DNA of 64,000 bases from Candidatus Pullichristensenella stercorigallinarum (GTDB taxonomy: Bacteria > Bacillota > Clostridia > Christensenellales > Aristaeellaceae). The stretch covers positions 25,322 through 89,321 of the forward strand of contig DVFZ01000122.1 of NCBI GenBank assembly GCA_018712945.1, in the 5' to 3' direction. Shown here in pieces: positions 1 to 64,000 of this stretch (position 1 is the stretch's first letter; each line of letters starts with the position of its first letter). The translations under genes and the position numbers were made by a program. The notes under the pieces were generated by a model. The model saw only the letters and a list, made by a program, of their open reading frames with translations. It searched no databases and was not told the origin of the DNA.

Positions 1-63
1 CGCCGCACGTGTCGCCGGGCCCGATTTTCCAGATGCGTCGGTCGCCGCGGTACATTTTATCAA

Positions 64-330
64 GCCTGCCCCGGACGCGAAAGTCCGGGGCAGGCCCAGA
101 ACGCTGCCAAAGCCTGCAAACGCAAAAATTGCCCTGATAAAATAAAAATCAGAGGCAATTTTTGCTTCCTGCGTCAGCTGCGCATGCCCTCTTCGGTCGC
201 TCACGTCCATGTAAGCTCCCCTGTCCGCAAGTTTGCTCCTTTATCTTGCGGGCTTTTGAATCCCTCTGGCAGCCTGTCGGTTTTGCCAATATCCTGGGTC
301 TGCCCCGGACCTTCGCGTCCGGGGCAGACC
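64..330 (+). repeat. Family A repeat, copy A1
   Basis: This is a dispersed element with a core of about 200 bp (96-296). The core carries an internal hairpin, CAAAAATTGCC with GGCAATTTTTG, and a block shared with copies A2-A4 that includes CTTACGTCCATGTAAGCTCC or close variants. It is bounded by two hairpins. The left one (64-95) and the right one (297-330) share the stem CTGCCCCGGAC/GTCCGGGGCAG, and their loops are near reverse complements. The right hairpin lies about 22 bp past the stop of the minus-strand DUF4432 gene, so it may be that gene's terminator hairpin. Short ORFs inside are not supported as genes. Bases 1-63 hold nothing I can identify. Confidence 0.8.
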
Positions 331-352
331 GTTGTTGAAACAGGAAAGCGGG

Positions 353-1396
353 TCAGTTCGCCAGCTTCTTGTATTCCTCGATAAGGGCCGCGTCGTCCGT
401 CAGCTCCATTTCAAAGCCGGATTCGTACACCTGGCCGGGTTCGAGGGTGATGAGCGTGCCGTTTTCGCGCGCTTCCACGCGGGAAAGCACGCCCGAGGTG
501 GTCGGCTCCAGGCCCAGGGCGTAGTCGCCGGCGCGCATGCACTTCCACTCGCACAGAAGCGGCAGCACCTTGGCGTCGAAGCGCAGGGCGGCGGCCAGGC
601 CGAGCTTTTCATTGTGCAGCATGGCAAAGCCCTGGCCCGGGAAGCCGGTGTGGAAGTAGCACTGTTCCTCGCGGCCGATTTCCGGGGCCTCCATGCGGTC
701 GTGGATGGGCAGGCCCTGGCGGGCGAAATCGTCGCGCGGCTCCACATGGCCGGAATTTACGTAAATGCGCGCGCCATCATCCAGCATCGGGTAGCCGAAG
801 TTGATGTGGTAAATCAGCATCATCGGCGAGGGGGCGAAGCCCTGGTTTTCCACGCGGTCGATGACCTTAAAAGCGCTCTTTTCCGTATGGATGCGCACCT
901 CGCGGGTGAGCACCATGTTTTCCTCGAATACGCAAGCCTCGCGCACTTCACCGCGCAGGCGGATGACCGCCTCGTCGCCTTCGAACACGGTTTCGCAGGC
1001 CACGTTCGCGGCGGGGGTGTTGCTGTACGGCCCATGCAGGCCCAGCTCGCGGCCATTGTCCGTGCAGGCCGCGCCCGCATACGTCAGCCCACAGGTGGTG
1101 AGCATGCCGGCGTCAAACTGCTTGAGGAAGCCGCGGCCGCCGTTTTCCGTGTAGAACTGCGGGGCGCGCACGCCCACCTTGGCGCCGAAGCCCATGTTCG
1201 CGCCCTTGTAGCGCAAAAAGGGGATGTCCAGCCCGCGGTCGGCCAGCAGGGTCATTTCCAGCCCCCGGCCGTTGTTTACGTCGAAAGCGCGCATGCCCCT
1301 GGCCGGGCCGTCGTTGTAGGTATAATCCTTTACGCCAAAGAGGGTTTCCAGATTGCCCGCGTATTTGCGCAGGTTTGCCATTTCGCTTTTTTTCAT
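353..1396 (-). CDS. DUF4432 / aldose-1-epimerase-like protein
   Basis: The protein has 347 residues and resembles the DUF4432 group of galactose-mutarotase-like beta-sandwich proteins. Family-like stretches are GMRAFDVNNGRGLEMTLLADRGLDI near the N-terminus and ELGLHGPYSNTPAANV in the middle. Such proteins are thought to bind or epimerise sugars or uronates in the cytoplasm; no substrate can be read from sequence. I place the start at ATG 1396 (MKKSEMANL) rather than the track's upstream Met, because AAGGAAGG lies about 10 nt before it and the promoter lies just upstream. The gene is transcribed alone, divergently from the kdpD-like gene. Its 3' end abuts family A copy A1. Confidence 0.85.
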   Translation of the reverse strand: MKKSEMANLRKYAGNLETLFGVKDYTYNDGPARGMRAFDVNNGRGLEMTLLADRGLDIPFLRYKGANMGFGAKVGVRAPQFYTENGGRGFLKQFDAGMLTTCGLTYAGAACTDNGRELGLHGPYSNTPAANVACETVFEGDEAVIRLRGEVREACVFEENMVLTREVRIHTEKSAFKVIDRVENQGFAPSPMMLIYHINFGYPMLDDGARIYVNSGHVEPRDDFARQGLPIHDRMEAPEIGREEQCYFHTGFPGQGFAMLHNEKLGLAAALRFDAKVLPLLCEWKCMRAGDYALGLEPTTSGVLSRVEARENGTLITLEPGQVYESGFEMELTDDAALIEEYKKLAN

Positions 1397-1435
1397 GGGA
1401 AAAAGACCTTCCTTTCGGATATGTTTTCCACATAT

Positions 1436-1464
1436 AGTATACCGCTTTTTACTGCCGCGCACAA
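1436..1464 (-). promoter_or_regulatory. Sigma-70-type promoter of the DUF4432 gene
   Basis: On the minus strand TTGTGC and TATACT are separated by 17 bp, about 40 nt upstream of the chosen ATG. Confidence 0.6.
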
Positions 1465-1518
1465 GAGGCGTGTTTTCGGTGGTTCATTGATTTTTTACTA
1501 CCCATTGCCCCGCGCCTG

Positions 1519-1527
1519 TGCTATAAT
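1519..1527 (+). promoter_or_regulatory. Extended -10 element before the kdpD-like gene
   Basis: TGCTATAAT matches the extended -10 form TGnTATAAT, 30 nt before the TTG start. No good -35 hexamer is visible at 16-18 bp, as is common for extended -10 promoters. Confidence 0.55.
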
Positions 1528-1557
1528 GAAGGCAGATTGCGGGAAGGAGGCGTTCGC

Positions 1558-2649
1558 TTGCGGCGTGGCAAACAACCGCATGGGGAACGGATGCTGCTGT
1601 TTTCCTGGCGGGATACGTTCGTTACGGTGATAGCGCTGTTGGGGGCGTTGGTTTTGAGCGCCGGGCTGCGCAAGCTGGATCCCGCCGGCGACAGCTATGC
1701 CCCGATGCTGTTTTTGTTTATGGTGGCGTTGGTCAGCCGCATCACGCGAGGGTACTTTTACGGCGTGGCGGCGGCGGTGTTGAGCGTATTCGCCATCAAC
1801 TTCGCCTTTACCGAGCCCATCATGGCGCTGAACTTCAGCCTGGCCGGTTATCCGCTGACGTTTATGACGCTCTTGGCCACGGCCATCCTCATCAGCGCCA
1901 TGACCACCCAGCTCAAGCGCCAGGAGGAGCGCAACTACCGCGCCCGCCTGGAGGAGATGCGCGCCAACCTTCTGCGCGCCGTATCGCACGATCTGCGCAC
2001 GCCGCTGACCTCCATATCCGCCGCGGCTTCGCTGCTTTCGGAGAATCTGGAGGAAATGGACACAGGGCGCCAACGCGCCATGCTTGCCCAGATCAGCGAC
2101 GACGCCCAATGGTTGATCCGCATGGTGGAAAACCTGCTGTCCATCACCCGCGTGGGCGAGACGTCGGGCGTGCGCAAAACGCCGGAAGCGGCCGAGGAGG
2201 TCATATCCGAAACGGTGCGCAAGTATCGCGGCCGCTTTTCCCGCCCGGCGGCGGAGATTTCCCTGCCGGACGAACTGGTTATGGTGCCCATGGACGCCAT
2301 ACTCATCGGCCAAGTGCTTTCCAACCTGCTGGAGAATGCCGCGCTGCATGCAGAGGGCGCGGAGCATGTGCGCGTATGCCTGCGGGTAGAGGGCGATGAG
2401 GCGGTGTTCGAGGTGTCCGACGACGGCGAAGGCATTCCGGAGGCGCGGCTCAAGACGCTGTTTGACCCCTCCGCCGCCCAGCCCAGCGACAGCGCGGCGC
2501 ATTCGCGCAACAACATGGGCATCGGCCTGAGCGTGTGCCGCACCATCGTCATGGCGCACGGGGGCGCGCTTTCGGCGCGCAATCTGCCCGGCGGCGGGGC
2601 CTGCTTTCGCTTCACGTTGCCGATGAAGGAGGAAGAAACGCATGCGTAA
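1558..2649 (+). CDS. Short KdpD-like membrane histidine kinase
   Basis: The protein has 363 residues. It starts with about four membrane segments (roughly residues 19-115, DUF4118-like), followed by a HisKA domain with the H-box SHDLRTPLTSI (His144) and a HATPase domain (NLLENAALHA, DDGEGIP, GIGLSVCRTIV). It resembles only the C-terminal half of KdpD: the N-terminal KdpD and USP sensor domains are absent. TTG 1558 is preferred to TTG 1537 because GGGAAGGAGG lies 7 nt before it. The gene overlaps the response regulator gene by 8 nt, so the two form an operon. No kdpFABC genes are in the window, so its targets are unknown; a role in potassium or turgor sensing is inferred from homology only. 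Confidence 0.88.
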   Translation: MRRGKQPHGERMLLFSWRDTFVTVIALLGALVLSAGLRKLDPAGDSYAPMLFLFMVALVSRITRGYFYGVAAAVLSVFAINFAFTEPIMALNFSLAGYPLTFMTLLATAILISAMTTQLKRQEERNYRARLEEMRANLLRAVSHDLRTPLTSISAAASLLSENLEEMDTGRQRAMLAQISDDAQWLIRMVENLLSITRVGETSGVRKTPEAAEEVISETVRKYRGRFSRPAAEISLPDELVMVPMDAILIGQVLSNLLENAALHAEGAEHVRVCLRVEGDEAVFEVSDDGEGIPEARLKTLFDPSAAQPSDSAAHSRNNMGIGLSVCRTIVMAHGGALSARNLPGGGACFRFTLPMKEEETHA

Positions 2650-3364
2650 TGCGGCAACTATATTGATCGTTGAGGATGACGAGCGCATCCGCGGCCTGAT
2701 CCGCACCGTGCTTGCCGGCGCGGGCTACGTCACGTTGGAGACGGGCAACGCCACCTCAGCCCTTTCCATGCTGGCCTCGCACCGGCCCGACCTGATGGTT
2801 TTGGATCTGGGCCTTCCCGACCGGGATGGGCAGGAGCTTTTGCGGGAGATACGTTCGTGGTCGAACGTACCGGTGGTGGTAGTTTCCGCGCGTGGGCAGG
2901 AGCGCGACAAGGTGCGCGCCCTGGATGGCGGCGCGGACGACTATATTACCAAGCCCTTTGGCACCGAGGAACTGCTCGCACGCATCCGTGCCGCCCTGCG
3001 CCATGGCCAGCGCATGGCCGAGGGGGAAAAGAGCGTTTACAACATTGGCGGTTTGCAGGTGGATACCGAGCGCCGCATTGTGCGCGTGGATGGCCGCGAG
3101 GTGCATCTGACGCAAATCGAATACAAAATCGTCACCCTGCTGTGCCGCAACGCCGGCAAGGTGCTTACGCACGACAGCATGATTCGCGAGGTATGGGGCC
3201 CGTTTTCCAACTGCGATACCCAGCTTTTGCGCGTAAACATGGCCAATATCCGCCGCAAAATCGAAAAAGACCCCGCCATGCCCGAATACATCCTCACCGA
3301 AATCGGCGTAGGCTACCGCATGGCTGAGGTCGGCAGTGCCGACGGCCAGAGCTGCCGCGAGTGA
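2642..3364 (+). CDS. kdpE: KdpE-type response regulator
   Basis: This is an OmpR/KdpE-type regulator of 240 residues. The receiver domain shows acidic residues EDD (11-13), phosphoacceptor Asp55 in VLDLGLPD and Lys104 in ITKPFG. The C-terminal winged helix ends in the usual GVGYRMAE. GGAGGAAGAAACGC precedes the ATG, which overlaps the kinase gene. The last residues after MAE (VGSADGQSCRE) and the stop codon are encoded by family B repeat B1, so the repeat has replaced or extended the natural C-terminus. It probably regulates transport genes elsewhere, since no kdpFABC genes are adjacent. Confidence 0.88.
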   Translation: MRNAATILIVEDDERIRGLIRTVLAGAGYVTLETGNATSALSMLASHRPDLMVLDLGLPDRDGQELLREIRSWSNVPVVVVSARGQERDKVRALDGGADDYITKPFGTEELLARIRAALRHGQRMAEGEKSVYNIGGLQVDTERRIVRVDGREVHLTQIEYKIVTLLCRNAGKVLTHDSMIREVWGPFSNCDTQLLRVNMANIRRKIEKDPAMPEYILTEIGVGYRMAEVGSADGQSCRE

Positions 3365-3789
3365 GCGGCGCGCGCCCGCCCCACGAGCAGGGGGACGGGC
3401 GCGCTTTGTTGCGTTTCGATTGATGCGGGAGTACGAATACGCGCCGGGCGGCTCACGCGCAGGAGCCGCCCGGCTTGCGTTGCAGGGTTGCGATTCTTGC
3501 GCGGCAGCCAATGGGATTCTTAAGGGATAAATCCCTTAAGCGGGTGCGGGCAGGGCCCGCCGTAGCCCCGCCGGAACCATGGCCCTGCGCGTGTGGCCAA
3601 GCGGCAAAACGCCCCGCCCGCCGTTCCCCGCGCGCCCGGCAACAGCCAGCTTGCACGAGGAAGAATTTTGCCCGCCGCCATCCCAAAACCGGGCGCGCGC
3701 CTTCCCGAAGCGCCCTTGCCGCAGGCAAGCAGCGTCGCCCCGCACCCACGCAGCGCCCCTTGCCCCAGCGGGGCAAGGCAGCGCCAACC
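3329..3789 (+). repeat. Family B repeat, full-length copy B1
   Basis: The element starts inside the last codons of kdpE with GTCGGCAGTGCCGAC, a hairpin with an AGT triloop. A terminator-like hairpin follows (about 3381-3412; GCGCGCCCG arm, then TTTGTTGCG). Next come GCCGGGCGGCTC/GAGCCGCCCGGC (3447-3474), CTTAAGGGATAAATCCCTTAAG (3519-3540) and a GC-rich tail with CTTGCCCCAGCGGGGCAAG. It is nearly identical over its whole length to the inverted copy B2 downstream of carB. ORFs in this stretch on both strands have no family resemblance and are treated as spurious. Confidence 0.8.
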
Positions 3790-3852
3790 GAAGAAATCCG
3801 CACCCTAGCGGCCAACGATATCTTCCCAAGGCCGGAGTGGCCGTGATGGTGC

Positions 3853-4110
3853 GCCCCTGCCCTATCAAGAATGGAGCAGAGCGTTGACAAAGCCCGCAAA
3901 CGCGAAGATTACCCAGATCAATTCAATATAGATTCAAAGGCAATTTTCGCCTCTTGCGTCAGCTGTACTTACAGGCTGCGGTCACTTACGTCCATGTAAG
4001 CTCCCCTGCCTGCAAGTTTGCAGCCTTGTCTTGCAGGCTTTCCTGCCGCTCATGGGATGTAGACTTTGCCAATGTCCCGGCGTCCCTGCTCCATCAAGAA
4101 TGAAACAGGC
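3853..4110 (+). repeat. Family A repeat, degenerate copy A2
   Basis: The core aligns by eye with A1 and A4: AAAGCCCGCAAACGCGAAGATTACCC, CTTGCGTCAGCTG, CACTTACGTCCATGTAAGCTCCCC and CTGCAAGTTTGC. Its flanking hairpins are decayed but still related to each other: CCTGCCCTATCAAGAATGGAGCAG on the left and CCTGCTCCATCAAGAATGAAACAGG on the right. The rest of the gap up to 4424 contains only GC-rich sequence in which I recognise no gene. Confidence 0.65.
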
Positions 4111-4424
4111 CCCCCTTGAGCGCATTCCGATTGGGGCAAAAGGGCAGACCGCCGCCGGAACCATTCGCGCGCGGAAGCGCCCGGCTTGCGCTGCAGAGAA
4201 ACAGAATTTACGCAGCGGACAGGGGAGGCCCCAATGGACAAACCCTCTGAGCGGCGGCCGTAAATTTATGCAGATGAGCAAGCGGCATGGTGCTTAGGCC
4301 GTCCACCGGGCTTGCATGCTTTCGCCAGAAAGCGGCCGGGGTGCGTCCATCTCCCGAAACCACCAGACGCGTCCCAACGCTTGCGCCACGGGCTTTTCCA
4401 GCCCCGCCCGCACTTTCCGGCAAT

Positions 4425-4452
4425 CAAAAAGCCCGCCGCATAACGGCAGGCT
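4425..4452 (-). terminator. Intrinsic terminator of the Cys/His membrane protein gene
   Basis: On the minus strand AGCCTGCCG and CGGCGGGCT form a stem with a 5-nt loop, followed by a T run, just past the stop codon. Confidence 0.7.
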
Positions 4453-4465
4453 CTACAGATCGTTT

Positions 4466-4978
4466 TTACTGCGCGCTTCCCGGCGTATAGACGGGGGCTC
4501 CGCACTCCGCGCAAGGCTGGTAACCCTTGTAATAGGCCACCGCCAGCTCGTATTTGCGGCTGTAACTGGCCACGTATTTGCAATCGGAGGTGTGGTAATA
4601 CTGGCCGCTGTCGTTGGCGTAGACATAGGTTTTTGCTATTTCCTCAACGTCGGCCAGTACCGGGGCGCTGGCGCCGGAAACCACGCCGTAGTTGGCAGAC
4701 CCCGTGTCCAGCGAAGCGGGAAGCTCCGGCCCATAGACCGTTACGTCCTTTTCCACGCCAACCATGCGCACGCCGCTATTGCCACGGCCGGGCGGCGAAG
4801 TCAGCGGCGAAAGAACCACCACCGTCAAAAACACAAAACAGGCGGTCACCAGCCCCTTTACGGCCGGATGCCACCGCTGCGTCCGCCACATCAAAAAAAG
4901 GCCGTAGGGATAGCATACCACCAGGAAGAAAATGGTCTTCCAAATGGAACGCTTCCGCCGCCGGGGCGTATTTCGCAT
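4466..4978 (-). CDS. Membrane protein with Cys/His-rich C-terminal domain
   Basis: The protein has 170 residues and no family I can name with confidence. The N-terminus is strongly basic (RRRKR), followed by two hydrophobic segments at about residues 12-31 and 40-57. The C-terminal half looks extracytoplasmic. It ends with YYHTSDCKY and, 25 residues later, PCAECGAP, an HxxxC...CxxC arrangement that could bind a metal or be disulfide-linked. Similar endings occur on some secreted nucleases and surface proteins of Firmicutes. The gene is monocistronic, diverges from the J-domain gene, and has its own terminator. Confidence 0.7.
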   Translation of the reverse strand: MRNTPRRRKRSIWKTIFFLVVCYPYGLFLMWRTQRWHPAVKGLVTACFVFLTVVVLSPLTSPPGRGNSGVRMVGVEKDVTVYGPELPASLDTGSANYGVVSGASAPVLADVEEIAKTYVYANDSGQYYHTSDCKYVASYSRKYELAVAYYKGYQPCAECGAPVYTPGSAQ

Positions 4979-5283
4979 GATTCAGATCCTCGTTTTCCCC
5001 AAAATTCGACAATTTCCTGATTTCTATTGTAAGCTCCATGGCGCAAACAGTAAAGGAAATGCCGCCGGAGTTCAAAAAATTGTACCATTGCGATAATATC
5101 TGCAATAGTTTCGTAATATACTAGGGGTAGCGGAGGCGAAATGTGCAGTCCACAACATATGGGCGTCATATTTGCCTTGGCATTCGCACGCACGCTGCTT
5201 GACAGGAAACGGCAAACGGTGTTATACTCAAAAATGGGGGTTTGGCGGGGGTAATTCTTCCTCTTGGAAGGGAGGCGCGCGCC
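4979..5283. other. Divergent intergenic region
   Basis: This 305-bp AT-richer spacer separates the divergent membrane-protein and J-domain genes. It contains the J-domain promoter. I see no further gene or repeat in it. Confidence 0.6.
5199..5228 (+). promoter_or_regulatory. Sigma-70-type promoter of the J-domain gene
   Basis: TTGACA and TATACT are separated by 18 bp, about 55 nt before the ATG. Confidence 0.75.
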
Positions 5284-5781
5284 ATGGCGAGCGATTATGA
5301 AATTCTTGGCGTTTCGCCCTGCGCCAGCAGGGAGGAGGTGCGCGCGGCGTATCGGGCCTTGGCCCGGCGCTGGCATCCCGACCGTTTTATGGAAGGCCCG
5401 GAGCGCGAATGGGCAGGTGCGCGCATGGCGGAGATCACCCGCGCTTATCGCGCCTGTATTAAGGGGTGCCGCGCGGCGCGTGCCACGCGCACTACGCGCG
5501 CGGAGGATGACGAGCGTCTGGAGCAGGCGCGCCGTTTGATCGACGATGGCCAGTTCAGCAATGCCCGCGCAGTGTTGATGGAGGTATCCACCCGGCGGGC
5601 GGAGTGGAACTATCTGTTTGGATTGATGCTTTTGCACCGGCAGGAATATGAAAAGGCGCTGGTGTACCTTTCCGTAGCCGCGCATCAGCAGCCGGAAAAC
5701 GAGAAATACACGCGCATGGAAAATGTGGCGCGGGGAATACAGGAAAGCAGACGGCCGCGCTTTGGCCGGTTTTCCTGGTAG
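5284..5781 (+). CDS. J-domain (DnaJ-like) protein with TPR-like tail
   Basis: The protein has 165 residues. Residues 4-60 form a J domain (DYEILGVSP, YRALARRWHPDRF) with the HPD tripeptide needed to stimulate a DnaK-type ATPase. The Gly/Phe and zinc-finger regions of true DnaJ are absent. The C-terminal half (FSNARAVLMEV, WNYLFGLMLLHRQEYEKALVYLSVA) reads like one or two TPR-type helical repeats, a common layout in clostridial J-proteins of unknown client. The start is ATG 5284 because GGGAGGCG lies just before it; the track's upstream Met has no site. No dnaK is adjacent. Confidence 0.85.
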   Translation: MASDYEILGVSPCASREEVRAAYRALARRWHPDRFMEGPEREWAGARMAEITRAYRACIKGCRAARATRTTRAEDDERLEQARRLIDDGQFSNARAVLMEVSTRRAEWNYLFGLMLLHRQEYEKALVYLSVAAHQQPENEKYTRMENVARGIQESRRPRFGRFSW

Positions 5782-5837
5782 GATTTAAGGCCTCGGTGGC
5801 GCCCGGTTCAGAGCGCTGGAAAGCCGCTTGATTGCAG

Positions 5838-5880
5838 AATTGCTTTTCCCAGGGAAGTGGGGGAAGCAATTTTGTTTTTA
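5838..5880 (+). terminator. Intrinsic terminator of the J-domain gene
   Basis: AATTGCTTTTCCC pairs with GGGGAAGCAATT and is followed by TTGTTTTTA. Confidence 0.75.
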
Positions 5881-6331
5881 TATTCGCTGTGCCTGCAATT
5901 TGCGGCTGTTTATGCAAGTTCAGTCTTTGTCGCGGGTCTGGCTTGGCTGGCACATTGATTTTGTCTGCGGGTGTGGGATGCCGCGAAATTTGACGAAGGA
6001 ACGCTCCCGCGGCGTTTTGCCGGGCTAGGGAGGTGGCGTTTCAATGCGGTTGCGCCGCTGGTGATGCGTAGGGGGAGGACGATGCTGCTTGTCCCGCTGG
6101 GACAAGGGCGCTTCGGGCGGACGCGCTTGGTTTGGGGCGGGGCAGGAGAACGCCTTATGCGTGCGGGTTGACCTATTATCGGATGCACGGGGAACGGTGA
6201 GGGCAGATGGGCTTTTCCACCATGCGCGCAAGATTGCAGTTGCGGCGGGAGTGGAATATATTTGTACGAGTGATTTGGCCTCTGAGGACTTGTTTTGCTG
6301 CCGCGTGGAAATCGCTATGTTGTGGCGAAGA
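5881..6331. other. Intergenic region with a partial family B remnant
   Basis: No gene is recognisable here. Around 6085-6150, GTCCCGCTGGGACAAGGGCGCTTCGGG resembles the distal part of family B elements and may be a decayed fragment. The remainder shows no structure I can support. Confidence 0.4.
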
Positions 6332-6797
6332 TTGGCGCTGCCTTGCCCTGGTGGGGCAAGGGACGCTGCGTGGGTGCGGGGCGACGCTGCTTGCCTGCGG
6401 CAAGGGCGCTTCGGGAAGGCGCGCGCCCGATTTTGGGATGGCGGCGGTGGGCGAAATTTTCTCACGTGCAAGCTGGCTGTTGCCGGGCGCGCGGGGAACG
6501 GCGGGCGGAGTGTTTTGCCGCTTAGCCACACGCGCAGGGTCATGGTTCCGGCGGGGCTACGGCGGGCCCTGCCCGCACCCGCTTAAGGGACTTGTCCCTT
6601 AAGAATCCCATTGGCTGCCGCGCAAGAATCGCAACCCTGCAACGCAAGCCGGGCGGCTCCTGCTCCTGAGCCGCCCGGCGGTTGTACGTACTCCCGCATC
6701 AATCGAAACGCAACAAAGCGCGCCCGCCCCCTACTCGTGGGGCGGGCGCGCGTCGCTCCAACGCGGCAGCGCTGGCAGCCGGCACCGCCGGCCGGCC
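6332..6797 (-). repeat. Family B repeat, full-length copy B2
   Basis: This inverted full-length copy begins directly after the TAG stop of carB-dapF-like with GCCGGCGGTGCCGGC. It carries the terminator hairpin GCGCGCCCGCCCC/GGGGCGGGCGCGC followed by TTTGTTGCG, then the GCCGGGCGGCTC stem, then the CTTAAGGGAC...GTCCCTTAAG hairpin and the GC-rich tail. It is nearly identical to B1 apart from compensating or loop changes. It is the likely terminator of the arginine operon. Confidence 0.8.
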
Positions 6798-9700
6798 TAG
6801 TAGTGGAGGAGGCCTTCGAAGGCAAGGTGGGTTTCGCCGGTCAGGGAAGCGCGGCCGTTTTCGATGCGTACGATCAGGTCGCCGCCGGGGAGTTTGACGG
6901 TGATATCCTCGTTTTCCGGGCAGTAGCCCAGTTTGACCGCCGCCGCTGCCGCCGCGCACGCGCCGGTGCCGCAGGCCAGCGTTTCGCCGTTGCCGCGCTC
7001 GTATACGCGCAGTTTCAGCATGCGCTCGTTCACCACGCGCGCAAAGCCCGCGTTCACCCGCTCCGGGAAGATGGCCGCGCTTTCAAAGAGCGGGCCGAGC
7101 GTTTCCAAATCCAGCGCGTCCACACGCTCCACAAAGGTCACGCAGTGCGGGTTGCCCATGGACAGGCAGGTGATGCGGAAATCCCTGCCGCCAAACTCGG
7201 CCAGGCGGTTCACGACTTCCTCGCCGGGCAGGTTGACGGGCACCTTTGCCGCCGCAAAGCACATTTCGCCCATGTCCACGCGCGCCGAGGTGGCCAATCC
7301 GTCGGTGAGCAGGAGCTTGACGCGCTTTACGCCGCCGCCCGCTTCGATGGACACCTCCCCGCCCGGGGCGATGCCGCGGTCGTGCAGGTACTTGCCCACC
7401 AGCATCAGGCAGCTTCCCGCCATGCCGCCGGGGCTGCCGTCGCGGTTGAACATGCGCATCTTCGCGTCGGCCACGTCGCTTTGCTCGATCAGGGCGATGC
7501 CGTCGCCGCCCACGCCGAAGTGCCGGTCGCACAGGGTTACGCACAGCGATTCCGCGCAGGATATGCGCCCGTCGCGGTTGTCGATGACGATATAGTCCGT
7601 GCCCGCGCACTGCATTTTCGCAAAGCGCAGTTCGCCGCGCTTTGTACGCATGTGGCACAAATCCACAAGCTCGGTATTGCGTTCGTTGTAACGGCTTTTG
7701 AGGATATCGGCCAGGGCGTTGGCCGTGTCCAGCGAGGTCAGGCAGGCGATGGATTTGGCCAGCGCCCGCCGGTGCAGGGCGATGTAATCGCGCATGGTGT
7801 CGTCGCGCAGCGCGCCGGTGTAGACCACATAGCTGACTTTGCCGCTCTCCATCAAATCGAAGGCCTCGCCGCTTTCGCCAATGCCGGGAATCTCGGTCAC
7901 GTCGATGCCGAGCTGGCGGATGGCGCGCGCGGTGGTGTGGGTGGCGTACATCTTCGCGTTCAGGTCGTAGAGTTTCTTGGCCAGCGTCACCAGGTCGTAA
8001 TGGTCGTGGTCGTCCACGGACAGAAGCACGCCCAGCGGCTGTCCCGGCTCCGGCACGCGGATGCCCGCGGCGGTCAGGCCCTTGAACAGGGCCTCGTCCA
8101 TGCGCCGGCCCAGCCCCAGCACTTCGCCGGTGGACTTCATTTCCGGGCTTAAGTAGGCGTTGGCGTCGGTGAGCTTTTCAAACGAGAACACCGGCACCTT
8201 CACCGCGTAATAGGGCGGCGTGCGCTGAAGCCCCGTGCCATAGCCCAGGTCGCGCAGCTTCGCGCCCAGCATCACCCGCGAGGCCAGGTCCACCATGGGC
8301 ACGCCCGTCACCTTGCTGATGTAGGGGATGGTGCGCGAGGCGCGGGGGTTGACCTCGATGACGTAGAGCTGGCCGTGGTAGATCAGGTATTGTATGTTCA
8401 CAAGCCCCTTCGTGCCCAGCGCCAGCGCCAGCTTTTCCGAGCAGGACACCAATTCGGCGCGCATGCCGTCGTTCAGGTTGTAGGGTGGGTACACGGCGAT
8501 GGAATCGCCCGAGTGTACGCCGGCGCGCTCGATGTGCTCCATGATGCCGGGGATGAGCACTTCCTCGCCGTCGGAAATTACGTCCACTTCCAGCTCCGTG
8601 CCGGGCATGTACTTGTCCACCAGCACGGGGTTTTCCGTGCCGCCGCGCAAGATGGTCTGCATATAGGCGCGCACTTCCGCCTCGTCGTAGGCGATGGTCA
8701 TGTTCTGCCCGCCGATGACGTAGCTGGGCCGCACCAGCACCGGATAGCCGATTTCCCCGGCCGCCCGCACGGCTTCTTCCTCGCTCGTCACGCCGCGCCC
8801 GGCGGGGCGGCGGATGCCGAGGCGTCCGAGCATTTCGTCAAAGCGCTCGCGGTCTTCGGCCAGGTCAATGCCCTCGGCGGAGGTGCCGAGGATGCGCACG
8901 CCGTGGCCGTCCAGGCACTTGGCCAGCTTCACCGCCGTCTGCCCGCCAAAGGCCACCACCACGCCCACCGGGTTTTCGCAGGCGACGACGCTCAAGACGT
9001 CCTCCTCGGTGAGCGGCTCGAAATAGAGGCGGTCGGCGGTGTCGTAGTCCGTGGAGACGGTTTCCGGGTTGTTGTTGACGATGACCACCTCATAGCCCAT
9101 GCGCCGCAGCGTGCGCACGCAGTGGACGGAGGAATAGTCAAACTCAATGCCCTGCCCGATGCGGATCGGCCCGCTGCCCAGAACGATGACCACCGGCTTG
9201 CCCGAGCGCTTGAAGCGCCGCGCGTCGCAGGCCTTGTCCGTGGTGGCGTAGAAATAGGGCGTTTCGGCGTCGAACTCGGCGGCGCAGGTGTCCACCAGCT
9301 TGTAGGAATAATGGCAGGGGCCGGGGATTTCCACACCCAGGCGCGCAAGGGCCTTGTCCGTGTAGCCGAGGCGCTTGCCCTCTTCGTAAGAGGGGGCCTT
9401 TTCAAAGTCGGCCAGATGCTTGAGCTTGGCAAGGAAGAAGCGGTCGATGCGGGTGAGGGCGAAGATGGTATCAAAGTTCACGCCCTTTTTGATGGCCTCG
9501 AACACCGTGAACAGCCGCCGGTCGTCCATGGCGCGCAGGCGCTCCATGACATCGCCTTCGGCGGGGAGGTTCAATGTGTCCATGCCGATTTCCGCGCCGC
9601 GCACGGCCTTCATCAGCGCCATTTCAAACGAGGGGGCGATGGCCATGACCTCGCCGGTGGCCTTCATCTGCGTGCCCAGGCGGCGGCTGGCCCCGGAGAA

Positions 9701-10816
9701 CTTGTCAAACGGCCAGCGCGGCAGCTTGACCACCACGTAGTCCACCGCCGGCTCGAAGCAGGCGCAGGTCTTGCCGGTGACGTCGTTTTTGATTTCGTCC
9801 AGCGTATAGCCCAGGGCCAGCTTAGCCGCCACCTTGGCGATGGGATAGCCGGTGGCCTTGGAAGCCAGCGCTGAAGAGCGCGACACGCGGGGGTTGACCT
9901 CGATGACGGCGTATTCAAAGCTGTCCGGATTGAGGGCGAACTGGCAGTTGCAGCCGCCCACCACGCCCAGCTCGGTGATGATGTTCAAAGCCGCTGTGCG
10001 CAGCATCTGGTATTCGCGGTTGGCCAGCGTCAGCGCCGGGGCGACGACGATGGAATCGCCGGTATGCACGCCCACGGGGTCGAAGTTTTCCATGGAGCAC
10101 ACGGCGATGACGTTGCCGGCGCGGTCGCGCATGACCTCAAACTCGATTTCCTTCCAGCCGTAGATGTACTTTTCAATCAGCGCCTGATGGATGGGGCTGG
10201 CCTCCAGGCCGCCCGCGGCCACGGCGGCAAGCTCCTCGGGGTTGTTGGCCACGCCGCCGCCCGCGCCGCCCAGTGTGAACGCGGGCCGCACAATCACCGG
10301 ATAGCCGATTCTTTCGGCGATGGCAAGCGCCTGCAAAACCTCCGTGGCCGTGGCCGAGGGGATCAGCGGCTGGCCGATCTTTTCCATGGCCTCTTTGAAA
10401 AGCTCGCGGTCCTCGGCGCGGTCGATGGCCTCCACCGGGGTGCCCAGCAGCTTTACGCCCATGCGGTCGAGGAAGCCCTCGTGGTAGAGCTGGGAGGAGA
10501 TGGTCAGCCCCGTCTGCCCGCCGAAACCGGCCAGCAGCCCGTCCGGGCGCTCCTTTTCGATGATGCGGCGGATGGTCTCGGCGGTCAATGGCTCCAGATA
10601 AACCTCGTCCGCGGCAAAGGAGGTATCGCCGTCCGCGGCGGGACGGTCGGTCATGATGGTGGCCGGGTTGGAGTTGACCAGCACCACTTCCAGCCCCGCC
10701 TGCTTGAGCACGCGGCAGGCCTGCGTGCCCGCGTAGTCAAATTCCGCCGCCTGGCCGATGACGATGGGGCCGGAGCCAATCAGCATCACTTTTTTGATTC
10801 CCTCAAGCATCGGCAT
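6797..10816 (-). CDS. carB: CarB fused to a DapF-like domain
   Basis: The ORF has 1339 residues. Residues 1-1055 are a complete carbamoyl-phosphate synthase large subunit: two ATP-grasp halves (GSGPIVIGQAAEFDYAG and GSGPIRIGQGIEFDY) and an MGS-type allosteric end. It makes carbamoyl phosphate with CarA for arginine and pyrimidines. Residues 1056-1339 are a DapF-fold domain. Aligned with DAP epimerase, HGLGND has become QCAGTD and catalytic MCGN has become MAGS, so the first catalytic Cys is lost; LACGTGACA with the second Cys, MGNPH and ER are kept. A separate intact dapF lies at 55.9 kb. An internal ATG (M1056, codon at 7651) has only a weak upstream GGA, so a true fusion is favoured. GGGAGG precedes the ATG, which overlaps carA by 14 nt. 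Confidence 0.9.
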   Translation of the reverse strand: MPMLEGIKKVMLIGSGPIVIGQAAEFDYAGTQACRVLKQAGLEVVLVNSNPATIMTDRPAADGDTSFAADEVYLEPLTAETIRRIIEKERPDGLLAGFGGQTGLTISSQLYHEGFLDRMGVKLLGTPVEAIDRAEDRELFKEAMEKIGQPLIPSATATEVLQALAIAERIGYPVIVRPAFTLGGAGGGVANNPEELAAVAAGGLEASPIHQALIEKYIYGWKEIEFEVMRDRAGNVIAVCSMENFDPVGVHTGDSIVVAPALTLANREYQMLRTAALNIITELGVVGGCNCQFALNPDSFEYAVIEVNPRVSRSSALASKATGYPIAKVAAKLALGYTLDEIKNDVTGKTCACFEPAVDYVVVKLPRWPFDKFSGASRRLGTQMKATGEVMAIAPSFEMALMKAVRGAEIGMDTLNLPAEGDVMERLRAMDDRRLFTVFEAIKKGVNFDTIFALTRIDRFFLAKLKHLADFEKAPSYEEGKRLGYTDKALARLGVEIPGPCHYSYKLVDTCAAEFDAETPYFYATTDKACDARRFKRSGKPVVIVLGSGPIRIGQGIEFDYSSVHCVRTLRRMGYEVVIVNNNPETVSTDYDTADRLYFEPLTEEDVLSVVACENPVGVVVAFGGQTAVKLAKCLDGHGVRILGTSAEGIDLAEDRERFDEMLGRLGIRRPAGRGVTSEEEAVRAAGEIGYPVLVRPSYVIGGQNMTIAYDEAEVRAYMQTILRGGTENPVLVDKYMPGTELEVDVISDGEEVLIPGIMEHIERAGVHSGDSIAVYPPYNLNDGMRAELVSCSEKLALALGTKGLVNIQYLIYHGQLYVIEVNPRASRTIPYISKVTGVPMVDLASRVMLGAKLRDLGYGTGLQRTPPYYAVKVPVFSFEKLTDANAYLSPEMKSTGEVLGLGRRMDEALFKGLTAAGIRVPEPGQPLGVLLSVDDHDHYDLVTLAKKLYDLNAKMYATHTTARAIRQLGIDVTEIPGIGESGEAFDLMESGKVSYVVYTGALRDDTMRDYIALHRRALAKSIACLTSLDTANALADILKSRYNERNTELVDLCHMRTKRGELRFAKMQCAGTDYIVIDNRDGRISCAESLCVTLCDRHFGVGGDGIALIEQSDVADAKMRMFNRDGSPGGMAGSCLMLVGKYLHDRGIAPGGEVSIEAGGGVKRVKLLLTDGLATSARVDMGEMCFAAAKVPVNLPGEEVVNRLAEFGGRDFRITCLSMGNPHCVTFVERVDALDLETLGPLFESAAIFPERVNAGFARVVNERMLKLRVYERGNGETLACGTGACAAAAAAVKLGYCPENEDITVKLPGGDLIVRIENGRASLTGETHLAFEGLLHY

Positions 10817-11870
10817 AGGCGTTTCCTCCCATCATGGCAATAAAGCGGTCGAACAGGCCCTCGGTGTCCTGCGGGCCGGCGCAGGCCTCGGGGTGGAACT
10901 GCACGGAAAAGGCGTTCAGGGCCGGGTAGTCCACGCCCTCGAAGGTGCCGTCGTTGGCGTTGACAAAGCGCAAAACGCCGGGCACGCCGTCGGTTTCCAC
11001 CGCGTAGCCGTGGTTTTGCGAGGTGATGAGCGTGCGCTCGCCCAGCAGGTCGCGCACGGGCTGGTTCGCGCCCCGGTGCCCGTACTTGAGCTTGACAGTC
11101 GTCCCGCCCTGGGCAAGGGCCATGAGCTGATGGCCCAGGCAGATGCCAAACACCGGCAGCCGCCCCATGATTTCGCGGATTTGCGCGATTTCAAAGGCGT
11201 TGTCGGCGGGGTCGCCGGGGCCGTTGGAGAGCATCGCGCCGTCGTAGCCGCCCAGCAGCACCTCGCCCGCGGGCGTATCGTGGGGCAGCACGGTTACATG
11301 GCAGCCGCGTTTGTTCAGCTCGCGGACGATATTGTGCTTGGCGCCGTAGTCGATGAGCGCTACGCGGAAGCGTTCGCGCTTGCAGGACGCCTCCTCGGGG
11401 GCCTTGACGCTCGCCGCCGCCACAGCGCCGCGCACGGCGTATGCGCGCACACGAGAAAGGTCTGTTGGCACTTCATTGCAAATCAGGGCGTTGGTCACGC
11501 CCTCCTCGCGCAGGATGCGGGTGATTTCCCGCGTGTCCACGCCCATGATGCCGGGCACGCCGCGTTCCTTCAAAAACGCGTCCAGCGTGCCCTGGCAGCG
11601 GAAGTTCGAGGGAAAATCGCAGGCCTCGCGCACCACATAGCCACGCGCCAGGCATTCGCCCTCGTAGTCCTCGGGAATCATGCCGTAATTGCCAATCAGG
11701 GGGAAGGTCTGCAAGATGATTTGCCCGGCATAGCTGGGGTCGGTGAGGGTTTCCGGATAGCCGCACATGTTTGTAGTGAACACCAGTTCCCCGAGTCCCT
11801 CGCCCTCTGCGCCGAAGGCGAGGCCCTCGAAGACCTCGCCGGAAGCGAGCACCAGATAGCGCTTTTTCAC
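10803..11870 (-). CDS. carA: Carbamoyl-phosphate synthase small subunit
   Basis: The protein has 355 residues, the normal CarA length. The N-terminal CPSase small domain starts VKKRYLVLASGEVFEG. The class I glutamine amidotransferase domain shows GICLGHQL with the nucleophilic Cys, and FHPEA with His and Glu. It releases ammonia from glutamine for CarB. The start is GTG 11870 with GAGGTGA upstream; the longer track ORF has a non-homologous N-terminus overlapping argD. GTG overlaps the argD stop in a GTGA, so translation is coupled. It is the fifth gene of the arginine operon. Confidence 0.93.
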   Translation of the reverse strand: MKKRYLVLASGEVFEGLAFGAEGEGLGELVFTTNMCGYPETLTDPSYAGQIILQTFPLIGNYGMIPEDYEGECLARGYVVREACDFPSNFRCQGTLDAFLKERGVPGIMGVDTREITRILREEGVTNALICNEVPTDLSRVRAYAVRGAVAAASVKAPEEASCKRERFRVALIDYGAKHNIVRELNKRGCHVTVLPHDTPAGEVLLGGYDGAMLSNGPGDPADNAFEIAQIREIMGRLPVFGICLGHQLMALAQGGTTVKLKYGHRGANQPVRDLLGERTLITSQNHGYAVETDGVPGVLRFVNANDGTFEGVDYPALNAFSVQFHPEACAGPQDTEGLFDRFIAMMGGNAYADA

Positions 11871-13021
11871 CCCGCGATCACCTCTTTCAGGATGGCAACG
11901 GCGGCTTTCAGATCGTCCCAGCCGATGGTAAGCGGCGGCAGCAGGCGCACGCGGGTCTTGGCCGTGAGCACCAGCACGCCGCGCGTCAGGCATTCCTGGA
12001 CGATTCCGGCGGCGGGCTTTTCCGTTTCAATGCCAAGCATCAGGCCCAGGCCGGTGACGGCGCGCACGCCCTTCGCGCCGGAAAGCTCGCCGCGAATGTA
12101 TTCACCGCGCGCGCGCACGCCCGCGAGCAGTTCTTCGTCGATGCGCTCAAGGATGCTTACCGCGCCGGCGCAGGCCACGGGGTTGCCGCCGAAGGTGGAG
12201 CCGTGGTCGCCGTAGGTGAGCACGTCCTTGACCGATTCGGCAAACAGCGTCGCGCCGATGGGCAGGCCGCCGCCCAGGCCCTTGGCCGTGGAAACCAGGT
12301 CGGGCGCGAGGCCGTAGGCCATGTAGGCGTACAATTCGCCGCAGCGGCCGTTGCCGGTCTGCACCTCGTCCACGCACAAAAGCATGCCCTTTTCGCGGCA
12401 GAGCGCCTCCACGCCGCGCAGGAAAGCGCCGTCCAGGGGTTGCACGCCGCCCTCGCCCTGCACAATTTCCAGCATCACGGCGCAGGCGCCGTTCTCCGCC
12501 GCCAGGGCGCGCACGCTTTCCAAGTCGTTGGGCTGGGCATAGGCAAAGCCGGCCGGGAAGGGGCCGAAATGCTGGTGGAACACGTCCTGGCCGGTGGCGG
12601 CGAGTGTAGCGATGGTGCGGCCATGGAAGCTGTCTTTGAGGGTGATGATCGCCCTGCGGCCGGTCTTTTCGCCATACTTGCGCGCCGCCTTGATCATGCA
12701 CTCGTTGGCCTCCGCGCCGGAGTTGGAGAAGAACACCTTCTGCATTCCCGTGCGCTGGCAGAGCATTTCCGCCAGGCGCGCGCAGGGTTCGGCGTAGTAG
12801 AGGTTGCAGGTGTGGGGCAGGGCGTGAATCTGCTTTGTGACCGCCTCAGCCCAGGCGGGGTCGGAAACGCCGAAGATGTTCACGGCGATGCCGCTGCCCA
12901 GGTCGATGTATTCCTTGCCCTCTTCATCCCACAGATGCGCGCCCTCGCCATGGGTAAAAGTGACGGGATAGCGCTTGTAGGTATTGGCGACATAGGTTTC
13001 ACAGGCTTTCCGGATATCCAT
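11867..13021 (-). CDS. argD: Acetylornithine aminotransferase
   Basis: The protein has 384 residues and is a class III PLP-dependent aminotransferase. Visible signs are FFSNSGAEANE for cofactor phosphate binding, LCVDEVQTGNGRCG with the Asp that holds the pyridine nitrogen, and STAKGLGGGLPIGA with the Schiff-base Lys. It converts N-acetylglutamate semialdehyde to N-acetylornithine. The start is ATG 13021 (MDIRKACETY), with AGGAG 7 nt upstream, only 5 nt after the argB stop. The 43 extra residues in the track are out-of-family and discarded. Confidence 0.93.
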   Translation of the reverse strand: MDIRKACETYVANTYKRYPVTFTHGEGAHLWDEEGKEYIDLGSGIAVNIFGVSDPAWAEAVTKQIHALPHTCNLYYAEPCARLAEMLCQRTGMQKVFFSNSGAEANECMIKAARKYGEKTGRRAIITLKDSFHGRTIATLAATGQDVFHQHFGPFPAGFAYAQPNDLESVRALAAENGACAVMLEIVQGEGGVQPLDGAFLRGVEALCREKGMLLCVDEVQTGNGRCGELYAYMAYGLAPDLVSTAKGLGGGLPIGATLFAESVKDVLTYGDHGSTFGGNPVACAGAVSILERIDEELLAGVRARGEYIRGELSGAKGVRAVTGLGLMLGIETEKPAAGIVQECLTRGVLVLTAKTRVRLLPPLTIGWDDLKAAVAILKEVIAG

Positions 13022-13026
13022 ATTCT

Positions 13027-13878
13027 TCACTCCTCGAACATCGTTCCCAGGCCCTCGTCGGTCAGAAGCTCGATCAGCACCGCGTGAGGCACGCGGCCGT
13101 CGATGATAAATACTTTTTTCACCCCGCGGCGGATGGCCTCGGTGCAGCACTGCGCCTTGGGGATCATGCCCCCGGCGATCACGCCGGTTTCAATCAGACG
13201 GGGCACATCGCTCAAATTGATGTGGCGGATGAGCGTGGCGGGGTCCTCGCGGTCGCGCAGGATGCCGGGCACGTCGGTCATGGTCACCAGCGAGGAGGCG
13301 CCCAGTTCCCCGGCGATGCGGGCGGAGGCGGTATCGGCGTTGATGTTGTAGGTATTGCCCTCCAGATCGCAGCCCACGGTGGACACCACGGGGATGTAGC
13401 CCTTTTCCAGCACATCCAGGATGGGGCGCACGTCCACCTTGACGATTTCGCCCACATAGCCCAGCTCCGCGCGCAGGGGGCGGGCCTGAATCATGCCGCC
13501 GTCCATGCCGCACAGGCCCACGGCGCGCCCGCCGATGGATTGCAGTAAGTTGACCAGACCCTTGTTGATCTTGCCGGATAGCACCATCTGCACGATGTCG
13601 GCGGTTTCGCGGTCGGTGACGCGCAATCCGCCCACAAAGCGCGATTCCTTGCCCACGCGGCCGAGCATTTCCGTAATTTCCGGCCCGCCGCCGTGCAAAA
13701 GCACCACCTTGACGCCCACCAGCGACAAAAGCACGATATCGCGCATCACCGCGTGTTTGAGTTCTTCATTGACCATGGCGTTGCCGCCGTATTTGATGAC
13801 GACGATCTGCCCGTTATACTGCTGGATATAGGGAAGCGCCTGCACGAGGATCTCGGCGCGCTGCGCGTTATTGGTCAT
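13027..13878 (-). CDS. argB: Acetylglutamate kinase
   Basis: The protein has 283 residues and belongs to the amino-acid kinase family. It carries IVVIKYGGNAM near the N-terminus, LLHGGGPEI for substrate and phosphate binding, NINADTAS, and a C-terminal GGMIPKAQCC loop. It phosphorylates N-acetylglutamate and in many bacteria is the arginine-feedback step; feedback cannot be proved here. AAGGAGGCAACCC precedes the ATG. It lies between argJ and argD. Confidence 0.94.
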   Translation of the reverse strand: MTNNAQRAEILVQALPYIQQYNGQIVVIKYGGNAMVNEELKHAVMRDIVLLSLVGVKVVLLHGGGPEITEMLGRVGKESRFVGGLRVTDRETADIVQMVLSGKINKGLVNLLQSIGGRAVGLCGMDGGMIQARPLRAELGYVGEIVKVDVRPILDVLEKGYIPVVSTVGCDLEGNTYNINADTASARIAGELGASSLVTMTDVPGILRDREDPATLIRHINLSDVPRLIETGVIAGGMIPKAQCCTEAIRRGVKKVFIIDGRVPHAVLIELLTDEGLGTMFEE

Positions 13879-13910
13879 GGGTTGCCTCCTTGCATAAATA
13901 TACGCATCCG

Positions 13911-15125
13911 TCAGGTGCGGTAATCGCCGTTGATCTTCACATAGTCGTAGGTCAGATCGCAGCCCCAGGCCACGGACGAATATTCGCCACTGTTCAGGTT
14001 CACTTCGATGACCACTTCCTCCTCCAAAAGCACCTTCTTGGCCTTTTCTTCGGAAAAGGGTATGCCTGCGCCGTTTTTGCAGACCTCCACGCGCCCGGCG
14101 GCGGAGAAGAAGGAAACGTCCACTTTATGCACATCCACATCCACTCCGGCATAGCCGATGGCGCACAATACGCGCCCCCAGTTGGCGTCGGAGCCGAACA
14201 TGGCCGCCTTGACCAGCGAAGAACAAATGACCGATTTGGAAACCACGTCGGCAATTTCCTGCGTCCTTGCGCCGGTGAGCGCGCATTCCACCAGCTTGGT
14301 CGCGCCTTCGCCGTCGCGGGCGATCATGCGGCACAGGGCGGTGGTGACGGCGTTCAGCGCCGCGCAGAAGGCGTCGTAGTCCGCGCCTTCGCCGGTGATT
14401 TCGGCGTTCCCGGCCATACCGTTGGCCAGCACGCAGCACATGTCGTTGGTGGAAGTGTCGCCGTCCACGCTGATGCGGTTGAAGCTCTTTTTTACGTCCG
14501 CCGACAGCGCCTTTTGCAGCATGGCCGGGGAAATGGCCGCGTCGCTGGTCACAAACACCAGCATGGTGGCCATGTTGGGGTGGATCATGCCCGAGCCCTT
14601 GGCGATGCCGCCCAGGCGCGCGGCCTTGCCGCCCACGGCAAACTCCACGGCCACGGATTTGATGCGCGTGTCGGTGGTGAGGATGGCCTCGGCGGCGGGA
14701 AGATCATCCCCGCTCAGGCCATGCACCAGCGGCTGCATGCCCCCGGCGATGGGGGCGATGTCCAGCGGCTGGCCGATGACGCCCGTGGAGGCCACGACCA
14801 CGTCCGTGGCGGGCACGCCGGCGTGCTTTTCCACCAGCGCGCACATATCGCGGGCGATCTCCACGCCGTTTGCGTTGCAGGTGTTGGCGTTGCCGCTGTT
14901 GCAGATGATGGCGGAGGCATAGCCGTCGGCCAGGTTTTCCTTTGTCACCAGCAGCGGCGCGCCCTTGACCAGGTTTTGCGTATACACCGCCGCCGCCGAG
15001 GCGCGCTTTTCGGAAACGATCAGGGCCAGGTCGCGCTTTTCGCGGTTTTTGCGGATGCCACAGTGGATGCCCGAGGCCGTGAAGCCCTGCGCGGCGCAAA
15101 CGCCGCCTTCGATCAATTTCATCAT
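13911..15125 (-). CDS. argJ: ArgJ ornithine acetyltransferase
   Basis: The protein has 404 residues and is an Ntn-type autoprocessing enzyme. The self-cleavage motif is seen as KGSGMIHPNMATML, where cleavage before Thr would yield alpha and beta chains. It transfers acetyl from N-acetylornithine to glutamate, recycling the acetyl group; whether it is also an N-acetylglutamate synthase cannot be told. GGAGGTATAAAA precedes two possible starts (ATG 15125 or 15122). Its presence explains the absence of argE and argA here. Confidence 0.94.
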   Translation of the reverse strand: MMKLIEGGVCAAQGFTASGIHCGIRKNREKRDLALIVSEKRASAAAVYTQNLVKGAPLLVTKENLADGYASAIICNSGNANTCNANGVEIARDMCALVEKHAGVPATDVVVASTGVIGQPLDIAPIAGGMQPLVHGLSGDDLPAAEAILTTDTRIKSVAVEFAVGGKAARLGGIAKGSGMIHPNMATMLVFVTSDAAISPAMLQKALSADVKKSFNRISVDGDTSTNDMCCVLANGMAGNAEITGEGADYDAFCAALNAVTTALCRMIARDGEGATKLVECALTGARTQEIADVVSKSVICSSLVKAAMFGSDANWGRVLCAIGYAGVDVDVHKVDVSFFSAAGRVEVCKNGAGIPFSEEKAKKVLLEEEVVIEVNLNSGEYSSVAWGCDLTYDYVKINGDYRT

Positions 15126-15167
15126 TTTTATACCTCCTCCGAACCTTCCGCGCGCATGCCGCCGTTT

Positions 15168-16094
15168 CTATAACTCCAGCCCCGCGGCCAGATCCGCGCC
15201 CATTTTCATGTTCAAAAGTTGCACCGCCGCGCCGGACGCGCCTTTGCCGAGGTTGTCGTAAACGGCCAGCAGGGTGAAGCGCTCCCCGTTGCCCTCGCAG
15301 GCGACGATCATGCTGTCCTTGCCCGAGAGCAGCCCCGCCGAGGCAAAGCCGCCTTCGGAAATGGTTTCCCGAAAGGAAACCACCGGGCCGGTGTAGAGCG
15401 ATTTGTATACGGCGCGCACATCTTTCATGCCTGCGCCCTTTGCAAGCTGCGCGCGGTGCAAAGGCACGCTGACCAGCATGCCGCTGTAAAAATTGCCCAC
15501 CACCGGCAGAAACACCGGCGGCTGCGTAAGGCCCGCTATTTTCGTCATTTCCGGCAGATGTTTGTGCGCCTGCGCCAAGCCATAGGGCCGGGGCGGATCG
15601 TAGATCGCGCCCTTTTCGGCGTAATCGGCGATCATCTTCTTGCCGCCGCCGGAATAGCCGGTCAGCGACGTGCAGGAAAGCGGCGTTTCCGGGGAAAGCA
15701 GCCCCGCCGCCACCAGCGGCGCGACCAGGGCGATAAAGCCGCTGGCATGGCAGCCGGGCACGGCTACGCGCTTTGAGGATAAGACCGCCGCGCAAGCCGC
15801 CGCGCCCAGCTCCGGCAGGCCATAGGCCCAACCCGGCGCGGTGCGGTGGGCGGTGGAGGCGTCCAACACGATGGTATCCGGGTTTTCCACCATGGAAACG
15901 GCTTCGCGCGCCGCCGCGTCCGGCAGGCACAAAATGGCCGCGTTGCAGGCGTTGAGCGCCCATTTGCGCGCCGCCGCGTCCTTGCGCTTTTCTTCGGGCA
16001 ATACGATCAGCTCCACATCCTCCCGCGCCGACAGCCGTTCGGAAATGCGCAGCCCCGTGGTGCCTTCGCGCCCATCAATAAATACCTTAAACAA
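15168..16094 (-). CDS. argC: N-acetyl-gamma-glutamyl-phosphate reductase, short type
   Basis: The protein has 308 residues and is of the shorter ArgC type. It shows the Rossmann start VFIDGREGTTG, the catalytic Cys in PGCHASG and the later LTGYSGGGKKM. It reduces acetylglutamyl phosphate to the semialdehyde. I choose TTG 16094 (FKVFIDG...) because GGGGGA lies 6 nt upstream and the homologous sequence begins there; ATG 16118 is the alternative. It is the first gene of the operon, preceded by a promoter overlapping an ARG-box-like sequence. Confidence 0.9.
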   Translation of the reverse strand: MFKVFIDGREGTTGLRISERLSAREDVELIVLPEEKRKDAAARKWALNACNAAILCLPDAAAREAVSMVENPDTIVLDASTAHRTAPGWAYGLPELGAAACAAVLSSKRVAVPGCHASGFIALVAPLVAAGLLSPETPLSCTSLTGYSGGGKKMIADYAEKGAIYDPPRPYGLAQAHKHLPEMTKIAGLTQPPVFLPVVGNFYSGMLVSVPLHRAQLAKGAGMKDVRAVYKSLYTGPVVSFRETISEGGFASAGLLSGKDSMIVACEGNGERFTLLAVYDNLGKGASGAAVQLLNMKMGADLAAGLEL

Positions 16095-16121
16095 AGCAAT
16101 TCCCCCGCATAATTTCATACC

Positions 16122-16159
16122 GATATGAATAATTATAAGCAAACTCGTCTAAAAGTCAA
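16122..16159 (-). promoter_or_regulatory. Arginine operon promoter with overlapping ARG-box-like operator
   Basis: On the minus strand TTGACT (16154-16159) and TATAAT (16132-16137) are 16 bp apart. TATGAATAATTATAAG (16124-16139) covers the -10 and matches the AT-rich ARG box core TGAATAATTAT. Repression by an ArgR/AhrC-type regulator when arginine is plentiful is inferred. Confidence 0.7.
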
Positions 16160-16372
16160 CCGCGAGCGAAAAAATATACAAAAAATTCGCATATTAATGA
16201 TGCGTCAAAGGGCGGACGCTCCCTGCATCGCGCGTGGGCAAAGCCGGAACCGTTTTTCCACCGGAACAGAGGCGGAATGCGCACGGAGCGCATTGTTGGT
16301 TCCCCCTAGGGCCAACGCCTCTTCTGCCAAATCCGCCGGCCATTGCGAACGGTGGCAGCCACACAAAACCCT

Positions 16373-16402
16373 TTGCCATTGCCGGCACACCCGTGGTATA
16401 AT
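16373..16402 (+). promoter_or_regulatory. Sigma-70-type promoter of the DUF3795 gene
   Basis: TTGCCA and TATAAT are separated by 18 bp, about 30 nt before the ATG. Confidence 0.65.
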
Positions 16403-16432
16403 ATCCTCAAACCCCGGATTGGAGGGCTGGCC

Positions 16433-16978
16433 ATGCCGGACTTTCACCGCGCTGACCCGCGTTTTTCCCTGTGTGGGCTGAACTGCGGGCTGTGCCTGAT
16501 GTATGTGGGCGGGCATTGCCCCGGCTGCGGCGGCGGCAACCGTGCCTGTGCGCTCGCCCGTTGCGCCCAGGCCCACGGCGCTGTGGAATACTGCTTCCTC
16601 TGCCATGAATATCCCTGCAAGCTCTACGAAGGCCGGGGCGAATGGGATACGGTATCCTTCATCACTTCCCAGCGCCGCGATCTGGATCTGGCGCGCGCCC
16701 GGGAAATGGGCGCGGCGGCTTACCTCGGCGAGCTGGGGGAAAAGATGGATATCTTTCAATACCTGCTGCATACATGCAACGACGGGCGGCGCAAGAGCCT
16801 GTTTGCGCTGGCGGCAAACCTTCTGCCGCTGGAGGATTTGCGCCGCGTTCGAAGCGATCTTACCGCGCTGGACGCGCCCCTTTCCCTACGCGCCCGCGAA
16901 GCGGCGCGCCTGTTGGACGAGGCGGCGCGGGCGCGGGGGATCGCGCTCAGGCTGCGCAAAAAACCGCCGCGGCGCTGA
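16433..16978 (+). CDS. DUF3795-type Cys-rich zinc-binding protein
   Basis: The protein has 181 residues. The N-terminal third is Cys-rich: CGLNCGLC, CPGCGGG, CALARC and YCFLCHEYPC, as in DUF3795 proteins, which are thought to bind zinc or a cluster and have no established function. The rest is helical and highly charged. The start is ATG 16433 (MPDFHRADPRF), with GGAGGG 8 nt upstream; the 30 residues before it in the track lie over the promoter. The GNAT gene follows 100 nt later on the same strand, so co-transcription is possible. Confidence 0.82.
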   Translation: MPDFHRADPRFSLCGLNCGLCLMYVGGHCPGCGGGNRACALARCAQAHGAVEYCFLCHEYPCKLYEGRGEWDTVSFITSQRRDLDLARAREMGAAAYLGELGEKMDIFQYLLHTCNDGRRKSLFALAANLLPLEDLRRVRSDLTALDAPLSLRAREAARLLDEAARARGIALRLRKKPPRR

Positions 16979-17080
16979 GCAAACAATGCGCGGCAGGGCG
17001 GCGCTTTGACGCATCCAGACAGCTGGAAAACGCCCGCTATGCGGCGCGGCCGCAATGACATGACGATGGAGGAAACCATT

Positions 17081-17614
17081 ATGATCCGCAAGGCAACCAG
17101 GCGGGACATTCCCGCCATCACCCGCATTTATGAGCGCATACACGCCCGCGAGGAGGCCGGTTTGGGCACGACCGGTTGGAAACGCGGCGTTTATCCCACC
17201 GAGGAAACGGCGCGCCGGGCGCTGGCGGTGGACGAGCTGTTTGTAGACGAACGCGAGGGGGCGGTTGTGGCCGCGGCCCGCATCAACCGCGTGCAGGAGC
17301 CGGAATACGCGCTGTGCCACTGGCAATACGCTGCCCCGGAAGACAAGGTCATGGTGCTGCACACGCTGACGGTCGATCCCGAGGCAGCCGGGCAGGGCGT
17401 GGGCAGCGGCTTTGTGGCCTTTTATGAGCAATATGCCCGGGAAAACGGCTGCAGCTGCCTGCGCATGGACACCAACCAGATCAACGCCCCGGCCCGCGCC
17501 CTTTACAAGCGCCTGGGCTACCGCGAAGCGGGCATCGTGCCCTGCGATTTCAATGGCCTGGGAATTTTGCAGCTGGTGTGCCTGGAAAAGCGCCTGGGCG
17601 AAGCCGAAGGCTGA
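17081..17614 (+). CDS. GNAT-family N-acetyltransferase
   Basis: The protein has 177 residues with a GNAT fold. MIRKATRRDIPAI forms strand 1 and helix 1; VLHTLTVDPEAAGQGVGSGFVAF holds the acetyl-CoA pyrophosphate loop (Q/RxxGxG/A type); and LRMDTNQINAPARALYKRLGY is the usual C-terminal motif B. The acceptor is unknown. The start is ATG 17081, 8 nt after GGAGG; Met codons further upstream lack a site. The gene ends at a terminator facing the lipoprotein gene. Confidence 0.87.
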   Translation: MIRKATRRDIPAITRIYERIHAREEAGLGTTGWKRGVYPTEETARRALAVDELFVDEREGAVVAAARINRVQEPEYALCHWQYAAPEDKVMVLHTLTVDPEAAGQGVGSGFVAFYEQYARENGCSCLRMDTNQINAPARALYKRLGYREAGIVPCDFNGLGILQLVCLEKRLGEAEG

Positions 17615-17693
17615 ACCGCCGCGCTCGGCATATGCCCGGTAGGGTTACGCGCCGCGCGCAATGGTATTCCCACCCGCCGGTTTTGCGGTATAC

Positions 17694-17735
17694 AAAAACC
17701 CGCCCTGGAATCAGAGCGGGTTTCATTTGTCTCTG
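17694..17735. terminator. Bidirectional terminator between GNAT and lipoprotein genes
   Basis: AAACCCGCCCT and AGAGCGGGTTT form the stem. The minus-strand tail TTTTTGT is the stronger T run; the plus-strand tail is TTTCATTTG. Confidence 0.7.
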
Positions 17736-17739
17736 CGCG

Positions 17740-18009
17740 TTATTCAGCGGCAGTGGTATCGTCGGCCGCGGGCTCGGCATCGGTCTCAGCCGCGGGCTCT
17801 TCGGTGGCCTCGGCAGCGGGCTCCTCAGTAGCCTCGGCAGCGGGCTCCTCGGTAGCCTCGGCAGCAGGCTCCTCGGTGGCCTCAACCGGCGCCTCGGTAG
17901 CAGCCTCGGTGGGCGCTTCAGTAGCGGTGGTTTCGCCGCCATTGGAGCAGCCGGCCAACGACAGCGTCAGCGCGCACAGGATCATCGCAAAAACAAGAAT
18001 CTTTTTCAT
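17740..18009 (-). CDS. Small lipoprotein with EATEEPAA tandem repeats
   Basis: The protein has 89 residues. MKKILVFAMILCALTLSLAGC is a signal peptide ending in a lipobox (LAGC), so it should be lipid-anchored on the outer face of the membrane. The mature part is almost entirely Ala, Glu, Thr and Pro, with about four tandem EATEEPAA units encoded by 24-bp DNA repeats, and is very acidic. It looks like a flexible spacer and has no catalytic domain. GGAGGGATAACC precedes the ATG. The function is unknown. Confidence 0.8.
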   Translation of the reverse strand: MKKILVFAMILCALTLSLAGCSNGGETTATEAPTEAATEAPVEATEEPAAEATEEPAAEATEEPAAEATEEPAAETDAEPAADDTTAAE

Positions 18010-18136
18010 GGTTATCCCTCCATATGTCCTTTCATATTCTTTTATGGACGTAGACTAGTATATCCCCAAGGATTGTCTTTTATGACATAAAACTGTGAAA
18101 AAAACGTAAATAATAGCAATGAGAGCGAAATATAAC

Positions 18137-20044
18137 CTATTTACCCGAAAGTTGCCATAGTTGCCAGGCGGCATCCGAGGGCATGCGCCAGTCGCCGCGC
18201 GGCGAAAGCGATACGCTGCCCACCTTGGGGCCGTCGGGCATGCAGCTGCGCTTGAACTGCTGCGCAAAGAAGCGCCGCAGAAACACCGTCAGCCACTTGC
18301 GGATGGTTTCCTCGCTGTACTCCCCCGCAAAGGCAATTTTTGCCAGGCGCAGGATTTTTTCCGGCGCGGCGCGGCGGCGCAGCATGTGGTAGAGGAAGAA
18401 ATCGTGCAGGCGGTAGGGGCCGACCAGGTCTTCGGTCTTTTGGGCGATTTCGCCGTCTTTGGGCGGCAGAAGTTCCGGGCTGACGGGCGTGTCTAGCACG
18501 TCCAGCAATGCCTGCCTGAGCGCGCCGGTGGCGGCATGGCTGGCCTCGTAGGAAACAAGGTGGCGAATCAGCGTCTTGGGAATGGAGCAGTTTACGCCGT
18601 ACATGCTCATGTGGTCGCCGTTGTAGGTGGCCCAGCCCAGCGCGCTTTCGGAAAGGTCGCCCGTGCCCACCACCAGGCCGTTTTCGGCGTTGGCGATGTC
18701 CATGAGCACCTGCGTGCGCTCGCGCGCCTGCGCGTTTTCATAGGCCGTGGAGCGGTCCTCCGGGGAAAGGCCGATATCGGCCATGTGCTGAAGCGTCGCT
18801 TTCTGGATGTCGATTTCGCGGAAGTCCGCGCCCACCTCGCGGGCGAGGATTTCGGCGTTGGAGCGGGTGCGCTTCGTGGTGCCAAAGCAGGGCATGGTCA
18901 CGGCGGTGAGGGCGCTGGCGGGCAGGTTCGCCAGCTTCAGGGCGCGCACGCTCACCAGCAGCGCCAGCGTGGAATCCAGCCCGCCGGATACGCCCAGCAC
19001 CAGCCTTTGCGCGTGGGTGTGGCGCAGGCGGCGGGCAAGGCCGTGGGCCTGGATGGAGAGCAGCTCCTCGGCGCGCCCGGCAAGGTGTTCTTCGTCGTGG
19101 GGGATGAAAGGCGTGGGGTCGACAAAGCGGCGCAGCCTGAGCGCGCGCAGGGGCTGGGAAAATTCGATCGTTTCGTGGCTGGCAGGGCCGGGCGTCTCGC
19201 GGAAGTCGTTGTTGGCGCGGCGCTCCAGGGCGAGGAAGCCCACGTCCGCGTCGGCAAAGAGCAGCCCTTCGTAAAACGGCGCGGATTCGGCCAATTTGGT
19301 GCCGTATTCGTAGATGAGCGAGTGCCCGGCGAACACGATATCCTGCGTGGACTCATCCGGCCCGGCCCCTGCGTAGACGTAGGCCGCCGCCAGGCGCGAA
19401 GACTGCGAGGACACCAGCTCCCGCCGGTAGTCGCGCTTGCCGGCCAAAGCGTCGCTGGCCGAGGGGTTGACAAGCACCGTCGCCCCGGCCAGGGCGTGGC
19501 GGATGCCGGTGGGGTTGGGCGCCCACAAATCTTCACAGATTTCCAGCGCCATCACAAACTCGGGCAGTTCCCGGCAGGCAAAGAGAAGGTTGGCGGAGAA
19601 AGGCACGTCATCGCCAAACCAGCGCAGCGTGCGCGCGCCGTCAAAGGCGGGGGCGAACTGGCGCAGCTCGTAAAACTCGGCGTAGTTGGGCAAATGCGTC
19701 TTGGGAACCACGCCCAGCACGCGCCCGCTTTGCAGAATCGCCGCGCAGTTGTACAGGCAGTTGCCGTCGGCCACGGGCAGGCCCACAACGATGAGCATGT
19801 CCGTTTCCCGCGTGTTTTTAAGCACACTTTTCAGCCCTTCTAGCGCTCCGCGCACCAGATGGCCGTGCAAAAACAAATCGCCGCAGGTGTACCCGGTCAG
19901 GCACAGCTCCGGAAACACGCATACGTTCGCGCCCTCCTGCGCGGCCTCTTTCGCCAGACGGGAAATTTCCGCGGCGTTCTTTTCCACATTGGCCACTTCC
20001 AGCGCCGGGGTGGCGGCGCACAGGCGCACAAATCCGTCAAACAT
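18137..20044 (-). CDS. nadE: Glutamine-dependent NAD+ synthetase
   Basis: The protein has 635 residues with two domains. Residues 1 to about 290 form a nitrilase-type glutaminase, with the Glu-Lys-Cys triad seen in VFPELCLTGY, PKTHLPNY and ALEICEDLW. The rest is the synthetase with the P-loop LGVSGGLDSTLALL. It makes NAD+ from deamido-NAD, using ammonia channelled from glutamine, in the cytoplasm. AAAGGAGGAACGAAC precedes the ATG. The gene sits 27 nt after rsmG on the same strand, so it may end the mnmG-rsmG-nadE unit. Confidence 0.95.
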   Translation of the reverse strand: MFDGFVRLCAATPALEVANVEKNAAEISRLAKEAAQEGANVCVFPELCLTGYTCGDLFLHGHLVRGALEGLKSVLKNTRETDMLIVVGLPVADGNCLYNCAAILQSGRVLGVVPKTHLPNYAEFYELRQFAPAFDGARTLRWFGDDVPFSANLLFACRELPEFVMALEICEDLWAPNPTGIRHALAGATVLVNPSASDALAGKRDYRRELVSSQSSRLAAAYVYAGAGPDESTQDIVFAGHSLIYEYGTKLAESAPFYEGLLFADADVGFLALERRANNDFRETPGPASHETIEFSQPLRALRLRRFVDPTPFIPHDEEHLAGRAEELLSIQAHGLARRLRHTHAQRLVLGVSGGLDSTLALLVSVRALKLANLPASALTAVTMPCFGTTKRTRSNAEILAREVGADFREIDIQKATLQHMADIGLSPEDRSTAYENAQARERTQVLMDIANAENGLVVGTGDLSESALGWATYNGDHMSMYGVNCSIPKTLIRHLVSYEASHAATGALRQALLDVLDTPVSPELLPPKDGEIAQKTEDLVGPYRLHDFFLYHMLRRRAAPEKILRLAKIAFAGEYSEETIRKWLTVFLRRFFAQQFKRSCMPDGPKVGSVSLSPRGDWRMPSDAAWQLWQLSGK

Positions 20045-20071
20045 GTTCGTTCCTCCTTTGAAATCGCGGCC

Positions 20072-20773
20072 CTACAGCGGCCTTTTCTCGGGAATGCCCG
20101 CCCGCCGGGGGTATTTTTCCGGCGTGGGCGCGGTCTTTTCCAAAATGACCAGCGTATGCGCCCAATCGCGCCCCGGCACGCGCGCCGTGCCTATTTCCAG
20201 GCAGCGCCCGCCCAGCGCGGAAAGCGCCGCGTCCGCCGCTTCAATTTCTTCCGCCGCGCCCGGCCCCTTGAGCGCCACGGCCCTGCCGCCCACGCGCACA
20301 AGCGGCAGCATCAGCTCGCACAACACGTTCAGCGAAGCCACCGCCCGCGCCGTCGCCGCGTCGAAGGCTTCGCGGAAAGCGCCGCGCCCGGCGTCCTCGG
20401 CGCGCAGACACACGGCCTCGGCGTTCAAATCGAGCCGCGCGATCGCGTCCTGCAAGAACACTACCCGCTTGGAAAGCGAATCCATGAGCACAAAGCGCGT
20501 ATCCGGCAGGAAAATGGATAGCGGCACGCCGGGGAACCCCGCGCCGCTGCCCACGTCCACGCACGTTTCCGCCCCGCGCAGATGCGCAAGCGGGGCAAGG
20601 GAGTCGAGGTAGTTGCGGTCAATGGCCTCGGCGGGATCGTCCGGCACGCGGGTGAGGTTCATGCGCGCGTTGGCCTGCGTCAGCAGGGCGTGGAAGGCGC
20701 AGAGCTTGTCAAGCTGTTCCGCCGTCGCGGCAATGCCCGCCGCCTCCAACCGGGTTTGCAGAAGTTTGCGCAT
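20072..20773 (-). CDS. rsmG: 16S rRNA (guanine527-N7)-methyltransferase
   Basis: The protein has 233 residues and is a SAM-dependent methyltransferase of the RsmG/GidB family. The SAM-binding loop is VDVGSGAGFPGVPLSI; other marks are NLTRVPD near the N-terminus and ARAVASLNVLCEL. It modifies G527 of 16S rRNA. AAAGGAGGACGGAC precedes the ATG. Its first 65 nt overlap the end of mnmG in another frame, which supports translational coupling. The C-terminal tail (TPEKYPRRAGIPEKRPL) is the normal family end. Confidence 0.94.
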   Translation of the reverse strand: MRKLLQTRLEAAGIAATAEQLDKLCAFHALLTQANARMNLTRVPDDPAEAIDRNYLDSLAPLAHLRGAETCVDVGSGAGFPGVPLSIFLPDTRFVLMDSLSKRVVFLQDAIARLDLNAEAVCLRAEDAGRGAFREAFDAATARAVASLNVLCELMLPLVRVGGRAVALKGPGAAEEIEAADAALSALGGRCLEIGTARVPGRDWAHTLVILEKTAPTPEKYPRRAGIPEKRPL

Positions 20774-22604
20774 GTCCGTCCTCCTTTGTTCCGCCTTGCG
20801 CCCCGCCCTTTTCGCCTGCCTGCACGCGGCGGCGCTTTTCCAGCCAGATGGTGAGCACCGTCACGTCTCCCGGCGACACGCCGGGGATGCGCGAGGCCTG
20901 CCCCAGCGAGGCGGGGCGCTGGCGGTCGAGCTTTTCGCGCGCCTCCAGCCGCAGCCCGTCCATGTGCAGGTAGTCCGCGTCCGCGGGCAGGGGCATGCTT
21001 TCCAGGCGGCGGAAGCGGCGCACGTCGGCCATCTGGCGGTCGATGTAGCCCTCGTATTTGATTTCAATTTCCAGCTGCCGCCCGGTTTCAGGGCTGATTT
21101 CCGGAGCCTGCGCGGCGATTTGGGAAAACTTTGCGTCCGGCTTGCGCAAGGGGATATCCAGCCGCCGCTGCTTCAAAAGAGCGCGGGCGCTTTCCAAATC
21201 CTCGCGGCGGCGCAGCATGCGCTCGTAGCGCTCGCGGGTGGCAAGCCCCGCCTTGTAGCCGCGCTCGGTGAGGCGGAAATCGGCGTTGTCCTGCCGAAGC
21301 ACCAGCCGGTATTCGGCGCGGGAAGTCATCATGCGGTAGGGCTCGTCCACGCCCTTGGTGACCAAATCGTCCACCAGCACGCCCAGGTAGCCGTCGTCGC
21401 GGGAGAGCAGAAGCGGCTCGCGCCCGGCAAGCCACAGGGCGGCGTTGATGCCGGCATATACGCCCTGCGCCGCGGCCTCCTCATAGCCCGAGGTGCCGTT
21501 CACCTGCCCGGCAAACCACAGCCCGGCGATTTCGCGGGCAGCCAGCGCGCCGGTGAGGGCGGTGGGGTCGATGCAGTCGTACTCGATGGCGTAAGCCAGG
21601 CGCACCAGGCGCGCGTTTTCCAGCCCCGGCACGGTGCGGTAAAAGGCGCGCTGGATTTCCTCCGGCATGGAGGTGGACATGCCCTGCGCGTACCACTCGG
21701 TGGTGTAAAGCCCCTCCGGCTCCAGAAACACGGGATGGCGTTCCTTGTCCTTAAAGCGCACCACCTTGTCCTCAATCGAGGGGCAGTAGCGCGCCCCGGT
21801 GCCGTGGATGGAGCCGGTGTACATGGGCGCGCGGTGCAGGTTGGCAAGCAGGATTTCGTGCGTTTCTTTCGTGGTATAGGTCAGGTAGCACAGGGCGCGG
21901 TTTCTGAGCGTGGAAGCGTCGGTGAGGAAGGAAAACGGCGTGATTGGCTCGTCGCCCGGCTGCGGCTCCATTTTGGAAAAGTCGATGGTGCGGCCGTCCA
22001 GACGCGCCGGGGTGCCGGTCTTGAAACGGCGGATGGAAAAGCCCAGGCCGGAGAGACAGCCGGTGAGGGCGTTCGCGGCCAGCAGGCCCTGCGGCCCGCC
22101 GTTCCACGAGCATTCGCCGATGATGATGCGGCTTTTCAGATATACGCCCGCGCAGACGACCGCCGCGCGGCAATTTACACGCGCCCCCGTGGTGGTGGTC
22201 ACGCCCACGACGCGGCCGTTTTCCACCTCGATGCGGGAAACCTCGGCCTGCCGCACTTCCAGGTTTTCACACTCGTCCACGGCGCGGCGCATGCGCAGGC
22301 GGTAGTTGAGCTTGTCTGCCTGCGCGCGCAGGGAATGCACCGCCGGACCCTTGCCCGTGTTGAGCATGCGCGACTGGATGAACGTATCGTCGATCGCCCG
22401 GCCCATCTCGCCGCCCAGTGCGTCCACTTCCCGCACCAGATGCCCCTTGCCTGTGCCGCCGATGGCGGGGTTGCAGGGCATCAGCGCCAGCGCGTCCAGG
22501 TTGAGGGTCAGAAGCAGCGTTTTGTGGCCCATGCGGGCCAGCGCCAGCGCCGCCTCGCAGCCGGCGTGCCCCGCGCCGACGACCACCGCGTCAAATGTCT
22601 CCAA
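20709..22604 (-). CDS. mnmG: tRNA uridine-5-carboxymethylaminomethyl modification enzyme
   Basis: The protein has 631 residues and is the FAD-binding MnmG/GidA. The N-terminal dinucleotide fold is DAVVVGAGHAGCEAA; MPCNPAIGGTGKGHLVREVDALGG and FKTGTPARLDG are family signatures. With MnmE it installs cmnm5U or nm5U at the tRNA wobble position. The start is TTG 22604, with GGAGG 7 nt upstream; the nearby ATG is out of frame. About 30 C-terminal residues beyond the usual end (QAGEKGGAQGG...) come from overlap with rsmG and are low in complexity. Confidence 0.94.
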   Translation of the reverse strand: METFDAVVVGAGHAGCEAALALARMGHKTLLLTLNLDALALMPCNPAIGGTGKGHLVREVDALGGEMGRAIDDTFIQSRMLNTGKGPAVHSLRAQADKLNYRLRMRRAVDECENLEVRQAEVSRIEVENGRVVGVTTTTGARVNCRAAVVCAGVYLKSRIIIGECSWNGGPQGLLAANALTGCLSGLGFSIRRFKTGTPARLDGRTIDFSKMEPQPGDEPITPFSFLTDASTLRNRALCYLTYTTKETHEILLANLHRAPMYTGSIHGTGARYCPSIEDKVVRFKDKERHPVFLEPEGLYTTEWYAQGMSTSMPEEIQRAFYRTVPGLENARLVRLAYAIEYDCIDPTALTGALAAREIAGLWFAGQVNGTSGYEEAAAQGVYAGINAALWLAGREPLLLSRDDGYLGVLVDDLVTKGVDEPYRMMTSRAEYRLVLRQDNADFRLTERGYKAGLATRERYERMLRRREDLESARALLKQRRLDIPLRKPDAKFSQIAAQAPEISPETGRQLEIEIKYEGYIDRQMADVRRFRRLESMPLPADADYLHMDGLRLEAREKLDRQRPASLGQASRIPGVSPGDVTVLTIWLEKRRRVQAGEKGGAQGGTKEDGHAQTSANPVGGGGHCRDGGTA

Positions 22605-22634
22605 TGCATGTCCTCCTTGAGTATCCGGAAATCT

Positions 22635-23591
22635 TTAAAAGCGCGCCCCGCCCCACAGGGGCAGGATTTCCGCCCAGCCCACGCGCGCGGCGGGGAACAT
22701 GGCGGCATTTGCGGCGCCGGCGGCGTTGGCAAATTGCAGCGCCTCCGCATCGGGAAGGCCGCGCAGGGCGGCGTACAGGTAGCCCGCCAGCAGGCTGTCG
22801 CCCGAGCCGACCGCGTTGACGGTTTGCACCTTCGGCGCGGGGGCGTAGATTTCCGCGCGCGCCCCCAACGTCAGCGGCAAAAGCGCCGCCGGGCCGCCCG
22901 CGTCCGCGCCCACCAGGCAACAGCCCTGCGCGCCCAGCGACATAAGCACCCGCCCCACGCCGCCGTCAATCAACTTCCAGGCTGCGGCGGGGTCGCTCGC
23001 ACCGGCGAGGGCGGCAAGCTCCTGCTCGTTGGGCTTCAAAAGGTCGGGGCAGCCCCGCACGCCCTCCAGAAGCGCCGCGCCGTTGCTGTCCAGCACGGTG
23101 GCAAGGCCCAGCGCCTTCGCCCGCCGCAGGATGCCCGCCACGCGCTTTGCCGCCGCCCCGTCCGGGGCCGAGCCGCACACGGCCAGCGCCCGCGCGCCCG
23201 GAAGCGCAGCAAACAGCGCTTCCTCCAGCGCGTCCATTTCCGTTTCCGAAAGCGGCGCGCCGGGGCGGTAGTCCACCTTCTGGGCAAAGTCGCCTTCGCG
23301 CGCCCAGGTGTCAATCACGCGCGTGGGGGCGGAAACGGGCACGGGCAACACATGTATGCCCTCCTGCCGCGCCAGCGCGCAAAAGCGTTCCCCCGTCTCC
23401 CCGCCCAGGGGGCACACGGCCAATGCCTCCGCCCCCAGCGCGGAAAGCACGCGCGCCACGTTTACGCCCTTGCCGCCGGTCTGCCATTCCTCGCGCGTGG
23501 GCGGCAGGCCAAAATCCCCGACCCAGGCGGTGCGGTCGAGGCAGGGGTTGAGCGTCAAAGTAACAATATCCATGCTTTCATTATAGCGCAC
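22635..23591 (-). CDS. PfkB-family sugar-phosphate kinase (1-phosphofructokinase-like)
   Basis: The protein has 318 residues and is a ribokinase/PfkB-family kinase most like FruK or LacC: IVTLTLNPCLDRT at the start, TGGKGVNVARVLSALG, and the catalytic NAVGSGDSLLAGYL near the C-terminus (GSGDS for the usual GAGDS). It probably phosphorylates a hexose phosphate in the cytoplasm; no PTS gene is adjacent to fix the substrate. GTG 23591 has GGGAGGGG 5 nt upstream and is preferred. A perfect TATAAT lies just inside this start, so ATG 23573 on a near-leaderless transcript is a real alternative. Confidence 0.85.
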   Translation of the reverse strand: MRYNESMDIVTLTLNPCLDRTAWVGDFGLPPTREEWQTGGKGVNVARVLSALGAEALAVCPLGGETGERFCALARQEGIHVLPVPVSAPTRVIDTWAREGDFAQKVDYRPGAPLSETEMDALEEALFAALPGARALAVCGSAPDGAAAKRVAGILRRAKALGLATVLDSNGAALLEGVRGCPDLLKPNEQELAALAGASDPAAAWKLIDGGVGRVLMSLGAQGCCLVGADAGGPAALLPLTLGARAEIYAPAPKVQTVNAVGSGDSLLAGYLYAALRGLPDAEALQFANAAGAANAAMFPAARVGWAEILPLWGGARF

Positions 23592-23639
23592 CCGGACCCC
23601 TCCCGGACGTGGTTACGAACATTTTACAGGGCGGGCGGC

Positions 23640-23668
23640 TTGTGCGCCCCAGCGCGCGGTGCTAGAAT
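23640..23668 (+). promoter_or_regulatory. Promoter of the feo operon
   Basis: TTGTGC and TAGAAT are 17 bp apart, with a TGC extension before the -10. Just downstream, AAGTTTCTATACACTAACTT is an imperfect inverted repeat that could bind an iron-responsive repressor (weak). The 5' leader is about 190 nt. Confidence 0.55.
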
Positions 23669-23864
23669 AAACACGTAAGTTTCTATACACTAACTTGATG
23701 TGGCCGCATGGGCCGAATGCCTGGGGTTTGCGGCAATTTTCGCGTCCGGTAGGCCGGAGGCAGGGCGCAGCGGGCCTGCGTTACCCGGCGGCGCAGCCGG
23801 GCGCAAAAAGGCCGTAACGCCTGGCAAAAACGCCCGCGCGGACGCGCTTTCGGGAGGAAGGGCT

Positions 23865-24101
23865 ATGGAACTGACCCTGGAAAAGCTCAAAGATGGCGAG
23901 CGCGGCGTGGTCGAGCGCCTGACGCTCACCGGGCCGACCAAGCGGCGGCTCATTGAAATGGGAATCACCCCCGGCACCGAGGTGCGCGTGCTCAAGCGTG
24001 CCCCGTTGGGCGACCCCATTGAAATTTATCTGCGGCGCTATACGCTGACTTTGCGCGCCGAGGACGCGCACAATATCTACGTGAGGAGGGCGGAGGCATG
24101 A
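23865..24101 (+). CDS. feoA: Ferrous iron transport protein A
   Basis: The protein has 78 residues and an SH3-like fold: LEKLKDGERGVVERL, KRRLIEMGITPGTEVRVLKRAPLGDPIEIYL and LTLRAEDAHNIYVRR are the usual FeoA pattern. It acts at the cytoplasmic side with FeoB. The start is ATG 23865, preceded by GGGAGGAAGG; the 55 residues before it in the track are not FeoA-like. Its TGA overlaps the feoB ATG (ATGA), so the pair is translationally coupled. Confidence 0.92.
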   Translation: MELTLEKLKDGERGVVERLTLTGPTKRRLIEMGITPGTEVRVLKRAPLGDPIEIYLRRYTLTLRAEDAHNIYVRRAEA

Positions 24102-26245
24102 GCATCACCATCGCCCTGGCGGGCAATCCAAACAGCGGCAAAACCACGCTGTTCAACGCCCTGACCGGCTCCAATCAGTACGTGGGCAACTGGCCGGGCG
24201 TAACCGTGGAGCGCAAGGAGGCGCGCTTCGATTTGAAGGGGCAGCAGGCCACCCTGGTGGACCTGCCCGGCGTGTATTCGCTTTCCCCATATTCCATCGA
24301 GGAAAACATCACCCGCCACTTCATCGCCCAGCATGCGCCGGACGTGGTTTTGAACATCGTGGACGCCACCAACATTGAGCGCAACCTCTATCTTACCTTG
24401 CAGCTGATGGAGCTAGAGCGCCCAGTGGTCATCGCCCTGAATTTGATGGACGAGCTGGAGCGGCGCGGCATAAAGCCCGACTGCAAGGCGCTTTCGCGGC
24501 TGCTGGGCGCGCCGGTGGTGCCCATCTCCGCCAAGAAGGGGCAGGGCTTTGAGGCGCTTTTCGACGCCGTTTACCAGCAGGCCACCAAGCCCGTCATTGC
24601 TTATCCCATCCGCCGTTACGACGAGAGCACCCGCCGGGCGCTGGAGGAAATCGTTTCCGCTCTGGGCGGCTGGGACAGCCACAGCGCCTTTGACCTGGAC
24701 GAGCACCGCGAACACCGTGACGAGGGCGAGCGCGACGACGACCACTCCGCCCAGGCGCAGCACCGCCACATCGGCGGCTATGAGGACGAGGGCGACGAGG
24801 ACTTCGCCCCGCCCACCACCTGGGTGGCCATCAAGCTGTTGGAGGGCGACGAGGAAATCAAGACCTCGGCGCAGCTCTCCGACGCCCAGCGCGCGCGCAT
24901 CCGCGCCGCCATCGACGCCTATGTGGAGCGCGGCCGGCAGAAGCACCCCGGCATTGATTCTTTGACCCTGATGGTGGACGCGCGCTATGCCGCCATCGAG
25001 CGGGCGCTGGATGCCTCCGGTTTCCCCCGCCAGCGGGATCATGAAACCACCATCTCCGATAAAATCGACCGCGTGCTCACCCATCGCATCTTCGCCTTCC
25101 CGATTTTCCTGGCGGTGTTGGCGCTGATGTTCGCGCTCACCTTCGGCTGGCCGGGCACGGCGCTTTCCGATTTGGTGGAGCAGGGCGTGGGCCTGCTTTC
25201 CGAGGGCGTGAACGCGGCGCTTGCCTCCGCCCCGGAATGGATTCGCGCCCTGTTGGTGGACGGCGTGATCGCTGGCGTGGGCGGCGTGCTGGTATTTTTG
25301 CCGCAAATCCTCATCATCTTCCTGTTCATGTCCATCCTTGAGGACAGCGGCTACATGAGCCGCGCCGCCTTTATCACCGACCGGCTCCTGCGCCGCTTCG
25401 GCCTCTCCGGCCGCTCCTTTATTCCCATGCTGATGGGCTTTGGCTGCACCACCACGGCGGTCATCGCCGCCCGCGGCGTGGAAAACGAGCGCGACCGGCG
25501 CATGACCATATTGCTCACGCCCTTTATGAGCTGCGGCGCGAAACTGCCGGTGTACGGCCTGATTACCGCCGCCATCTTCCCGGGCAACAGCGCCCTGGTG
25601 GTGCTGAGCCTGTACCTGCTGGGCATCATCCTGATGGTGGTTGCCGGGTTGGTTTTGCGCAAGACCACCTTCCGCGAGGGCGAAACGCCCTTTGTGATGG
25701 AATTGCCCGCCTACCGCGTGCCGGCGGTGAAAAACGTCGCCCGCCGCCTCTGGGACCGGGCCAAGGATTTCGTCGTCCGGGCCGGCACGATCATCTTCGC
25801 CATGAGCGTGGTGGTCTGGTTCCTCCAGTCGTTCTCGCCGTCGTTGCAGATGGTGTCCGATCCGGCGCAGTCCATGTTTGGCCGCCTGGGTGCGTTCATC
25901 GCCCCGATTTTTGCGCCGCTGGGCTTTGGCGAGTGGCAAAAGAGCGTGGCCCTGCTCTCGGGCCTGGTGGCGAAGGAAGCCGTGGTGTCCACCATGCAGG
26001 TGCTCTACGCCGCCGGTTCCACCGCGCAGCTGGGCACGCTGTTGGCTTCCAAATTCACCCCCCTCTCGGCCTATGCGTACCTGGTGTTTATCCTGCTTTA
26101 CACGCCCTGCGTGTCGGCGGTGGCGGCCATCCGCCGCGAAACTGGCTCGTGGAAATACACGCTGCTCTCAGTGCTGATGCAGCTGGGCATTGCCTACGTT
26201 GTGGCGCTGCTGGTGTTCCAGATTGGCAGCCTGCTGGGGGCGTAA
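24098..26245 (+). CDS. feoB: Ferrous iron transport protein B
   Basis: The protein has 715 residues. The N-terminal G domain shows G1 GNPNSGKTTLFN, G3 DLPGVYSLSPYS and G4 NLMDE. The membrane part (from about residue 320) has the Gate motifs (SILEDSGYMSRAAF, MLMGFGCTTTAV, LTPFMSCGAKLPVY). It imports Fe(II). The linker between the G/GDI domain and the membrane part holds an unusual insert, about residues 200-236, almost wholly His, Asp and Glu (DEHREHRDEGERDDDH, QHRH, EDEGDED), which could bind metal. GGAGGCGGAGGC precedes the ATG. Confidence 0.95.
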   Translation: MSITIALAGNPNSGKTTLFNALTGSNQYVGNWPGVTVERKEARFDLKGQQATLVDLPGVYSLSPYSIEENITRHFIAQHAPDVVLNIVDATNIERNLYLTLQLMELERPVVIALNLMDELERRGIKPDCKALSRLLGAPVVPISAKKGQGFEALFDAVYQQATKPVIAYPIRRYDESTRRALEEIVSALGGWDSHSAFDLDEHREHRDEGERDDDHSAQAQHRHIGGYEDEGDEDFAPPTTWVAIKLLEGDEEIKTSAQLSDAQRARIRAAIDAYVERGRQKHPGIDSLTLMVDARYAAIERALDASGFPRQRDHETTISDKIDRVLTHRIFAFPIFLAVLALMFALTFGWPGTALSDLVEQGVGLLSEGVNAALASAPEWIRALLVDGVIAGVGGVLVFLPQILIIFLFMSILEDSGYMSRAAFITDRLLRRFGLSGRSFIPMLMGFGCTTTAVIAARGVENERDRRMTILLTPFMSCGAKLPVYGLITAAIFPGNSALVVLSLYLLGIILMVVAGLVLRKTTFREGETPFVMELPAYRVPAVKNVARRLWDRAKDFVVRAGTIIFAMSVVVWFLQSFSPSLQMVSDPAQSMFGRLGAFIAPIFAPLGFGEWQKSVALLSGLVAKEAVVSTMQVLYAAGSTAQLGTLLASKFTPLSAYAYLVFILLYTPCVSAVAAIRRETGSWKYTLLSVLMQLGIAYVVALLVFQIGSLLGA

Positions 26246-26248
26246 GCG

Positions 26249-26419
26249 GTGGTTGTCCTGGCCTATATTGCCGCCTTTGCCGTCATTTTTGCCGCGGGGT
26301 GGATCATCTTCCGCCGCGTGCGCGCCTTTATCTTGACAAAGGGGCAAAGCGCGTGCGATAATTGTCCATATTCCCGCGCCTGCCGCGGCAAATGCTCAAA
26401 AAAGGACAAACGCCCATGA
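26249..26419 (+). CDS. FeoB-associated Cys-rich membrane micropeptide
   Basis: This 56-codon gene is absent from the supplied track. GTG 26249 opens VVLAYIAAFAVIFAAGWIIF, one membrane segment, then a basic stretch and a Cys cluster CDNCPYSRACRGKC before KKDKRP. This matches the layout of the FeoB-associated Cys-rich proteins found after feoB in Firmicutes (FeoC position). The gene starts 3 nt after feoB, and its TGA overlaps the asnA ATG in an ATGA. It probably assists FeoB, perhaps in iron sensing or handover. The start codon could differ by a few codons. Confidence 0.85.
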   Translation: MVVLAYIAAFAVIFAAGWIIFRRVRAFILTKGQSACDNCPYSRACRGKCSKKDKRP

Positions 26420-27423
26420 AACACATCTGCCCCGAAAATTACCACAGCGAATTGGACCTGCTGGAAACGCAGCGGGCCATCAAAATCCTCAAGGACTGCT
26501 TCCAGCAGCAGCTTTCCGCCGCCCTGAACCTGACGCGCGTTTCCGCGCCGCTGTTCGTGCGCAAGGATACCGGCCTCAACGACGATTTGTGCGGCGTGGA
26601 GCGCAAGGTGGCGTTCGACGCCCTTGAAGCCCCTGGCGAGGAAATCCAGGTGGTGCAGTCGCTGGCCAAATGGAAGCGCTACGCCTTGGGCAAGTACGGC
26701 TATGCCCCCGGCAGCGGCCTCTATACGGACATGAACGCCATCCGCCGCGACGAGGAAACCGACAACCTCCACTCCATTTATGTCGATCAGTGGGACTGGG
26801 AAAAGGTCATTACCCGCGCCGAGCGCAACGAGGCCTATCTCGAGCGCACCGCCGCGCGCATCCACGCCGCCGTGCTCGAGGCCGAAACCGTGCTGCACAG
26901 CCGCTTCCCGGCCCTGCACCCGCGCCTGCCGGCAAACCTCACGTTTATAACCAGCGAGGAATTGTACGCCGCCTACCCCGGCCTTTCGCCCGAGGAGCGC
27001 GAGCAGGCCTTCGTGAAAAAGCACCGCGCCGTGTTCGTCAAGCACATCGGCTGGCCGCTTCCGGACGGACGCCCCCACGGCGTGCGCGCCCCGGACTACG
27101 ACGATTGGTCGCTCAACGGCGATTTGCTGTACTACCACCCCGAATTGGACTGCTGCCTGGAGGTTTCCTCCATGGGCATCCGCGTGGACGCCTCCAGCAT
27201 GTTCCGCCAGCTCAACGCCGCCGACGCGCGTTCTCGGCTGGATTTGCCCTTCCACCGCGCCGTGATGGAGGAAAAACTGCCCCTCACCATCGGCGGCGGC
27301 ATCGGCCAGAGCCGCCTGTGCATGCTGCTTCTGCGCAAGGCGCACGTGGGCGAGGTGCAGTGTTCCGTCTGGCCCGCGGGCGTGGAAGAGGCCCTGGCCG
27401 CGGGCGGTATACGGCTTTTGTAG
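26416..27423 (+). CDS. asnA: Aspartate-ammonia ligase
   Basis: The protein has 335 residues, normal for AsnA, a class II aminoacyl-tRNA-synthetase-like enzyme making asparagine from aspartate, ammonia and ATP. Signs are NLTRVSAPLFV, GLNDDLCGVERKVAFD, QSLAKWKRYAL, YTDMNAIRRDE and the C-terminal TIGGGIGQSRLCMLLL. The start is ATG 26416 (MKHICPENYH), with AAAGGAC 8 nt before it; upstream Met codons in the track overlap the micropeptide. It is the last gene of the feo transcript. Confidence 0.94.
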   Translation: MKHICPENYHSELDLLETQRAIKILKDCFQQQLSAALNLTRVSAPLFVRKDTGLNDDLCGVERKVAFDALEAPGEEIQVVQSLAKWKRYALGKYGYAPGSGLYTDMNAIRRDEETDNLHSIYVDQWDWEKVITRAERNEAYLERTAARIHAAVLEAETVLHSRFPALHPRLPANLTFITSEELYAAYPGLSPEEREQAFVKKHRAVFVKHIGWPLPDGRPHGVRAPDYDDWSLNGDLLYYHPELDCCLEVSSMGIRVDASSMFRQLNAADARSRLDLPFHRAVMEEKLPLTIGGGIGQSRLCMLLLRKAHVGEVQCSVWPAGVEEALAAGGIRLL

Positions 27424-27439
27424 GAGGCTTTTTAAGGCA

Positions 27440-27477
27440 GCGGGCGTCGCTTTCCGGCGGCGCCCGTGCTTTTTTGT
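27440..27477 (+). terminator. Intrinsic terminator after asnA
   Basis: GGGCGTCGC and GGCGGCGCCC pair imperfectly and are followed by GTGCTTTTTTG. Confidence 0.75.
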
Positions 27478-27629
27478 GTCAGCCTCCTGCCGCCGGCCGC
27501 CCTGCTCATATCGGCGTGGCATGTGTTTCCCCTGCGCAAGTGGCGGCGGGCGTGTATCTTTCCCGGCAGGTGTTTTCAGCGGCGGGCGAACGCCCTCCAC
27601 AAATATTTTTGATTTTATGTCGTGTATAC

Positions 27630-27658
27630 TTGACAAAACGACAGATAAAGCATATAAT
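27630..27658 (+). promoter_or_regulatory. Consensus promoter of the YDERQ membrane protein operon
   Basis: TTGACA and TATAAT have a 17-bp spacer, matching the sigma-70/sigma-A consensus exactly, 22 nt before the ATG. Confidence 0.85.
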
Positions 27659-27680
27659 GAAGGCGGAAAAGGAGGGGAAC

Positions 27681-28208
27681 ATGATGAACGACATGAACGT
27701 ATCCTTCGCCGCTGGCGCACTGGTTGGCATTCTGCTGGTGATTTTGTTTGCGCTGTGGAAAAAGCGCCGGGGAACCGAGCCGCGCTATGACGAGCGGCAG
27801 GTGGTGGCCCGCGCCAAGGCGGCGCAGCTGGCGCTGGGCGTGCTTGCGGCGCTGATGCTGGTCAACGGCTTTGTGCGGGAAATCCTGCAAACGGCCTGGG
27901 CGGGGCCGTTTCTGGAGGCGGGCACGCTGCTGATGGCGGCGGCTACGGTCTATGTACTGCGCTGCGTATGGACAGACGCATATTTCTCCCTCCGGGAGCG
28001 GCCAAAGACCTGGGCGCACATTTTTGCCGTGGTGATGGTGCTCAACGCCGTGCTGGGCGTCGTGTCCATCCTGCGGGGCGAAATGGTTGAAAACGGCCTG
28101 CTCACCTTCCGCGCCGCAAATCCGATGCTCGCGGCCATGTTCGCAGTGCTGCTGATCGCCCTCGCCCTCAAGCGCCGCAAGGACAGGCGGGAGGAGGCGG
28201 AAACGTGA
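27681..28208 (+). CDS. Four-helix membrane protein, YDERQ type (first paralogue)
   Basis: The protein has 175 residues, and I know no named family for it. It has one helix at residues 9-25, then the cytoplasmic motif RYDERQVVARAKAAQLA, then three more hydrophobic segments, ending in KRRKDRREEAET. The next gene encodes a clear paralogue with the same KYDERQ...ARAGQMA motif and a similar RRRKDAREEAEE end. AAAGGAGGGGAAC precedes ATG 27681; the long track ORF from 26670 is a shadow running through asnA and the terminator. An XRE regulator gene follows, a layout typical of small membrane-protein operons under their own control. Confidence 0.8.
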   Translation: MMNDMNVSFAAGALVGILLVILFALWKKRRGTEPRYDERQVVARAKAAQLALGVLAALMLVNGFVREILQTAWAGPFLEAGTLLMAAATVYVLRCVWTDAYFSLRERPKTWAHIFAVVMVLNAVLGVVSILRGEMVENGLLTFRAANPMLAAMFAVLLIALALKRRKDRREEAET

Positions 28209-28648
28209 GCGGCGAAAAGCGGAAATACGACGAGAGGCAGGCCCTTTCCCGCGCCCGGGCCGGGCAAATGGCCTTCTGGATACTGGCGGCGATGGTGTCG
28301 GCGAATTGCCTGCTGCGGGAGATTCTGGGCAGACCCTGGGCCACGCCGTTTGCGGAGGAGGTAATTCTCATTTTACCGCCCCTCATCGCCTGGCGCGTGC
28401 GCTGCATCTGGACAGACGCCGACGCCCCTTTGCACGACAGGCAGCGGAGGAGCTTAGGGCTTGACATCGCCAAAATCGTAACGTCCCTGCTGCTGGGCAT
28501 TCAGGGCATCCGCCGCGGCCTGACGGCGGAAAACGGCATGTTGACCGAGGAGTGCGCGTGGCTGTTGTTTGCGTTGGGCTTTGGGGCCATCCTGATCGCC
28601 TCGGCACTCCGGCGGCGCAAGGACGCTCGGGAGGAGGCGGAGGAATGA
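28205..28648 (+). CDS. YDERQ-type membrane protein (second paralogue)
   Basis: The protein has 147 residues. It lacks the first transmembrane helix of the upstream paralogue but keeps KYDERQALSRARAGQMA, an RxIWTDAxxxLxxR-like stretch, three hydrophobic segments and the charged end RRRKDAREEAEE. GTG 28205 overlaps the previous stop in a GTGA, with GGGAGGAGGCGG upstream, so it is translationally coupled. The function is unknown. The pair looks like a tandem duplication followed by divergence. Confidence 0.78.
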   Translation: MSGEKRKYDERQALSRARAGQMAFWILAAMVSANCLLREILGRPWATPFAEEVILILPPLIAWRVRCIWTDADAPLHDRQRRSLGLDIAKIVTSLLLGIQGIRRGLTAENGMLTEECAWLLFALGFGAILIASALRRRKDAREEAEE

Positions 28649-28836
28649 AAAACCTGCGTCTGAAAGCGGCGCGCGCGGCGCTGGATTTGTCCCAGCAGGA
28701 GCTGGCCGAGCGCGTGGGCGTTTCCCGCCAGACCATCAACGCCATCGAAAAAGGCGATTACAACCCCACCATCAACCTCTGCCTGAAAATCTGCCATGTC
28801 CTGGGCAAGACGCTGGATGAACTTTTCTGGGAGTAG
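28645..28836 (+). CDS. Small XRE-type HTH regulator
   Basis: The protein has 63 residues and is essentially only a helix-turn-helix domain: LDLSQQELAERVGVSRQTINAIEKGDYNPTINLCLKICHVLGKTLDELF. This is the short YozG-like type that usually controls an adjacent membrane protein gene. The start is ATG 28645, with GGAGGCGGAGGA before it and an ATGA overlap with the preceding stop. It probably autoregulates the operon from the consensus promoter at 27630; no operator was identified. Confidence 0.88.
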   Translation: MKNLRLKAARAALDLSQQELAERVGVSRQTINAIEKGDYNPTINLCLKICHVLGKTLDELFWE

Positions 28837-28857
28837 CGTCAGTGCCCGCTGTCCATG

Positions 28858-28905
28858 CCCCGCGCAAGGAAGCGTTCTTCGCCTCCTTGCGCGGGGTGTG
28901 TTTTT
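28858..28905 (+). terminator. Intrinsic terminator of the YDERQ-XRE operon
   Basis: CCCCGCGCAAGGA and TCCTTGCGCGGGG form a perfect 13-bp stem with a TGTGTTTTT tail. Confidence 0.85.
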
Positions 28906-28923
28906 AGAAAACGATTTTTTATG

Positions 28924-28952
28924 TTGACAATTTCTAAAAGATGATATATCAT
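28924..28952 (+). promoter_or_regulatory. Promoter of the isomerase-dehydrogenase-ABC operon with palindrome
   Basis: TTGACA is followed after 17 bp by TATCAT (or after 15 bp by TATATC). The -10 lies within ATGATATATCAT (28941-28952), a perfect 12-bp palindrome that could be an operator. Confidence 0.6.
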
Positions 28953-29043
28953 TGATTGTACGCGGAGAATTCATTTTGCGTGCATTTTGTGTGCGTTTCG
29001 AACAAGTTATACATCAAATAAAAAGCATTAAGGAGGAAACATT

Positions 29044-30039
29044 ATGGGAACCAGACCGGTAACGCTGTGCACCGCCCAGTGGGCGGATGTGCCCTTCGAT
29101 GAGCTGTGTGTATTGGCCAAAAAAATGGGCTATGACGGCTTGGAGCTTGCCTGCTGGGGCAATGGCCTTGATATCGACAAGGCGCTTACAGATGATTCCT
29201 ACGTTGCCTGGATTAAGGAAAACCTGGAAAAGAACGGCCTGATTATGAAGGCGTTGGCTTGCCACATCATCGGCCAGTGTGTGGGCGATTTGCCCGACCC
29301 GCGGTTGGATAACTTCGCGCCCCCGGCGCTCGCCGGCCAGCCGGAAGCCATCCAGAAATGGGCTGTCGAGACGATGAAGAAGGCCCCCGCCGCCGCCGCC
29401 AAATTCGGCGTGAAGATCATCACCGGCTTTACCGGCTCGCCCATCTGGCGCTATCTCTATTCCTTCCCGCAGACCCCCGAGCAGATGGTGGAGGACGGCT
29501 TTGACGAGATCGTCCGCCTCTGGACGCCGATTCTGGACGAGTTTAAGAAGTACGGCGTGGTGTTCGCCCTGGAAGTGCATCCCGGCGAAATCGCCTTCGA
29601 CTACTATTCCACCAAGAAGCTGCTGGACAAGTTTGCCGACCGCCCCGAGTTCGGCCTCAACTTCGACCCCAGCCACCTGCTGTGGCAGGGCATCACCCCG
29701 CATCTGTTCCTGCAGGACTTCATCGACCGCGTGTATCATGTGCACATGAAGGACGCGCAGGTCACGCTCGACGGCCGCAGCGGCCTGCTCGGCTCGCATA
29801 TCGACTTTGGCGACCTGCGCCGCGGCTGGAACTTCCGCTCGCTGGGGCATGGCGGCGTCAACTTTGAGGAGATCATCCGCGTGCTCAATGCCGCCGGATA
29901 CGAAGGCCCCCTCTCCGTGGAGTGGGAAGACAGCGGCATGGACCGCATCGAGGGCGCGACCGAGGCGGCCGCCTTTGTCCGCAAGGTCGATTTCAAGCCC
30001 TCCACCTTCAAGTTTGACGATGCGATTTCCAACAAGTAG
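29044..30039 (+). CDS. Sugar phosphate isomerase/epimerase (TIM barrel)
   Basis: The protein has 331 residues and is of the xylose-isomerase-like AP-endonuclease-2 family. Probable metal ligands lie in FALEVHPGEIAFD (Glu), NFDPSHLLWQG (Asp/His), VYHVHMKD (His/Asp) and LSVEWEDSG (Glu). It should isomerise or epimerise a sugar or cyclitol in the cytoplasm. GGAGGAAACATT precedes the ATG. It is the first gene of a five-gene catabolic operon with an NAD-dependent dehydrogenase and a CUT2 importer, so it likely acts on the imported sugar, whose identity is not determined. Confidence 0.88.
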   Translation: MGTRPVTLCTAQWADVPFDELCVLAKKMGYDGLELACWGNGLDIDKALTDDSYVAWIKENLEKNGLIMKALACHIIGQCVGDLPDPRLDNFAPPALAGQPEAIQKWAVETMKKAPAAAAKFGVKIITGFTGSPIWRYLYSFPQTPEQMVEDGFDEIVRLWTPILDEFKKYGVVFALEVHPGEIAFDYYSTKKLLDKFADRPEFGLNFDPSHLLWQGITPHLFLQDFIDRVYHVHMKDAQVTLDGRSGLLGSHIDFGDLRRGWNFRSLGHGGVNFEEIIRVLNAAGYEGPLSVEWEDSGMDRIEGATEAAAFVRKVDFKPSTFKFDDAISNK

Positions 30040-30051
30040 GAGGAACGGGCA

Positions 30052-31194
30052 ATGGCAAAGCAGATTCGTTACGGCATGGTCGGCGGCGGACTGAACGCCT
30101 TCATCGGCGAGGTGCACCGCAAGGCCCTGAACTTTGACACCCGCGCGGAGCTGGTAGCCGGCTCCTTCAGCTCCCACGCCGACCGCAACGCCGCCACCGG
30201 CGAAGCCTACTGCCTCGACCCGGCGCGCGTATACGCCAGCTACGAGGAAATGGCCAAGGCCGAGGCCGCGCGTGAGGATGGCATTGACTTTGTCAGCGTC
30301 GTCACCCCCAACAACATGCACTATCCGGTCTGCAAGGCGTTTTTGGAGGCCGGCATCAACGTGGTGTGCGAAAAGCCGCTGTGCTTTACCGTGGCGCAGG
30401 CCGAAGAACTGTGCCGCCTCAGCCGCGAAAAGGGCCTGTTGTTCGGCGTTACATATACCTACACCGGCTATACCATGGCCAAGGTGATGAAGGAAATGAT
30501 CGCCGGTGGCAAGATCGGCAAGGTCGTCGCCGTCAACGCCGAATACGCGCAGGATTGGCTGCTGGGCGAACTGGCCACCGGCAACAATACGCAGACCAAT
30601 ATCGCCGTGTGGCGCACCGACCCCGCCATGTCCGGCGCGGCCAACTGCGTTGGCGATATCGGCACGCACGTTGAAAACTTCATTCACTACGTCACCGGCC
30701 TGAAGATCAAGCGCCTGTTGGCCACCACCAACACCTATGGCAAGGCCCTGGATTTGAACGCCAACGTCCTTGTCGAGTACGAAAACGGCGCCAACGGCGC
30801 CTACTGGTGCTCGCAGGTGGCGGCCGGACACTACAACGGCCTGGTGGCGCGCGTCTATGGCGACAAGGGCGCCCTGGAGTGGGTGCAGGAAGACCCCGAG
30901 CATTTGCGCTATACGCCCGTTGACGGGCCTACGCAGGTGCTTGCCCGCGGCACGGGCTGCGTCAAGGAAAAGGCCGCGGCCACGGGCCGTCTGCCCTCCG
31001 GCCATCCCGAGGGCATCTATGTGGCTTTCGCCAACATCTACAGGAACTATGTTTCCGCGCTCATCGCCCGCAAAAACGGCGAGGACGCGGCTGGTTACGA
31101 TTTCCCCACCGTGGAGGACGGCGTAAGCGGCGTGCGCTTTATCCAGGCTGTTGTAGACAGCGCCGCCAGCAACGCCGCGTGGGTGGAACTCTGA
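30052..31194 (+). CDS. Gfo/Idh/MocA-family oxidoreductase
   Basis: The protein has 380 residues. The N-terminal NAD(P)-binding fold starts IRYGMVGGGLNAFIGEVHRKAL; the family motif CEKPLCFT (EKP) is at about residues 105-112, and NCVGDIGTHVENFIHYVTGL lies in the substrate domain with the usual conserved His. It should oxidise or reduce a sugar or inositol hydroxyl. It starts 12 nt after the isomerase stop, with TAGGAGGAACGGGCA as its site, so the two are co-translated and probably act in sequence. Confidence 0.9.
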   Translation: MAKQIRYGMVGGGLNAFIGEVHRKALNFDTRAELVAGSFSSHADRNAATGEAYCLDPARVYASYEEMAKAEAAREDGIDFVSVVTPNNMHYPVCKAFLEAGINVVCEKPLCFTVAQAEELCRLSREKGLLFGVTYTYTGYTMAKVMKEMIAGGKIGKVVAVNAEYAQDWLLGELATGNNTQTNIAVWRTDPAMSGAANCVGDIGTHVENFIHYVTGLKIKRLLATTNTYGKALDLNANVLVEYENGANGAYWCSQVAAGHYNGLVARVYGDKGALEWVQEDPEHLRYTPVDGPTQVLARGTGCVKEKAAATGRLPSGHPEGIYVAFANIYRNYVSALIARKNGEDAAGYDFPTVEDGVSGVRFIQAVVDSAASNAAWVEL

Positions 31195-31237
31195 TCCTGA
31201 TTGGCAAGTTGCCAATAAATCATAGGAGGGTTTTACG

Positions 31238-32275
31238 ATGAAAAAGGTATTTGCCCTGGTTCTTGTCCTGACGATGCTCCTTTGCTCGGTTGCGTTTGCC
31301 GCCGATACGGACATCGCCATCCTCGTGCCCAACGCCGACCACGGCTGGACGGGCGCGGTCATGACCTATGCCGAGGAAAAGGCTGCCGCCATCAATGAGG
31401 AAGGCACCTACACGGCCCAGGTCATCACCTCTGCCGATCCTGCCAACCAGATCGCTCAGGTAGAGGACATCATCGAAAACGAGAGCGCCAATACCGTCGT
31501 CATCCTGCCGCAGGACAACACCCTGGAAGTGACGATGCGCCGCCTGGCCGACTCCGGCATCCCGTTTGTCATGTTCGACCGCGTGATTGATTCCGTGAGC
31601 GAGCAGGCCGTGGCCTCCGTCAAGGGCGATAACGAGGGCATCGGCGCCGAAACCGCCAAGCGCTTCATCGAAGACGGCATGGTTCCCGGCGACAAGATCC
31701 TCATCATCCCCGGCGACAACTCCTCTGTGCCGCAGATGCGCAACGATGGCTTCTTCTCCGTGCTGCTGGAGAACGGCTGGACGCAGGAGCAGGTGGACGC
31801 CATTGAGATGACCGCCTACACCGGCTGGAGCCGCAGCGAAGGCCGCCGCCTGTTCACCGAGTGGCTCGACAGCAAGACCGTCGAAGAAATCGCCGAGTAC
31901 AAGTGGATCTTCACCCACGACGATGAGATCGCCATGGGCATCCTCGAGGCGCTGCAGTCCTCCGAGATTGATGCTGAGAAGAAGGACGCCTTCCTCGCCG
32001 CTGGCGTGCACCTGGCCTCTTCTTCCGGCCTGAACGAGATCTATTCCGTGCTCAAGGGCATCCATCAGCGCGATTATTCCGCTGAGGTCGCGGGCCTTGC
32101 CGATCTGTTCTCCGTCACCTATGACCCGGCCATGATTGAGGACGCCATCGACGATATGATCGCGTACCTCAATGGCGAAGAAGTGACCAAGGATCACGTT
32201 ATCGCCGTACACGTCGTGGATGCCAACAACGTCAACGACTACGTGGGCTTCGGTGACGCCGTTGCCGCCGAATAA
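31238..32275 (+). CDS. Sugar ABC transporter substrate-binding protein (CUT2)
   Basis: The protein has 345 residues. MKKVFALVLVLTMLLCSVAFA is a signal peptide, probably cut by signal peptidase I after AFA; the Cys within it does not form a clean lipobox. The mature protein has the Peripla_BP_4 fold (ILVPNADHGWTGAVMTYAEEKA, VVILPQDNTLEVTMRRLADSGIPFVMFDR). It captures a monosaccharide for the ATPase and permease encoded downstream. AGGAGGGTTTTACG precedes the ATG. A partial terminator after the gene probably sets a higher level of this protein than of the membrane components. Confidence 0.92.
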   Translation: MKKVFALVLVLTMLLCSVAFAADTDIAILVPNADHGWTGAVMTYAEEKAAAINEEGTYTAQVITSADPANQIAQVEDIIENESANTVVILPQDNTLEVTMRRLADSGIPFVMFDRVIDSVSEQAVASVKGDNEGIGAETAKRFIEDGMVPGDKILIIPGDNSSVPQMRNDGFFSVLLENGWTQEQVDAIEMTAYTGWSRSEGRRLFTEWLDSKTVEEIAEYKWIFTHDDEIAMGILEALQSSEIDAEKKDAFLAAGVHLASSSGLNEIYSVLKGIHQRDYSAEVAGLADLFSVTYDPAMIEDAIDDMIAYLNGEEVTKDHVIAVHVVDANNVNDYVGFGDAVAAE

Positions 32276-32292
32276 GCCAAGGGCCCCAAAAC

Positions 32293-32330
32293 CGCCCGCA
32301 GAGTCGCTACGCCCCTCTGCGGGCGTCTTT
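32293..32330 (+). terminator. Hairpin/attenuator between binding-protein and ATPase genes
   Basis: CGCCCGCAGAG and CTCTGCGGGCG form an 11-bp stem followed by only TCTTT. It is probably a leaky terminator that also protects the upstream mRNA end. Confidence 0.65.
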
Positions 32331-32349
32331 GAAAGCAGAGGGAGATCAC

Positions 32350-33858
32350 ATGGAAATGCTCCGCATGACCGGTATATCCAAGGCGTTTTTTGGCGTGACC
32401 GTATTGGACAATGTGGATTTTTGCGTTGAGCAGGGCGAGGTACACGCGCTGCTGGGCGAAAACGGCGCCGGCAAATCCACGCTGATGAACATACTTGCGG
32501 GCGTATATACGCGCGATCAGGGCAGCATCGCCTTTGAGGGCAAAACGTTGGAACACGTCACCGTGCAGTCCTCTGAGCAGGCGGGCATCGCCTTTGTACA
32601 TCAGGAATTAAACCTGTTCAACGACTTGCGGGTGTATGAAAACATTTTTCTGCGCAAGGAGCGCTTGACGCGCCTGCACACGCTGGATAAAAAGCGCATG
32701 ATCGCCGAAACTGCCCAGCTCTTTGAAAGCCTTGGCGTGGATATCGACCCCACCGCCATGGTCAGCGAGCTGGAAACCAGCAAAAAGCAGCTTCTGGAAA
32801 TTGCCAAGGCGCTGCACGCCAACGCGAAGCTGCTGATCCTTGACGAGCCGACCACGGCCCTGAACAACAAGGAGATCGACCACCTTTTCTCCATCGTGCG
32901 CCGTCTGCGCGACGATGGCAAGTCCTTCATTTTCATTTCCCACAAAATGACGGAGATCTTCCAGATTGCCGACCGCTATACGGTCTTGCGGAACGGCAAA
33001 ATGATTCAGACCGGCAGAATCGCCGATATCACCCCCACCGAAGTGACCAAGCTGATGGTGGGCGAAAGCTATTCCGATGCGGATATTTATGCCGCGCGCG
33101 ACCTCGGCGAGCCAATCCTGGAAATGGAAAACCTTTCCGGGCAGGGCTTTGAAAACGTGAGCCTTTCCATCCGCCGGGGCGAAGTCGTCGGCTTTACGGG
33201 GTTAAAGGGCGCGGGCGTGAGCGAGCTTATGCAAACCATTTTCGGCGTGCTGCCCGTTTCCGGGGGCACGCTCAGAGTGGAAGGCCAGACGCTGGAAAAA
33301 AACAGCATCCATCGGGCCATGCGCAACAAAATCGCCATGATCGCCGCCAACCGGAAGGAAAATTCCATCCTGCCCGATTTTACGCTGCTGGAAAACAACT
33401 ATGTTTCCGAGCACACGCTTTCGAGCAAAAGGCCGCTGATCCATAAAAAGCAGGAAAAGCGGCGCTATGCGCGCCTGCACGATTTGCTCGGCATCAAATC
33501 CAACAGCGATTCCGACCTGATTACCAGCCTGAGCGGCGGCAACCAGCAAAAAGTCATCCTGGCGCGCTGGCTCAATACCGAAGCCGATATCCTGCTGATG
33601 GATAACCCCACGCAGGGCATCGACGTGGGCGCGAAGGCGGAAATTTACAAGCTGATCCTCGCCCTCGCCCGCGAGGGCAAGACCATACTGGTCAACACGC
33701 TGGAAATACCGGAGCTGCAAAAAGTGGCCGACCGCTGCGTGGTGTTTTATCACGGCCACGTGCAAAGCGTGTTTGAACATAGCCAGATCAGCGAGGAAAA
33801 CGTCATGCTTTCGGCGACGAACGCCATCAATGCAGTGGAAGGGGCGAGCATACAATGA
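32350..33858 (+). CDS. Sugar ABC transporter ATPase (RbsA type)
   Basis: The protein has 502 residues with two tandem ABC domains, as in RbsA, MglA and XylG. The first has Walker A GENGAGKST and Walker B LLILDEPT; the second has the degenerate Walker A (GLKGAGVSELM), signature LSGGNQQKVILARWL and DNPTQGIDVGAK typical of the group. It energises monosaccharide uptake. The start is ATG 32350, with GAGGGAG upstream; the track's earlier start lies in the attenuator. Its stop overlaps the permease start. Confidence 0.94.
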   Translation: MEMLRMTGISKAFFGVTVLDNVDFCVEQGEVHALLGENGAGKSTLMNILAGVYTRDQGSIAFEGKTLEHVTVQSSEQAGIAFVHQELNLFNDLRVYENIFLRKERLTRLHTLDKKRMIAETAQLFESLGVDIDPTAMVSELETSKKQLLEIAKALHANAKLLILDEPTTALNNKEIDHLFSIVRRLRDDGKSFIFISHKMTEIFQIADRYTVLRNGKMIQTGRIADITPTEVTKLMVGESYSDADIYAARDLGEPILEMENLSGQGFENVSLSIRRGEVVGFTGLKGAGVSELMQTIFGVLPVSGGTLRVEGQTLEKNSIHRAMRNKIAMIAANRKENSILPDFTLLENNYVSEHTLSSKRPLIHKKQEKRRYARLHDLLGIKSNSDSDLITSLSGGNQQKVILARWLNTEADILLMDNPTQGIDVGAKAEIYKLILALAREGKTILVNTLEIPELQKVADRCVVFYHGHVQSVFEHSQISEENVMLSATNAINAVEGASIQ

Positions 33859-34883
33859 CCACACAGGCGCACAAGGGCAAGCGATCCCTGACAAAGACGC
33901 TGGGCAATTACAGCTTTATCCTCATCTTTGCCTTTATCCTCATTGCCTACCTCATCATCAACGCCGGCGCAACTACGCTCAACGGCGTGATGAACATCCT
34001 CCGCCACTCGGCCGTAGTGGGCATCATGGCCTTTGGCATGGGCCTTGTTATCATCACCGGCGGCATCGACCTGTCCGTGGGTTCAATGCTTTCGCTGATT
34101 GGCGGATTGGGCGTGGTGGCGTTCAACGCCTCCAACTCCGTGATACTTACGTTTTTGACGGTCGTGCTGGTCGGCTGTGTGCTGGGCTTTTTCAACGGCA
34201 TACTCATCGGCAAGGTGAAAATGCCGCCGTTCATCGTCACGCTGGCCACCATGCTGATTTACCGCTCCGTGGCGCAGTATTACCTGCGCACGCTGCGCCT
34301 GTCCATCTACAACATGGATGCCACGCTTTCGGCCTTTGATTCGTTCTACGACTTCGGCCAGTACAAAGTATTCGGCGTGATCCCGATGGCGGGCGTAATC
34401 ATGATCCTTGTCACGGTCATCATGGTGTTTGTCTCCACCTGCACAAAGTACGGCAAGAGCGTATACGCCGTGGGCAGCAACGAAAAGGCGGCGCGGCTGG
34501 CCGGTATCAACGTGGAATGGACGCATGTTTCCGTTTATACCATTACTGGCGCGCTGTGCGGCATCAGCGGCTTTATGTGGTTGGCCATGAACGGCTCGGT
34601 AGACCCGGCCACCATCGGCCAGAGCAACGAAATGTATGCCATTGCCGCGGTGGTTATCGGCGGCATCAGCATGAGCGGCGGCAAGGGCAAGCTGCTGGGC
34701 GTGCTGTTCGGCGCCATGAGCTACACCATCATTGATAAGATCATTTCCTCTCTGGGACTGGACGCTCTCATCAATGATACCATCAAGGGTTCCATTCTGC
34801 TGTTGGCGGTATTTGTGCAAATCGCCATTCCCGCCATTCGCAGCAAGTTCCAGCGCGTAAAGCCGGCCGGCAGTGCCGGCTGA
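33855..34883 (+). CDS. Sugar ABC transporter permease (RbsC type)
   Basis: The protein has 342 residues and about 8-10 hydrophobic segments. Family marks are GMGLVIITGGIDLSVGSML, VKMPPFIVTLATMLIYR, and GSNEKAARLAGINVEW, the cytoplasmic ATPase-contact loop. It forms the membrane channel of the CUT2 importer. The ATG overlaps the ATPase stop in an ATGA. The last codons (PAGSAG) and TGA are contributed by family B repeat B3a, so the C-terminus has been altered by the repeat. Confidence 0.93.
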   Translation: MTTQAHKGKRSLTKTLGNYSFILIFAFILIAYLIINAGATTLNGVMNILRHSAVVGIMAFGMGLVIITGGIDLSVGSMLSLIGGLGVVAFNASNSVILTFLTVVLVGCVLGFFNGILIGKVKMPPFIVTLATMLIYRSVAQYYLRTLRLSIYNMDATLSAFDSFYDFGQYKVFGVIPMAGVIMILVTVIMVFVSTCTKYGKSVYAVGSNEKAARLAGINVEWTHVSVYTITGALCGISGFMWLAMNGSVDPATIGQSNEMYAIAAVVIGGISMSGGKGKLLGVLFGAMSYTIIDKIISSLGLDALINDTIKGSILLLAVFVQIAIPAIRSKFQRVKPAGSAG

Positions 34884-35058
34884 CAGAGCTGCCGCTCGTG
34901 AGTGTCGAACCCCTGCCCCACGAGTAGAGGGCAGGGGTTCTTTGTTGCGTTTTGGATTGGGAGAGAGTGCGAAGCGCGCCGGACGGCCCATGAGCAGGGG
35001 CCATCCGGCTGTCGTTGTAACATCGGTGTGCCTTGCGGCAGCAAATGGGATTCTCAAG
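34866..35058 (+). repeat. Family B repeat, short copy B3a
   Basis: The element begins in the permease's last codons with GCCGGCAGTGCCGGC. It holds terminator stem ACCCCTGCCC/GGGCAGGGGT followed by TCTTTGTTGCG, stem GCCGGACGGCCC/GGGCCATCCGGC, and the GCGGCAGCAAATGGGATTCTCAAGG motif, after which copy B3b begins directly. Confidence 0.82.
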
Positions 35059-35528
35059 GAGGCCGGCAGTGCCGGCTGACAGAGCTGCCGCTCGTGAGCG
35101 GCGAACCCCTGCCCCACGAGTAGAGGGCAGGGGTTCTTTGTTGCGTTTTGGGTTGGGAGAGAGTGCGAAGCGCGCCGGACGGCCCACGAGCAGGGGCCGC
35201 CCGGCTGTCGTTGTAACATCAGTGTGCCTCGCGGCAGCAAATGGGATTCTCAAGGGACTTGTCCCTTGAGCGGGTGCGGGCAGAGTCCGCCGTAGCCCCG
35301 CCGGAGGCATGGCCTTGCTCGGATGGAAAGTAGAGTTCTACGCCCGCCGTTCTCTGGCGCGTCTGACAACAGGCTGGCCTGAGCGCACAAGTATTTCGCC
35401 CACTACCAACATACCGATCAAAATCCGACGCGCCATTTCCCACAGCGCCCTTGCCCCGATGGGGCAAGCAGCGCCACTCCGCACCTCCACAGCGTCCCTT
35501 GCCCCATCGGGGCAAGGCAGCGTCATCC
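35059..35528 (+). repeat. Family B repeat, full-length copy B3b in tandem
   Basis: This is a second, nearly identical unit in direct tandem with B3a, extending through CAAGGGACTTGTCCCTTG and the long tail with CTTGCCCCATCGGGGCAAG. The tail aligns with B1 and B2 but is more diverged. The region from 35529 to 35751 is AT-richer. It holds a minus-strand stretch (YLSERPIVSSVSYRHKEFKAVVWDGKG) that may be a gene remnant, but I cannot assign it. Confidence 0.8.
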
Positions 35529-35751
35529 AGAAGCGCCAGTTCTCGTCCAGAACCGCAACCGGACAAAGAAAATAGGGTCAATTCCAAACATTGTAAAGCC
35601 GCTTCATCGCAGTGCTGTGAAATAGCCAGCGCCGTTCCTTTCCCATCCCAGACGACCGCTTTGAATTCTTTGTGCCTGTATGAGACGGATGAAACGATTG
35701 GCCTTTCTGAAAGATAGCGTTTTGCCATGCTTTTCTATTGCCGGAAAAGGC

Positions 35752-35799
35752 TTGACAGATGTGTGGTGGGATGGTATAGTGATAGTTAGATATAGCTAA
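35752..35799 (+). promoter_or_regulatory. ZIP gene promoter with DtxR-like operator
   Basis: TTGACA and TATAGT are separated by 17 bp (35752-35780). Immediately downstream, TTAGATATAGCTAA (35786-35799) is a near-palindrome with TTAG...CTAA arms, like sites of DtxR/MntR-type metal repressors. Metal control is inferred. Confidence 0.6.
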
Positions 35800-35848
35800 T
35801 TACATCCGCCAATGGGCGGCCCAGCTGCGTTCCAGGGAGGATTTGTTT

Positions 35849-36649
35849 ATGAACGATTTGCTTCTCGCGTTTGCAATGACGCTCATTGCCGGACTGAGCA
35901 CCGGCATTGGCAGCTTGATTGCCTTTCTCGCCAAGCGCACCAGCCGCCGCTTTCTGTCGGTGAGTCTGGGCTTTTCGGCGGGCGTGATGGTTTATGTATC
36001 CATGGTGGAAATTCTCGCCACGGCGCGGGAATCGCTGGCGCGGCAATGGGGCGCGCGCGGCGGCGCGTGGGCCACGGTAGCGGCGTTTTTCGGAGGCATG
36101 CTGCTCATCGCCGTGATCGACAAGCTGATCCCCTCAGAGGAAAACCCCCATGAGGTGCGCCTGGTGGAAAACGAGCGGAAAAGCGCGCCGCGGCCGCAAA
36201 AGCTGATGCGCATGGGTGTGCTTACAGCGTTGGCCATTGCCGTACACAACTTCCCCGAGGGACTGGCGACGTTTGTTTCCGCCCTGCAAGAGCCAAACGT
36301 GGCCATTCCCATCGTGGCGGCCATCGCTATTCACAATATTCCCGAGGGCATTGCCGTTTCCGTACCCATTTATCAGGCTACTGGCTCGCGGCGCAAGGCG
36401 TTCTGCTATTCGTTCCTTTCCGGCCTGGCCGAGCCGCTGGGCGCGGTGGTGGGCTATCTGCTGCTTTTGCCGGTGATGAACGACGCCGTGTTTGGCATTA
36501 TTTTCGCCGGTGTAGCGGGCATCATGGTGTTTATCTCCTTTGACGAGCTGTTGCCCGCCGCCCGCGAATACGGCGAACACCATCTATCCATTTACGGCCT
36601 GATCTCCGGCATGGCGGTAATGGCCGTAAGCCTTTTATTGTTTTTATAG
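35849..36649 (+). CDS. ZIP-family divalent metal transporter
   Basis: The protein has 266 residues and 7-8 hydrophobic segments, similar to ZupT. The metal-site helices are visible as [15 protein letters not shown] and [16 protein letters not shown], with [13 protein letters not shown] after. It should import Zn(II), possibly Fe or Mn, across the cytoplasmic membrane. The start is ATG 35849, 8 nt after GGGAGG; TTG 35843 is too close to the site. It has its own promoter with a putative metal-repressor site, and family B repeats follow its stop. Confidence 0.9.
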
Positions 36650-36653
36650 AGGG

Positions 36654-36912
36654 CGGCAGTGCCGCCAGCCAGAGCTGCCGCGTTTGTGTGATCGCCCCTC
36701 TGCCCCGTGGATTATGGGGCAGGGGGGCTTTGTTGCGTTTCTGGTTGGGGAAGAGTGCGAAGCGCACTGGGCGGCTCAGGAGCAGGAGCCGTCCGGCGTG
36801 TGTTCGTACTCTCATATCAATCGGAACGCAACAAAACACGCCTGCCCCCTACTCGTGGGGCAGGCGTGTGTCGCTCCAACGCAGCAGCGCTGTCAGCCGG
36901 CACTGCCGGCCG
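36654..36912. repeat. Head-to-head family B repeats (B4f and B4r) between convergent genes
   Basis: Two half-elements face each other and share the central stem GGGCGGCTC/GAGCCGTCC. The forward one (from 36654) has GGCGGCAGTGCCGCC and stem GCCCCTCTGCCCC/GGGGCAGGGGGGC followed by TTTGTTGCG. The reverse one, read from 36912, has GCCGGCAGTGCCGGC and stem ACACGCCTGCCCC/GGGGCAGGCGTGT followed by TTTGTTGCG. Each half terminates one of the convergent genes; the reverse half also encodes the last residues and stop of the carboxypeptidase. Confidence 0.8.
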
Positions 36913-37639
36913 CACCGACGTATTCCTCCAGGGTGATGTCCTGGTTGCGGATTTGTGTGGCCGCGCTTACGCCTACATAGCGGTAGTGCCACGGCTCGTA
37001 GCTGATGCCGGTGATATCCGCTTTGTTGGCGGGATAGCGCTGGATAAAGCCGTATTCGTGCGCATGCTCGCGCAGCCAGGCGTATTGCTCGGTGCTTTCA
37101 AAGCCCTCGTTGGTCTCGGCGGTCACATCGAAGCACAGGCCGGTCTGGTGCTCGCTGGCTCCGGGCGGCTGGGCGTAGCCCTCCTCGCTCTCGGCATATA
37201 CTTCGGCCTGACGGTCGTAGTCACGGTAGCCGCTGGTGACGATAAAGCCGTTCACGCCGTCGGCCTCGGCGGCGGCGAACATCGCCTCCATGGCCTCGTA
37301 GGTTTCGCGGGTGACGTAGATATCGCTTCTCGCCAGCCGGAAGGAGTGCCGCTGCTCGTAGAGGTTCACCAATCCCTCGGGCACATAATCAGAACTCAAA
37401 AGGTTATCTTCGTTGACCAGCAGGATGCCGCCCTTGTAGCGGGTGGAATCCACGCCGAAATGCCAGCCCAGCGCAAAACTGCCCGCCAACAGCGCGAGCA
37501 TCGCCGCCGCTGCCGCCAGTTTTTGCCATAGCGGACGCGCCCGCTTTCGCGAATGGCGCGATGTGGGAGCGGATGCCTCCGCGGCCAGACGCCGTGCGCG
37601 GCGGGAACCGGGGTTTGTCTGTGTAGGCGCCGTCGCCAT
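36893..37639 (-). CDS. VanY-type D-alanyl-D-alanine carboxypeptidase (M15B)
   Basis: The protein has 248 residues. A basic cytoplasmic N-terminus is followed by one membrane anchor at about residues 40-62. The extracytoplasmic peptidase domain shows the zinc site as SGYRDYDRQ, GASEHQTGLCFDV and EPWHYRYVG. It trims the terminal D-Ala of peptidoglycan stem peptides. GGGGGATACGC precedes the ATG. The normal end ITLEEYVG is extended by AAGSAG, encoded by family B repeat B4r. Confidence 0.92.
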   Translation of the reverse strand: MATAPTQTNPGSRRARRLAAEASAPTSRHSRKRARPLWQKLAAAAAMLALLAGSFALGWHFGVDSTRYKGGILLVNEDNLLSSDYVPEGLVNLYEQRHSFRLARSDIYVTRETYEAMEAMFAAAEADGVNGFIVTSGYRDYDRQAEVYAESEEGYAQPPGASEHQTGLCFDVTAETNEGFESTEQYAWLREHAHEYGFIQRYPANKADITGISYEPWHYRYVGVSAATQIRNQDITLEEYVGAAGSAG

Positions 37640-37702
37640 GCGTATCCCCCTTTTGTAATGGTTTCCATTCTTGGACGCGCTTTTCCCCCTTGCGGTTCCC
37701 GC

Positions 37703-38161
37703 TTATTTGTGATATGGCTCTCCGGCCAGTATGCGCTCGCCCCGGTAGAGCTGTTCGAGCAGGATCACGCGCATCAGGCCGTGGGGGAAGGTGAGGCGCG
37801 AAAAGGAGACGGTTTCATCCGCGCGCGCGAGCACCGCGGCGGACAGGCCGTTCGAGCCGCCGATGACCAGCACCGTGCGCGCCCCCAGAGCCGCCCAGCG
37901 GCGCATGCTGTTTGCCAGCCCCGGCGAGTCCGGCGCGGGCGCTTCCACGCACAGGGCAACCACATGGTCGCCGGGGCGTATGCGCTTGAGCAGCGCTTCG
38001 CCCTCTCTTTCAATGGCCCGCGCCCCGAGGCTGTCCGGGGCGTCGTCCACCTGTTCAACGCTGTATTTGCCATAGCGCGAAAGGCGCTTGAGGTATTCCT
38101 CCACCCCGGCGCGCTGCCAGGACTCCTTGAGCCGCCCCACGCAGAGAACAACCGCGTTCAT
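37703..38161 (-). CDS. rlmH: 23S rRNA (pseudouridine1915-N3)-methyltransferase
   Basis: The protein has 152 residues and is a SPOUT-class methyltransferase. Visible are VVLCVGRLKESW at the N-terminus, VVALCVEA, VLVIGGSNGLS (SAM-binding knot) and the C-terminal ILLEQLYRGERILAGEPYHK. It methylates pseudouridine 1915 in helix 69 of 23S rRNA. The start is ATG 38161, whose ATGA overlaps the CPBP protease stop; the longer track ORF is not homologous upstream of MNAVVL. Confidence 0.94.
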   Translation of the reverse strand: MNAVVLCVGRLKESWQRAGVEEYLKRLSRYGKYSVEQVDDAPDSLGARAIEREGEALLKRIRPGDHVVALCVEAPAPDSPGLANSMRRWAALGARTVLVIGGSNGLSAAVLARADETVSFSRLTFPHGLMRVILLEQLYRGERILAGEPYHK

Positions 38162-39183
38162 GCCGCGCCTCCGGCGATGCAGGCAGCGTAGGTGTTGAGC
38201 GCATACACGCCCAGCAGGATCAGCACCGCCACGGCCAGCAGCGCCGCCGCCCCGAGCGGCATCTTTTCCCCGCCCGGGGGCACGGCCGCGATGCCATGCG
38301 CGCGCCGCCGCTGCTCCGCCAGCCGTATAAAGCTGCGCACCAGCGCCCCCAACACAAGGATATACACAATGATCCACAGCACGCCGCCCCAGCCGCCCAT
38401 ATAGGCGAACGTGCCCTGATTCAGCAGCGCCTGCTCCTCCGCCGTCACTTCCCCGCCCGCCATATAGGCGTTGATGAGCACGATGGCGGCATTGTATACG
38501 GTGTGGAAGGTAATGGAGGCGTACACGCTGTCAAAGGCAAAGGCCAAGTAGCCCATCAAAAGCCCCAGCATAAGCTGCCCCGGCAGCCCGGCGAGCGAGC
38601 CATGCAGCAGCGCGAACAGCACGGATGTCAGAATGACGGCGCGCTTCGTGCCCAGCCGTTCAAAGCCGCCCAGCAGCGTGCCGCGGAAGAACAGTTCTTC
38701 GCACACGCCCGGGATTGCGCCGATGGTAATGACCATCAGCATTACGCCCTGGGTGGTGGTGGGAATGGTCATTTCTGTATTCAGGTAAGGGATGTTCAGC
38801 CCTTCCATTACCATCATCCACAAAAGGCTGATACACTGCACCAAATACACGGCCGCCAGCGCCAGCACCACGATGCCCAGCATGGCGCGCAGGCCGAGGG
38901 AACCCAGCCGCACCGCCGCGCCGCCATCGCGCCGCAACAGCAGCGCCGTGGGCAGCAGCAGGAAGGGCAGGTAGTACAGCGCGTTGAAAATAAGATCCAA
39001 CGTTTGCAGGCTTGCCCCCGGGAAAAGGCGCGCCAGGAATGCGGCGATGGGTTCGGAAAACAGGCTGAGCGCCACCAGCGAGGCCACGCTCAACAGGTAC
39101 AGCGCCGCCACACACGTCAGCGAAGGGCGCGGACGGATGGGGGCGGCGTTTCCGGCTTCCTGCCGGGGCGCGTCGCTATACAT
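38158..39183 (-). CDS. CPBP-family intramembrane metalloprotease
   Basis: The protein has 341 residues and about eight hydrophobic segments. The CPBP/CAAX-like (Abi) motifs are present: EELFFRGTLLGGF (EExxxR), VLFALLHGSLAG (FxxxH) and ASITFHTVYNA (HxxxN/B), which form the zinc site within the membrane. Its substrate is unknown; relatives process prenylated or peptide signals or give bacteriocin immunity. Its ATG overlaps the ychF stop by 8 nt, and its stop overlaps rlmH, so the three genes form a translationally coupled unit. Confidence 0.9.
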   Translation of the reverse strand: MYSDAPRQEAGNAAPIRPRPSLTCVAALYLLSVASLVALSLFSEPIAAFLARLFPGASLQTLDLIFNALYYLPFLLLPTALLLRRDGGAAVRLGSLGLRAMLGIVVLALAAVYLVQCISLLWMMVMEGLNIPYLNTEMTIPTTTQGVMLMVITIGAIPGVCEELFFRGTLLGGFERLGTKRAVILTSVLFALLHGSLAGLPGQLMLGLLMGYLAFAFDSVYASITFHTVYNAAIVLINAYMAGGEVTAEEQALLNQGTFAYMGGWGGVLWIIVYILVLGALVRSFIRLAEQRRRAHGIAAVPPGGEKMPLGAAALLAVAVLILLGVYALNTYAACIAGGAA

Positions 39184-40273
39184 TGAAGCGGAACAGCGTC
39201 ACATCGCCGTCCTTCATTACATAGTCCTTGCCCTCGGAACGCACGAGGCCCTTTTCCTTGCAGGCGTTCATGCTGCCCTCGCGCACCAGGTCGTCATAGG
39301 CGACGATTTCGGCGCGGATGAATCCGCGCTCAAAGTCCGAATGGATTTTGCCTGCGGCCTGCGGGGCGCGCGTGCCCTCGGGAATCGTCCAGGCGCGCAC
39401 CTCCTTGGGGCCGGCGGTGAGGAAGCTGATCAGGCCCAGCAGGTGGTAGCCCAGCTTTACCAGCCGGTCGAGGCCGCTCTTTTCAAGGCCCATGTCCTCG
39501 AGGAACATCTGCTTGTCCTCAGGGTCGAGCTGGGCGATTTCCTCCTCGGCCTTGGCGCAGATGACCAGCACCTCCGAACCCTCGGCCTCGGCGATTGCAC
39601 GCACCTTCTGCACCAGCGGCAGCGCGCTTTCATCCTTGCCCACGTCGCCCTCGGCGATGTTGGCGGCGTAAACGACTTTTTTCATCGTCAGCAAAAACCA
39701 GCCCTCGGCCACTTCCAACAGCTCTTTGGAAAGGGCGGCGGTGCGGGCGGGCTTGCCCTCGTTCATGTGGGAAAGAAGGATATCGGCGCACTCCAGCTCG
39801 TCCTGGAACTTCTTTTCGCCGTTGCGCACCAGATGCGCGGCCTTTTCGCGGCGGCGGGTGACGGTTTCGATATCGGCGAGAATCAGCTCGGTCTGGATGG
39901 TGTCGATATCGCGGGCGGGATCGACGCTGCCATCCACATGGACGACGTTTTCATCCTCAAAGCAGCGCACCACATGGACGATGGCGTCCACCTCGCGGAT
40001 GTGGGAGAGGAACTTGTTGCCCAGGCCCTCGCCGTGGCTTGCGCCCTTGACCAGGCCGGCGATGTCCACGAATTCCAGCGTGGCCGGGGTGTATTTTTCG
40101 GGGTGGTACATCTCCGCGAGCACGTCCAGCCGTTCGTCCGGCACGGCGACCACGCCGGTGTTCGGCTCGATGGTGCAAAACGGGTAATTCGCCGCCTGCG
40201 CGCCCGCGCAGGTGATGGCGTTAAACAGCGTGCTCTTGCCGACGTTCGGCAGACCGACAACGCCCAGTTTCAT
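39176..40273 (-). CDS. ychF: Ribosome-associated ATPase YchF (Obg family)
   Basis: The protein has 365 residues. G1 is GLPNVGKSTLFNAIT; FVDIAGLVKGASHGEGLGNKFL is the switch II region of the YchF/OLA1 group; the C-terminal TGS domain is intact (AWTIPEGTRAPQAAGKIHSDFERGFIRAEIVAYDDL). It binds ATP and ribosomes and is linked to translation and stress. AAGGAGATGTGCATATAG precedes the ATG. It leads a unit with the CPBP protease and rlmH genes. Confidence 0.95.
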   Translation of the reverse strand: MKLGVVGLPNVGKSTLFNAITCAGAQAANYPFCTIEPNTGVVAVPDERLDVLAEMYHPEKYTPATLEFVDIAGLVKGASHGEGLGNKFLSHIREVDAIVHVVRCFEDENVVHVDGSVDPARDIDTIQTELILADIETVTRRREKAAHLVRNGEKKFQDELECADILLSHMNEGKPARTAALSKELLEVAEGWFLLTMKKVVYAANIAEGDVGKDESALPLVQKVRAIAEAEGSEVLVICAKAEEEIAQLDPEDKQMFLEDMGLEKSGLDRLVKLGYHLLGLISFLTAGPKEVRAWTIPEGTRAPQAAGKIHSDFERGFIRAEIVAYDDLVREGSMNACKEKGLVRSEGKDYVMKDGDVTLFRFNV

Positions 40274-40376
40274 CTATATGCACATCTCCTTCAAACAGAT
40301 CGCGCGGACAAGGCTCCGCAAGATTTGCCGGGCGGATATACCGCTCCGGGATAGGAAAGCTTGTCATCGCAGTTAG

Positions 40377-40405
40377 ATTATAGCAGATAACGCCTGTTCT
40401 CTCAA
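40377..40405 (-). promoter_or_regulatory. Promoter of ychF
   Basis: On the minus strand TTGAGA and TATAAT are separated by 17 bp, about 100 nt before the ATG. Confidence 0.7.
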
Positions 40406-40457
40406 GCGGTTTTTCAGGCAACTGCCTGTAAAGACCGCCGTCAGCCTTCGCCGTTTT

Positions 40458-42113
40458 TCATACGCCCTTCAGCCTGTATTTGGCGTATCTCCCTTTATTA
40501 ACGGGTTCCAGAATGTTGAGCCGCACGAGATGCTTCAGAAGCGTGTATGCCTTGGAATCGCTGACATGCAATAGGTTCATAACATCCGCGCGCGCAATGA
40601 AATCTGTATTTTTTGCCATATTGACGATCATTTCATAGTACCGGGCTTCATCAATATCTCTTTGCCGTACATAGCCAATGACCTTTTCCCTGTTCTGATA
40701 GAGTTTATGAGAAAGCATATAGGTTCGCCCTCTCCCCGCGCCGTACGGCTCGACCAGACCGCTGTCAATGGCTCTGTTCAGAACCGTCGAGACGACTGTT
40801 TCAGAAAGTCTCGCGGCCTGAGCGATCTGCCCGATATCGCTGCGTGGAAGTTCCTTCAGAACGTTCAGGACAAGCAGCATGTTGATCGGCAAGGGCCTGC
40901 CCAACCGGTTTTGCTCATCAGAGATCATTCGCGCCAAGGAAACATCCGGCTTGCTTCGCGGGATAAACAGCGAAACGGTGGTGGACGTTGTTTTTGAATA
41001 ATCCGGAAGCGCGCGCCCATAGATCAGAGAGCCCTCAAAGATTCTGTCGATTCCTCTCCCTGTCTTTTCGGCCAGACCGACGCGCTTCAGCGCGTCCGCC
41101 AACAGTGGATTTCTGCCGTGCGGTTCCGCTGTCAAAAGGTTTTCAAGCGTTATCCCTTCGATGAAACCGCCAGGGTTGGCGACTGTGAGGCCATCATCTT
41201 CAATCGCAACGCGAACGCGCCCCATGATTGAATAATCGCGGTGGCAAAACGCATTCACAATCGCCTCGCGCAACGCGCGCTTATCAAATTCCGGCACAGC
41301 CATCCTGAACAGCCCGAATTCCAGCTCCTGTTGCGGGTTCCACACTTCCATATGCGCAATAATCTTTTCGATCGCCGCCAGGATGGGCAAGGCGTAGTCT
41401 TCATTTACGCGCACATTTGTGCCCTCCAATACCTGAAAGGAGGACTTTCCGGTCGGCACGAACCGCTGGATGGCGGAAGCTCTGCCAAGCATCAGGATTC
41501 CGGCGACCGTAGGGTAATTTACTCCGTTTTGCTCTCTGCTGAAGCCGAGCGCTCTGAGCAACTCTTCATCCTTCAGTTCCAGCAAAGCTTTATCGCCATC
41601 ATAGGCAAGAATGATCCTGCGCAGGCGCTCCAGTTCCAGAGGGTCTATATCCGCCAACGTGCCTTCAAGAAGGACCATGGCAGAATAATCCAGAACGCGC
41701 AGATCCGATAATCTGGTGACCATTTCCGTAGGATACATCGGTACGTTTTCCGGTGAACCGTCGATTTTAATTCGCCGGCGCAAAATCTTTCCGGATCTGG
41801 TCGCCGCAATGCTTCCATAGGATTTGGGCACCGATATCCTCAGTACAGGGCGTTCTTCCTCGATGATCTCACAGCGGGTAGAAACAGGGGGCACGGTATT
41901 GTTTGCGATATATGCCGCCAAAGTCACAGGATCGGAATGCTCCCGATGCACGCCGGTGATCGTGCCATCATCTTCAACGCCCAGAAACAGATCGCCGCCT
42001 TCCGTATTTGCAAACGCAACGACATCTTCAAATAATGCCGCATCGCCATATTTCTTCAAATCGCTCTTGAATTCTACGGTGAGCGTTTCTCGAATCGGGA
42101 TCGTTCGCGCCAT
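40458..42113 (-). CDS. AlbA_2/Schlafen-like ATP-binding transcriptional regulator
   Basis: The protein has 551 residues. The N-terminal AlbA_2 domain (TVEFKSDLKKYGDAALFEDVVAFANTEGGDLFLGVEDDG) is followed by a HATPase_c_4-like region (LREAIVNAFCHRDYSIMG, VANPGGFIEGIT, GRGIDRIFE) and two C-terminal winged-helix parts (DIGQIAQAARLSETVVSTVLNRAI and ARADVMNLLHVSDSKAYTLLKHL). Such proteins are predicted regulators of largely unknown target. GGAGGTGTTGGC precedes the ATG. Its base composition is visibly more AT-rich than its neighbours, suggesting acquisition. A palindromic operator with a third half-site in its promoter suggests autoregulation. Confidence 0.85.
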   Translation of the reverse strand: MARTIPIRETLTVEFKSDLKKYGDAALFEDVVAFANTEGGDLFLGVEDDGTITGVHREHSDPVTLAAYIANNTVPPVSTRCEIIEEERPVLRISVPKSYGSIAATRSGKILRRRIKIDGSPENVPMYPTEMVTRLSDLRVLDYSAMVLLEGTLADIDPLELERLRRIILAYDGDKALLELKDEELLRALGFSREQNGVNYPTVAGILMLGRASAIQRFVPTGKSSFQVLEGTNVRVNEDYALPILAAIEKIIAHMEVWNPQQELEFGLFRMAVPEFDKRALREAIVNAFCHRDYSIMGRVRVAIEDDGLTVANPGGFIEGITLENLLTAEPHGRNPLLADALKRVGLAEKTGRGIDRIFEGSLIYGRALPDYSKTTSTTVSLFIPRSKPDVSLARMISDEQNRLGRPLPINMLLVLNVLKELPRSDIGQIAQAARLSETVVSTVLNRAIDSGLVEPYGAGRGRTYMLSHKLYQNREKVIGYVRQRDIDEARYYEMIVNMAKNTDFIARADVMNLLHVSDSKAYTLLKHLVRLNILEPVNKGRYAKYRLKGV

Positions 42114-42134
42114 GCCAACACCTCCAACACAATT

Positions 42135-42189
42135 CTAACACATTTCTGCGTTGGAGTAAACATTTAACGCAGAAAATCTCTGCGTTAAA
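42135..42189 (-). promoter_or_regulatory. Promoter and three-half-site operator of the AlbA_2 regulator
   Basis: On the minus strand TTTACT and TAGAAT are 17 bp apart. The spacer contains AACGCAGA (42145-42152). Upstream lies a perfect inverted repeat TTTAACGCAGA-5-TCTGCGTTAAA (42163-42189) built from the same half-site. Confidence 0.75.
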
Positions 42190-42241
42190 TTTAAGACCTG
42201 GCAGGGAGCGACACACAGGAGGGCGAAAAGTCCAAAACGAC

Positions 42242-42273
42242 CAGCGGACGCAGCGATATTGCTGCGCCCGCTG
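42242..42273 (-). terminator. Hairpin terminator of the phosphohexomutase gene
   Basis: CAGCGG-CGCAGC and GCTGCG-CCGCTG form a 12-bp interrupted stem. The minus-strand tail is GTCGTTTTGG, so the T run is weak. Confidence 0.5.
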
Positions 42274-42287
42274 AACAGGCGGAAAAT

Positions 42288-43976
42288 TTATGCGTCCACG
42301 CCCATGAGCTTGCGCATACTTTCCACATAAGCGTCAAGCAGCGCGTCGGTCTCCGCGTGGCTTTCGCTGACCGCGCCGGCGTAGATTTTGATCTTCGGTT
42401 CGGTGCCCGAGGGGCGCACGCAGGTCCAGCCCTGTTCGAGCACATAGTACAATACATCGCTCTTGGGCTCGCTTCGCAGATAGTCGCGCGTACTCATTAC
42501 CCGCGAGGGGCCGACCTTTTCCACGCCCACCTCGCGCAGCGTGCGCATGATGCTTTGCATCTTTTCCAGGCCGTCCTTGCCCGGCAGGGTGATGGACACG
42601 GTGCGCTCACCGAACACGCCGTATTCTTTGTACAGCGCCTCGATGGCGTCCACCAGGGTCATGTTCATCTTCTTATAGAAGCAGGCGGCCTCGGCAATAA
42701 GCATGACGGCGTTTACGCCGTCCTTGTCGCGCACGTCGGTGCCGGAAAGGAAGCCGTAGCTCTCCTCAAAGCCGAACTCGAAGGTGTTGGAGCCGGTTTC
42801 TTCGAACTGCTGAATCTTTTCGGCGATGAACTTGAAGCCCGTGAGCACGTCGAAAATCTCGGTGTCAAACTCTAGGCAGATGTTGTACGCCATATCCGTG
42901 GACACGATGGACTTGACCGCCGCCGCGTTTTTGGGAAGCGTCCCCAGCGCCTTTTTCTGCGAGAGTATGTAGTGCAGAAGGATACAGCCGATCTGGTTGC
43001 CGGTGAGCAAGCGCACGTCGCCCGATTCGGTCAGGCAGGCCACGCCCACGCGGTCGCAGTCCGGGTCTGTGCCCACGCACAGATCCGCGCCCAGCTTCTT
43101 TTGCAGGGCTACGGCCAGGTTGAAAGCGTCCTTTTCCTCGGGGTTGGGCACGCGCACAGTGGGGAAGTTGCCGTTGGGCAACTCCTGCTCGGGCACGACA
43201 TAGACGTTTTCCATGCCGATTTCCTTGAGCACGCGGCGCACGGGGATGTTGCCCGAGCCGTGCAGGGGCGTATAGACGATCTTGAGCGTCTTGCCCATTT
43301 CGCGGGTCAATTCGGGGTTGACGGCCAGCTTTTTCACGGTGGCGATGTAGGCGTCGTCCACCTCGGGCGGGATGGTGACAAGCAACCCCTTTTCCCGGGC
43401 CTCGTTTTCATCCATGGGCCGGGCGTCGCCGTAGCCGATGCCGGAAAGGCGGCCGGTGATGATGGCGGCGCGGTCCGGCGGCAGCTGGCCGCCGTCTTCC
43501 CAGTAGACCTTGTAGCCGTTGTACTTGCTGGGGTTGTGGCTGGCGGTGATGACCACGCCGGCCAGGCAGTGAAGGTGCCGCACCGTAAAGGAGAGCACCG
43601 GCACCGGGCGCAGCGAATCAAACAGATACGCCTTTATGCCCTGCGAGGCGAGAATCAGCGCCGTTTCCCGGGCGAATTCCTGCGAGAAGTTGCGGGAGTC
43701 GTAGCCGATGGCCACGCCGCGCTGGGCGCCGCCCTCGTGTTCGTTCACCAGCGCCGCCAGCGCCAGCGTCACCCGGCCGACGGTGTAGCGGTTCATGCGG
43801 TTGGAACCCAGGCCCAGCACGCCGCGCATGCCGGCCGTGCCAAAGGACAATTCGCGGTAGAAGCGGTCCTCCAACTCGGCGGGGTCGTTTTCCAGCGCGC
43901 GCAACTCGGCCTGTTCCTGCTCATTGCCCGCGGTCAGCGCGAGCCAATTCTGGTATTCCTGCATGGTTGTATTCAT
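42288..43976 (-). CDS. Phosphoglucomutase/phosphomannomutase
   Basis: The protein has 562 residues, the long alpha-D-phosphohexomutase form common in Firmicutes. Four signature loops are visible: phosphoserine TASHNPSKYNGYK, metal-binding GTDPDCDRVG, sugar-binding GFEESYGFLSG and phosphate-binding RPSGTEPKIKIY. It interconverts hexose 1- and 6-phosphates. The ATG overlaps the upstream rubrerythrin stop (ATGA), with only a weak AGGG upstream, so it probably depends on translational coupling. Confidence 0.93.
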   Translation of the reverse strand: MNTTMQEYQNWLALTAGNEQEQAELRALENDPAELEDRFYRELSFGTAGMRGVLGLGSNRMNRYTVGRVTLALAALVNEHEGGAQRGVAIGYDSRNFSQEFARETALILASQGIKAYLFDSLRPVPVLSFTVRHLHCLAGVVITASHNPSKYNGYKVYWEDGGQLPPDRAAIITGRLSGIGYGDARPMDENEAREKGLLVTIPPEVDDAYIATVKKLAVNPELTREMGKTLKIVYTPLHGSGNIPVRRVLKEIGMENVYVVPEQELPNGNFPTVRVPNPEEKDAFNLAVALQKKLGADLCVGTDPDCDRVGVACLTESGDVRLLTGNQIGCILLHYILSQKKALGTLPKNAAAVKSIVSTDMAYNICLEFDTEIFDVLTGFKFIAEKIQQFEETGSNTFEFGFEESYGFLSGTDVRDKDGVNAVMLIAEAACFYKKMNMTLVDAIEALYKEYGVFGERTVSITLPGKDGLEKMQSIMRTLREVGVEKVGPSRVMSTRDYLRSEPKSDVLYYVLEQGWTCVRPSGTEPKIKIYAGAVSESHAETDALLDAYVESMRKLMGVDA

Positions 43977-44449
43977 AATTCAGCCCTCTGGCGGCACAGC
44001 CTGCGCATGTGCCCGCGCTCCTGTTCTGCGATTTCGAGAAACACGCGGCGCGCTTCCTGATCGGAACTCAAGCGCGCCAGCTCCATATAGAAGAGGATGG
44101 AATCCTTTTCCGAGGCGATGGCGTAATCCAATACGGCGCGCACGTTGTCAAAGCCTTCTTCGCGCAGAGCCATCAGGCCGTCCGGAAACACGATGTCCGC
44201 GGCCACGGCGCTCAAGTAGGCGCTGGCCTCCTCGCCATAGGAGGCATAGCCGGCGCGCCGCGCGAGCGCCTCGTTGTAAAGGCGGGTGAACTCGGCGGCG
44301 TGGGCAACCTCGTCGGCGGCGAGAGAGATAAGCATGTCGATGACCTCGCGTTTCTTGCTCACGCGCGCGGCCTTGCGGTACAGGGCCTCGCCGCGCCGTT
44401 CCATCTCGATGGCGATGCGCAGGCCCTCCAGGTCGTTAAAATCGTGCAT
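43973..44449 (-). CDS. Rubrerythrin-like ferritin-fold diiron protein
   Basis: The protein has 158 residues in a four-helix bundle. Putative diiron ligands lie in EMERRGEALYRKAA, AADEVAHAAEFTRLY, ASEKDSILFYMELA and IAEQERGHMRRL. The rubredoxin domain of true rubrerythrin is absent. It probably reduces peroxide or handles iron in this anaerobe. It lies between a DUF1858 protein gene and the phosphohexomutase gene in one transcript, 18 nt after the former; the metabolic link to the mutase is unclear. Confidence 0.87.
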   Translation of the reverse strand: MHDFNDLEGLRIAIEMERRGEALYRKAARVSKKREVIDMLISLAADEVAHAAEFTRLYNEALARRAGYASYGEEASAYLSAVAADIVFPDGLMALREEGFDNVRAVLDYAIASEKDSILFYMELARLSSDQEARRVFLEIAEQERGHMRRLCRQRAEL

Positions 44450-44467
44450 GCGGCGCCTCCCGGGGGA

Positions 44468-44668
44468 TTACTTGTCCTTGAAATACTCGTTGAGGGCGGA
44501 GACCAGGGCGTCGGCGTCCACGCCGTGCACCATGCTGGCCATTTCGATGGATTCGCCCACAGACATGGGGCAGGAAAGGCAGTGCATGCCGTGCGCCATG
44601 AAAACGGGCGCGCAGCCGCGATCCTTGGAAAGCACCTCGCCGATGGTCATGGTCTTATCAATCGTCAT
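44468..44668 (-). CDS. DUF1858 redox-disulfide-type small protein
   Basis: The protein has 66 residues and is a DUF1858 domain alone: KTMTIGEVLSKDRGCAPVFMAHGMHCLSCPMSVGESIEMASMVHGVDADALVSALNEYF. The HCLSCP CxxC-type pair is the hallmark, and relatives are annotated as hybrid-cluster-associated redox-disulfide domains. AGGAGGTTTCTTCC precedes the ATG. It is first in the operon with the rubrerythrin-like gene, fitting an oxidative-stress role. Confidence 0.88.
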   Translation of the reverse strand: MTIDKTMTIGEVLSKDRGCAPVFMAHGMHCLSCPMSVGESIEMASMVHGVDADALVSALNEYFKDK

Positions 44669-44732
44669 GGAAGAAACCTCCTTATGGCTGATTCGAAGGC
44701 GTGCGGGACGCAGCCCGTCCGCCCATCACTTC

Positions 44733-44761
44733 ATTTTACAGCAAAACGTCAAAGAAAGCAA
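44733..44761 (-). promoter_or_regulatory. Promoter of the DUF1858-rubrerythrin-mutase operon
   Basis: On the minus strand TTGCTT and TAAAAT are 17 bp apart, with TG directly before the -10. Confidence 0.6.
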
Positions 44762-44875
44762 GGGCTGCTTTGCGAAAAGTGGAGGTTTATTACGGCGATG
44801 CAAAAACTGCCAGCATTCCGGCAGGCATTGGGCTTTTCATACGCTTTCAGCATGCGTCAAGGACATAAAAGGCGT

Positions 44876-45093
44876 GCGCTGCCCAACCCGAGCAAGGGCA
44901 ACGCCCTTGCGAATCCCATTTTCCGCCGCGCAACCTTGCAACGAAAGCCGGGCGGCCCCTGCTCGTGGGCCGCCCGGCGGGCTTCGCACTTTCCCGCAGT
45001 CCAAAACGCAACAAAGAACCCCTGCCCCATTCCTGTCGGGGCAGGGGTTCGGCCGCCCAGTTCGCGGCAGCGCTGGCCGCCGGCATTGCCGGC
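44876..45093 (-). repeat. Family B repeat, copy B5
   Basis: Read on the minus strand it begins right after the permease TAG with GCCGGCAATGCCGGC, then stem AACCCCTGCCCC/GGGGCAGGGGTT with CTTTGTTGCG, stem GCCGGGCGGCCC/GGGCCGCCCGGC, GCGGCGGAAAATGGGATTCGC and CAAGGGCGTTGCCCTTG. The tail is shorter than in B1 and B2. Confidence 0.8.
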
Positions 45094-46071
45094 CTAACGG
45101 CCGGAGGCGCGCTTGCGGCTGCGCAGGAAGTCCATGTATACGGCGCCGAGGATGACGACACCCTTGATGATGTATTGCCAGTCGGAGTTGACGCCCATCA
45201 GGTTCAGGCCGTTGTCGAGGATGCCGATGATCAGCGCGCCAATCAGCGTGCCGCCCAGACGGCCGGAACCGCCGGACATCGAAGTGCCGCCCACAACCAC
45301 GGCGGCGATGGCGTCCATCTCAGCAGATTCGCCGGAGGTGCAGGTGCCCGAGTAGAGGCGGGAAGCGATGGTGATGCCCGCCAGGCCCGCCATCAGGCCG
45401 CTGAAGCTGTAAACGACGAATTTAACCTTCGCCGTGCTGATACCGGAGAACTTGGCGGCAGTGTCGTTGCCGCCCACGGCGTAGATATGGCGGCCCATGC
45501 GCGTGCGGTTGAGGAACAGCACGGCGATGATGAACACCACAAACATCGTCACCACCTGGGTGGGCACGGGGCCGATGTAGCCCGCGCCGAGGAACTTCCA
45601 GGCGTCGGTCATGCAGCGGATGGGCTTGCCGCCCGAGTAGACGTAGGCGATGCCCTTGGCGATGTTCATGGAGGCCAATGTGACGATAAAGGGCGGGATT
45701 TGCGTCTTGGCGATGATGACGCCGTTGAACAGGCCGAACACCAGGCCCGAGAGGATGCCCACGAGGATGCCGACGATCTCCGGCATGCCCCACCAGACGA
45801 CGGCCGCCGCGCCCAGCACGCCGGACATGGCGATGATGGAGCCGACCGACAGGTCGATGCCGCCGAGGATAATGACCATGGTCATGCCGCAGGCCAGCAG
45901 CAGGTTCGGCGCGCTCTGGCGCAGAACGTTGAAGATGTTGCGCTGGGTGAGGAAAGTCTCGTGCGTCACCGGGTAGACGTACAGAAAGAGGATCATCACC
46001 GCCAGCGCGCAGAGGATGCCCAGATTGTCCTTAAAATACCGCTTGATGCCTTTTCCCAATCTCTCAACCAT
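45094..46071 (-). CDS. Sugar ABC transporter permease (RbsC type), second system
   Basis: The protein has 325 residues and 8-10 hydrophobic segments, with GMTMVIILGGIDLSVGSIIAMSG, TQIPPFIVTLASMNIAKG and the ATPase-contact loop GGNDTAAKFSGIS. It is the membrane part of a CUT2 monosaccharide importer. Its ATG overlaps the ATPase stop by 8 nt, with GGAGGGCACGACA before it. It is last in the order binding protein-ATPase-permease, and family B repeat B5 starts at its stop codon. Confidence 0.93.
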   Translation of the reverse strand: MVERLGKGIKRYFKDNLGILCALAVMILFLYVYPVTHETFLTQRNIFNVLRQSAPNLLLACGMTMVIILGGIDLSVGSIIAMSGVLGAAAVVWWGMPEIVGILVGILSGLVFGLFNGVIIAKTQIPPFIVTLASMNIAKGIAYVYSGGKPIRCMTDAWKFLGAGYIGPVPTQVVTMFVVFIIAVLFLNRTRMGRHIYAVGGNDTAAKFSGISTAKVKFVVYSFSGLMAGLAGITIASRLYSGTCTSGESAEMDAIAAVVVGGTSMSGGSGRLGGTLIGALIIGILDNGLNLMGVNSDWQYIIKGVVILGAVYMDFLRSRKRASGR

Positions 46072-47584
46072 TGTCGTGCCCTCCTGATGCTTCTTGCGTG
46101 GCCAGTTTCATGATGGCCTCCTGGCTGATCTCCTGATAGGGGATGCAGCCCGTTACCCGGCCTTCGTACATCACGTATACGCGGTCGGCCATGTTGATGA
46201 TCTCCGGCAGTTCCGAGGAGATCATGATGATGGAAACGCCCTGCTTGGTCAGGTCGTTCATGATCTCGTAGATTTCCGCCTTCGCGCCCACGTCCACGCC
46301 GCGGGTCGGCTCGTCGAGGATGAGTATCTTCGGGTCGGTGGCCAGCCAGCGGCCGATCATCACCTTCTGCTGGTTGCCGCCGGAAAGGTTGGCAACGCGC
46401 TGTTCCTGCGAGGGCGTCTTGGTGCGCATCTTGTCGATGAACTCCTGCGTAATCTCTTCCTCGCGCCTGCCATTGACGCTCAGGTGGTTGATAAACTTCT
46501 CCAACACTTCGATGGTGGAGTTGAACCGGACGCTCTGCACATGGTAGAGGCCTTCCAGTTTGCGGTTTTCAGGAACCATGGCGATGCCCAGATTCATGGC
46601 GTCCACGGCCTTGCGGATGTTGACTTTTTGGCCGTTCAGATAAACCTCGCCCGTGGAACCGGGCGTAAGGCCAAATAGGCACTGCATGGTTTCGCTGCGG
46701 CCGGCGCCCACCAGCCCGGCAAAGCCGACGATTTCGCCCTTGCGTACTTCAAAGGACACGTTTTTGACGCGCGAGCGCTTCTTTTTGCCATCGCTGAGGT
46801 TTTCGCACCTCAGCACGACCTCGGTGTTCTCCACATGATCGCGCGTATAGTACTGATCCAGCTCGCGGCCGACCATCATGGCAATCAATTCGTCGCGCGG
46901 GGTGTCCGCCACCACGCGCGTGCCCACGTAACAGCCGTCGCGCAGTACCGTAACGCGGTCGCACACTTCGTTCAATTCGCTCATCTTGTGCGAGATGTAG
47001 ATGATGCCGACGCCCTGCCCCGCCAGGTTGCGCATGATTTCAAACAGCGCCGTTACCTCGCGGTCGGAAATGGAGGAGGTGGGCTCGTCCATGACCAGTA
47101 TGCGGCAGTTGAAGGAGATGGCCTTGACGATCTCCACCATCTGCTGTTGCGCTATGCTCAGGTCGGCAATCAGGGAATCAGCGTCGATGCCCAGATCGAA
47201 GCGGTCGAGCATCTTCTGCGCGTCAGCGCTCATTTTGGACTTGTTGACGCCAAAAGAGCCCATCGGCTCGCGGCCTAAAAAGATGTTTTCCGCCACCGTC
47301 ATGTACGGCACCAGCACCAGTTCCTGGTGAATGATGGAGATGCCGTTGGCGCGCGCGGAGTTGACGCCCGTGATGGCGGCTTGCTTACCGTCGATGAAGA
47401 TCTGGCCTTCTTCGGCGATGTAGATGCCGCCCAACACCTTGATCAGCGTCGATTTTCCCGCGCCGTTTTCACCCAGCAGGGCGTGGATCTCGCCGGCCTT
47501 GAGCTGGAAATCCACGTTTTGCAAAGCCTTGACGCCGGGGAACGACTTGCAGATATTTTTCATTTCGAGCAGGTATTCGCTCAC
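46064..47584 (-). CDS. Sugar ABC transporter ATPase (RbsA type), second system
   Basis: The protein has 506 residues in two ABC halves. The first has GENGAGKSTLIKVLGG, DLSIAQQQMVEIVKA and ILVMDEPTSSIS. The second has GLVGAGRSETMQCLFG, LSGGNQQKVMIGRWL and ILDEPTRGVDVGAK. It powers the importer together with the downstream permease. A terminator-like hairpin separates it from the binding-protein gene, a frequent device for making excess binding protein. Confidence 0.94.
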   Translation of the reverse strand: MSEYLLEMKNICKSFPGVKALQNVDFQLKAGEIHALLGENGAGKSTLIKVLGGIYIAEEGQIFIDGKQAAITGVNSARANGISIIHQELVLVPYMTVAENIFLGREPMGSFGVNKSKMSADAQKMLDRFDLGIDADSLIADLSIAQQQMVEIVKAISFNCRILVMDEPTSSISDREVTALFEIMRNLAGQGVGIIYISHKMSELNEVCDRVTVLRDGCYVGTRVVADTPRDELIAMMVGRELDQYYTRDHVENTEVVLRCENLSDGKKKRSRVKNVSFEVRKGEIVGFAGLVGAGRSETMQCLFGLTPGSTGEVYLNGQKVNIRKAVDAMNLGIAMVPENRKLEGLYHVQSVRFNSTIEVLEKFINHLSVNGRREEEITQEFIDKMRTKTPSQEQRVANLSGGNQQKVMIGRWLATDPKILILDEPTRGVDVGAKAEIYEIMNDLTKQGVSIIMISSELPEIINMADRVYVMYEGRVTGCIPYQEISQEAIMKLATQEASGGHDNG

Positions 47585-47710
47585 CGCGTTTCACCACCGT
47601 TTCTTCTTCAATGGGCGCGCCCCAAAGGCGGCCCGGAACAAATTTTACCGTCCGGCAAACGCGCGGGGCCGGATTTTGCCGGGCGGCAAAATCCCCCCAT
47701 GGCTGAATTT

Positions 47711-47748
47711 GAAAAAGGGCTTTGCCCTGAAAGAACAAAGCCCCTTTT
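47711..47748 (-). terminator. Terminator/attenuator after the second sugar-binding protein gene
   Basis: On the minus strand GGGCTTTG and CAAAGCCC flank an 11-nt loop and are followed by TTTTTC. Read-through would feed the ATPase and permease genes. Confidence 0.75.
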
Positions 47749-47791
47749 CCGCTTTTTGGCCGCGCGGCCGGATCAGAAGCCGTCAGACAGC

Positions 47792-48712
47792 TTACTGCCA
47801 GCCATCCGTGCCGTACTCGGCGACGTTGTCGGCGTTGATCATGAAGGTTTCGATGGGATAGCGATCCTCAACCTCTTCGCCGTCCAACCACTGATAGTAG
47901 ACTTCGGCGATGGTCTTGCCGATGTTGATCGGGGACTGCGCGCCGGTGCCGGTGATGCCGCCCTCAGCGACCAGGGCTTTGACGTCGGGGGAGCCGTCCA
48001 CGCCGTAGATCAGGGCGTCGGAACCGGCTGCCTCAGCCGCCGCGTAGGCGCCCAGGGCCGTCGGGTCGTTGCCGCCGAAGATGCACACAGCGTCGGGGTT
48101 GGCGGTCAGGGCGTCGGTGCCGTTGAGGTTGCCCTGCTCCTGGTTGCCCTGGGAGTCGATCTGGGCGACCACGGTGAACTTACCGGGGGCAAGCTCTTCC
48201 AGCGCCGCCAGGAAGCCGTCGGTGCGGTCCACGACGGACTGCATCGTCGGGGAATCCAACACGATGATGTCGCCGCCGTCCGGGCACTTCTCCACCAGGT
48301 CCACGCCGCAGACGTAGCCGGCGTTGTAGTTATCAGAGCCGGCGTAGCTGACCAGATAGCTCATGTCGGCCACCTCGGTGTCGAAACCGAAGATCGGGAT
48401 GTCCGCTTCCTTGAGCAGATCCAGGCCGGCGATGACGCCGTCACGATCGACGGGGTTAAGGAAGATGGCGGAAATGCCGCGGGAGATCAGATCCTCAATT
48501 TGGGAGATCTGGTTCTCGTTGCTGTTCTGCGGGTCAAGGGAGATCAGCTCGTCGCCATGAGATTCGACGACTTCACGGATCGCGCCCTCAAGCGCCACGA
48601 AGAAGGGGTTGGTTCCGTCCATGCAGGTGTAGCCGATCAGGTTGCCTTCCGCCATCGCGGTGCAGCCCAGCAGCATCGCCAAAGCCAGTACGAGAACAAG
48701 TACTTTTTTCAT
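47792..48712 (-). CDS. Sugar ABC transporter substrate-binding protein, second system
   Basis: The protein has 306 residues. The signal sequence is MKKVLVLVLALAMLLGCTAMAEG; LLGC could serve as a lipobox, or cleavage may fall after AMA. The mature part is an RbsB-like Peripla_BP_4 fold: LIGYTCMDGTNPFFVALEGAIREVVE, ISAIFLNPVDRDGVIAGLDLLKEADIPIFGFDTEV and NADNVAEYGTDGWQ at the C-terminus. AAGGAGGGTAACCT precedes the ATG. It has a strong promoter about 150 nt upstream. The bound sugar is not predictable. Confidence 0.92.
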   Translation of the reverse strand: MKKVLVLVLALAMLLGCTAMAEGNLIGYTCMDGTNPFFVALEGAIREVVESHGDELISLDPQNSNENQISQIEDLISRGISAIFLNPVDRDGVIAGLDLLKEADIPIFGFDTEVADMSYLVSYAGSDNYNAGYVCGVDLVEKCPDGGDIIVLDSPTMQSVVDRTDGFLAALEELAPGKFTVVAQIDSQGNQEQGNLNGTDALTANPDAVCIFGGNDPTALGAYAAAEAAGSDALIYGVDGSPDVKALVAEGGITGTGAQSPINIGKTIAEVYYQWLDGEEVEDRYPIETFMINADNVAEYGTDGWQ

Positions 48713-48860
48713 AGGTTACCCTCCTTATTTTAACGGATGCTTCCACCCGTCATTAACAAAAACCGCGCTCGGAGCGGCGAAAATAACCTGAAAATTATAC
48801 AAAGCATCCATCCTCTGGAATGTTTTATTCAGAAATATGTATATTTTAAGTGCTTTATTA

Positions 48861-48889
48861 TTATACGTGAATTACCAAAAATTGTCAAT
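48861..48889 (-). promoter_or_regulatory. Consensus promoter of the second CUT2 operon
   Basis: On the minus strand TTGACA and TATAAT have a 17-bp spacer. The leader is about 150 nt. The rest of the gap up to 49187 has no gene I can support. Confidence 0.85.
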
Positions 48890-49187
48890 ACCAAATGCAA
48901 TGAATGAAAGATTTTTTGCGTTGACAAAATATATATTTGATAAAATGAAGAAAAAACGGTGAAGAAATTGCCTGCTAGTTATCGTTGGCGCTGTGGACAA
49001 CAACCGCGGGAGCGAGAAACGGACGGCTTTGAGAGGCGGCGCGCCGGGCATAATCGCCGTTCCAACAAATTCCCCGGGAGGATTCCTGAATCGCGTTTCT
49101 CCCCGCGGGCTTGCAATATCTTGCAATATAACATACATTCCGTGGCCGGGTGCGAAAAGGAGGGCTTTCAAGGGAAAGCATAAAATT

Positions 49188-49446
49188 GTCCCCGCGCGCA
49201 TAAGGCACGCGGGGACGCAGGATGTTGACAAAGTCAACAGACTGCCAGAGGGATGAGAAAGCCTGCAAGGCAAGGAAGCAAACTTGCAGGCAAGGGAGCT
49301 TACATGGACGTAAGTGACCGCGGGCTGCATGTGCAGCTGACGCAGGAAACAAAAATTGCCTCTGATTCTCTTTGTTCAGGGCAATTTTTGCGTTTGCAGG
49401 TTTTGTCAGCGCTCTGTGTCCCCGCGCGCATAAAGCACGCGGGGAC
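49188..49446 (-). repeat. Family A repeat, inverted copy A3
   Basis: The core is the reverse complement of A1, A2 and A4: GTTGACAAAGTCAACAGACTGCCAGAGGGATGAGAAAGCCTGCAAG at one end, GGGAGCTTACATGGACGTAAGTGACCG in the middle, and the hairpin CAAAAATTGCC/GGCAATTTTTG. The flanks are GTCCCCGCG-CGCATAAGGCA-CGCGGGGAC (49188-49216) and the same with AAAGCA in the loop (49418-49446), in direct orientation. It lies 22 bp past the lacI-type stop. The ORF at 49253 (MRKPARQGSKLAGKG) is an artefact of the repeat. Confidence 0.85.
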
Positions 49447-49468
49447 GCGCAATGGTCCAAAGGCCCGC

Positions 49469-50470
49469 TCAACAGCTGTCTCTGACCGTCAGCGTAACCG
49501 GCAGCACGACGTGCTTGGGAGGCACCGGTTCTTCGCTGGAAAGATTGTCCAGCAAAAGCTTCATCGCCTCGTCGGCAAGCCGGATTGGGGACGAATGCAG
49601 CGATGTCAGCGACACGGGGATCGACAAAAAAGACTCCGTATCCCCGTTGCCAACCACGCGGATATCCTTTGGAACGCCCTTTCCCAGCTTCTTGAGGGAA
49701 CAAATCGCGTCATAAGCCACCGCGTCGTTGAAGGCGAAAATGCTGTCGATATCGGGATGCCTGGCGAGTTCTTCCGTGAGGATGTCGTATGTTTCCCCCT
49801 GGACGGATGTCAAGCGGTGAAAAACCATATTTTCCGCAACCGACAGGCCGCTGTCCACCAGCCCCTGCTCAAACGAATCCCTGCGCCATGGAAAGTGTTC
49901 CAGATTCAGGAACAAAATTTTCCGGCAGCCCCGGCTGGCCATATATGTCGCGGCCAAATAGGCTCCGCCCATATGGTCGCAGGTGGCGCTGTTCATGGAC
50001 GCCGCGACCGGCGGGTGCTCCAGAATGACAAAGGGCACGCGCGCCTGCTCCAACATTTTGACGTTTTCCAGGTAGCCATGGCTGGGGTCGATCAGCATGC
50101 CGTCCACGCCCTGCCGCAACGCGGTACGGATGGCGTTGCGCTCCGTCTGCGCGCACATGTCGATGTTCAGTATAATCATCGAATAGCCATGTTCGCGCGC
50201 AATTTCCTCGGCGTGCTTTGCAAACAGGCTCCAAAAGCTGTTTGTGATATCCACAACGCTCAGGGCGATACACATGCTCCTGCCGGAGCGCAGGGCGTTT
50301 GCCGCGCCGTTCATGACATAGCCCATCTCGTTTGCGGCGGCGCGGATGGCCGCCCTTGTTCGCAAGGCGATATCGTCGCAGTCCCGCAAAGCTTTGGAAA
50401 CTGTGATAACGCTAAAACCCGTCCTGTCGGCGATTTGCTTTAGAGTTACTCTGTTTGATGCCTTACCCAT
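49469..50470 (-). CDS. LacI-family transcriptional regulator
   Basis: The protein has 333 residues. The N-terminal HTH is VTLKQIADRTGFSVITVSKALRDCDDIALRTRAAI with the hinge helix NGAANALRSGRS; the C-terminal two-lobed sugar-sensing domain follows (IALSVVDITNSFW, GMLIDPSHG, SIFAFNDAVAYDAI). It is last in a set with the GH127-like enzyme and Lpl-type importer. A matching LacI-type operator overlaps their promoter region at 55731, so it most likely represses this locus until a sugar ligand binds. Confidence 0.92.
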   Translation of the reverse strand: MGKASNRVTLKQIADRTGFSVITVSKALRDCDDIALRTRAAIRAAANEMGYVMNGAANALRSGRSMCIALSVVDITNSFWSLFAKHAEEIAREHGYSMIILNIDMCAQTERNAIRTALRQGVDGMLIDPSHGYLENVKMLEQARVPFVILEHPPVAASMNSATCDHMGGAYLAATYMASRGCRKILFLNLEHFPWRRDSFEQGLVDSGLSVAENMVFHRLTSVQGETYDILTEELARHPDIDSIFAFNDAVAYDAICSLKKLGKGVPKDIRVVGNGDTESFLSIPVSLTSLHSSPIRLADEAMKLLLDNLSSEEPVPPKHVVLPVTLTVRDSC

Positions 50471-50529
50471 CCCTCATTCCATCCTTCGCGCAGCCGCTTG
50501 CTGTTTCTGAATATATTCCACATAAGCCT

Positions 50530-52170
50530 TTATTTTCCTTCCGGCGCTTTGCGAAACAGTATTTGGTGCGCTTCCGCTTTCAAGCGTTCATCCGATTTCA
50601 GATAGCGGTCGAAAAGCGGCTCCAATTCTTCCTGGCCGTAGAAATACGCGCCATCCTGCATGCGCAACCGCTCCGGATCCAGCGGCGCCATGGTTCCCTT
50701 GCGCGCGCCAAGGATCAAAACGCCGTGGCGCAGCGTGTACAGACCGGCCCCCGCGTGCAAATCCCCAACCGTAGGCTCCATGTGGAAACAGAAGTCCCAC
50801 AAAACCCGAATCCGGCTGCCCGCGCGCAGGGCGCATTGGAACGAGGCAAAGCCATCCTCATGCGAAAACGCCAACGCGCTCCCATCCATTTCCACACGGA
50901 GGTTTTTCGCGCACTCGGGAATGAACACGCGCAGGCGCGCCTCTTTCTGGCCCGACAAAACTTCAAATTCGACGGCGCCCTCGCGCGGCATGCGCGTGCG
51001 TTCGCGGATACGCAACCCGCCTTCGATTTCGAAAAGCGCGTCCATATGCAGCGGAATGAGCAGATCTTCCCCGTCCCACGACATGGCGTAGCGCTGCGGG
51101 ATGCCCAGGCCCTCGCCGCCGCGCATCGTGCAGCACCAGAAGGCTTCGTAGAAATCCGTCGTGCGCACCCAGCCGTCTTCCGCGCAGCTGTCGCAGCCAA
51201 AGCCGCCGTTGGGCCGCTGGCCCATGAGCACGCCGTTGTACCAGATCAGCGTGGCGATATCCAGATAGCGCCGCTCCCTCGTTATGTCCCATAACTCCAT
51301 CGCCAGCATATAGGAATCGATTACGCCGCAGGGCTCCGACCACGACGGCGTCCGGAACCAGTCGAAATTTGCGTAATACTCGCTCATGCCATAGCGCATA
51401 TAGTCCGCGAAAAACTGCCGGGCCGCTTCCAGATAGCGCTTGTCTCCGGTGAGGCGGTATACGCGCAAAATCCCGCGCATGCCGCTCAGGCAGGCGTGCG
51501 TTTGCAGGGGCGCGCCGTCCTTCCCGGTATGGTCAACGCGGATGAAGATATCCGCCATGCGCCTGAGCAGGGGAAGCAGGTCTTCCCGCCCAAGCCGTTC
51601 GCAGGCTTCGGAAATTCCATCAAGCGAAATAAAGAGGCAGCCGATGTCGCTTGAAAGCAGCCAACCCCGAAAGCGGTTGTCCAGCGCGCCCTGCGCCCCG
51701 CCCTGGCGCAGGGGCGGACGCTCTCCCTCTCGCTGCGGATAATTTTCCAGGTATTTCGCCATCGGGAGGTAGAGGTTATCCAGGATCTTCCCAACCCAGC
51801 CGCGGATTTCCGCATCGTCTGGCGCATATTCGAGCAATCCCCGCATCAACCAGCTGTGCGAGGGGAAGAACTGCTCGTTGATATTTTCCCAGTCGATGAT
51901 CTCTCCGCGATATCCCTGCGCGTTGCAAATGCTCTTGATCCAGGAAACGATTCCGTCCGCAAACGCGCTTTGCACGCCGAGCTGCTTTGAAAGCAGCGAA
52001 AGCGCCAAGAGCGCGCGGCCCTCCCAGTCTCCCGGCCATCCCTCGCTGCAATAAGGCCGAAGCCCTACCGCGCCAGGGCGGTAAGGCGCGTCGTGCAGGC
52101 GCGCAAAATTTTTGATGGCCCGGGCGCGCAGTTCGCCCTCGACCGTCGTTTTAATTCGTGCATCATTCAT
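50530..52170 (-). CDS. GH127-like (beta-L-arabinofuranosidase-type) hydrolase
   Basis: The protein has about 546 residues, with no signal peptide, so it acts in the cytoplasm. The helical part (WLMRGLLEYAPDD, YLEAARQFFADYMRYGM, YMLAMELWDITRERRYLDIATLIWYNGVL) is an (alpha/alpha)6-barrel type. FYEAFWCCTMRGGEG resembles the Cys-pair region of GH127/DUF1680 enzymes, which use Cys as nucleophile, and a beta-rich C-terminal half follows. The substrate is inferred to be an oligosaccharide imported by the adjacent system. ATG 52170 is chosen, with AAAGG 12 nt upstream; ATG 52182 is possible. Confidence 0.68.
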   Translation of the reverse strand: MNDARIKTTVEGELRARAIKNFARLHDAPYRPGAVGLRPYCSEGWPGDWEGRALLALSLLSKQLGVQSAFADGIVSWIKSICNAQGYRGEIIDWENINEQFFPSHSWLMRGLLEYAPDDAEIRGWVGKILDNLYLPMAKYLENYPQREGERPPLRQGGAQGALDNRFRGWLLSSDIGCLFISLDGISEACERLGREDLLPLLRRMADIFIRVDHTGKDGAPLQTHACLSGMRGILRVYRLTGDKRYLEAARQFFADYMRYGMSEYYANFDWFRTPSWSEPCGVIDSYMLAMELWDITRERRYLDIATLIWYNGVLMGQRPNGGFGCDSCAEDGWVRTTDFYEAFWCCTMRGGEGLGIPQRYAMSWDGEDLLIPLHMDALFEIEGGLRIRERTRMPREGAVEFEVLSGQKEARLRVFIPECAKNLRVEMDGSALAFSHEDGFASFQCALRAGSRIRVLWDFCFHMEPTVGDLHAGAGLYTLRHGVLILGARKGTMAPLDPERLRMQDGAYFYGQEELEPLFDRYLKSDERLKAEAHQILFRKAPEGK

Positions 52171-52178
52171 CGCCGTTT

Positions 52179-53063
52179 TCATCCTTTCACGCTTCCCACA
52201 GTAATCCCCTTGGTAAAATACTTTTGTAAAAAGGGATACAGGGCGATAATCGGGATGCTCGTAAGCACCACCTGCGCCGCTTTGATGTTGGAGTCGTTCA
52301 GCATTTCAATGTTTTCTATGCTGCCCGAATAAAGGAAATAGGTGTTTGTATCCACCACCAGGCTCTGCAAGTAGGTTTGCAGAGGATAATTGGCGCTGTC
52401 GTTCATATAGATCATGCCGTCGAACCAGGCGTTCCAGGCGCCCACAAAATTGAAGAGCGTGGTCGTTGCCAAAATCGTCACCGAGAGCGGCACATAGATG
52501 GAAAAAAGCGTGCGCCAATGTCCCGCGCCGTCGATCGCGGCGGCTTCGCCCAACTCTTTGGGCAGGCTCCGGAAGAAATTCAGAATCAAAAGCGCGTTGA
52601 AGGCGCTGGCGCATCCCGGCAGTACGAGCGCCCAGATCGTATTCATCAGCCCCGTTTCGTATATCACCATATAGGTGGGAACCAGGCCGCCGCTGACAAA
52701 CATGGTGATTACGTACATCCAGCTGTAAAACGTGCGCGCCGGGAATTCCTCCTTGCTGCGCGACAGCGGATACGCGGCCAACACATTGAGAAGCAACGTA
52801 AGCGTACAGGACAGAATCGTGCGCTCTACAGACACAAGCAATGCGTTGACAAATCCCCCGCCCGAAAGGCTGTATTTATAAGCGGCCAGCGTAAAATCCT
52901 TGGGCCAAAGCAGAATTGTATCGGTGGAAATCGCCGTGCTGGAACTCATGGACATGGCCACAATATGTATAAGCGGCAAAAGACAGATCAGCCCCACCAG
53001 CAAAAGAACCGCCCCAATGATTACGCGGGCAGGCTCTATTTTGCGGCGCTGCGTCGTTCTCAT
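52179..53063 (-). CDS. Carbohydrate ABC permease, LplC/MalG type
   Basis: The protein has 294 residues and six transmembrane segments, starting at about residue 13. The EAA loop is seen as ELGEAAAIDGAGHWRTLFSIYVPLS, the contact for an ATPase encoded elsewhere. TFYSWMYVITMFVSGGLVPTYMVI and the end FLQKYFTKGITVGSVKG are typical of LplC-like permeases for oligosaccharides. GGAGGGATTGCG precedes the ATG. It pairs with the LplB-type permease gene 11 nt upstream. Confidence 0.93.
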   Translation of the reverse strand: MRTTQRRKIEPARVIIGAVLLLVGLICLLPLIHIVAMSMSSSTAISTDTILLWPKDFTLAAYKYSLSGGGFVNALLVSVERTILSCTLTLLLNVLAAYPLSRSKEEFPARTFYSWMYVITMFVSGGLVPTYMVIYETGLMNTIWALVLPGCASAFNALLILNFFRSLPKELGEAAAIDGAGHWRTLFSIYVPLSVTILATTTLFNFVGAWNAWFDGMIYMNDSANYPLQTYLQSLVVDTNTYFLYSGSIENIEMLNDSNIKAAQVVLTSIPIIALYPFLQKYFTKGITVGSVKG

Positions 53064-53074
53064 CGCAATCCCTC

Positions 53075-54007
53075 CTAAAAAATCCGATAACCGGCAAACC
53101 GATGCGCCGCATAGTATGAAGAACTCACCAACAAAAGCGAAACCGCGGATTTGGCAATTCCCACCGCCGCCGCGATGGAGTATTGCGTTTGCTCGATGCC
53201 GATTCGGTAGATATAGGTATCAATAATATCTCCCGTGGAATACACCATTGGATTGTACATAATGAGGATCTGTTCAAAACCGCCGTCCAACACCGTGCCG
53301 ATATTGAGCACGGACACGAGGATGATAATCGGCAAAATGGCCGGCAGGGATATGTGCCATATGCGGCGGAAGCGGCTTGCCCCATCCATGGCCGCGCTTT
53401 CATAAAGCCCGGGATCTACGTTGGTCAGGGCCGCCAAATAGATGATCGTGGCAAACCCCACTTCTTTCCACAGGTGCGTGCCCACCACCACGGCGGGGAA
53501 AATGGAGGCGTTCCCCATAAAATAGATGGGTTCTTTCCCCAGAGCCTGGAGAATCTGGTTTACGACGCCGTCGTAGGATAAAACATCCAGAAAAATGCCG
53601 CCCACAATTACCCACGAGAGGAAATGCGGCAGGTAGATAACGGTTTGGATGCTCTTGGTAAAGGCGTTTTTGCGCATTTCATTGAGCATCAGCGCCAGGA
53701 GAATGGCCAGCACCTGGCCGAGAATGATCTTGCTTAACGAAATTACCAGCGTGTTGCCAATCGCGCTCCACAGCCCCGGCAGGTTGAACACATATTCAAA
53801 GTTGGCCCAGGCCACCCAGTCGGAGCCGAAAAAGCCCTTTGCGGGCACGAAGTTCTGAAACGCCATTACCAGGCCGAGCATTGGCGCATAGGAAAATATC
53901 AGCAACAGTAAAACGGAGGGCAAAAGCATCAAATGTAGCGCGCCCTGCCCTCTTGACCGGAGTTTTCCCCGTCCTTCTTTTTTTACTTGCAACGCGACAT
54001 TGCGCAT
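53075..54007 (-). CDS. Carbohydrate ABC permease, LplB/MalF type
   Basis: The protein has 310 residues with a basic N-terminus, then six transmembrane segments. LLPSVLLLLIFSYAPMLGLVMAFQNFVPAKGFFGSDWVAW is the usual LplB start; the EAA loop is LYESAAMDGASRFRRIWHISLPAIL. It forms the heterodimeric channel with the next permease. ATG 54007 is preferred, with GGAAGG 7 nt upstream; ATG 54013 is too close to the site. No ATPase gene is in the operon, so a shared MsmK-like ATPase is implied. Confidence 0.92.
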   Translation of the reverse strand: MRNVALQVKKEGRGKLRSRGQGALHLMLLPSVLLLLIFSYAPMLGLVMAFQNFVPAKGFFGSDWVAWANFEYVFNLPGLWSAIGNTLVISLSKIILGQVLAILLALMLNEMRKNAFTKSIQTVIYLPHFLSWVIVGGIFLDVLSYDGVVNQILQALGKEPIYFMGNASIFPAVVVGTHLWKEVGFATIIYLAALTNVDPGLYESAAMDGASRFRRIWHISLPAILPIIILVSVLNIGTVLDGGFEQILIMYNPMVYSTGDIIDTYIYRIGIEQTQYSIAAAVGIAKSAVSLLLVSSSYYAAHRFAGYRIF

Positions 54008-54091
54008 AGGCATTCCTTCCCTTGCTTTTCAAATCCGGATTTTGCGCGGGGAACCGCGCATTTTCAACGCCGTTCCCCGCGCCGCGGCCGC

Positions 54092-55678
54092 TTACGCGGA
54101 AAGCCCCGCGTTGACCTCCTGGGTGATGGTTTCGCCGCCAAGCGAATACCAGCTGTTCACAAAGGAATCAAAGGCCGTAAGATCGCCGCCAACGATGATC
54201 TGGATAAAGGTTTCCTCCTCCAAACTGTTGAGCGAAGCGGAGTAACTGATCATGCCGGGCGTCGGCGCTCCGCCCCACGCGCTTTGGACGTAATTGTCCG
54301 GATCAATGTAGTATTCGCCCAGCACCGTGCAGGAGCTTTCCGGCCCGAAGATCATATAATAGGCCCAGTCGTTTCTGTTGCCGCTGCCCGAAAGATACGC
54401 CTGGCAATAGTCGTAGGCCTGCACGGCCTGTACGGCCAGCGCGCTGGTATCGCCGGACTCAAGGGCCTCGACAATGCTCAGGTAGTTGATATAGTTGTTG
54501 TCGGGCGTATTCATGGAAACGGCGTTGTATTCATAAAGCGGCGTGCCGTCCGTATCGTGCAGATAGTCCGAACGGTTGGTCTGCAAATCGACGAACACAT
54601 TCATCAGCTTTATCATCGCTTCCGGGTGTTCGCAATCCTTGTTTACCACCCAATACGAGTCGTAGCCGTTGGGAAGCTGCGAGGCGGCGGGATAGCTTTC
54701 CTCCGTCAGCGCCGGCATGGGATACATTTCCCATTCGATGCCGCTCTGCTCGTAACCATCCATCAGCGAAAGGGGCGAGGTATAGGAGTTGATAAACATG
54801 CCGGCTTTTCCGCTGTTTACGTCGGCCCAGTTGCTGGTGCTGGTCAAAAAGTCCGTCTTGAGCAGGCCGTCTGCGTACATGGTGTGCAGCGTCTCCAACG
54901 CGCTGCGCATTTCGGGCTGGATGCTGCTGTATTCATACGTTCCATCGCCCATATCCAGCCAGCAGCCCTGATACGCGCCCATGCAGTTCATCAGATAGCG
55001 CAGCCCGACATATTGATCCACCATCAGGCCATAGGTATCATCCGCGCCGTTGCCGTCCGGGTCCTGCTCGGAGAAAGCGCGGGCAAGCTCGATCAGCTCA
55101 TCCACCGTCGTGGGGGCTTCCATGTCAACGGCCTCACGCCAATCCTTGCGGATAAAGAGGATGCCCGGGTAATTGGTATGGTTGTCGGTTTCCTGCACAA
55201 GCGCATAGAGCTTGCCATCCAAGGTGCCGGCGTTGATCGGGCCGTCGCCGGTAAGCGTCATGCGCTCCTTCAGCGCCGGGGAAGCGTATGTTTCATACAC
55301 TTCGGTCAAATCCGCCAGAAGGCCCGCGGCCAGCGCGTCTTCATACTGCGTCGCGGTGAGGCGCATGAAATCCGGCAGATCGCCCGTCGTCAAAGAAAGG
55401 TCAACCCGCTGTTCATACGCCTCCGAAGTCGGCTGCGTCCAACGGTATTCTACCTTTATGTTTTCTTCATCGAGATAGTAGCGCGTCCAAAGGTTGTTGT
55501 TGATATCGTCGCCATCTTTGAATACGAGGTTGGGCGAAAGAATTCGTACCGTTGAAACCGTGACGGTTTCCGCGTAGCGCTCACCCGGCGTGGCAAAGGT
55601 CTCGTCCGTGGCGGCAAGCGCCGCCGTCGTTCCCGCCAAAAGCGTCAGAACCAGTAAAATTGCCAAAATTTTCCGCAT
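54092..55678 (-). CDS. Extracellular substrate-binding protein, LplA type
   Basis: The protein has about 528 residues. MRKILAILLVLTLLAGTTAALA is a signal peptide with cleavage after ALA. There is no lipobox Cys, unlike most LplA-type proteins of Gram-positives, so membrane retention is unclear. The rest is a long SBP_bac_1-type fold (LPDFMRLTATQYEDALAAGLLADLTEVYE, GKLYALVQETDNHTNYPGILFIRKDW). It binds an oligosaccharide for the two permeases. The start is ATG 55678 by homology; ATG 55687 is closer to AAAGG and equally possible. Confidence 0.88.
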   Translation of the reverse strand: MRKILAILLVLTLLAGTTAALAATDETFATPGERYAETVTVSTVRILSPNLVFKDGDDINNNLWTRYYLDEENIKVEYRWTQPTSEAYEQRVDLSLTTGDLPDFMRLTATQYEDALAAGLLADLTEVYETYASPALKERMTLTGDGPINAGTLDGKLYALVQETDNHTNYPGILFIRKDWREAVDMEAPTTVDELIELARAFSEQDPDGNGADDTYGLMVDQYVGLRYLMNCMGAYQGCWLDMGDGTYEYSSIQPEMRSALETLHTMYADGLLKTDFLTSTSNWADVNSGKAGMFINSYTSPLSLMDGYEQSGIEWEMYPMPALTEESYPAASQLPNGYDSYWVVNKDCEHPEAMIKLMNVFVDLQTNRSDYLHDTDGTPLYEYNAVSMNTPDNNYINYLSIVEALESGDTSALAVQAVQAYDYCQAYLSGSGNRNDWAYYMIFGPESSCTVLGEYYIDPDNYVQSAWGGAPTPGMISYSASLNSLEEETFIQIIVGGDLTAFDSFVNSWYSLGGETITQEVNAGLSA

Positions 55679-55730
55679 CGTGTCCATCCATCCTTTCATT
55701 CTTTAATTTTATTTTTTTTGCGAAACATAT

Positions 55731-55780
55731 AATCTGTATCGTTACAGATTAATTATAACTACTGTTTTTCGAATTGTCAA
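55731..55780 (-). promoter_or_regulatory. Promoter and LacI-type operator of the Lpl-GH127 operon
   Basis: On the minus strand TTGACA (55775-55780) and TATAAT (55752-55757) have a 17-bp spacer. Directly downstream is AATCTGTA-ACGA-TACAGATT (55731-55750), whose two 8-bp arms are perfect inverted repeats. This is the placement and TGTA...TACA form expected for a LacI-family repressor site. Confidence 0.85.
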
Positions 55781-55848
55781 CCCCCAAAATGTACAAAATG
55801 GAAATTGAGCGCGCGGAGAGGATACATCTTCGCCACAGGGGCGCCGCC

Positions 55849-55877
55849 TTGGCAAAGCGCCCCACTTCTGCTATAAT
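55849..55877 (+). promoter_or_regulatory. Promoter of dapF
   Basis: TTGGCA and TATAAT are 17 bp apart, about 38 nt before the ATG. Confidence 0.75.
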
Positions 55878-55915
55878 AGACGGCAGTTGAACAAAGTAAG
55901 CGGGGATTATTGGCC

Positions 55916-56725
55916 ATGAAATTTGTCAAGATGCACGGGCTGGGCAACGATTTTGTGTTCCTGGGCGGCGAGGATGCCAAACGGGTGGAAGACCCGGCGG
56001 CGCTGGCGCGGAAGCTGTGCCAAAAGCACTTCGGCATTTGCGCGGACGGGCTGGTGCTGATTCTGCCTTCGGACGTGGCGAACGCGCGCATGCGCATTTT
56101 CAACCCCGATGGCAGCGAGGCGGAGATGTGCGGCAACGCCCTGCGCTGCGTGGGCAAGTATTTATATGAAAGCGGCGCGGTGGCCAGGGACTGCATGAGC
56201 GTGGAAACGCTGGGCGGCGTAAAGCCCCTGCGCGTGAACGTGCAGGAGGGGCGCGTGCATTCCGTGGCGGCGGATATGGGCCTGGCTAGGATTGGCGAGG
56301 CGGTAAAGATCAACCTCGGCGGCCATGAAACGCCCTTTTTGCCCGTGGATATGGGCAACCCGCACGCCGTCACCTACGACCTTTACCCCGGCGAGGCCGA
56401 GTTTGAGCACTTCGGCCCCTTTGTGGAGCGGCACGCGCTGTTTCCCAACCGCACGAATGTGGAATTCTGCCGGGCGGTATCGCCCACGCGCGCGGAGGTG
56501 CGCGTATGGGAGCGCGGCGCGGGGCCGACGCTGGCCTGCGGCACCGGCGCTTCGGCGGCGTTCGCGGCAGGCGTACAGCTTGGCCACCTGCGCGAAAAGG
56601 CGGAGGTGTTCCTGCCCGGCGGCCGGTTGATTTTCAAGATTGGAAAAAACGGCCACGTCATCGTCAGCGGCCCGGCGGAGGTGAGCTTCTTCGGGGAATT
56701 GCCTGAGGAGGCGGCGAAACCCTGA
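55916..56725 (+). CDS. dapF: Diaminopimelate epimerase (complete)
   Basis: The protein has 269 residues. All catalytic features are present: HGLGNDF, NPDGSEAEMCGNALRCVGKYL with the first catalytic Cys, MGNPHAVTY, RTNVEF, and WERGAGPTLACGTGASA with the second Cys. It converts LL- to meso-diaminopimelate for lysine and peptidoglycan. The start is ATG 55916 (MKFVKMHG); TTG 55910 is possible, with GGGG 4-10 nt upstream. It is monocistronic, with its own promoter and terminator. It contrasts with the degenerate DapF-like domain on CarB. Confidence 0.95.
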   Translation: MKFVKMHGLGNDFVFLGGEDAKRVEDPAALARKLCQKHFGICADGLVLILPSDVANARMRIFNPDGSEAEMCGNALRCVGKYLYESGAVARDCMSVETLGGVKPLRVNVQEGRVHSVAADMGLARIGEAVKINLGGHETPFLPVDMGNPHAVTYDLYPGEAEFEHFGPFVERHALFPNRTNVEFCRAVSPTRAEVRVWERGAGPTLACGTGASAAFAAGVQLGHLREKAEVFLPGGRLIFKIGKNGHVIVSGPAEVSFFGELPEEAAKP

Positions 56726-56817
56726 GGGGCGGGGATGCCGTATAAAAGGTAAGGCTTTTCCGCGTTGAAAGCCAGCGCCCTTGCCGGTTGGCTTTGAACG
56801 GTTGAAAACCGGCGAAA

Positions 56818-56855
56818 TTGCCAGGGGAAGGGATGCCCCTGGCAAGGGGATTTTT
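56818..56855 (+). terminator. Terminator-like hairpin after dapF
   Basis: TTGCCAGGGG and CCCCTGGCAA form a perfect 10-bp stem followed by GGGGATTTTT. The stretch from 56856 to 57098 has no gene I can support. Confidence 0.65.
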
Positions 56856-57098
56856 CCCGACTGAATGTTGGGCCGCCGAACCGCTCGCGCGGGTGGCGGC
56901 CTGGTTTTGGATCGCCCCTGGATAGCGGCGGCGGGGAATGCCACCGGTCTATGCTGCGCGCCCGCCATGGGGACAGGAGGCGCAACCGGACGCGGGACGG
57001 ACATCTTCCTGCTTGATGGGCGCGGCATTTGTATTGGCAGCGCCGGACTGATTCCCATTGCTGAATTGGCCGGGAAGACCCGCCCGGCGCGCAAAGAG

Positions 57099-57350
57099 CG
57101 GCGGACGCATATACGTCCGCCGCCCAAAGCGCTGATAAACCCCGCAAACGCAAAAATTGCCCTGATCAAAGAGAAATCAGAGGCAATTTTTGCTTCCTGC
57201 GTCAGCTGCACATGCAGCCTGCGGTCACTTACGTCCATGTAAGCTCCCTTGTCTGCAAGTTTGCTTCCTTGTCTTGTAGGCTTTCTCATCCCTCTGGCAG
57301 TCTGTTGACTTTGTCAACATCCTGAACGGCGGACGCATATGCGTCCGCCG
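57099..57350 (+). repeat. Family A repeat, copy A4
   Basis: The core follows A1 closely: CCGCAAACGCAAAAATTGCCCTGATCA, GGCAATTTTTGCTTCCTGCGTCAGCTG, CACTTACGTCCATGTAAGCTCCC and GTTGACTTTGTCAAC. It is flanked by CGGCGGACG-CATATA-CGTCCGCCG (57099-57122) and CGGCGGACGC-ATAT-GCGTCCGCCG (57327-57350), which differ at one base. The right hairpin lies 28 bp past the groEL stop. The ORF at 56162-57289 on the minus strand is spurious. Confidence 0.85.
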
Positions 57351-57377
57351 CCATTTTTATGGGGTATGGGGTTTTGC

Positions 57378-59336
<1,959 letters not shown>

Positions 59337-59349
59337 TCAAACTCTGTTG

Positions 59350-59376
59350 TTAGCACTCATCAAAATCGAGTGCTAA
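59350..59376 (-). promoter_or_regulatory. CIRCE element (HrcA operator)
   Basis: TTAGCACTC-N9-GAGTGCTAA matches the CIRCE consensus exactly, downstream of the groES promoter and 41 nt before the ATG. It implies HrcA repression relieved by heat. Confidence 0.97.
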
Positions 59377-59390
59377 CGACCACGGTTCAT

Positions 59391-59419
59391 AGTGTACTCA
59401 TTTTCCCCAGTTTTGGCAA
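59391..59419 (-). promoter_or_regulatory. Promoter of groES-groEL
   Basis: On the minus strand TTGCCA and TACACT have a 17-bp spacer, just upstream of CIRCE. Confidence 0.8.
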
Positions 59420-59469
59420 TACCTAAACCGTTTAATTTTTTGTTAAATATTTTCTTTTGCCCGCCGGGA

Positions 59470-59478
59470 TGCTATAAT
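59470..59478 (+). promoter_or_regulatory. Extended -10 element for the dCMP deaminase transcript
   Basis: TGCTATAAT matches TGnTATAAT; the -35 is weak. It places the start of transcription about 330 nt before the dCMP deaminase ATG. Confidence 0.55.
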
Positions 59479-59812
59479 GGAAGCAAAAACGCGCGGAATT
59501 GCAGGCCCTGGCCGCCTTGCAAAAAAATTCGCAGAACGGCCTGTAAAACCGGGCCCGGCAACATGTGCGGCGGCCAGCAGGGATTTGATCGCAGGCAGGT
59601 TTACTTGCCGGAGAGAAAATCCCTGCCTTGCAAAATTCGCTTGTGCCGCAAAGCGGCGCGAGAGAATTTTGGAGAGGGTAGCAAGGCGCAGAATCCGCAG
59701 GATTCTGCGGTTTCGCCAAAGGCGAAACTGCCACGCCTCAAATTGAAAATTTGAGGCGCGGCACCCGGCGGGGGAGATACGCCCCCGGCCGCCTCCGCGC
59801 AGCGGAGGCTGT
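59479..59812 (+). promoter_or_regulatory. Highly structured 5' leader of dCMP deaminase gene
   Basis: This leader of about 330 nt has no gene but many perfect stems: CAGGCC/GGCCTG (59502-59543), GCAGGGATTT/AAATCCCTGC (59577-59626), AAAATTC/GAATTTT (59632-59670), then five successive hairpins. These are CGCAGAATCC-GCA-GGATTCTGCG (59687-59709), GTTTCGCC-AAA-GGCGAAAC (59710-59728), CGCCTCAAATT-GAA-AATTTGAGGCG (59734-59758), CGGGGG/CCCCCG (59769-59787) and GCCTCCGC-GCA-GCGGAGGC (59791-59809). The ribosome binding site GGAGG lies in the 3' arm of the last hairpin, 4 nt before the ATG, facing CCTCC in the 5' arm. It is probably a cis-regulatory RNA of unknown type. Confidence 0.65.
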
Positions 59813-60277
59813 ATGGATAAGTGGGATAAGCGGTTTATGGAAGTGGCGGCACTGATTGCCACGTGGGCCAGTTGCTATCAACCCGAGCGCAAAATCGGCG
59901 CGGTTATCGTCAAAAACAAGCGCATACTCACCACCGGCTACAACGGCGCGCCCGCGGGCATACGCACCTGCGTGGAGCGCGGCGAGTGCATGCGCAAAAA
60001 GCAGGGCATCGCCTCGGGCACGCGGCACGAATTGTGCTACGCCATCCACGCCGAGCAAAACGCCATCATCCAGGCGGCGAAGCTGGGCGTGTCCATACAG
60101 GACGCCACGCTGTACTGCACCCATCAGCCCTGCGTGATCTGCGCGAAGATGATCGTCAACGCCGGCATTTCCCGCGTGGTCTACCGCGAGGGCTACCCGG
60201 ACGAATTTGCCCGCCAGATGCTCTTGGAGGGCGGTGTGAAACTGGAACGGTACGAGGAGGAAGAACATGAACAGTGA
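59813..60277 (+). CDS. dCMP/cytidine deaminase-family enzyme (ComEB type)
   Basis: The protein has 154 residues. The zinc site is complete: HAEQNAI (His and catalytic Glu) and PCVICAKMI (two Cys). ATWASCYQPERKIGAVIVKNKRILTTGYNGAPAG is typical of dCMP deaminases, which make dUMP for thymidylate synthesis. Its start is at the end of the structured leader, with the binding site GGAGG inside a hairpin. The next gene overlaps its last 11 nt, so the two are co-translated. Confidence 0.92.
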   Translation: MDKWDKRFMEVAALIATWASCYQPERKIGAVIVKNKRILTTGYNGAPAGIRTCVERGECMRKKQGIASGTRHELCYAIHAEQNAIIQAAKLGVSIQDATLYCTHQPCVICAKMIVNAGISRVVYREGYPDEFARQMLLEGGVKLERYEEEEHEQ

Positions 60278-61375
60278 ATCCATGCTCATCACGTCGGGGT
60301 ACAATTTCGAGGGCTGGCGCATCCGAAATATCTGGGGGTGTTCTCCGGATGTCATTACTACCATGGCAACGGGAACGACACTGCCGACACCGCACGGGCG
60401 AAAGCCATCTCGAGCGTAACGGCGCAGGCGCAGGAAGTTGGGGCAAACGCCATCATCGGCTTGGATGTAGACTACCGAATTTACTTTAATCCGAATCACG
60501 CCTATTCGTCAACCGCCGTCTTTGCCAACGGCACCGCCGTGCGGATCGAGCGCATTCAGGAAGAAAGCGAAGCGGATCTGGAGCTTCCCGTATATCCTGC
60601 GGACACCAGCGCCCCGCTCAGGCCCACGCACCTGCGTCTGTGCGGACAAAGGGCGGCGCTGGAAATGATGGTTTACAAGGGGGAAGCACCGCGCTCCGTT
60701 CTGGCGGAAATAAAGATAAAAACCGCCTATGGGCAGGAAATCGATTTGGGAAGCGCGGCTTTCGGAGGCTTTTCCCAGAGCAACAAAGCGGACGAACGGC
60801 TGCTGGCCAGCGATTTTTCCCTGCTCGCCAGCCCCGTCCCGCGCCCGGCGGTCAGCGCGGTGGTAAAAATCGCCGGCGTATACGACACAAGCGAGGCGGA
60901 CGCGCTGCAAGCCCTGCGTGTGAAGTACGGCCCGGACGCGATTTGCCCCTACTTCAAGGACGAAAGCGTTTGGCAATGCGTGTGTGGCACGCGCAACGCT
61001 CTGGAAAATGAGACGTGCGCGCTGTGCGCACGGCCCAGGGACATGGAAAAAGCGTCGCTGACGCCGCTGAACATCAGCGAGGCGGAGAAACTTTCCAGCG
61101 CCGCGGAAATCTGCCGGTATATTTCCGGCCTTGGTTTGGCAAAGACGGAGGCCATCCAGAAAATGCTGGAGGACTTGCAGGAGGCGGCGCAGCTGGAAAA
61201 GGCGTATGGAAACAACAAATCCTCCGCGCTGCGCGTTTTGCAGGACACCCTGGCCATCGTCAACCCGCCCGAGCGAATCACCTGCCCGGTCTGCGGCTTT
61301 GAATGCACGCGCGACTATGCCAAGGCGCGCAAAAAATGCCCGGAATGCGGCGCGCAGATTTGGCGGGAGGATTGA
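60267..61375 (+). CDS. YbjQ-type domain protein with zinc ribbons, frameshifted near its start
   Basis: Reading from ATG 60267 (GAGGAGGAAGAAC upstream) gives MNSESMLITSGYNFEGWRI, the normal start of a YbjQ/DUF74 domain. The continuation KYLGVFSG...GANAIIGLDVDY lies in another frame, open from about 60323 to 61375 (the track's 345-aa ORF at 60338). One base seems to be missing at about 60322-60328. After the YbjQ domain come a long middle region, a RanBP2-like zinc ribbon (WQCVCGTRNALENETCALC) and a C-terminal ribbon (CPVCGFECTRDYAKARKKCPECG). It may be an assembly error, a recent mutation or recoding. The function is unknown. Confidence 0.7.
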
Positions 61376-61574
61376 GCGCAAACCGCCGGCGGCTGTTTTA
61401 TGGCTTTCACAGCCCTAAAAAGCCCGACACACGCCGCAAAAATGTCATGGATTGTAATGTTAATTTTATACAATAGATGTGCATTTTTCGTTATGATATG
61501 TTACAATAATAGATGGTCGAAAATCAGGACTTCTGTCCCTTGCGGGGTTCTGTGTATTTCATCATAGGGAGGTC

Positions 61575-62057
61575 ATGGAGTTTATGGCTGAGAACCGGGA
61601 TAAGTATCTTCAGCTGGACGAGGTCATCCGCGAAAACAAGGGAAAGCAGGGCGCCGTTATGGTTACGCTGCAGGCGGCGCAGAACATCTTTGAGCATGTG
61701 CCGCGCGACGTGCAGATTCGCATCGCCGAAGGGCTGGACGTGCCGCTTTCCGAGGTCTACGGCGTGGCCACGTTCTATTCGCAGTTTGCCCTGGAGCCGC
61801 GCGGGAAATACGTCATCGGCGTGTGCTTGGGTACCGCCTGTTACGTCAAGGGCTCCAAGAACATACTCGAACGCCTGGCAAAGGAACTGGACGTCAAGGT
61901 CGGCTCCACCACCAAGGACGGCCGTTTCACCCTGCGCGACACGCGCTGCCTGGGCGCGTGCGGCCTGGCCCCGGTTATCATGATCAACGACGACGTCTAC
62001 GGCCGTCTGGTGCCGGACGACATCCCGGCGATCATCGAAAAATACCGGGCGATGTAA
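61575..62057 (+). CDS. NuoE/HndA-type [2Fe-2S] subunit of a hydrogenase complex
   Basis: The protein has 160 residues and a thioredoxin-like [2Fe-2S] fold. Cluster ligands lie in VCLGTACYVKGS (two Cys) and RCLGACGLAP (two Cys); LPLSEVYGVATFYSQF-like sequence is typical of NuoE. In HndABCD and HydABC complexes this subunit assists NADH or NADPH oxidation coupled to ferredoxin and H2. ATG 61575 lies very close to GGGAGG; ATG 61584 (MAENRDK) is a good alternative. It is first gene of the locus, about 200 nt after the YbjQ-type gene. Confidence 0.9.
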   Translation: MEFMAENRDKYLQLDEVIRENKGKQGAVMVTLQAAQNIFEHVPRDVQIRIAEGLDVPLSEVYGVATFYSQFALEPRGKYVIGVCLGTACYVKGSKNILERLAKELDVKVGSTTKDGRFTLRDTRCLGACGLAPVIMINDDVYGRLVPDDIPAIIEKYRAM

Positions 62058-62060
62058 TCC

Positions 62061-62621
62061 ATGCCGGAACTGGCGCTTCATATTCTCGATCTTGTACAAA
62101 ACAGCGTTTCGGCGGGCGCGGCGCGCGTAACGGTGACGATTGTCTACGATACGGCGCAGGACACGCTTACAATCACCATTGAGGACGACGGCAAGGGCAT
62201 GCCCCCGGAGCTGCTGACGCGGGTGACAAGCCCCTTTACCACTACGCGGACGACCCGCAAGGTGGGGCTGGGCATACCGCTGTTTAAGCAGCTGGCAGAG
62301 ATGTGCGATGGGGAACTTTCCATCCAATCCACCGTGGGCAAGGGCACAAAAACGCAGGCGCGCTTTCGCGCCTCCCACATGGATTTGCCGCCGATGGGGG
62401 ATTTGAAGGGAACGGTGGAAACGCTGGTTATCGCCTGCCCGGAAAGGCCGGATTTCTGCTTTATCTACCGCGTGGACGGGGATGAATTCGTCTTTGACAC
62501 CGCTTCGGTGCGCCAGGCGGTGGGAGGCCTGCCCCTGAACGAGCCGGAGATCGTGGGCTGGATCGGCCAGTTTGTCGCCGAGGGCATCGGCGAGGTGGAG
62601 AAGAGCCGGGCCGGAACATGA
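62061..62621 (+). CDS. HATPase-domain protein of the hydrogenase locus
   Basis: The protein has 186 residues. The GHKL ATPase motifs are ILDLVQNSVSAGA (N box), IEDDGKGMP (G1) and KVGLGIPLFKQLAEMCDGELSIQS (G2 region). There is no HisKA domain or sensor. Similar stand-alone ATPases lie between the HndA- and HndB-like genes in clostridial [FeFe]-hydrogenase operons; their role, perhaps regulatory, is not settled. It starts 3 nt after the previous stop, so it is co-translated. Confidence 0.85.
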   Translation: MPELALHILDLVQNSVSAGAARVTVTIVYDTAQDTLTITIEDDGKGMPPELLTRVTSPFTTTRTTRKVGLGIPLFKQLAEMCDGELSIQSTVGKGTKTQARFRASHMDLPPMGDLKGTVETLVIACPERPDFCFIYRVDGDEFVFDTASVRQAVGGLPLNEPEIVGWIGQFVAEGIGEVEKSRAGT

Positions 62622-62688
62622 ACGCTTCGCGCGCGTGGCCCCGTGCCCTGCGCGCATGGATGGAATCATTTTTGGAGGTGCTTTTAGC

Positions 62689-63057
62689 ATGAAATCGTTA
62701 GCGGATCTGGAAGCCATTCGCCAAAGGACGCTGGACAAGGTCAACCTGCGCCGCGAGCATGAGGGCACGCGCATCGTCGTGGGCATGGCTACCTGCGGCA
62801 TCGCCGCCGGCGCGCGGCCGGTGCTCCTCGCCTTTATGGACGAGGTCAACAAGCGCGGCTTGCTGGATGTGACCGTGGCGCAGACCGGCTGCATCGGCAT
62901 GTGCCGCCTGGAGCCGATCGTGGAAATTTCCGTTCCCGGCCAGGAAAAGGTCACCTACGTCAAGGTCAACCCGGATATGGTGCCGCGCATCGTGGCCGAG
63001 CATGTGGTCAACGGCAAGCCCGTTGCCGAATACACCATCGGCGCGCAGGACAAGTAA
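62689..63057 (+). CDS. HndB-like [2Fe-2S] ferredoxin
   Basis: The protein has 122 residues and a thioredoxin-like ferredoxin fold: VVGMATCGIAAGARPVLLAFMDEV (first Cys), VTVAQTGCIGMCRLEPIVEI (two more) and YVKVNPDMVPRIVAEHVVNGKPV. It probably relays electrons to the flavin subunit. The start is ATG 62689 (MKSLADLEAI), with GGAGG 10 nt upstream; the earlier track start has no resemblance. It sits directly before the HndC/NuoF-like gene. Confidence 0.9.
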   Translation: MKSLADLEAIRQRTLDKVNLRREHEGTRIVVGMATCGIAAGARPVLLAFMDEVNKRGLLDVTVAQTGCIGMCRLEPIVEISVPGQEKVTYVKVNPDMVPRIVAEHVVNGKPVAEYTIGAQDK

Positions 63058-63121
63058 GCCCACCTGGCGCGGCTGCCCCTGAAGCCGCGCAAAGGGCACA
63101 CAATGAAGGAGGCAAGGCAAT

Positions 63122-64000
63122 ATGGAGCTTTTCCGTTCGCACATACTGATCTGCGGCGGCACCGGCTGCACGTCGTCGGGTTCTGCGCAGCTTCTCAGTC
63201 GCTTTGAGGAGCTGCTGGAGCAAAACGGTCTTACCAAGGAGATCAAACTGGTGCATACCGGCTGCTTCGGCCTGTGCGAGGCCGGCCCGGTGGTCATCGT
63301 CTACCCCGAAGGCGCGTTTTACAGCCGCGTCAAGGTGGAGGATGTGGACGAAATCGTTTCCGAGCACCTGATTAAAGGCCGCATCGTGCAGCGGCTGCTC
63401 TACCACGGCTCCGTGGCCGAGGACAATACCGTCAAGGCCCTGGACGATGTGGACTTCTACCGCAAGCAAAAGCGCGTGGCGCTCAGGAACTGCGGCGTGA
63501 TCGACCCGGAGAACATCGACGAGTACATCGCCTTCGACGGCTACAAGGCCCTCTATAAAGCGCTGACCGAGATGACCCCGGACGAGGTTATCGACACCAT
63601 CAGCAAATCCGGCCTGCGCGGGCGCGGTGGCGGAGGATTCCCCACCGGCAAGAAATGGGCGTTCGCGGCGGCCCAGCCCCGCGGCCCGGAATATAAAAAG
63701 TACGTCTGCTGCAACGCCGACGAGGGCGACCCGGGCGCGTTCATGGACCGCTCGGTGCTCGAGGGCGACCCGCACGCCGTGCTGGAGGCCATGGCCATCG
63801 CCGGCTATGCCATCGGCTCGGACCAGGGCTATATCTACGTGCGCGCCGAGTACCCCATCGCCGTCAAGCGCCTGGAGATCGCCATCAAGCAGGCCCGCGA
63901 ATATGGCCTGCTGGGCCAGGATATCTTCGGCACCGGCTTTAATTTCGACGTCGGCATCCGCCTGGGCGCGGGCGCGTTCGTCTGCGGCGAGGAAACGGCT
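63122..64000 (+). CDS. NuoF/HndC-like flavin subunit, truncated by window end
   Basis: The open frame runs from ATG 63122 (GGAGG 9 nt upstream) to the last base without a stop, 293 codons, so the gene is only partly in the window and absent from the track. The first 120 residues are a thioredoxin-like [2Fe-2S] domain (ICGGTGCTSSGS, TGCFGLCEAGPVV). Then begins the NuoF fold with the NADH/FMN loop SGLRGRGGGGFPTGKKW, CCNADEGDPGAFMDR and GAFVCGEETA. It is the NAD(P)H-oxidising, flavin-bearing subunit of an Hnd/Hyd-type bifurcating hydrogenase. The catalytic H-cluster subunit should follow beyond the window. Confidence 0.93.
   Translation, partial: MELFRSHILICGGTGCTSSGSAQLLSRFEELLEQNGLTKEIKLVHTGCFGLCEAGPVVIVYPEGAFYSRVKVEDVDEIVSEHLIKGRIVQRLLYHGSVAEDNTVKALDDVDFYRKQKRVALRNCGVIDPENIDEYIAFDGYKALYKALTEMTPDEVIDTISKSGLRGRGGGGFPTGKKWAFAAAQPRGPEYKKYVCCNADEGDPGAFMDRSVLEGDPHAVLEAMAIAGYAIGSDQGYIYVRAEYPIAVKRLEIAIKQAREYGLLGQDIFGTGFNFDVGIRLGAGAFVCGEETA

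Follow-up and report, generated by a model that had tools for sequence, protein, structure and literature searches.

A 200-bp repeat of Candidatus Pullichristensenella stercorigallinarum is very probably a MITE that is moved by IS1182-family transposases and duplicates whole terminator hairpins

The repeat family found at positions 64-330 of the analysed DNA (family A) is, with a probability of about 0.9 as judged from sequence, a MITE, i.e. a non-autonomous DNA transposon of 200 bp that DDE transposases of the IS1182 family mobilise in trans. The analysed DNA, called the window here, is a 64-kb stretch of the 2.96-Mb draft genome of the uncultured gut bacterium Candidatus Pullichristensenella stercorigallinarum (own genome). 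The interval 64-330 proved to be composite: its core is a 200-bp element (97-296), which is bordered by two hairpins (64-95 and 298-329) of near-identical sequence. The copies in the window and their surroundings are as follows (strand given for the copies).

64-95, left target hairpin of A1, GCCTGCCCCGGAC-loop-GTCCGGGGCAGGC; duplicated target DNA, MFE -28 kcal/mol
97-296 (+), MITE copy A1, 200 bp, ends CAGAACGCTGCCAAA...TTTGCCAATATCCTG
121-167, internal hairpin P2, CGCAAAAATTGCCCTGAT...ATCAGAGGCAATTTTTGC, with an A-tract/T-tract stem
274-296, right-end hairpin, GTTGAC-TTT-GTCAAC in the consensus; belongs to the right end
298-329, right target hairpin of A1, at the 3' end of the convergent ORF 353-1462 (-)
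3857-3876, left target duplication of A2, CTGCCCTATCAAGAATGGAG; decayed hairpin
3877-4079 (+), MITE copy A2, diverged, internal hairpin partly broken
4086-4105, right target duplication of A2, CTGCTCCATCAAGAATGAAA
49187-49217, target hairpin of A3, first flank
49218-49416 (-), MITE copy A3, 97% to the consensus
49417-49448, target hairpin of A3, second flank; 32-bp duplication, 31/32 identical
57096-57124, left target hairpin of A4, GAGCGGCGGACGCATATACGTCCGCCGCC
57125-57324 (+), MITE copy A4, 97% to the consensus
57325-57351, right target hairpin of A4, followed by a T run (terminator)

A1 is an old, diverged copy, showing at most 87% identity to other copies of its genome. The ORF next to its right hairpin is presumably mutarotase-like, judged from general likeness. 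An earlier note based on four copies had described a repeat with a long internal hairpin at this place. The repeat is real, and the internal hairpin (CAAAAATTGCC...GGCAATTTTTG), the block CTTAC-GTCCAT-GTAAG and the alteration of one hairpin arm in A2, where it is partly broken, were all recovered. The note had missed that the own genome has about 55 loci in place of four, that the flanking hairpins are duplicated target DNA differing from locus to locus, and that the ends are transposon ends.

The search of the own genome delivered 81 candidates, 40 of which scored as matches to the element; the 55 loci were collected with a strong match, 36 of them being full length. Such a high copy number is typical of MITEs. 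The contigs C72, C90, C113, C123, C57, C19, C60 and C35 of G000 terminate within MITE or IS1182 sequence. Many contigs ending inside a copy are expected of a repeat that breaks assemblies, and because of these breaks the copy number is a lower bound. The element was found in five of the seven genomes of the genus, and exact matches to a conserved 20-mer occur in Candidatus Pullichristensenella, Candidatus Faecivicinus and unnamed MAGs of the Clostridia/Clostridiales.

The consensus of the element runs from CAGAGCGCTGACAAA to TTTGTCAACATCCTG (200 bp). Its ends are fixed (CAGAGCGCTGACAAA / reverse complement of CAGGATGTTGACAAA) and form, as in other MITEs, a terminal inverted repeat, which is imperfect and 15 bp long (CAGAGCGCTGACAAA / CAGGATGTTGACAAA, 11/15 identical). 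Frame +1 was open in 40 of 60 copies. Third positions were the least variable ones (0.063 vs 0.087 and 0.080) and 1-base indels were frequent among the copies. The missing third-position excess and the indels speak against a protein-coding element, in agreement with the earlier statement that no reading frame is conserved. Family A is thus a short non-coding element without a transposase of its own, as expected of a MITE.

A second dispersed repeat family is present in the window at 3391-3787, 6332-6731, 34860-35326, 36710-36912 and 44936-45040. Its members at 3391-3787 and 6332-6731 form an inverted pair (93-97% complementary) around a 2.5-kb stretch that contains the ORFs 4316-5020 and 4891-5685. 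G005 (L152) has similar repeats.

The hairpins flanking family A typically have a terminator-like GC stem, a sequence specific to the locus and the same orientation on both sides. Among the 108 flanks, 101 folded below -10 kcal/mol within 36 nt, compared to 32% of random 36-mers of the window. A run of T following the right hairpin, or a run of A preceding the left hairpin, was present at 34 of the 54 copies; both orientations were represented. A direct hairpin duplication (score of at least 10) was detected in 40 of the 54 copies with enough flank, while mispaired flanks, taken left and right from different copies, reached this score in 5 of 2000 trials. A clear direct duplication was absent in 14 of the 54 testable copies. 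The duplicated target comprises the whole hairpin, about 20-41 bp, indicating that joining of the element's ends takes place at the feet of the hairpin.

Homologous sites without the element show the state before insertion. At G006:C136 the sequences on either side of the insertion L011 can be aligned right through the insertion point, with one hairpin and no element. A single hairpin is also present at the matching place of G004:C246 (insertion L018, homology on the right flank only) and of G006:C261 (insertion L021). Since these three element-free sites of relatives carry one hairpin each, the hairpin is target DNA that was doubled by the insertion. Target-site duplication and element-free sites in relatives are thus both on record for family A, as is expected of a MITE. 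Three further candidates for element-free sites (L159, L181, L154) were dropped, as these loci are too rearranged. That almost every copy has a hairpin at each end could also be explained if the hairpins were a part of the element and carried along in pairs, the target not being duplicated. We give this practically no chance, because the hairpin sequence differs at each locus and the three element-free sites already refute it.

In some copies the loop is inverted in one of the two hairpins, namely at L009 (A1: 64-95 vs 298-329), L032 and L041. The insertion L010 is common to another species (G006:C89, 95% identical) and is therefore older than that split. Its hairpins are direct in the own genome and have an inverted loop in the orthologue at G006:C89 (L157), which means that the flipping happens after insertion. 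Palindromes evidently flip in these genomes, and the inverted loops imply no RNA function. At two loci (L016, G000:C32:50873; L023, G000:C12:15800) the right hairpin of one copy is the left hairpin of the other, which speaks for recombination between copies or for chimeric assembly at this repeat. At L098 and L014 we observed hairpin-MITE-hairpin arrays in which the same hairpin flanks MITEs in different genomes and is adjoined by one more MITE-like end. These arrays suggest repeated insertion at one terminator.

The ends of family A, its target and the kind of duplication are shared with IS1182 and tie the MITE to this family. The own genome contains at C32 an IS of 1541 bp, whose transposase reaches 443 bits on the NCBIfam model IS1182 (NF033551; cut-off 270) and carries DUF772 and DDE_Tnp_1_6; the hairpins at the two ends of this IS differ from each other. 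About 20 further IS1182 fragments were present in the own genome, mostly at contig ends. Their right ends (TTTGTCAATGGTCTG) adjoin hairpins, and at C90, C72 and C3 the hairpin next to the IS1182 right end is one that flanks a MITE copy. Draft assemblies hide most IS flanks. Among 150 genomes sampled from the bacterial family, two full-length relatives display a perfect duplication of a terminator hairpin, 31 bp in L249 (CGTCCCCGCATTCTTTGCGAATGCGGGGGCT) and 22 bp in L252 (AGCCTTGCATTTTTGCAAGGCT). Together with the right ends of the own-genome IS, they show the same choice and duplication of the target as the MITE. The left ends of the MITE (CAGAGCGCTGACAAAGCC) and of the IS L250 (CAGACCGCTGACAAAGCC) agree at 17 of 18 positions, and the MITE copy L134 has the IS-type end CAGACCGTTGACAAA exactly, so that family A shares its ends with an autonomous IS1182 element. 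The right end is less alike, differing from that of the own-genome IS at 4 of 15 positions.

An IS1182 transposase was not detected in three genomes rich in MITEs, G001 (100% complete), G004 and G005. The MITEs in these genomes may be relics, or they may be served by another transposase, or the IS1182 gene was lost or not assembled. Both these genomes and the differing right end would be in line with an unnamed transposase of another kind, or a retroelement, moving family A, the likeness to IS1182 ends being convergent. We regard this as unlikely in view of the match of the left ends and of the identical target choice and hairpin duplication by full-length IS1182 elements. The matching ends and the similar hairpin duplication within the same bacterial family make a trans action of an IS1182-family transposase the best explanation. 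An IS1182-like fragment at G006:C36 (33% identity) was rejected as a partner of the MITE; its right flank adjoins a hairpin and its end matches the MITE no better. At L059 (588-645, G000:C67:30388-30445) two IS1182 right ends lie head to head in a near-perfect palindrome of 58 bp (CAGAGCATTGACAAACCCCTGCATTT...AAATGCAGGGGTTTGTCAATGCTCTG) with an adjoining hairpin. This palindrome is possibly a minimal mobile unit.

The insertion of family A may be pictured as follows. An IS1182 transposase would act in trans on the MITE and would recognise the target as a cruciform, and repair synthesis would then double the hairpin. With an intact hairpin left on each side, the terminators of the neighbouring genes should persist, and a gene next to an insertion probably retains its stop signal. 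Retained terminators would render insertions nearly harmless, which could account for the high copy number. The usual position of the element itself is immediately behind a duplicated terminator, so that it should see little transcription.

The earlier note had considered family A a conserved structured RNA or, alternatively, a non-autonomous transposon, and had proposed a covariation analysis. The transposon is borne out by the defined ends, the copy-specific target duplications, the element-free sites and the IS1182 relatives inserting alike. The covariation analysis, performed on 60 copies, was positive for structure. The consensus folds far better than shuffled sequences on both strands (z of -6.8 for the + strand and of -8.3 for the - strand), and none of 200 shuffles was as good. 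RNAalifold found only a weak consensus structure in the 60-copy alignment (covariation term -0.41), and each pair of the MFE structure was therefore tested individually. In the MFE structure of the - strand 91% of the cells were paired over the 60 copies. Changes on both sides affected 25 of the 69 pairs (9 in shuffles) and 64 cells (20 in shuffles). Sliding by -1 as a control still gave 57 double-changed cells, but just 37% paired cells. Covariation was seen in the helices 2, 4 and 6, with the best support for P2 (10/17 pairs) and helix 4 (6/9 pairs), so that covarying helices, a mark of structured RNA, are present. Several changes in P2 look independent by eye, with no tree behind this judgement, e.g. 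TTGC/GCAA to TCGC/GCGA in one subfamily, AAGAAT/ATTCTT in L145 and ATACCAATC/GGTTGGTAT in L132.

A conserved structured non-coding RNA, or a small RNA or riboregulator, that is dispersed by chance would match the very stable fold and the covariation in these three helices. An RNA made in one sense should, however, favour the G-U pairs of its own strand, and the mismatches were about symmetric: 39 distinct G-U mismatches (tolerated on the + strand) vs 46 distinct A-C mismatches (tolerated on the - strand only), or 78 vs 118 cells, in a comparison whose tRNA positive control had too few sequences. The strand preference expected of a structured RNA (G-U kept, A-C not) was hence not found, which disfavours an RNA gene. 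In addition, no Rfam family matched in a search of the window, the copies sit past a duplicated terminator, and their dispersal is explained by fixed transposon ends and target duplications. We therefore consider the RNA very improbable; of the former claim, "structured" is supported and "RNA" is not. A strong fold with covariation in a repeat is by itself no evidence of an RNA.

Symmetric mismatches are what DNA-level constraint or palindrome correction gives, and not a one-strand RNA. The best explanation for the multibranched fold kept by covariation is accordingly one at DNA level, i.e. the inverted-repeat structure of active lineages and/or palindrome correction in replication rather than an RNA product. 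It is conceivable, though we hold it to be rather doubtful, that the strand-symmetric fold works as folded DNA (cruciform or single strand) in a structure-guided transposition in which the transposase reads donor and target by shape. If this applied, the transposase that reads the target hairpins would also require the element in its folded form.

Few transposons choose their targets by DNA shape. Group IIC introns also insert next to intrinsic terminators; these are self-splicing retroelements without target duplication, whereas family A is a DNA element with inverted-repeat ends. The prokaryotic MITEs treated in a review, such as QMITE2 of Coxiella and BOX, RUP and SPRITE of pneumococcus (PMC10969869), resemble family A in being short, non-coding, strongly folding, intergenic, present in high copy number and mobilised in trans by IS. 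The target duplication of QMITE2 is given as 7-9 bp, compared to the complete hairpin of 20-41 bp in family A, and terminator targeting does not belong to the account of those elements in the parts of the review considered here. In the open-licence literature we found no description of an IS1182-derived MITE or of whole-terminator duplication by a MITE.

The closest known system is the IS1182 family (NF033551) itself, especially IS1272/TnSha1 of staphylococci, which has in common with family A the transposase family, terminal inverted repeats of about 15-16 bp and a choice of stem-loops and terminators as targets that is independent of their sequence. Unlike IS1272, family A encodes nothing. 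IS1272 is reported to enter stem-loops and confirmed terminators, which it partly deletes or replaces without duplicating the target (PMC4923244, PMC5678879). Duplication of the hairpin is one possible outcome of the IS1272 model (PMC5678879, Fig. 13 legend), and our data for family A fit this branch. The whole-hairpin duplication suggests why such elements are tolerated at high copy number, and it provides a substrate for tests of shape-directed insertion. In the literature considered here, hairpin targeting by the IS1182 family is known mainly from the staphylococcal cases, in which the target stem-loop is removed or replaced (PMC4923244, PMC5678879). Family A, which doubles the whole hairpin, offers with its element-free sites and full-length IS kin a large natural set displaying the complementary outcome, the duplication of an entire terminator.

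Follow-up and report, generated by a model that had tools for sequence, protein, structure and literature searches.

Copies of a 200-bp MITE lie between duplicated terminator hairpins and are likely mobilised by an IS1182-family transposase

Results

MITE copies in the window

The window, i.e. the whole stretch of 64,000 nucleotides of Candidatus Pullichristensenella stercorigallinarum DNA that was analysed, contains four copies of one MITE of approximately 200 bp, each of them placed between two hairpins (Table 1). In the window, hairpins follow the stop codons of groEL, a LacI-type gene and a DUF4432 gene at a distance of approximately 22–26 bp. The first-pass annotation of this DNA had described four copies with a common core of about 200 bp (64–330, 3853–4110, 49188–49446 and 57099–57350), all of which were found again with refined limits. 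Further repeat families, dispersed over intergenic DNA and in part palindromic and GC-rich, occur at 3326–3596, 6630–6794, 34860–35528, 36649–36912 and 44929–44980, and among them is a 196-bp tandem duplication at 34860–35251.

Table 1. MITE copies, hairpins and adjacent genes, in window coordinates
Feature	Position	Strand	Remark
Hairpin copy left of first MITE copy	66..96	none	
MITE copy, 200 bp, ends CAGAACGCTGCCAAAG...GCCAATATCCTG	97..296	+	
Inverted-loop hairpin copy	297..327	none	reverse complement of 66–96 with 2 mismatches; downstream of DUF4432 gene stop
DUF4432 gene	353–1462	minus	
Decayed hairpin copy	3851..3876	none	5/26 mismatches to right copy 4080..4105
MITE copy, 203 bp	3877..4079	+	older and diverged
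Decayed hairpin copy	4080..4105	none	right partner of 3851..3876
Hairpin copy, 31 bp	49187..49217	none	1 mismatch to copy at 49417..49447
MITE copy, 199 bp	49218..49416	-	
Hairpin copy, 31 bp	49417..49447	none	just 3' of LacI-type gene stop
LacI-type gene	49469–50470	minus	
Left hairpin copy (TSD), 28 bp	57097..57124	none	2 mismatches to right copy
MITE copy, 200 bp, ends CAAAGCGCTGATAAAC...CTTTGTCAACATCCTG	57125..57324	+	
Right hairpin copy, 28 bp	57325..57352	none	approximately 26 bp downstream of groEL stop codon
groEL	57378–59009	minus	

At least 40 matches to the MITE core were detected in the same genome (assembly of 2.96 Mb in 130 contigs, 87% complete), and together with related genomes 55 complete copies were available. 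The plan of every copy, as read from the flanks, is hairpin X, CAGAGCGCTGACAAAG...core...CTTTGTCAACATCCTG, hairpin X, where X varies by copy. The terminal repeats (CAG-N4-YTGACAAAG) are constant and lie inside the hairpins; by direct count, the two ends match as inverted repeats at 12 of 16 positions (CAGAGCGCTGACAAAG and CAGGATGTTGACAAAG). Most copies are 200 bp long, and shorter versions of 129, 135 and 167 bp have the same ends. The first-pass annotation had taken the hairpins as the ends of the element and had remarked that the ends of an ordinary MITE would not vary between copies. This holds for the true ends (CAG...CTG), which the copies have in common and which are situated between the hairpins; the copy-specific "ends" of the annotation are target DNA. 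Being short, free of a transposase gene, present in multiple copies and equipped with terminal inverted repeats and a target-site duplication, the element joins the MITE class as a new member.

The pattern of the terminal inverted repeats was present in 77 of the 300 genomes and 27 of the 50 genera examined in the family, with some of the single matches being chance occurrences, and in several other genera MITEs with ends of this kind likewise lie between duplicated hairpins. A comparison of the core with Rfam gave no match at the gathering score. The minus strand of the copy at 57125–57324 had an unusually strong predicted RNA folding (z = -7.1). A consensus structure of 52 copies contained 47 double-change cells compared to a mean of 13 and a maximum of 26 after permutation, a count that can be inflated by kinship among the copies.

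Length and borders of the hairpin duplications

The left and right flanks of each copy were scored as direct or inverted repeats, with a score of at least 15 taken as a match. Such matches were obtained within 36 of the 55 copies, compared to 5 of 2970 combinations of the left flank of one copy with the right flank of another, and the best of these cross-copy pairs include common sites or copies with exchanged flanks. This comparison over copies collected with the core, which the first-pass annotation had proposed, bears out its observation that the hairpins are copy-specific and nearly agree on the two sides of one copy. In total, 34 of the 55 copies had a direct and five an inverted hairpin duplication. 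For the 34 copies with clear direct duplication, the duplication length of 19–40 bp followed the hairpin length with r = 0.96, and the mean difference between both lengths was 1.1 nt compared to 5.1 nt after permutation (0 of 20,000 permutations were as good). The borders of the duplication were found 0–3 nt from the stem feet, usually at 0–2 nt and once at 3 nt, and the overhang beyond the stem was mostly equal left and right. The 8 nt that follow the right hairpin contained 3.2 T on average and the 8 nt ahead of the left hairpin 3.2 A, and the flanks had the appearance of terminators in either orientation relative to the MITE. The hairpins represent target-site duplications: an intrinsic terminator that was already in place has been copied whole from foot to foot.

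Empty sites in sister genomes and complete plasmids

Orthologous sites without the element in sister genomes contain a single terminator hairpin. At the site in G006 (L085) that corresponds to copy L018, one hairpin is present in which the base of the stem is kept and the sequence is different, and a single hairpin was likewise observed at L099, L096, L097, L098 and L084. The first-pass annotation had offered two alternatives, the first being insertion into an existing 3' hairpin that is thereby duplicated, and had named empty sites lacking any hairpin as contrary evidence. In the comparison with orthologous sites the hairpin was present, and exact empty sites for two autonomous relatives were found in closed plasmids; the first alternative is strongly supported.

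Because draft genomes can mislead, plasmids deposited as complete (PLSDB) were examined. Hairpin repeats flanked elements with CAGACT.. ends from Rhizobium sp. Q54 (24 bp), Providencia rettgeri (28 bp) and Enterococcus faecium (ISEfa7 type; 20 bp and 25 bp). Four distinct ISEfa7 sites were sampled, and two of them had no hairpin repeat. IS1182 elements with GTTGAAAAAG-type ends (ISCfr1 and elements from Sphingobium, Variovorax, Paraburkholderia and Sinorhizobium) had repeats of 4–8 bp and no hairpin. Across the plasmid loci L205–L216, the elements were split by end type, CAGAC.. ends occurring with hairpin duplications and GTTGAAAAAG ends with repeats of 4–8 bp. The plasmid search for relatives of the MITE itself found none. 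Empty sites were predicted for two of these hairpin insertions by placing one hairpin between the flanks, and in both cases near-identical plasmids without the IS matched this query over 600 of 600 bp (AP026606.1 and NZ_AP026602.1 for E. faecium; NZ_CP096259.1 and others for P. rettgeri), so that there was one hairpin before insertion and two after.

IS1182-family transposases

Several MITE copies are adjoined by pieces of a transposon that ends with CAGACCATTGACAAAC and contains a transposase gene. The transposase P0001 (from L106) scored 442.4 bits on NF033551 (cut-off 270), which identifies it as a member of the IS1182 family, and this type of transposase has the domains PF05598 and PF13751 of an IS1182-type DDE transposase. 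Relatives were present in 35 of the 300 genomes of the family that were searched, and closely related transposases occur in draft genomes of Candidatus Pullichristensenella and other Clostridia. The nearest named relatives place the host in a gut lineage of Clostridia. In the same genome as the window, most copies of the transposon are broken at contig ends; five copies that could be paired across contig breaks carried matching hairpins on the left and on the right. Complete IS1182 elements on single contigs were flanked by perfect hairpin repeats of 20, 25, 25, 25, 31, 32 and 33 bp, and for some of them this held even at a transposase identity of only 34–37% to P0001. The complete IS elements are 1478–1609 bp long, with a single transposase gene and terminal inverted repeats matching at 12–14 of 15 positions.

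The ends of the MITE and of the resident IS are identical at 11–12 of 16 positions. A transposase copy with exactly the ends of the MITE was not found, which we count against the explanation that we prefer. The two kinds of element are linked by a bridging MITE in G044, since one of its ends is identical to an IS end over CAGACCATTGACAAACC. An IS1182-family transposase is the likely machinery behind the MITE, which would be mobilised in trans.

Copies with deviating flanks

The left and right hairpins were unrelated in approximately 8 of the 55 MITE copies and different in the complete IS copies L106, L168, L170 and L171. In some cases the missing partner hairpin sits beside another copy (L004 with L020, L008 with L040), and chains of loci sharing hairpins were observed (L004, L020, L074 and L133; L008 and L040). 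Recombination between copies or misassembly of the drafts is likely behind the unrelated hairpins. These copies, like the two ISEfa7 sites without a hairpin repeat and the copy L149, speak against the preferred explanation. One loop was inverted in 5 of 55 copies; at window 66–327, L034, L035, L089 and L161, the left and right hairpins are reverse complements, so that the loop of the palindrome has flipped during or after insertion. Inversion of a loop needs a later event, and such flips can follow insertion, because at the site common to L027 and L089 only one of the two genomes has the right loop inverted.

Discussion

We consider it highly probable that the repeated element is a 200-bp non-autonomous MITE that is moved by an IS1182-family DDE transposase and duplicates the whole target hairpin. 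In transposition by DDE enzymes, it is the 3' ends of the element that become joined to the target. In the present case, the transposase would pick a palindrome with perfectly or almost perfectly paired arms, in nearly all cases an intrinsic terminator and most likely in the form of an extruded cruciform; on each strand, a 3' end of the MITE would be joined to the hairpin at its 5' foot, and gap repair would copy the entire hairpin to both sides, with the consequence that the length of the target-site duplication equals that of the hairpin and that each insertion makes a second landing site. Recognition of a cruciform is suggested because the target sequences have nothing in common and the borders run from foot to foot; the strand-transfer chemistry would be that outlined here. 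With a terminator and T run kept on each side, insertion would be mild for the neighbouring genes, which would probably retain a working terminator owing to the duplication.

With DDE transposons, it is normally the enzyme that fixes the target duplication at a few bases, and some IS families generate long ones. A fixed stagger of approximately 28 bp by a transposase that merely prefers terminators could explain why many duplications measure 28–31 bp. We regard such a stagger as very improbable, because duplication length tracks hairpin length: over the range of 19–40 bp the duplications equal their hairpins within approximately 1 nt (r = 0.96; 0 of 20,000 permutations), and the duplications of 20–33 bp at autonomous elements each correspond to their own hairpin. 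The same very low probability is assigned to homogenised ends, the second alternative of the first-pass annotation. On this reading, the hairpins would be part of the element, and gene conversion or template switching would make them alike within a copy. Exchange within palindromes does occur, as the loop inversions in 5 of 55 copies and the comparison of L027 with L089 show, but the hairpin is present without the element at empty orthologous sites, exact empty sites exist in plasmids, and the common element ends are located inside the hairpins. Homogenisation is therefore not needed for the match between left and right, although loops were flipped in five copies and some copies have recombined.

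Repeats of at least 200 bp in short-read drafts might give rise to false hairpin pairs, and many contigs of the genome indeed end inside copies, while some copies have swapped hairpins. Nevertheless, we give hardly any credence to an assembly artefact, since misassembly would make the left and right hairpins differ instead of agree and the pattern recurs in plasmids deposited as complete and in several genera. A different transposase with the same target habit, with the IS1182 elements as mere neighbours of the MITE, would be compatible with the end identity of only 11–12 of 16 positions and with the failure to find an autonomous element with the exact MITE ends. This is somewhat less remote but still unlikely, as MITE and IS are alike in the CAG start, the TGACAAA core, the palindromic layout at one end, the target and the duplication, share hairpins in IS-hairpin-MITE arrays, and are identical over CAGACCATTGACAAACC at one end of the MITE from G044. 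Transposition by an IS1182-family enzyme with duplication of the hairpin remains our preferred explanation.

Among known systems, ISEfa7, an IS1182-family member on E. faecium plasmids, resembles the MITE by its CAGACTGTAGACAAAG ends and by hairpin duplications at two sites (20 bp and 25 bp), but it is autonomous (1536 bp), and two other sampled sites were without the repeat. ISCfr1-like IS1182 elements with GTTGAAAAAG ends have a transposase of the same family, approximately 30% identical to P0001, and differ by ordinary flanking repeats of 4–8 bp without a hairpin. An IS1202-type fixed long duplication was ruled out by the duplication length tracking the hairpin. Group IIC introns and attC-type integration were set aside, because both insert next to a hairpin without duplicating it. 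Duplication of the often palindromic CRISPR repeat by Cas1-Cas2, where staggered joining at both ends of a unit copies this unit, is an analogy only, since the enzymes are different. The duplicating mode appears to be a new variant within the IS1182 family, for members of which long direct repeats may already be listed in reviews; a table in a review of IS families reportedly gives a wide range of direct repeats for this family.

In staphylococci, the IS1182-family elements IS1272 and TnSha1 delete or replace a stem-loop and produce no target duplication (PMC5678879; PMC4923244). They share with the present system the type of transposase and the choice of stem-loops, often terminators, without sequence preference (PMC5678879; PMC4923244). 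Of these IS1272-type features, stem-loop targeting was found here, whereas loss of the stem-loop without target duplication was not: the entire stem-loop is duplicated, and one hairpin becomes two at exact empty sites. The first-pass annotation knew no named element with this design. The MITE does belong with the IS1182 family, in which IS1272 also targets hairpins, but the design itself stands apart in that IS1272 replaces the hairpin and does not duplicate it (PMC5678879; PMC4923244). Whole stem-loop duplication was drawn in 2017 as the hypothetical pathway b, an alternative to the IS1272 pathway, for which the relevant passages give no examples (PMC5678879). Our data fit pathway b of this scheme and provide natural examples of what was then, in those passages, only a possibility for IS1272. 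It is rather probable, with less certainty than for the MITE itself, that a branch of the IS1182 family with CAG-type ends reads DNA secondary structure, with the duplication set by the length of an extruded hairpin to whose two arms the element is joined at their 5' feet, and thereby copies terminators rather than destroying them and regenerates its landing site each time it inserts.

The dependence of duplication length on target structure makes it directly testable how a transposase can read a cruciform. It may also allow insertion at gene ends with the terminator left intact, and terminators become recombination points and repeat landing sites in several bacterial phyla. Other bacterial MITEs are likewise short, non-coding, multi-copy and intergenic, with terminal inverted repeats and strong RNA folding (PMC10969869), but here the target duplication is an entire terminator hairpin of variable length. 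A role of the MITE as structured RNA or single-stranded DNA is no more than possible, because related sequences may inflate the double-change count.

Arrays in which one hairpin is common to two elements, of the types IS-hairpin-MITE and MITE-hairpin-MITE, were observed at L019, L024 and L025 (contigs C72, C90 and C3 of the same genome as the window) and at L040 (G004, C57), and look as if the duplicated hairpin had been hit again as the next target. At L149 (G044, C87), a MITE-like copy occupies a non-hairpin site with the 7-bp repeat AAAACTT on both sides, which suggests a second target mode.
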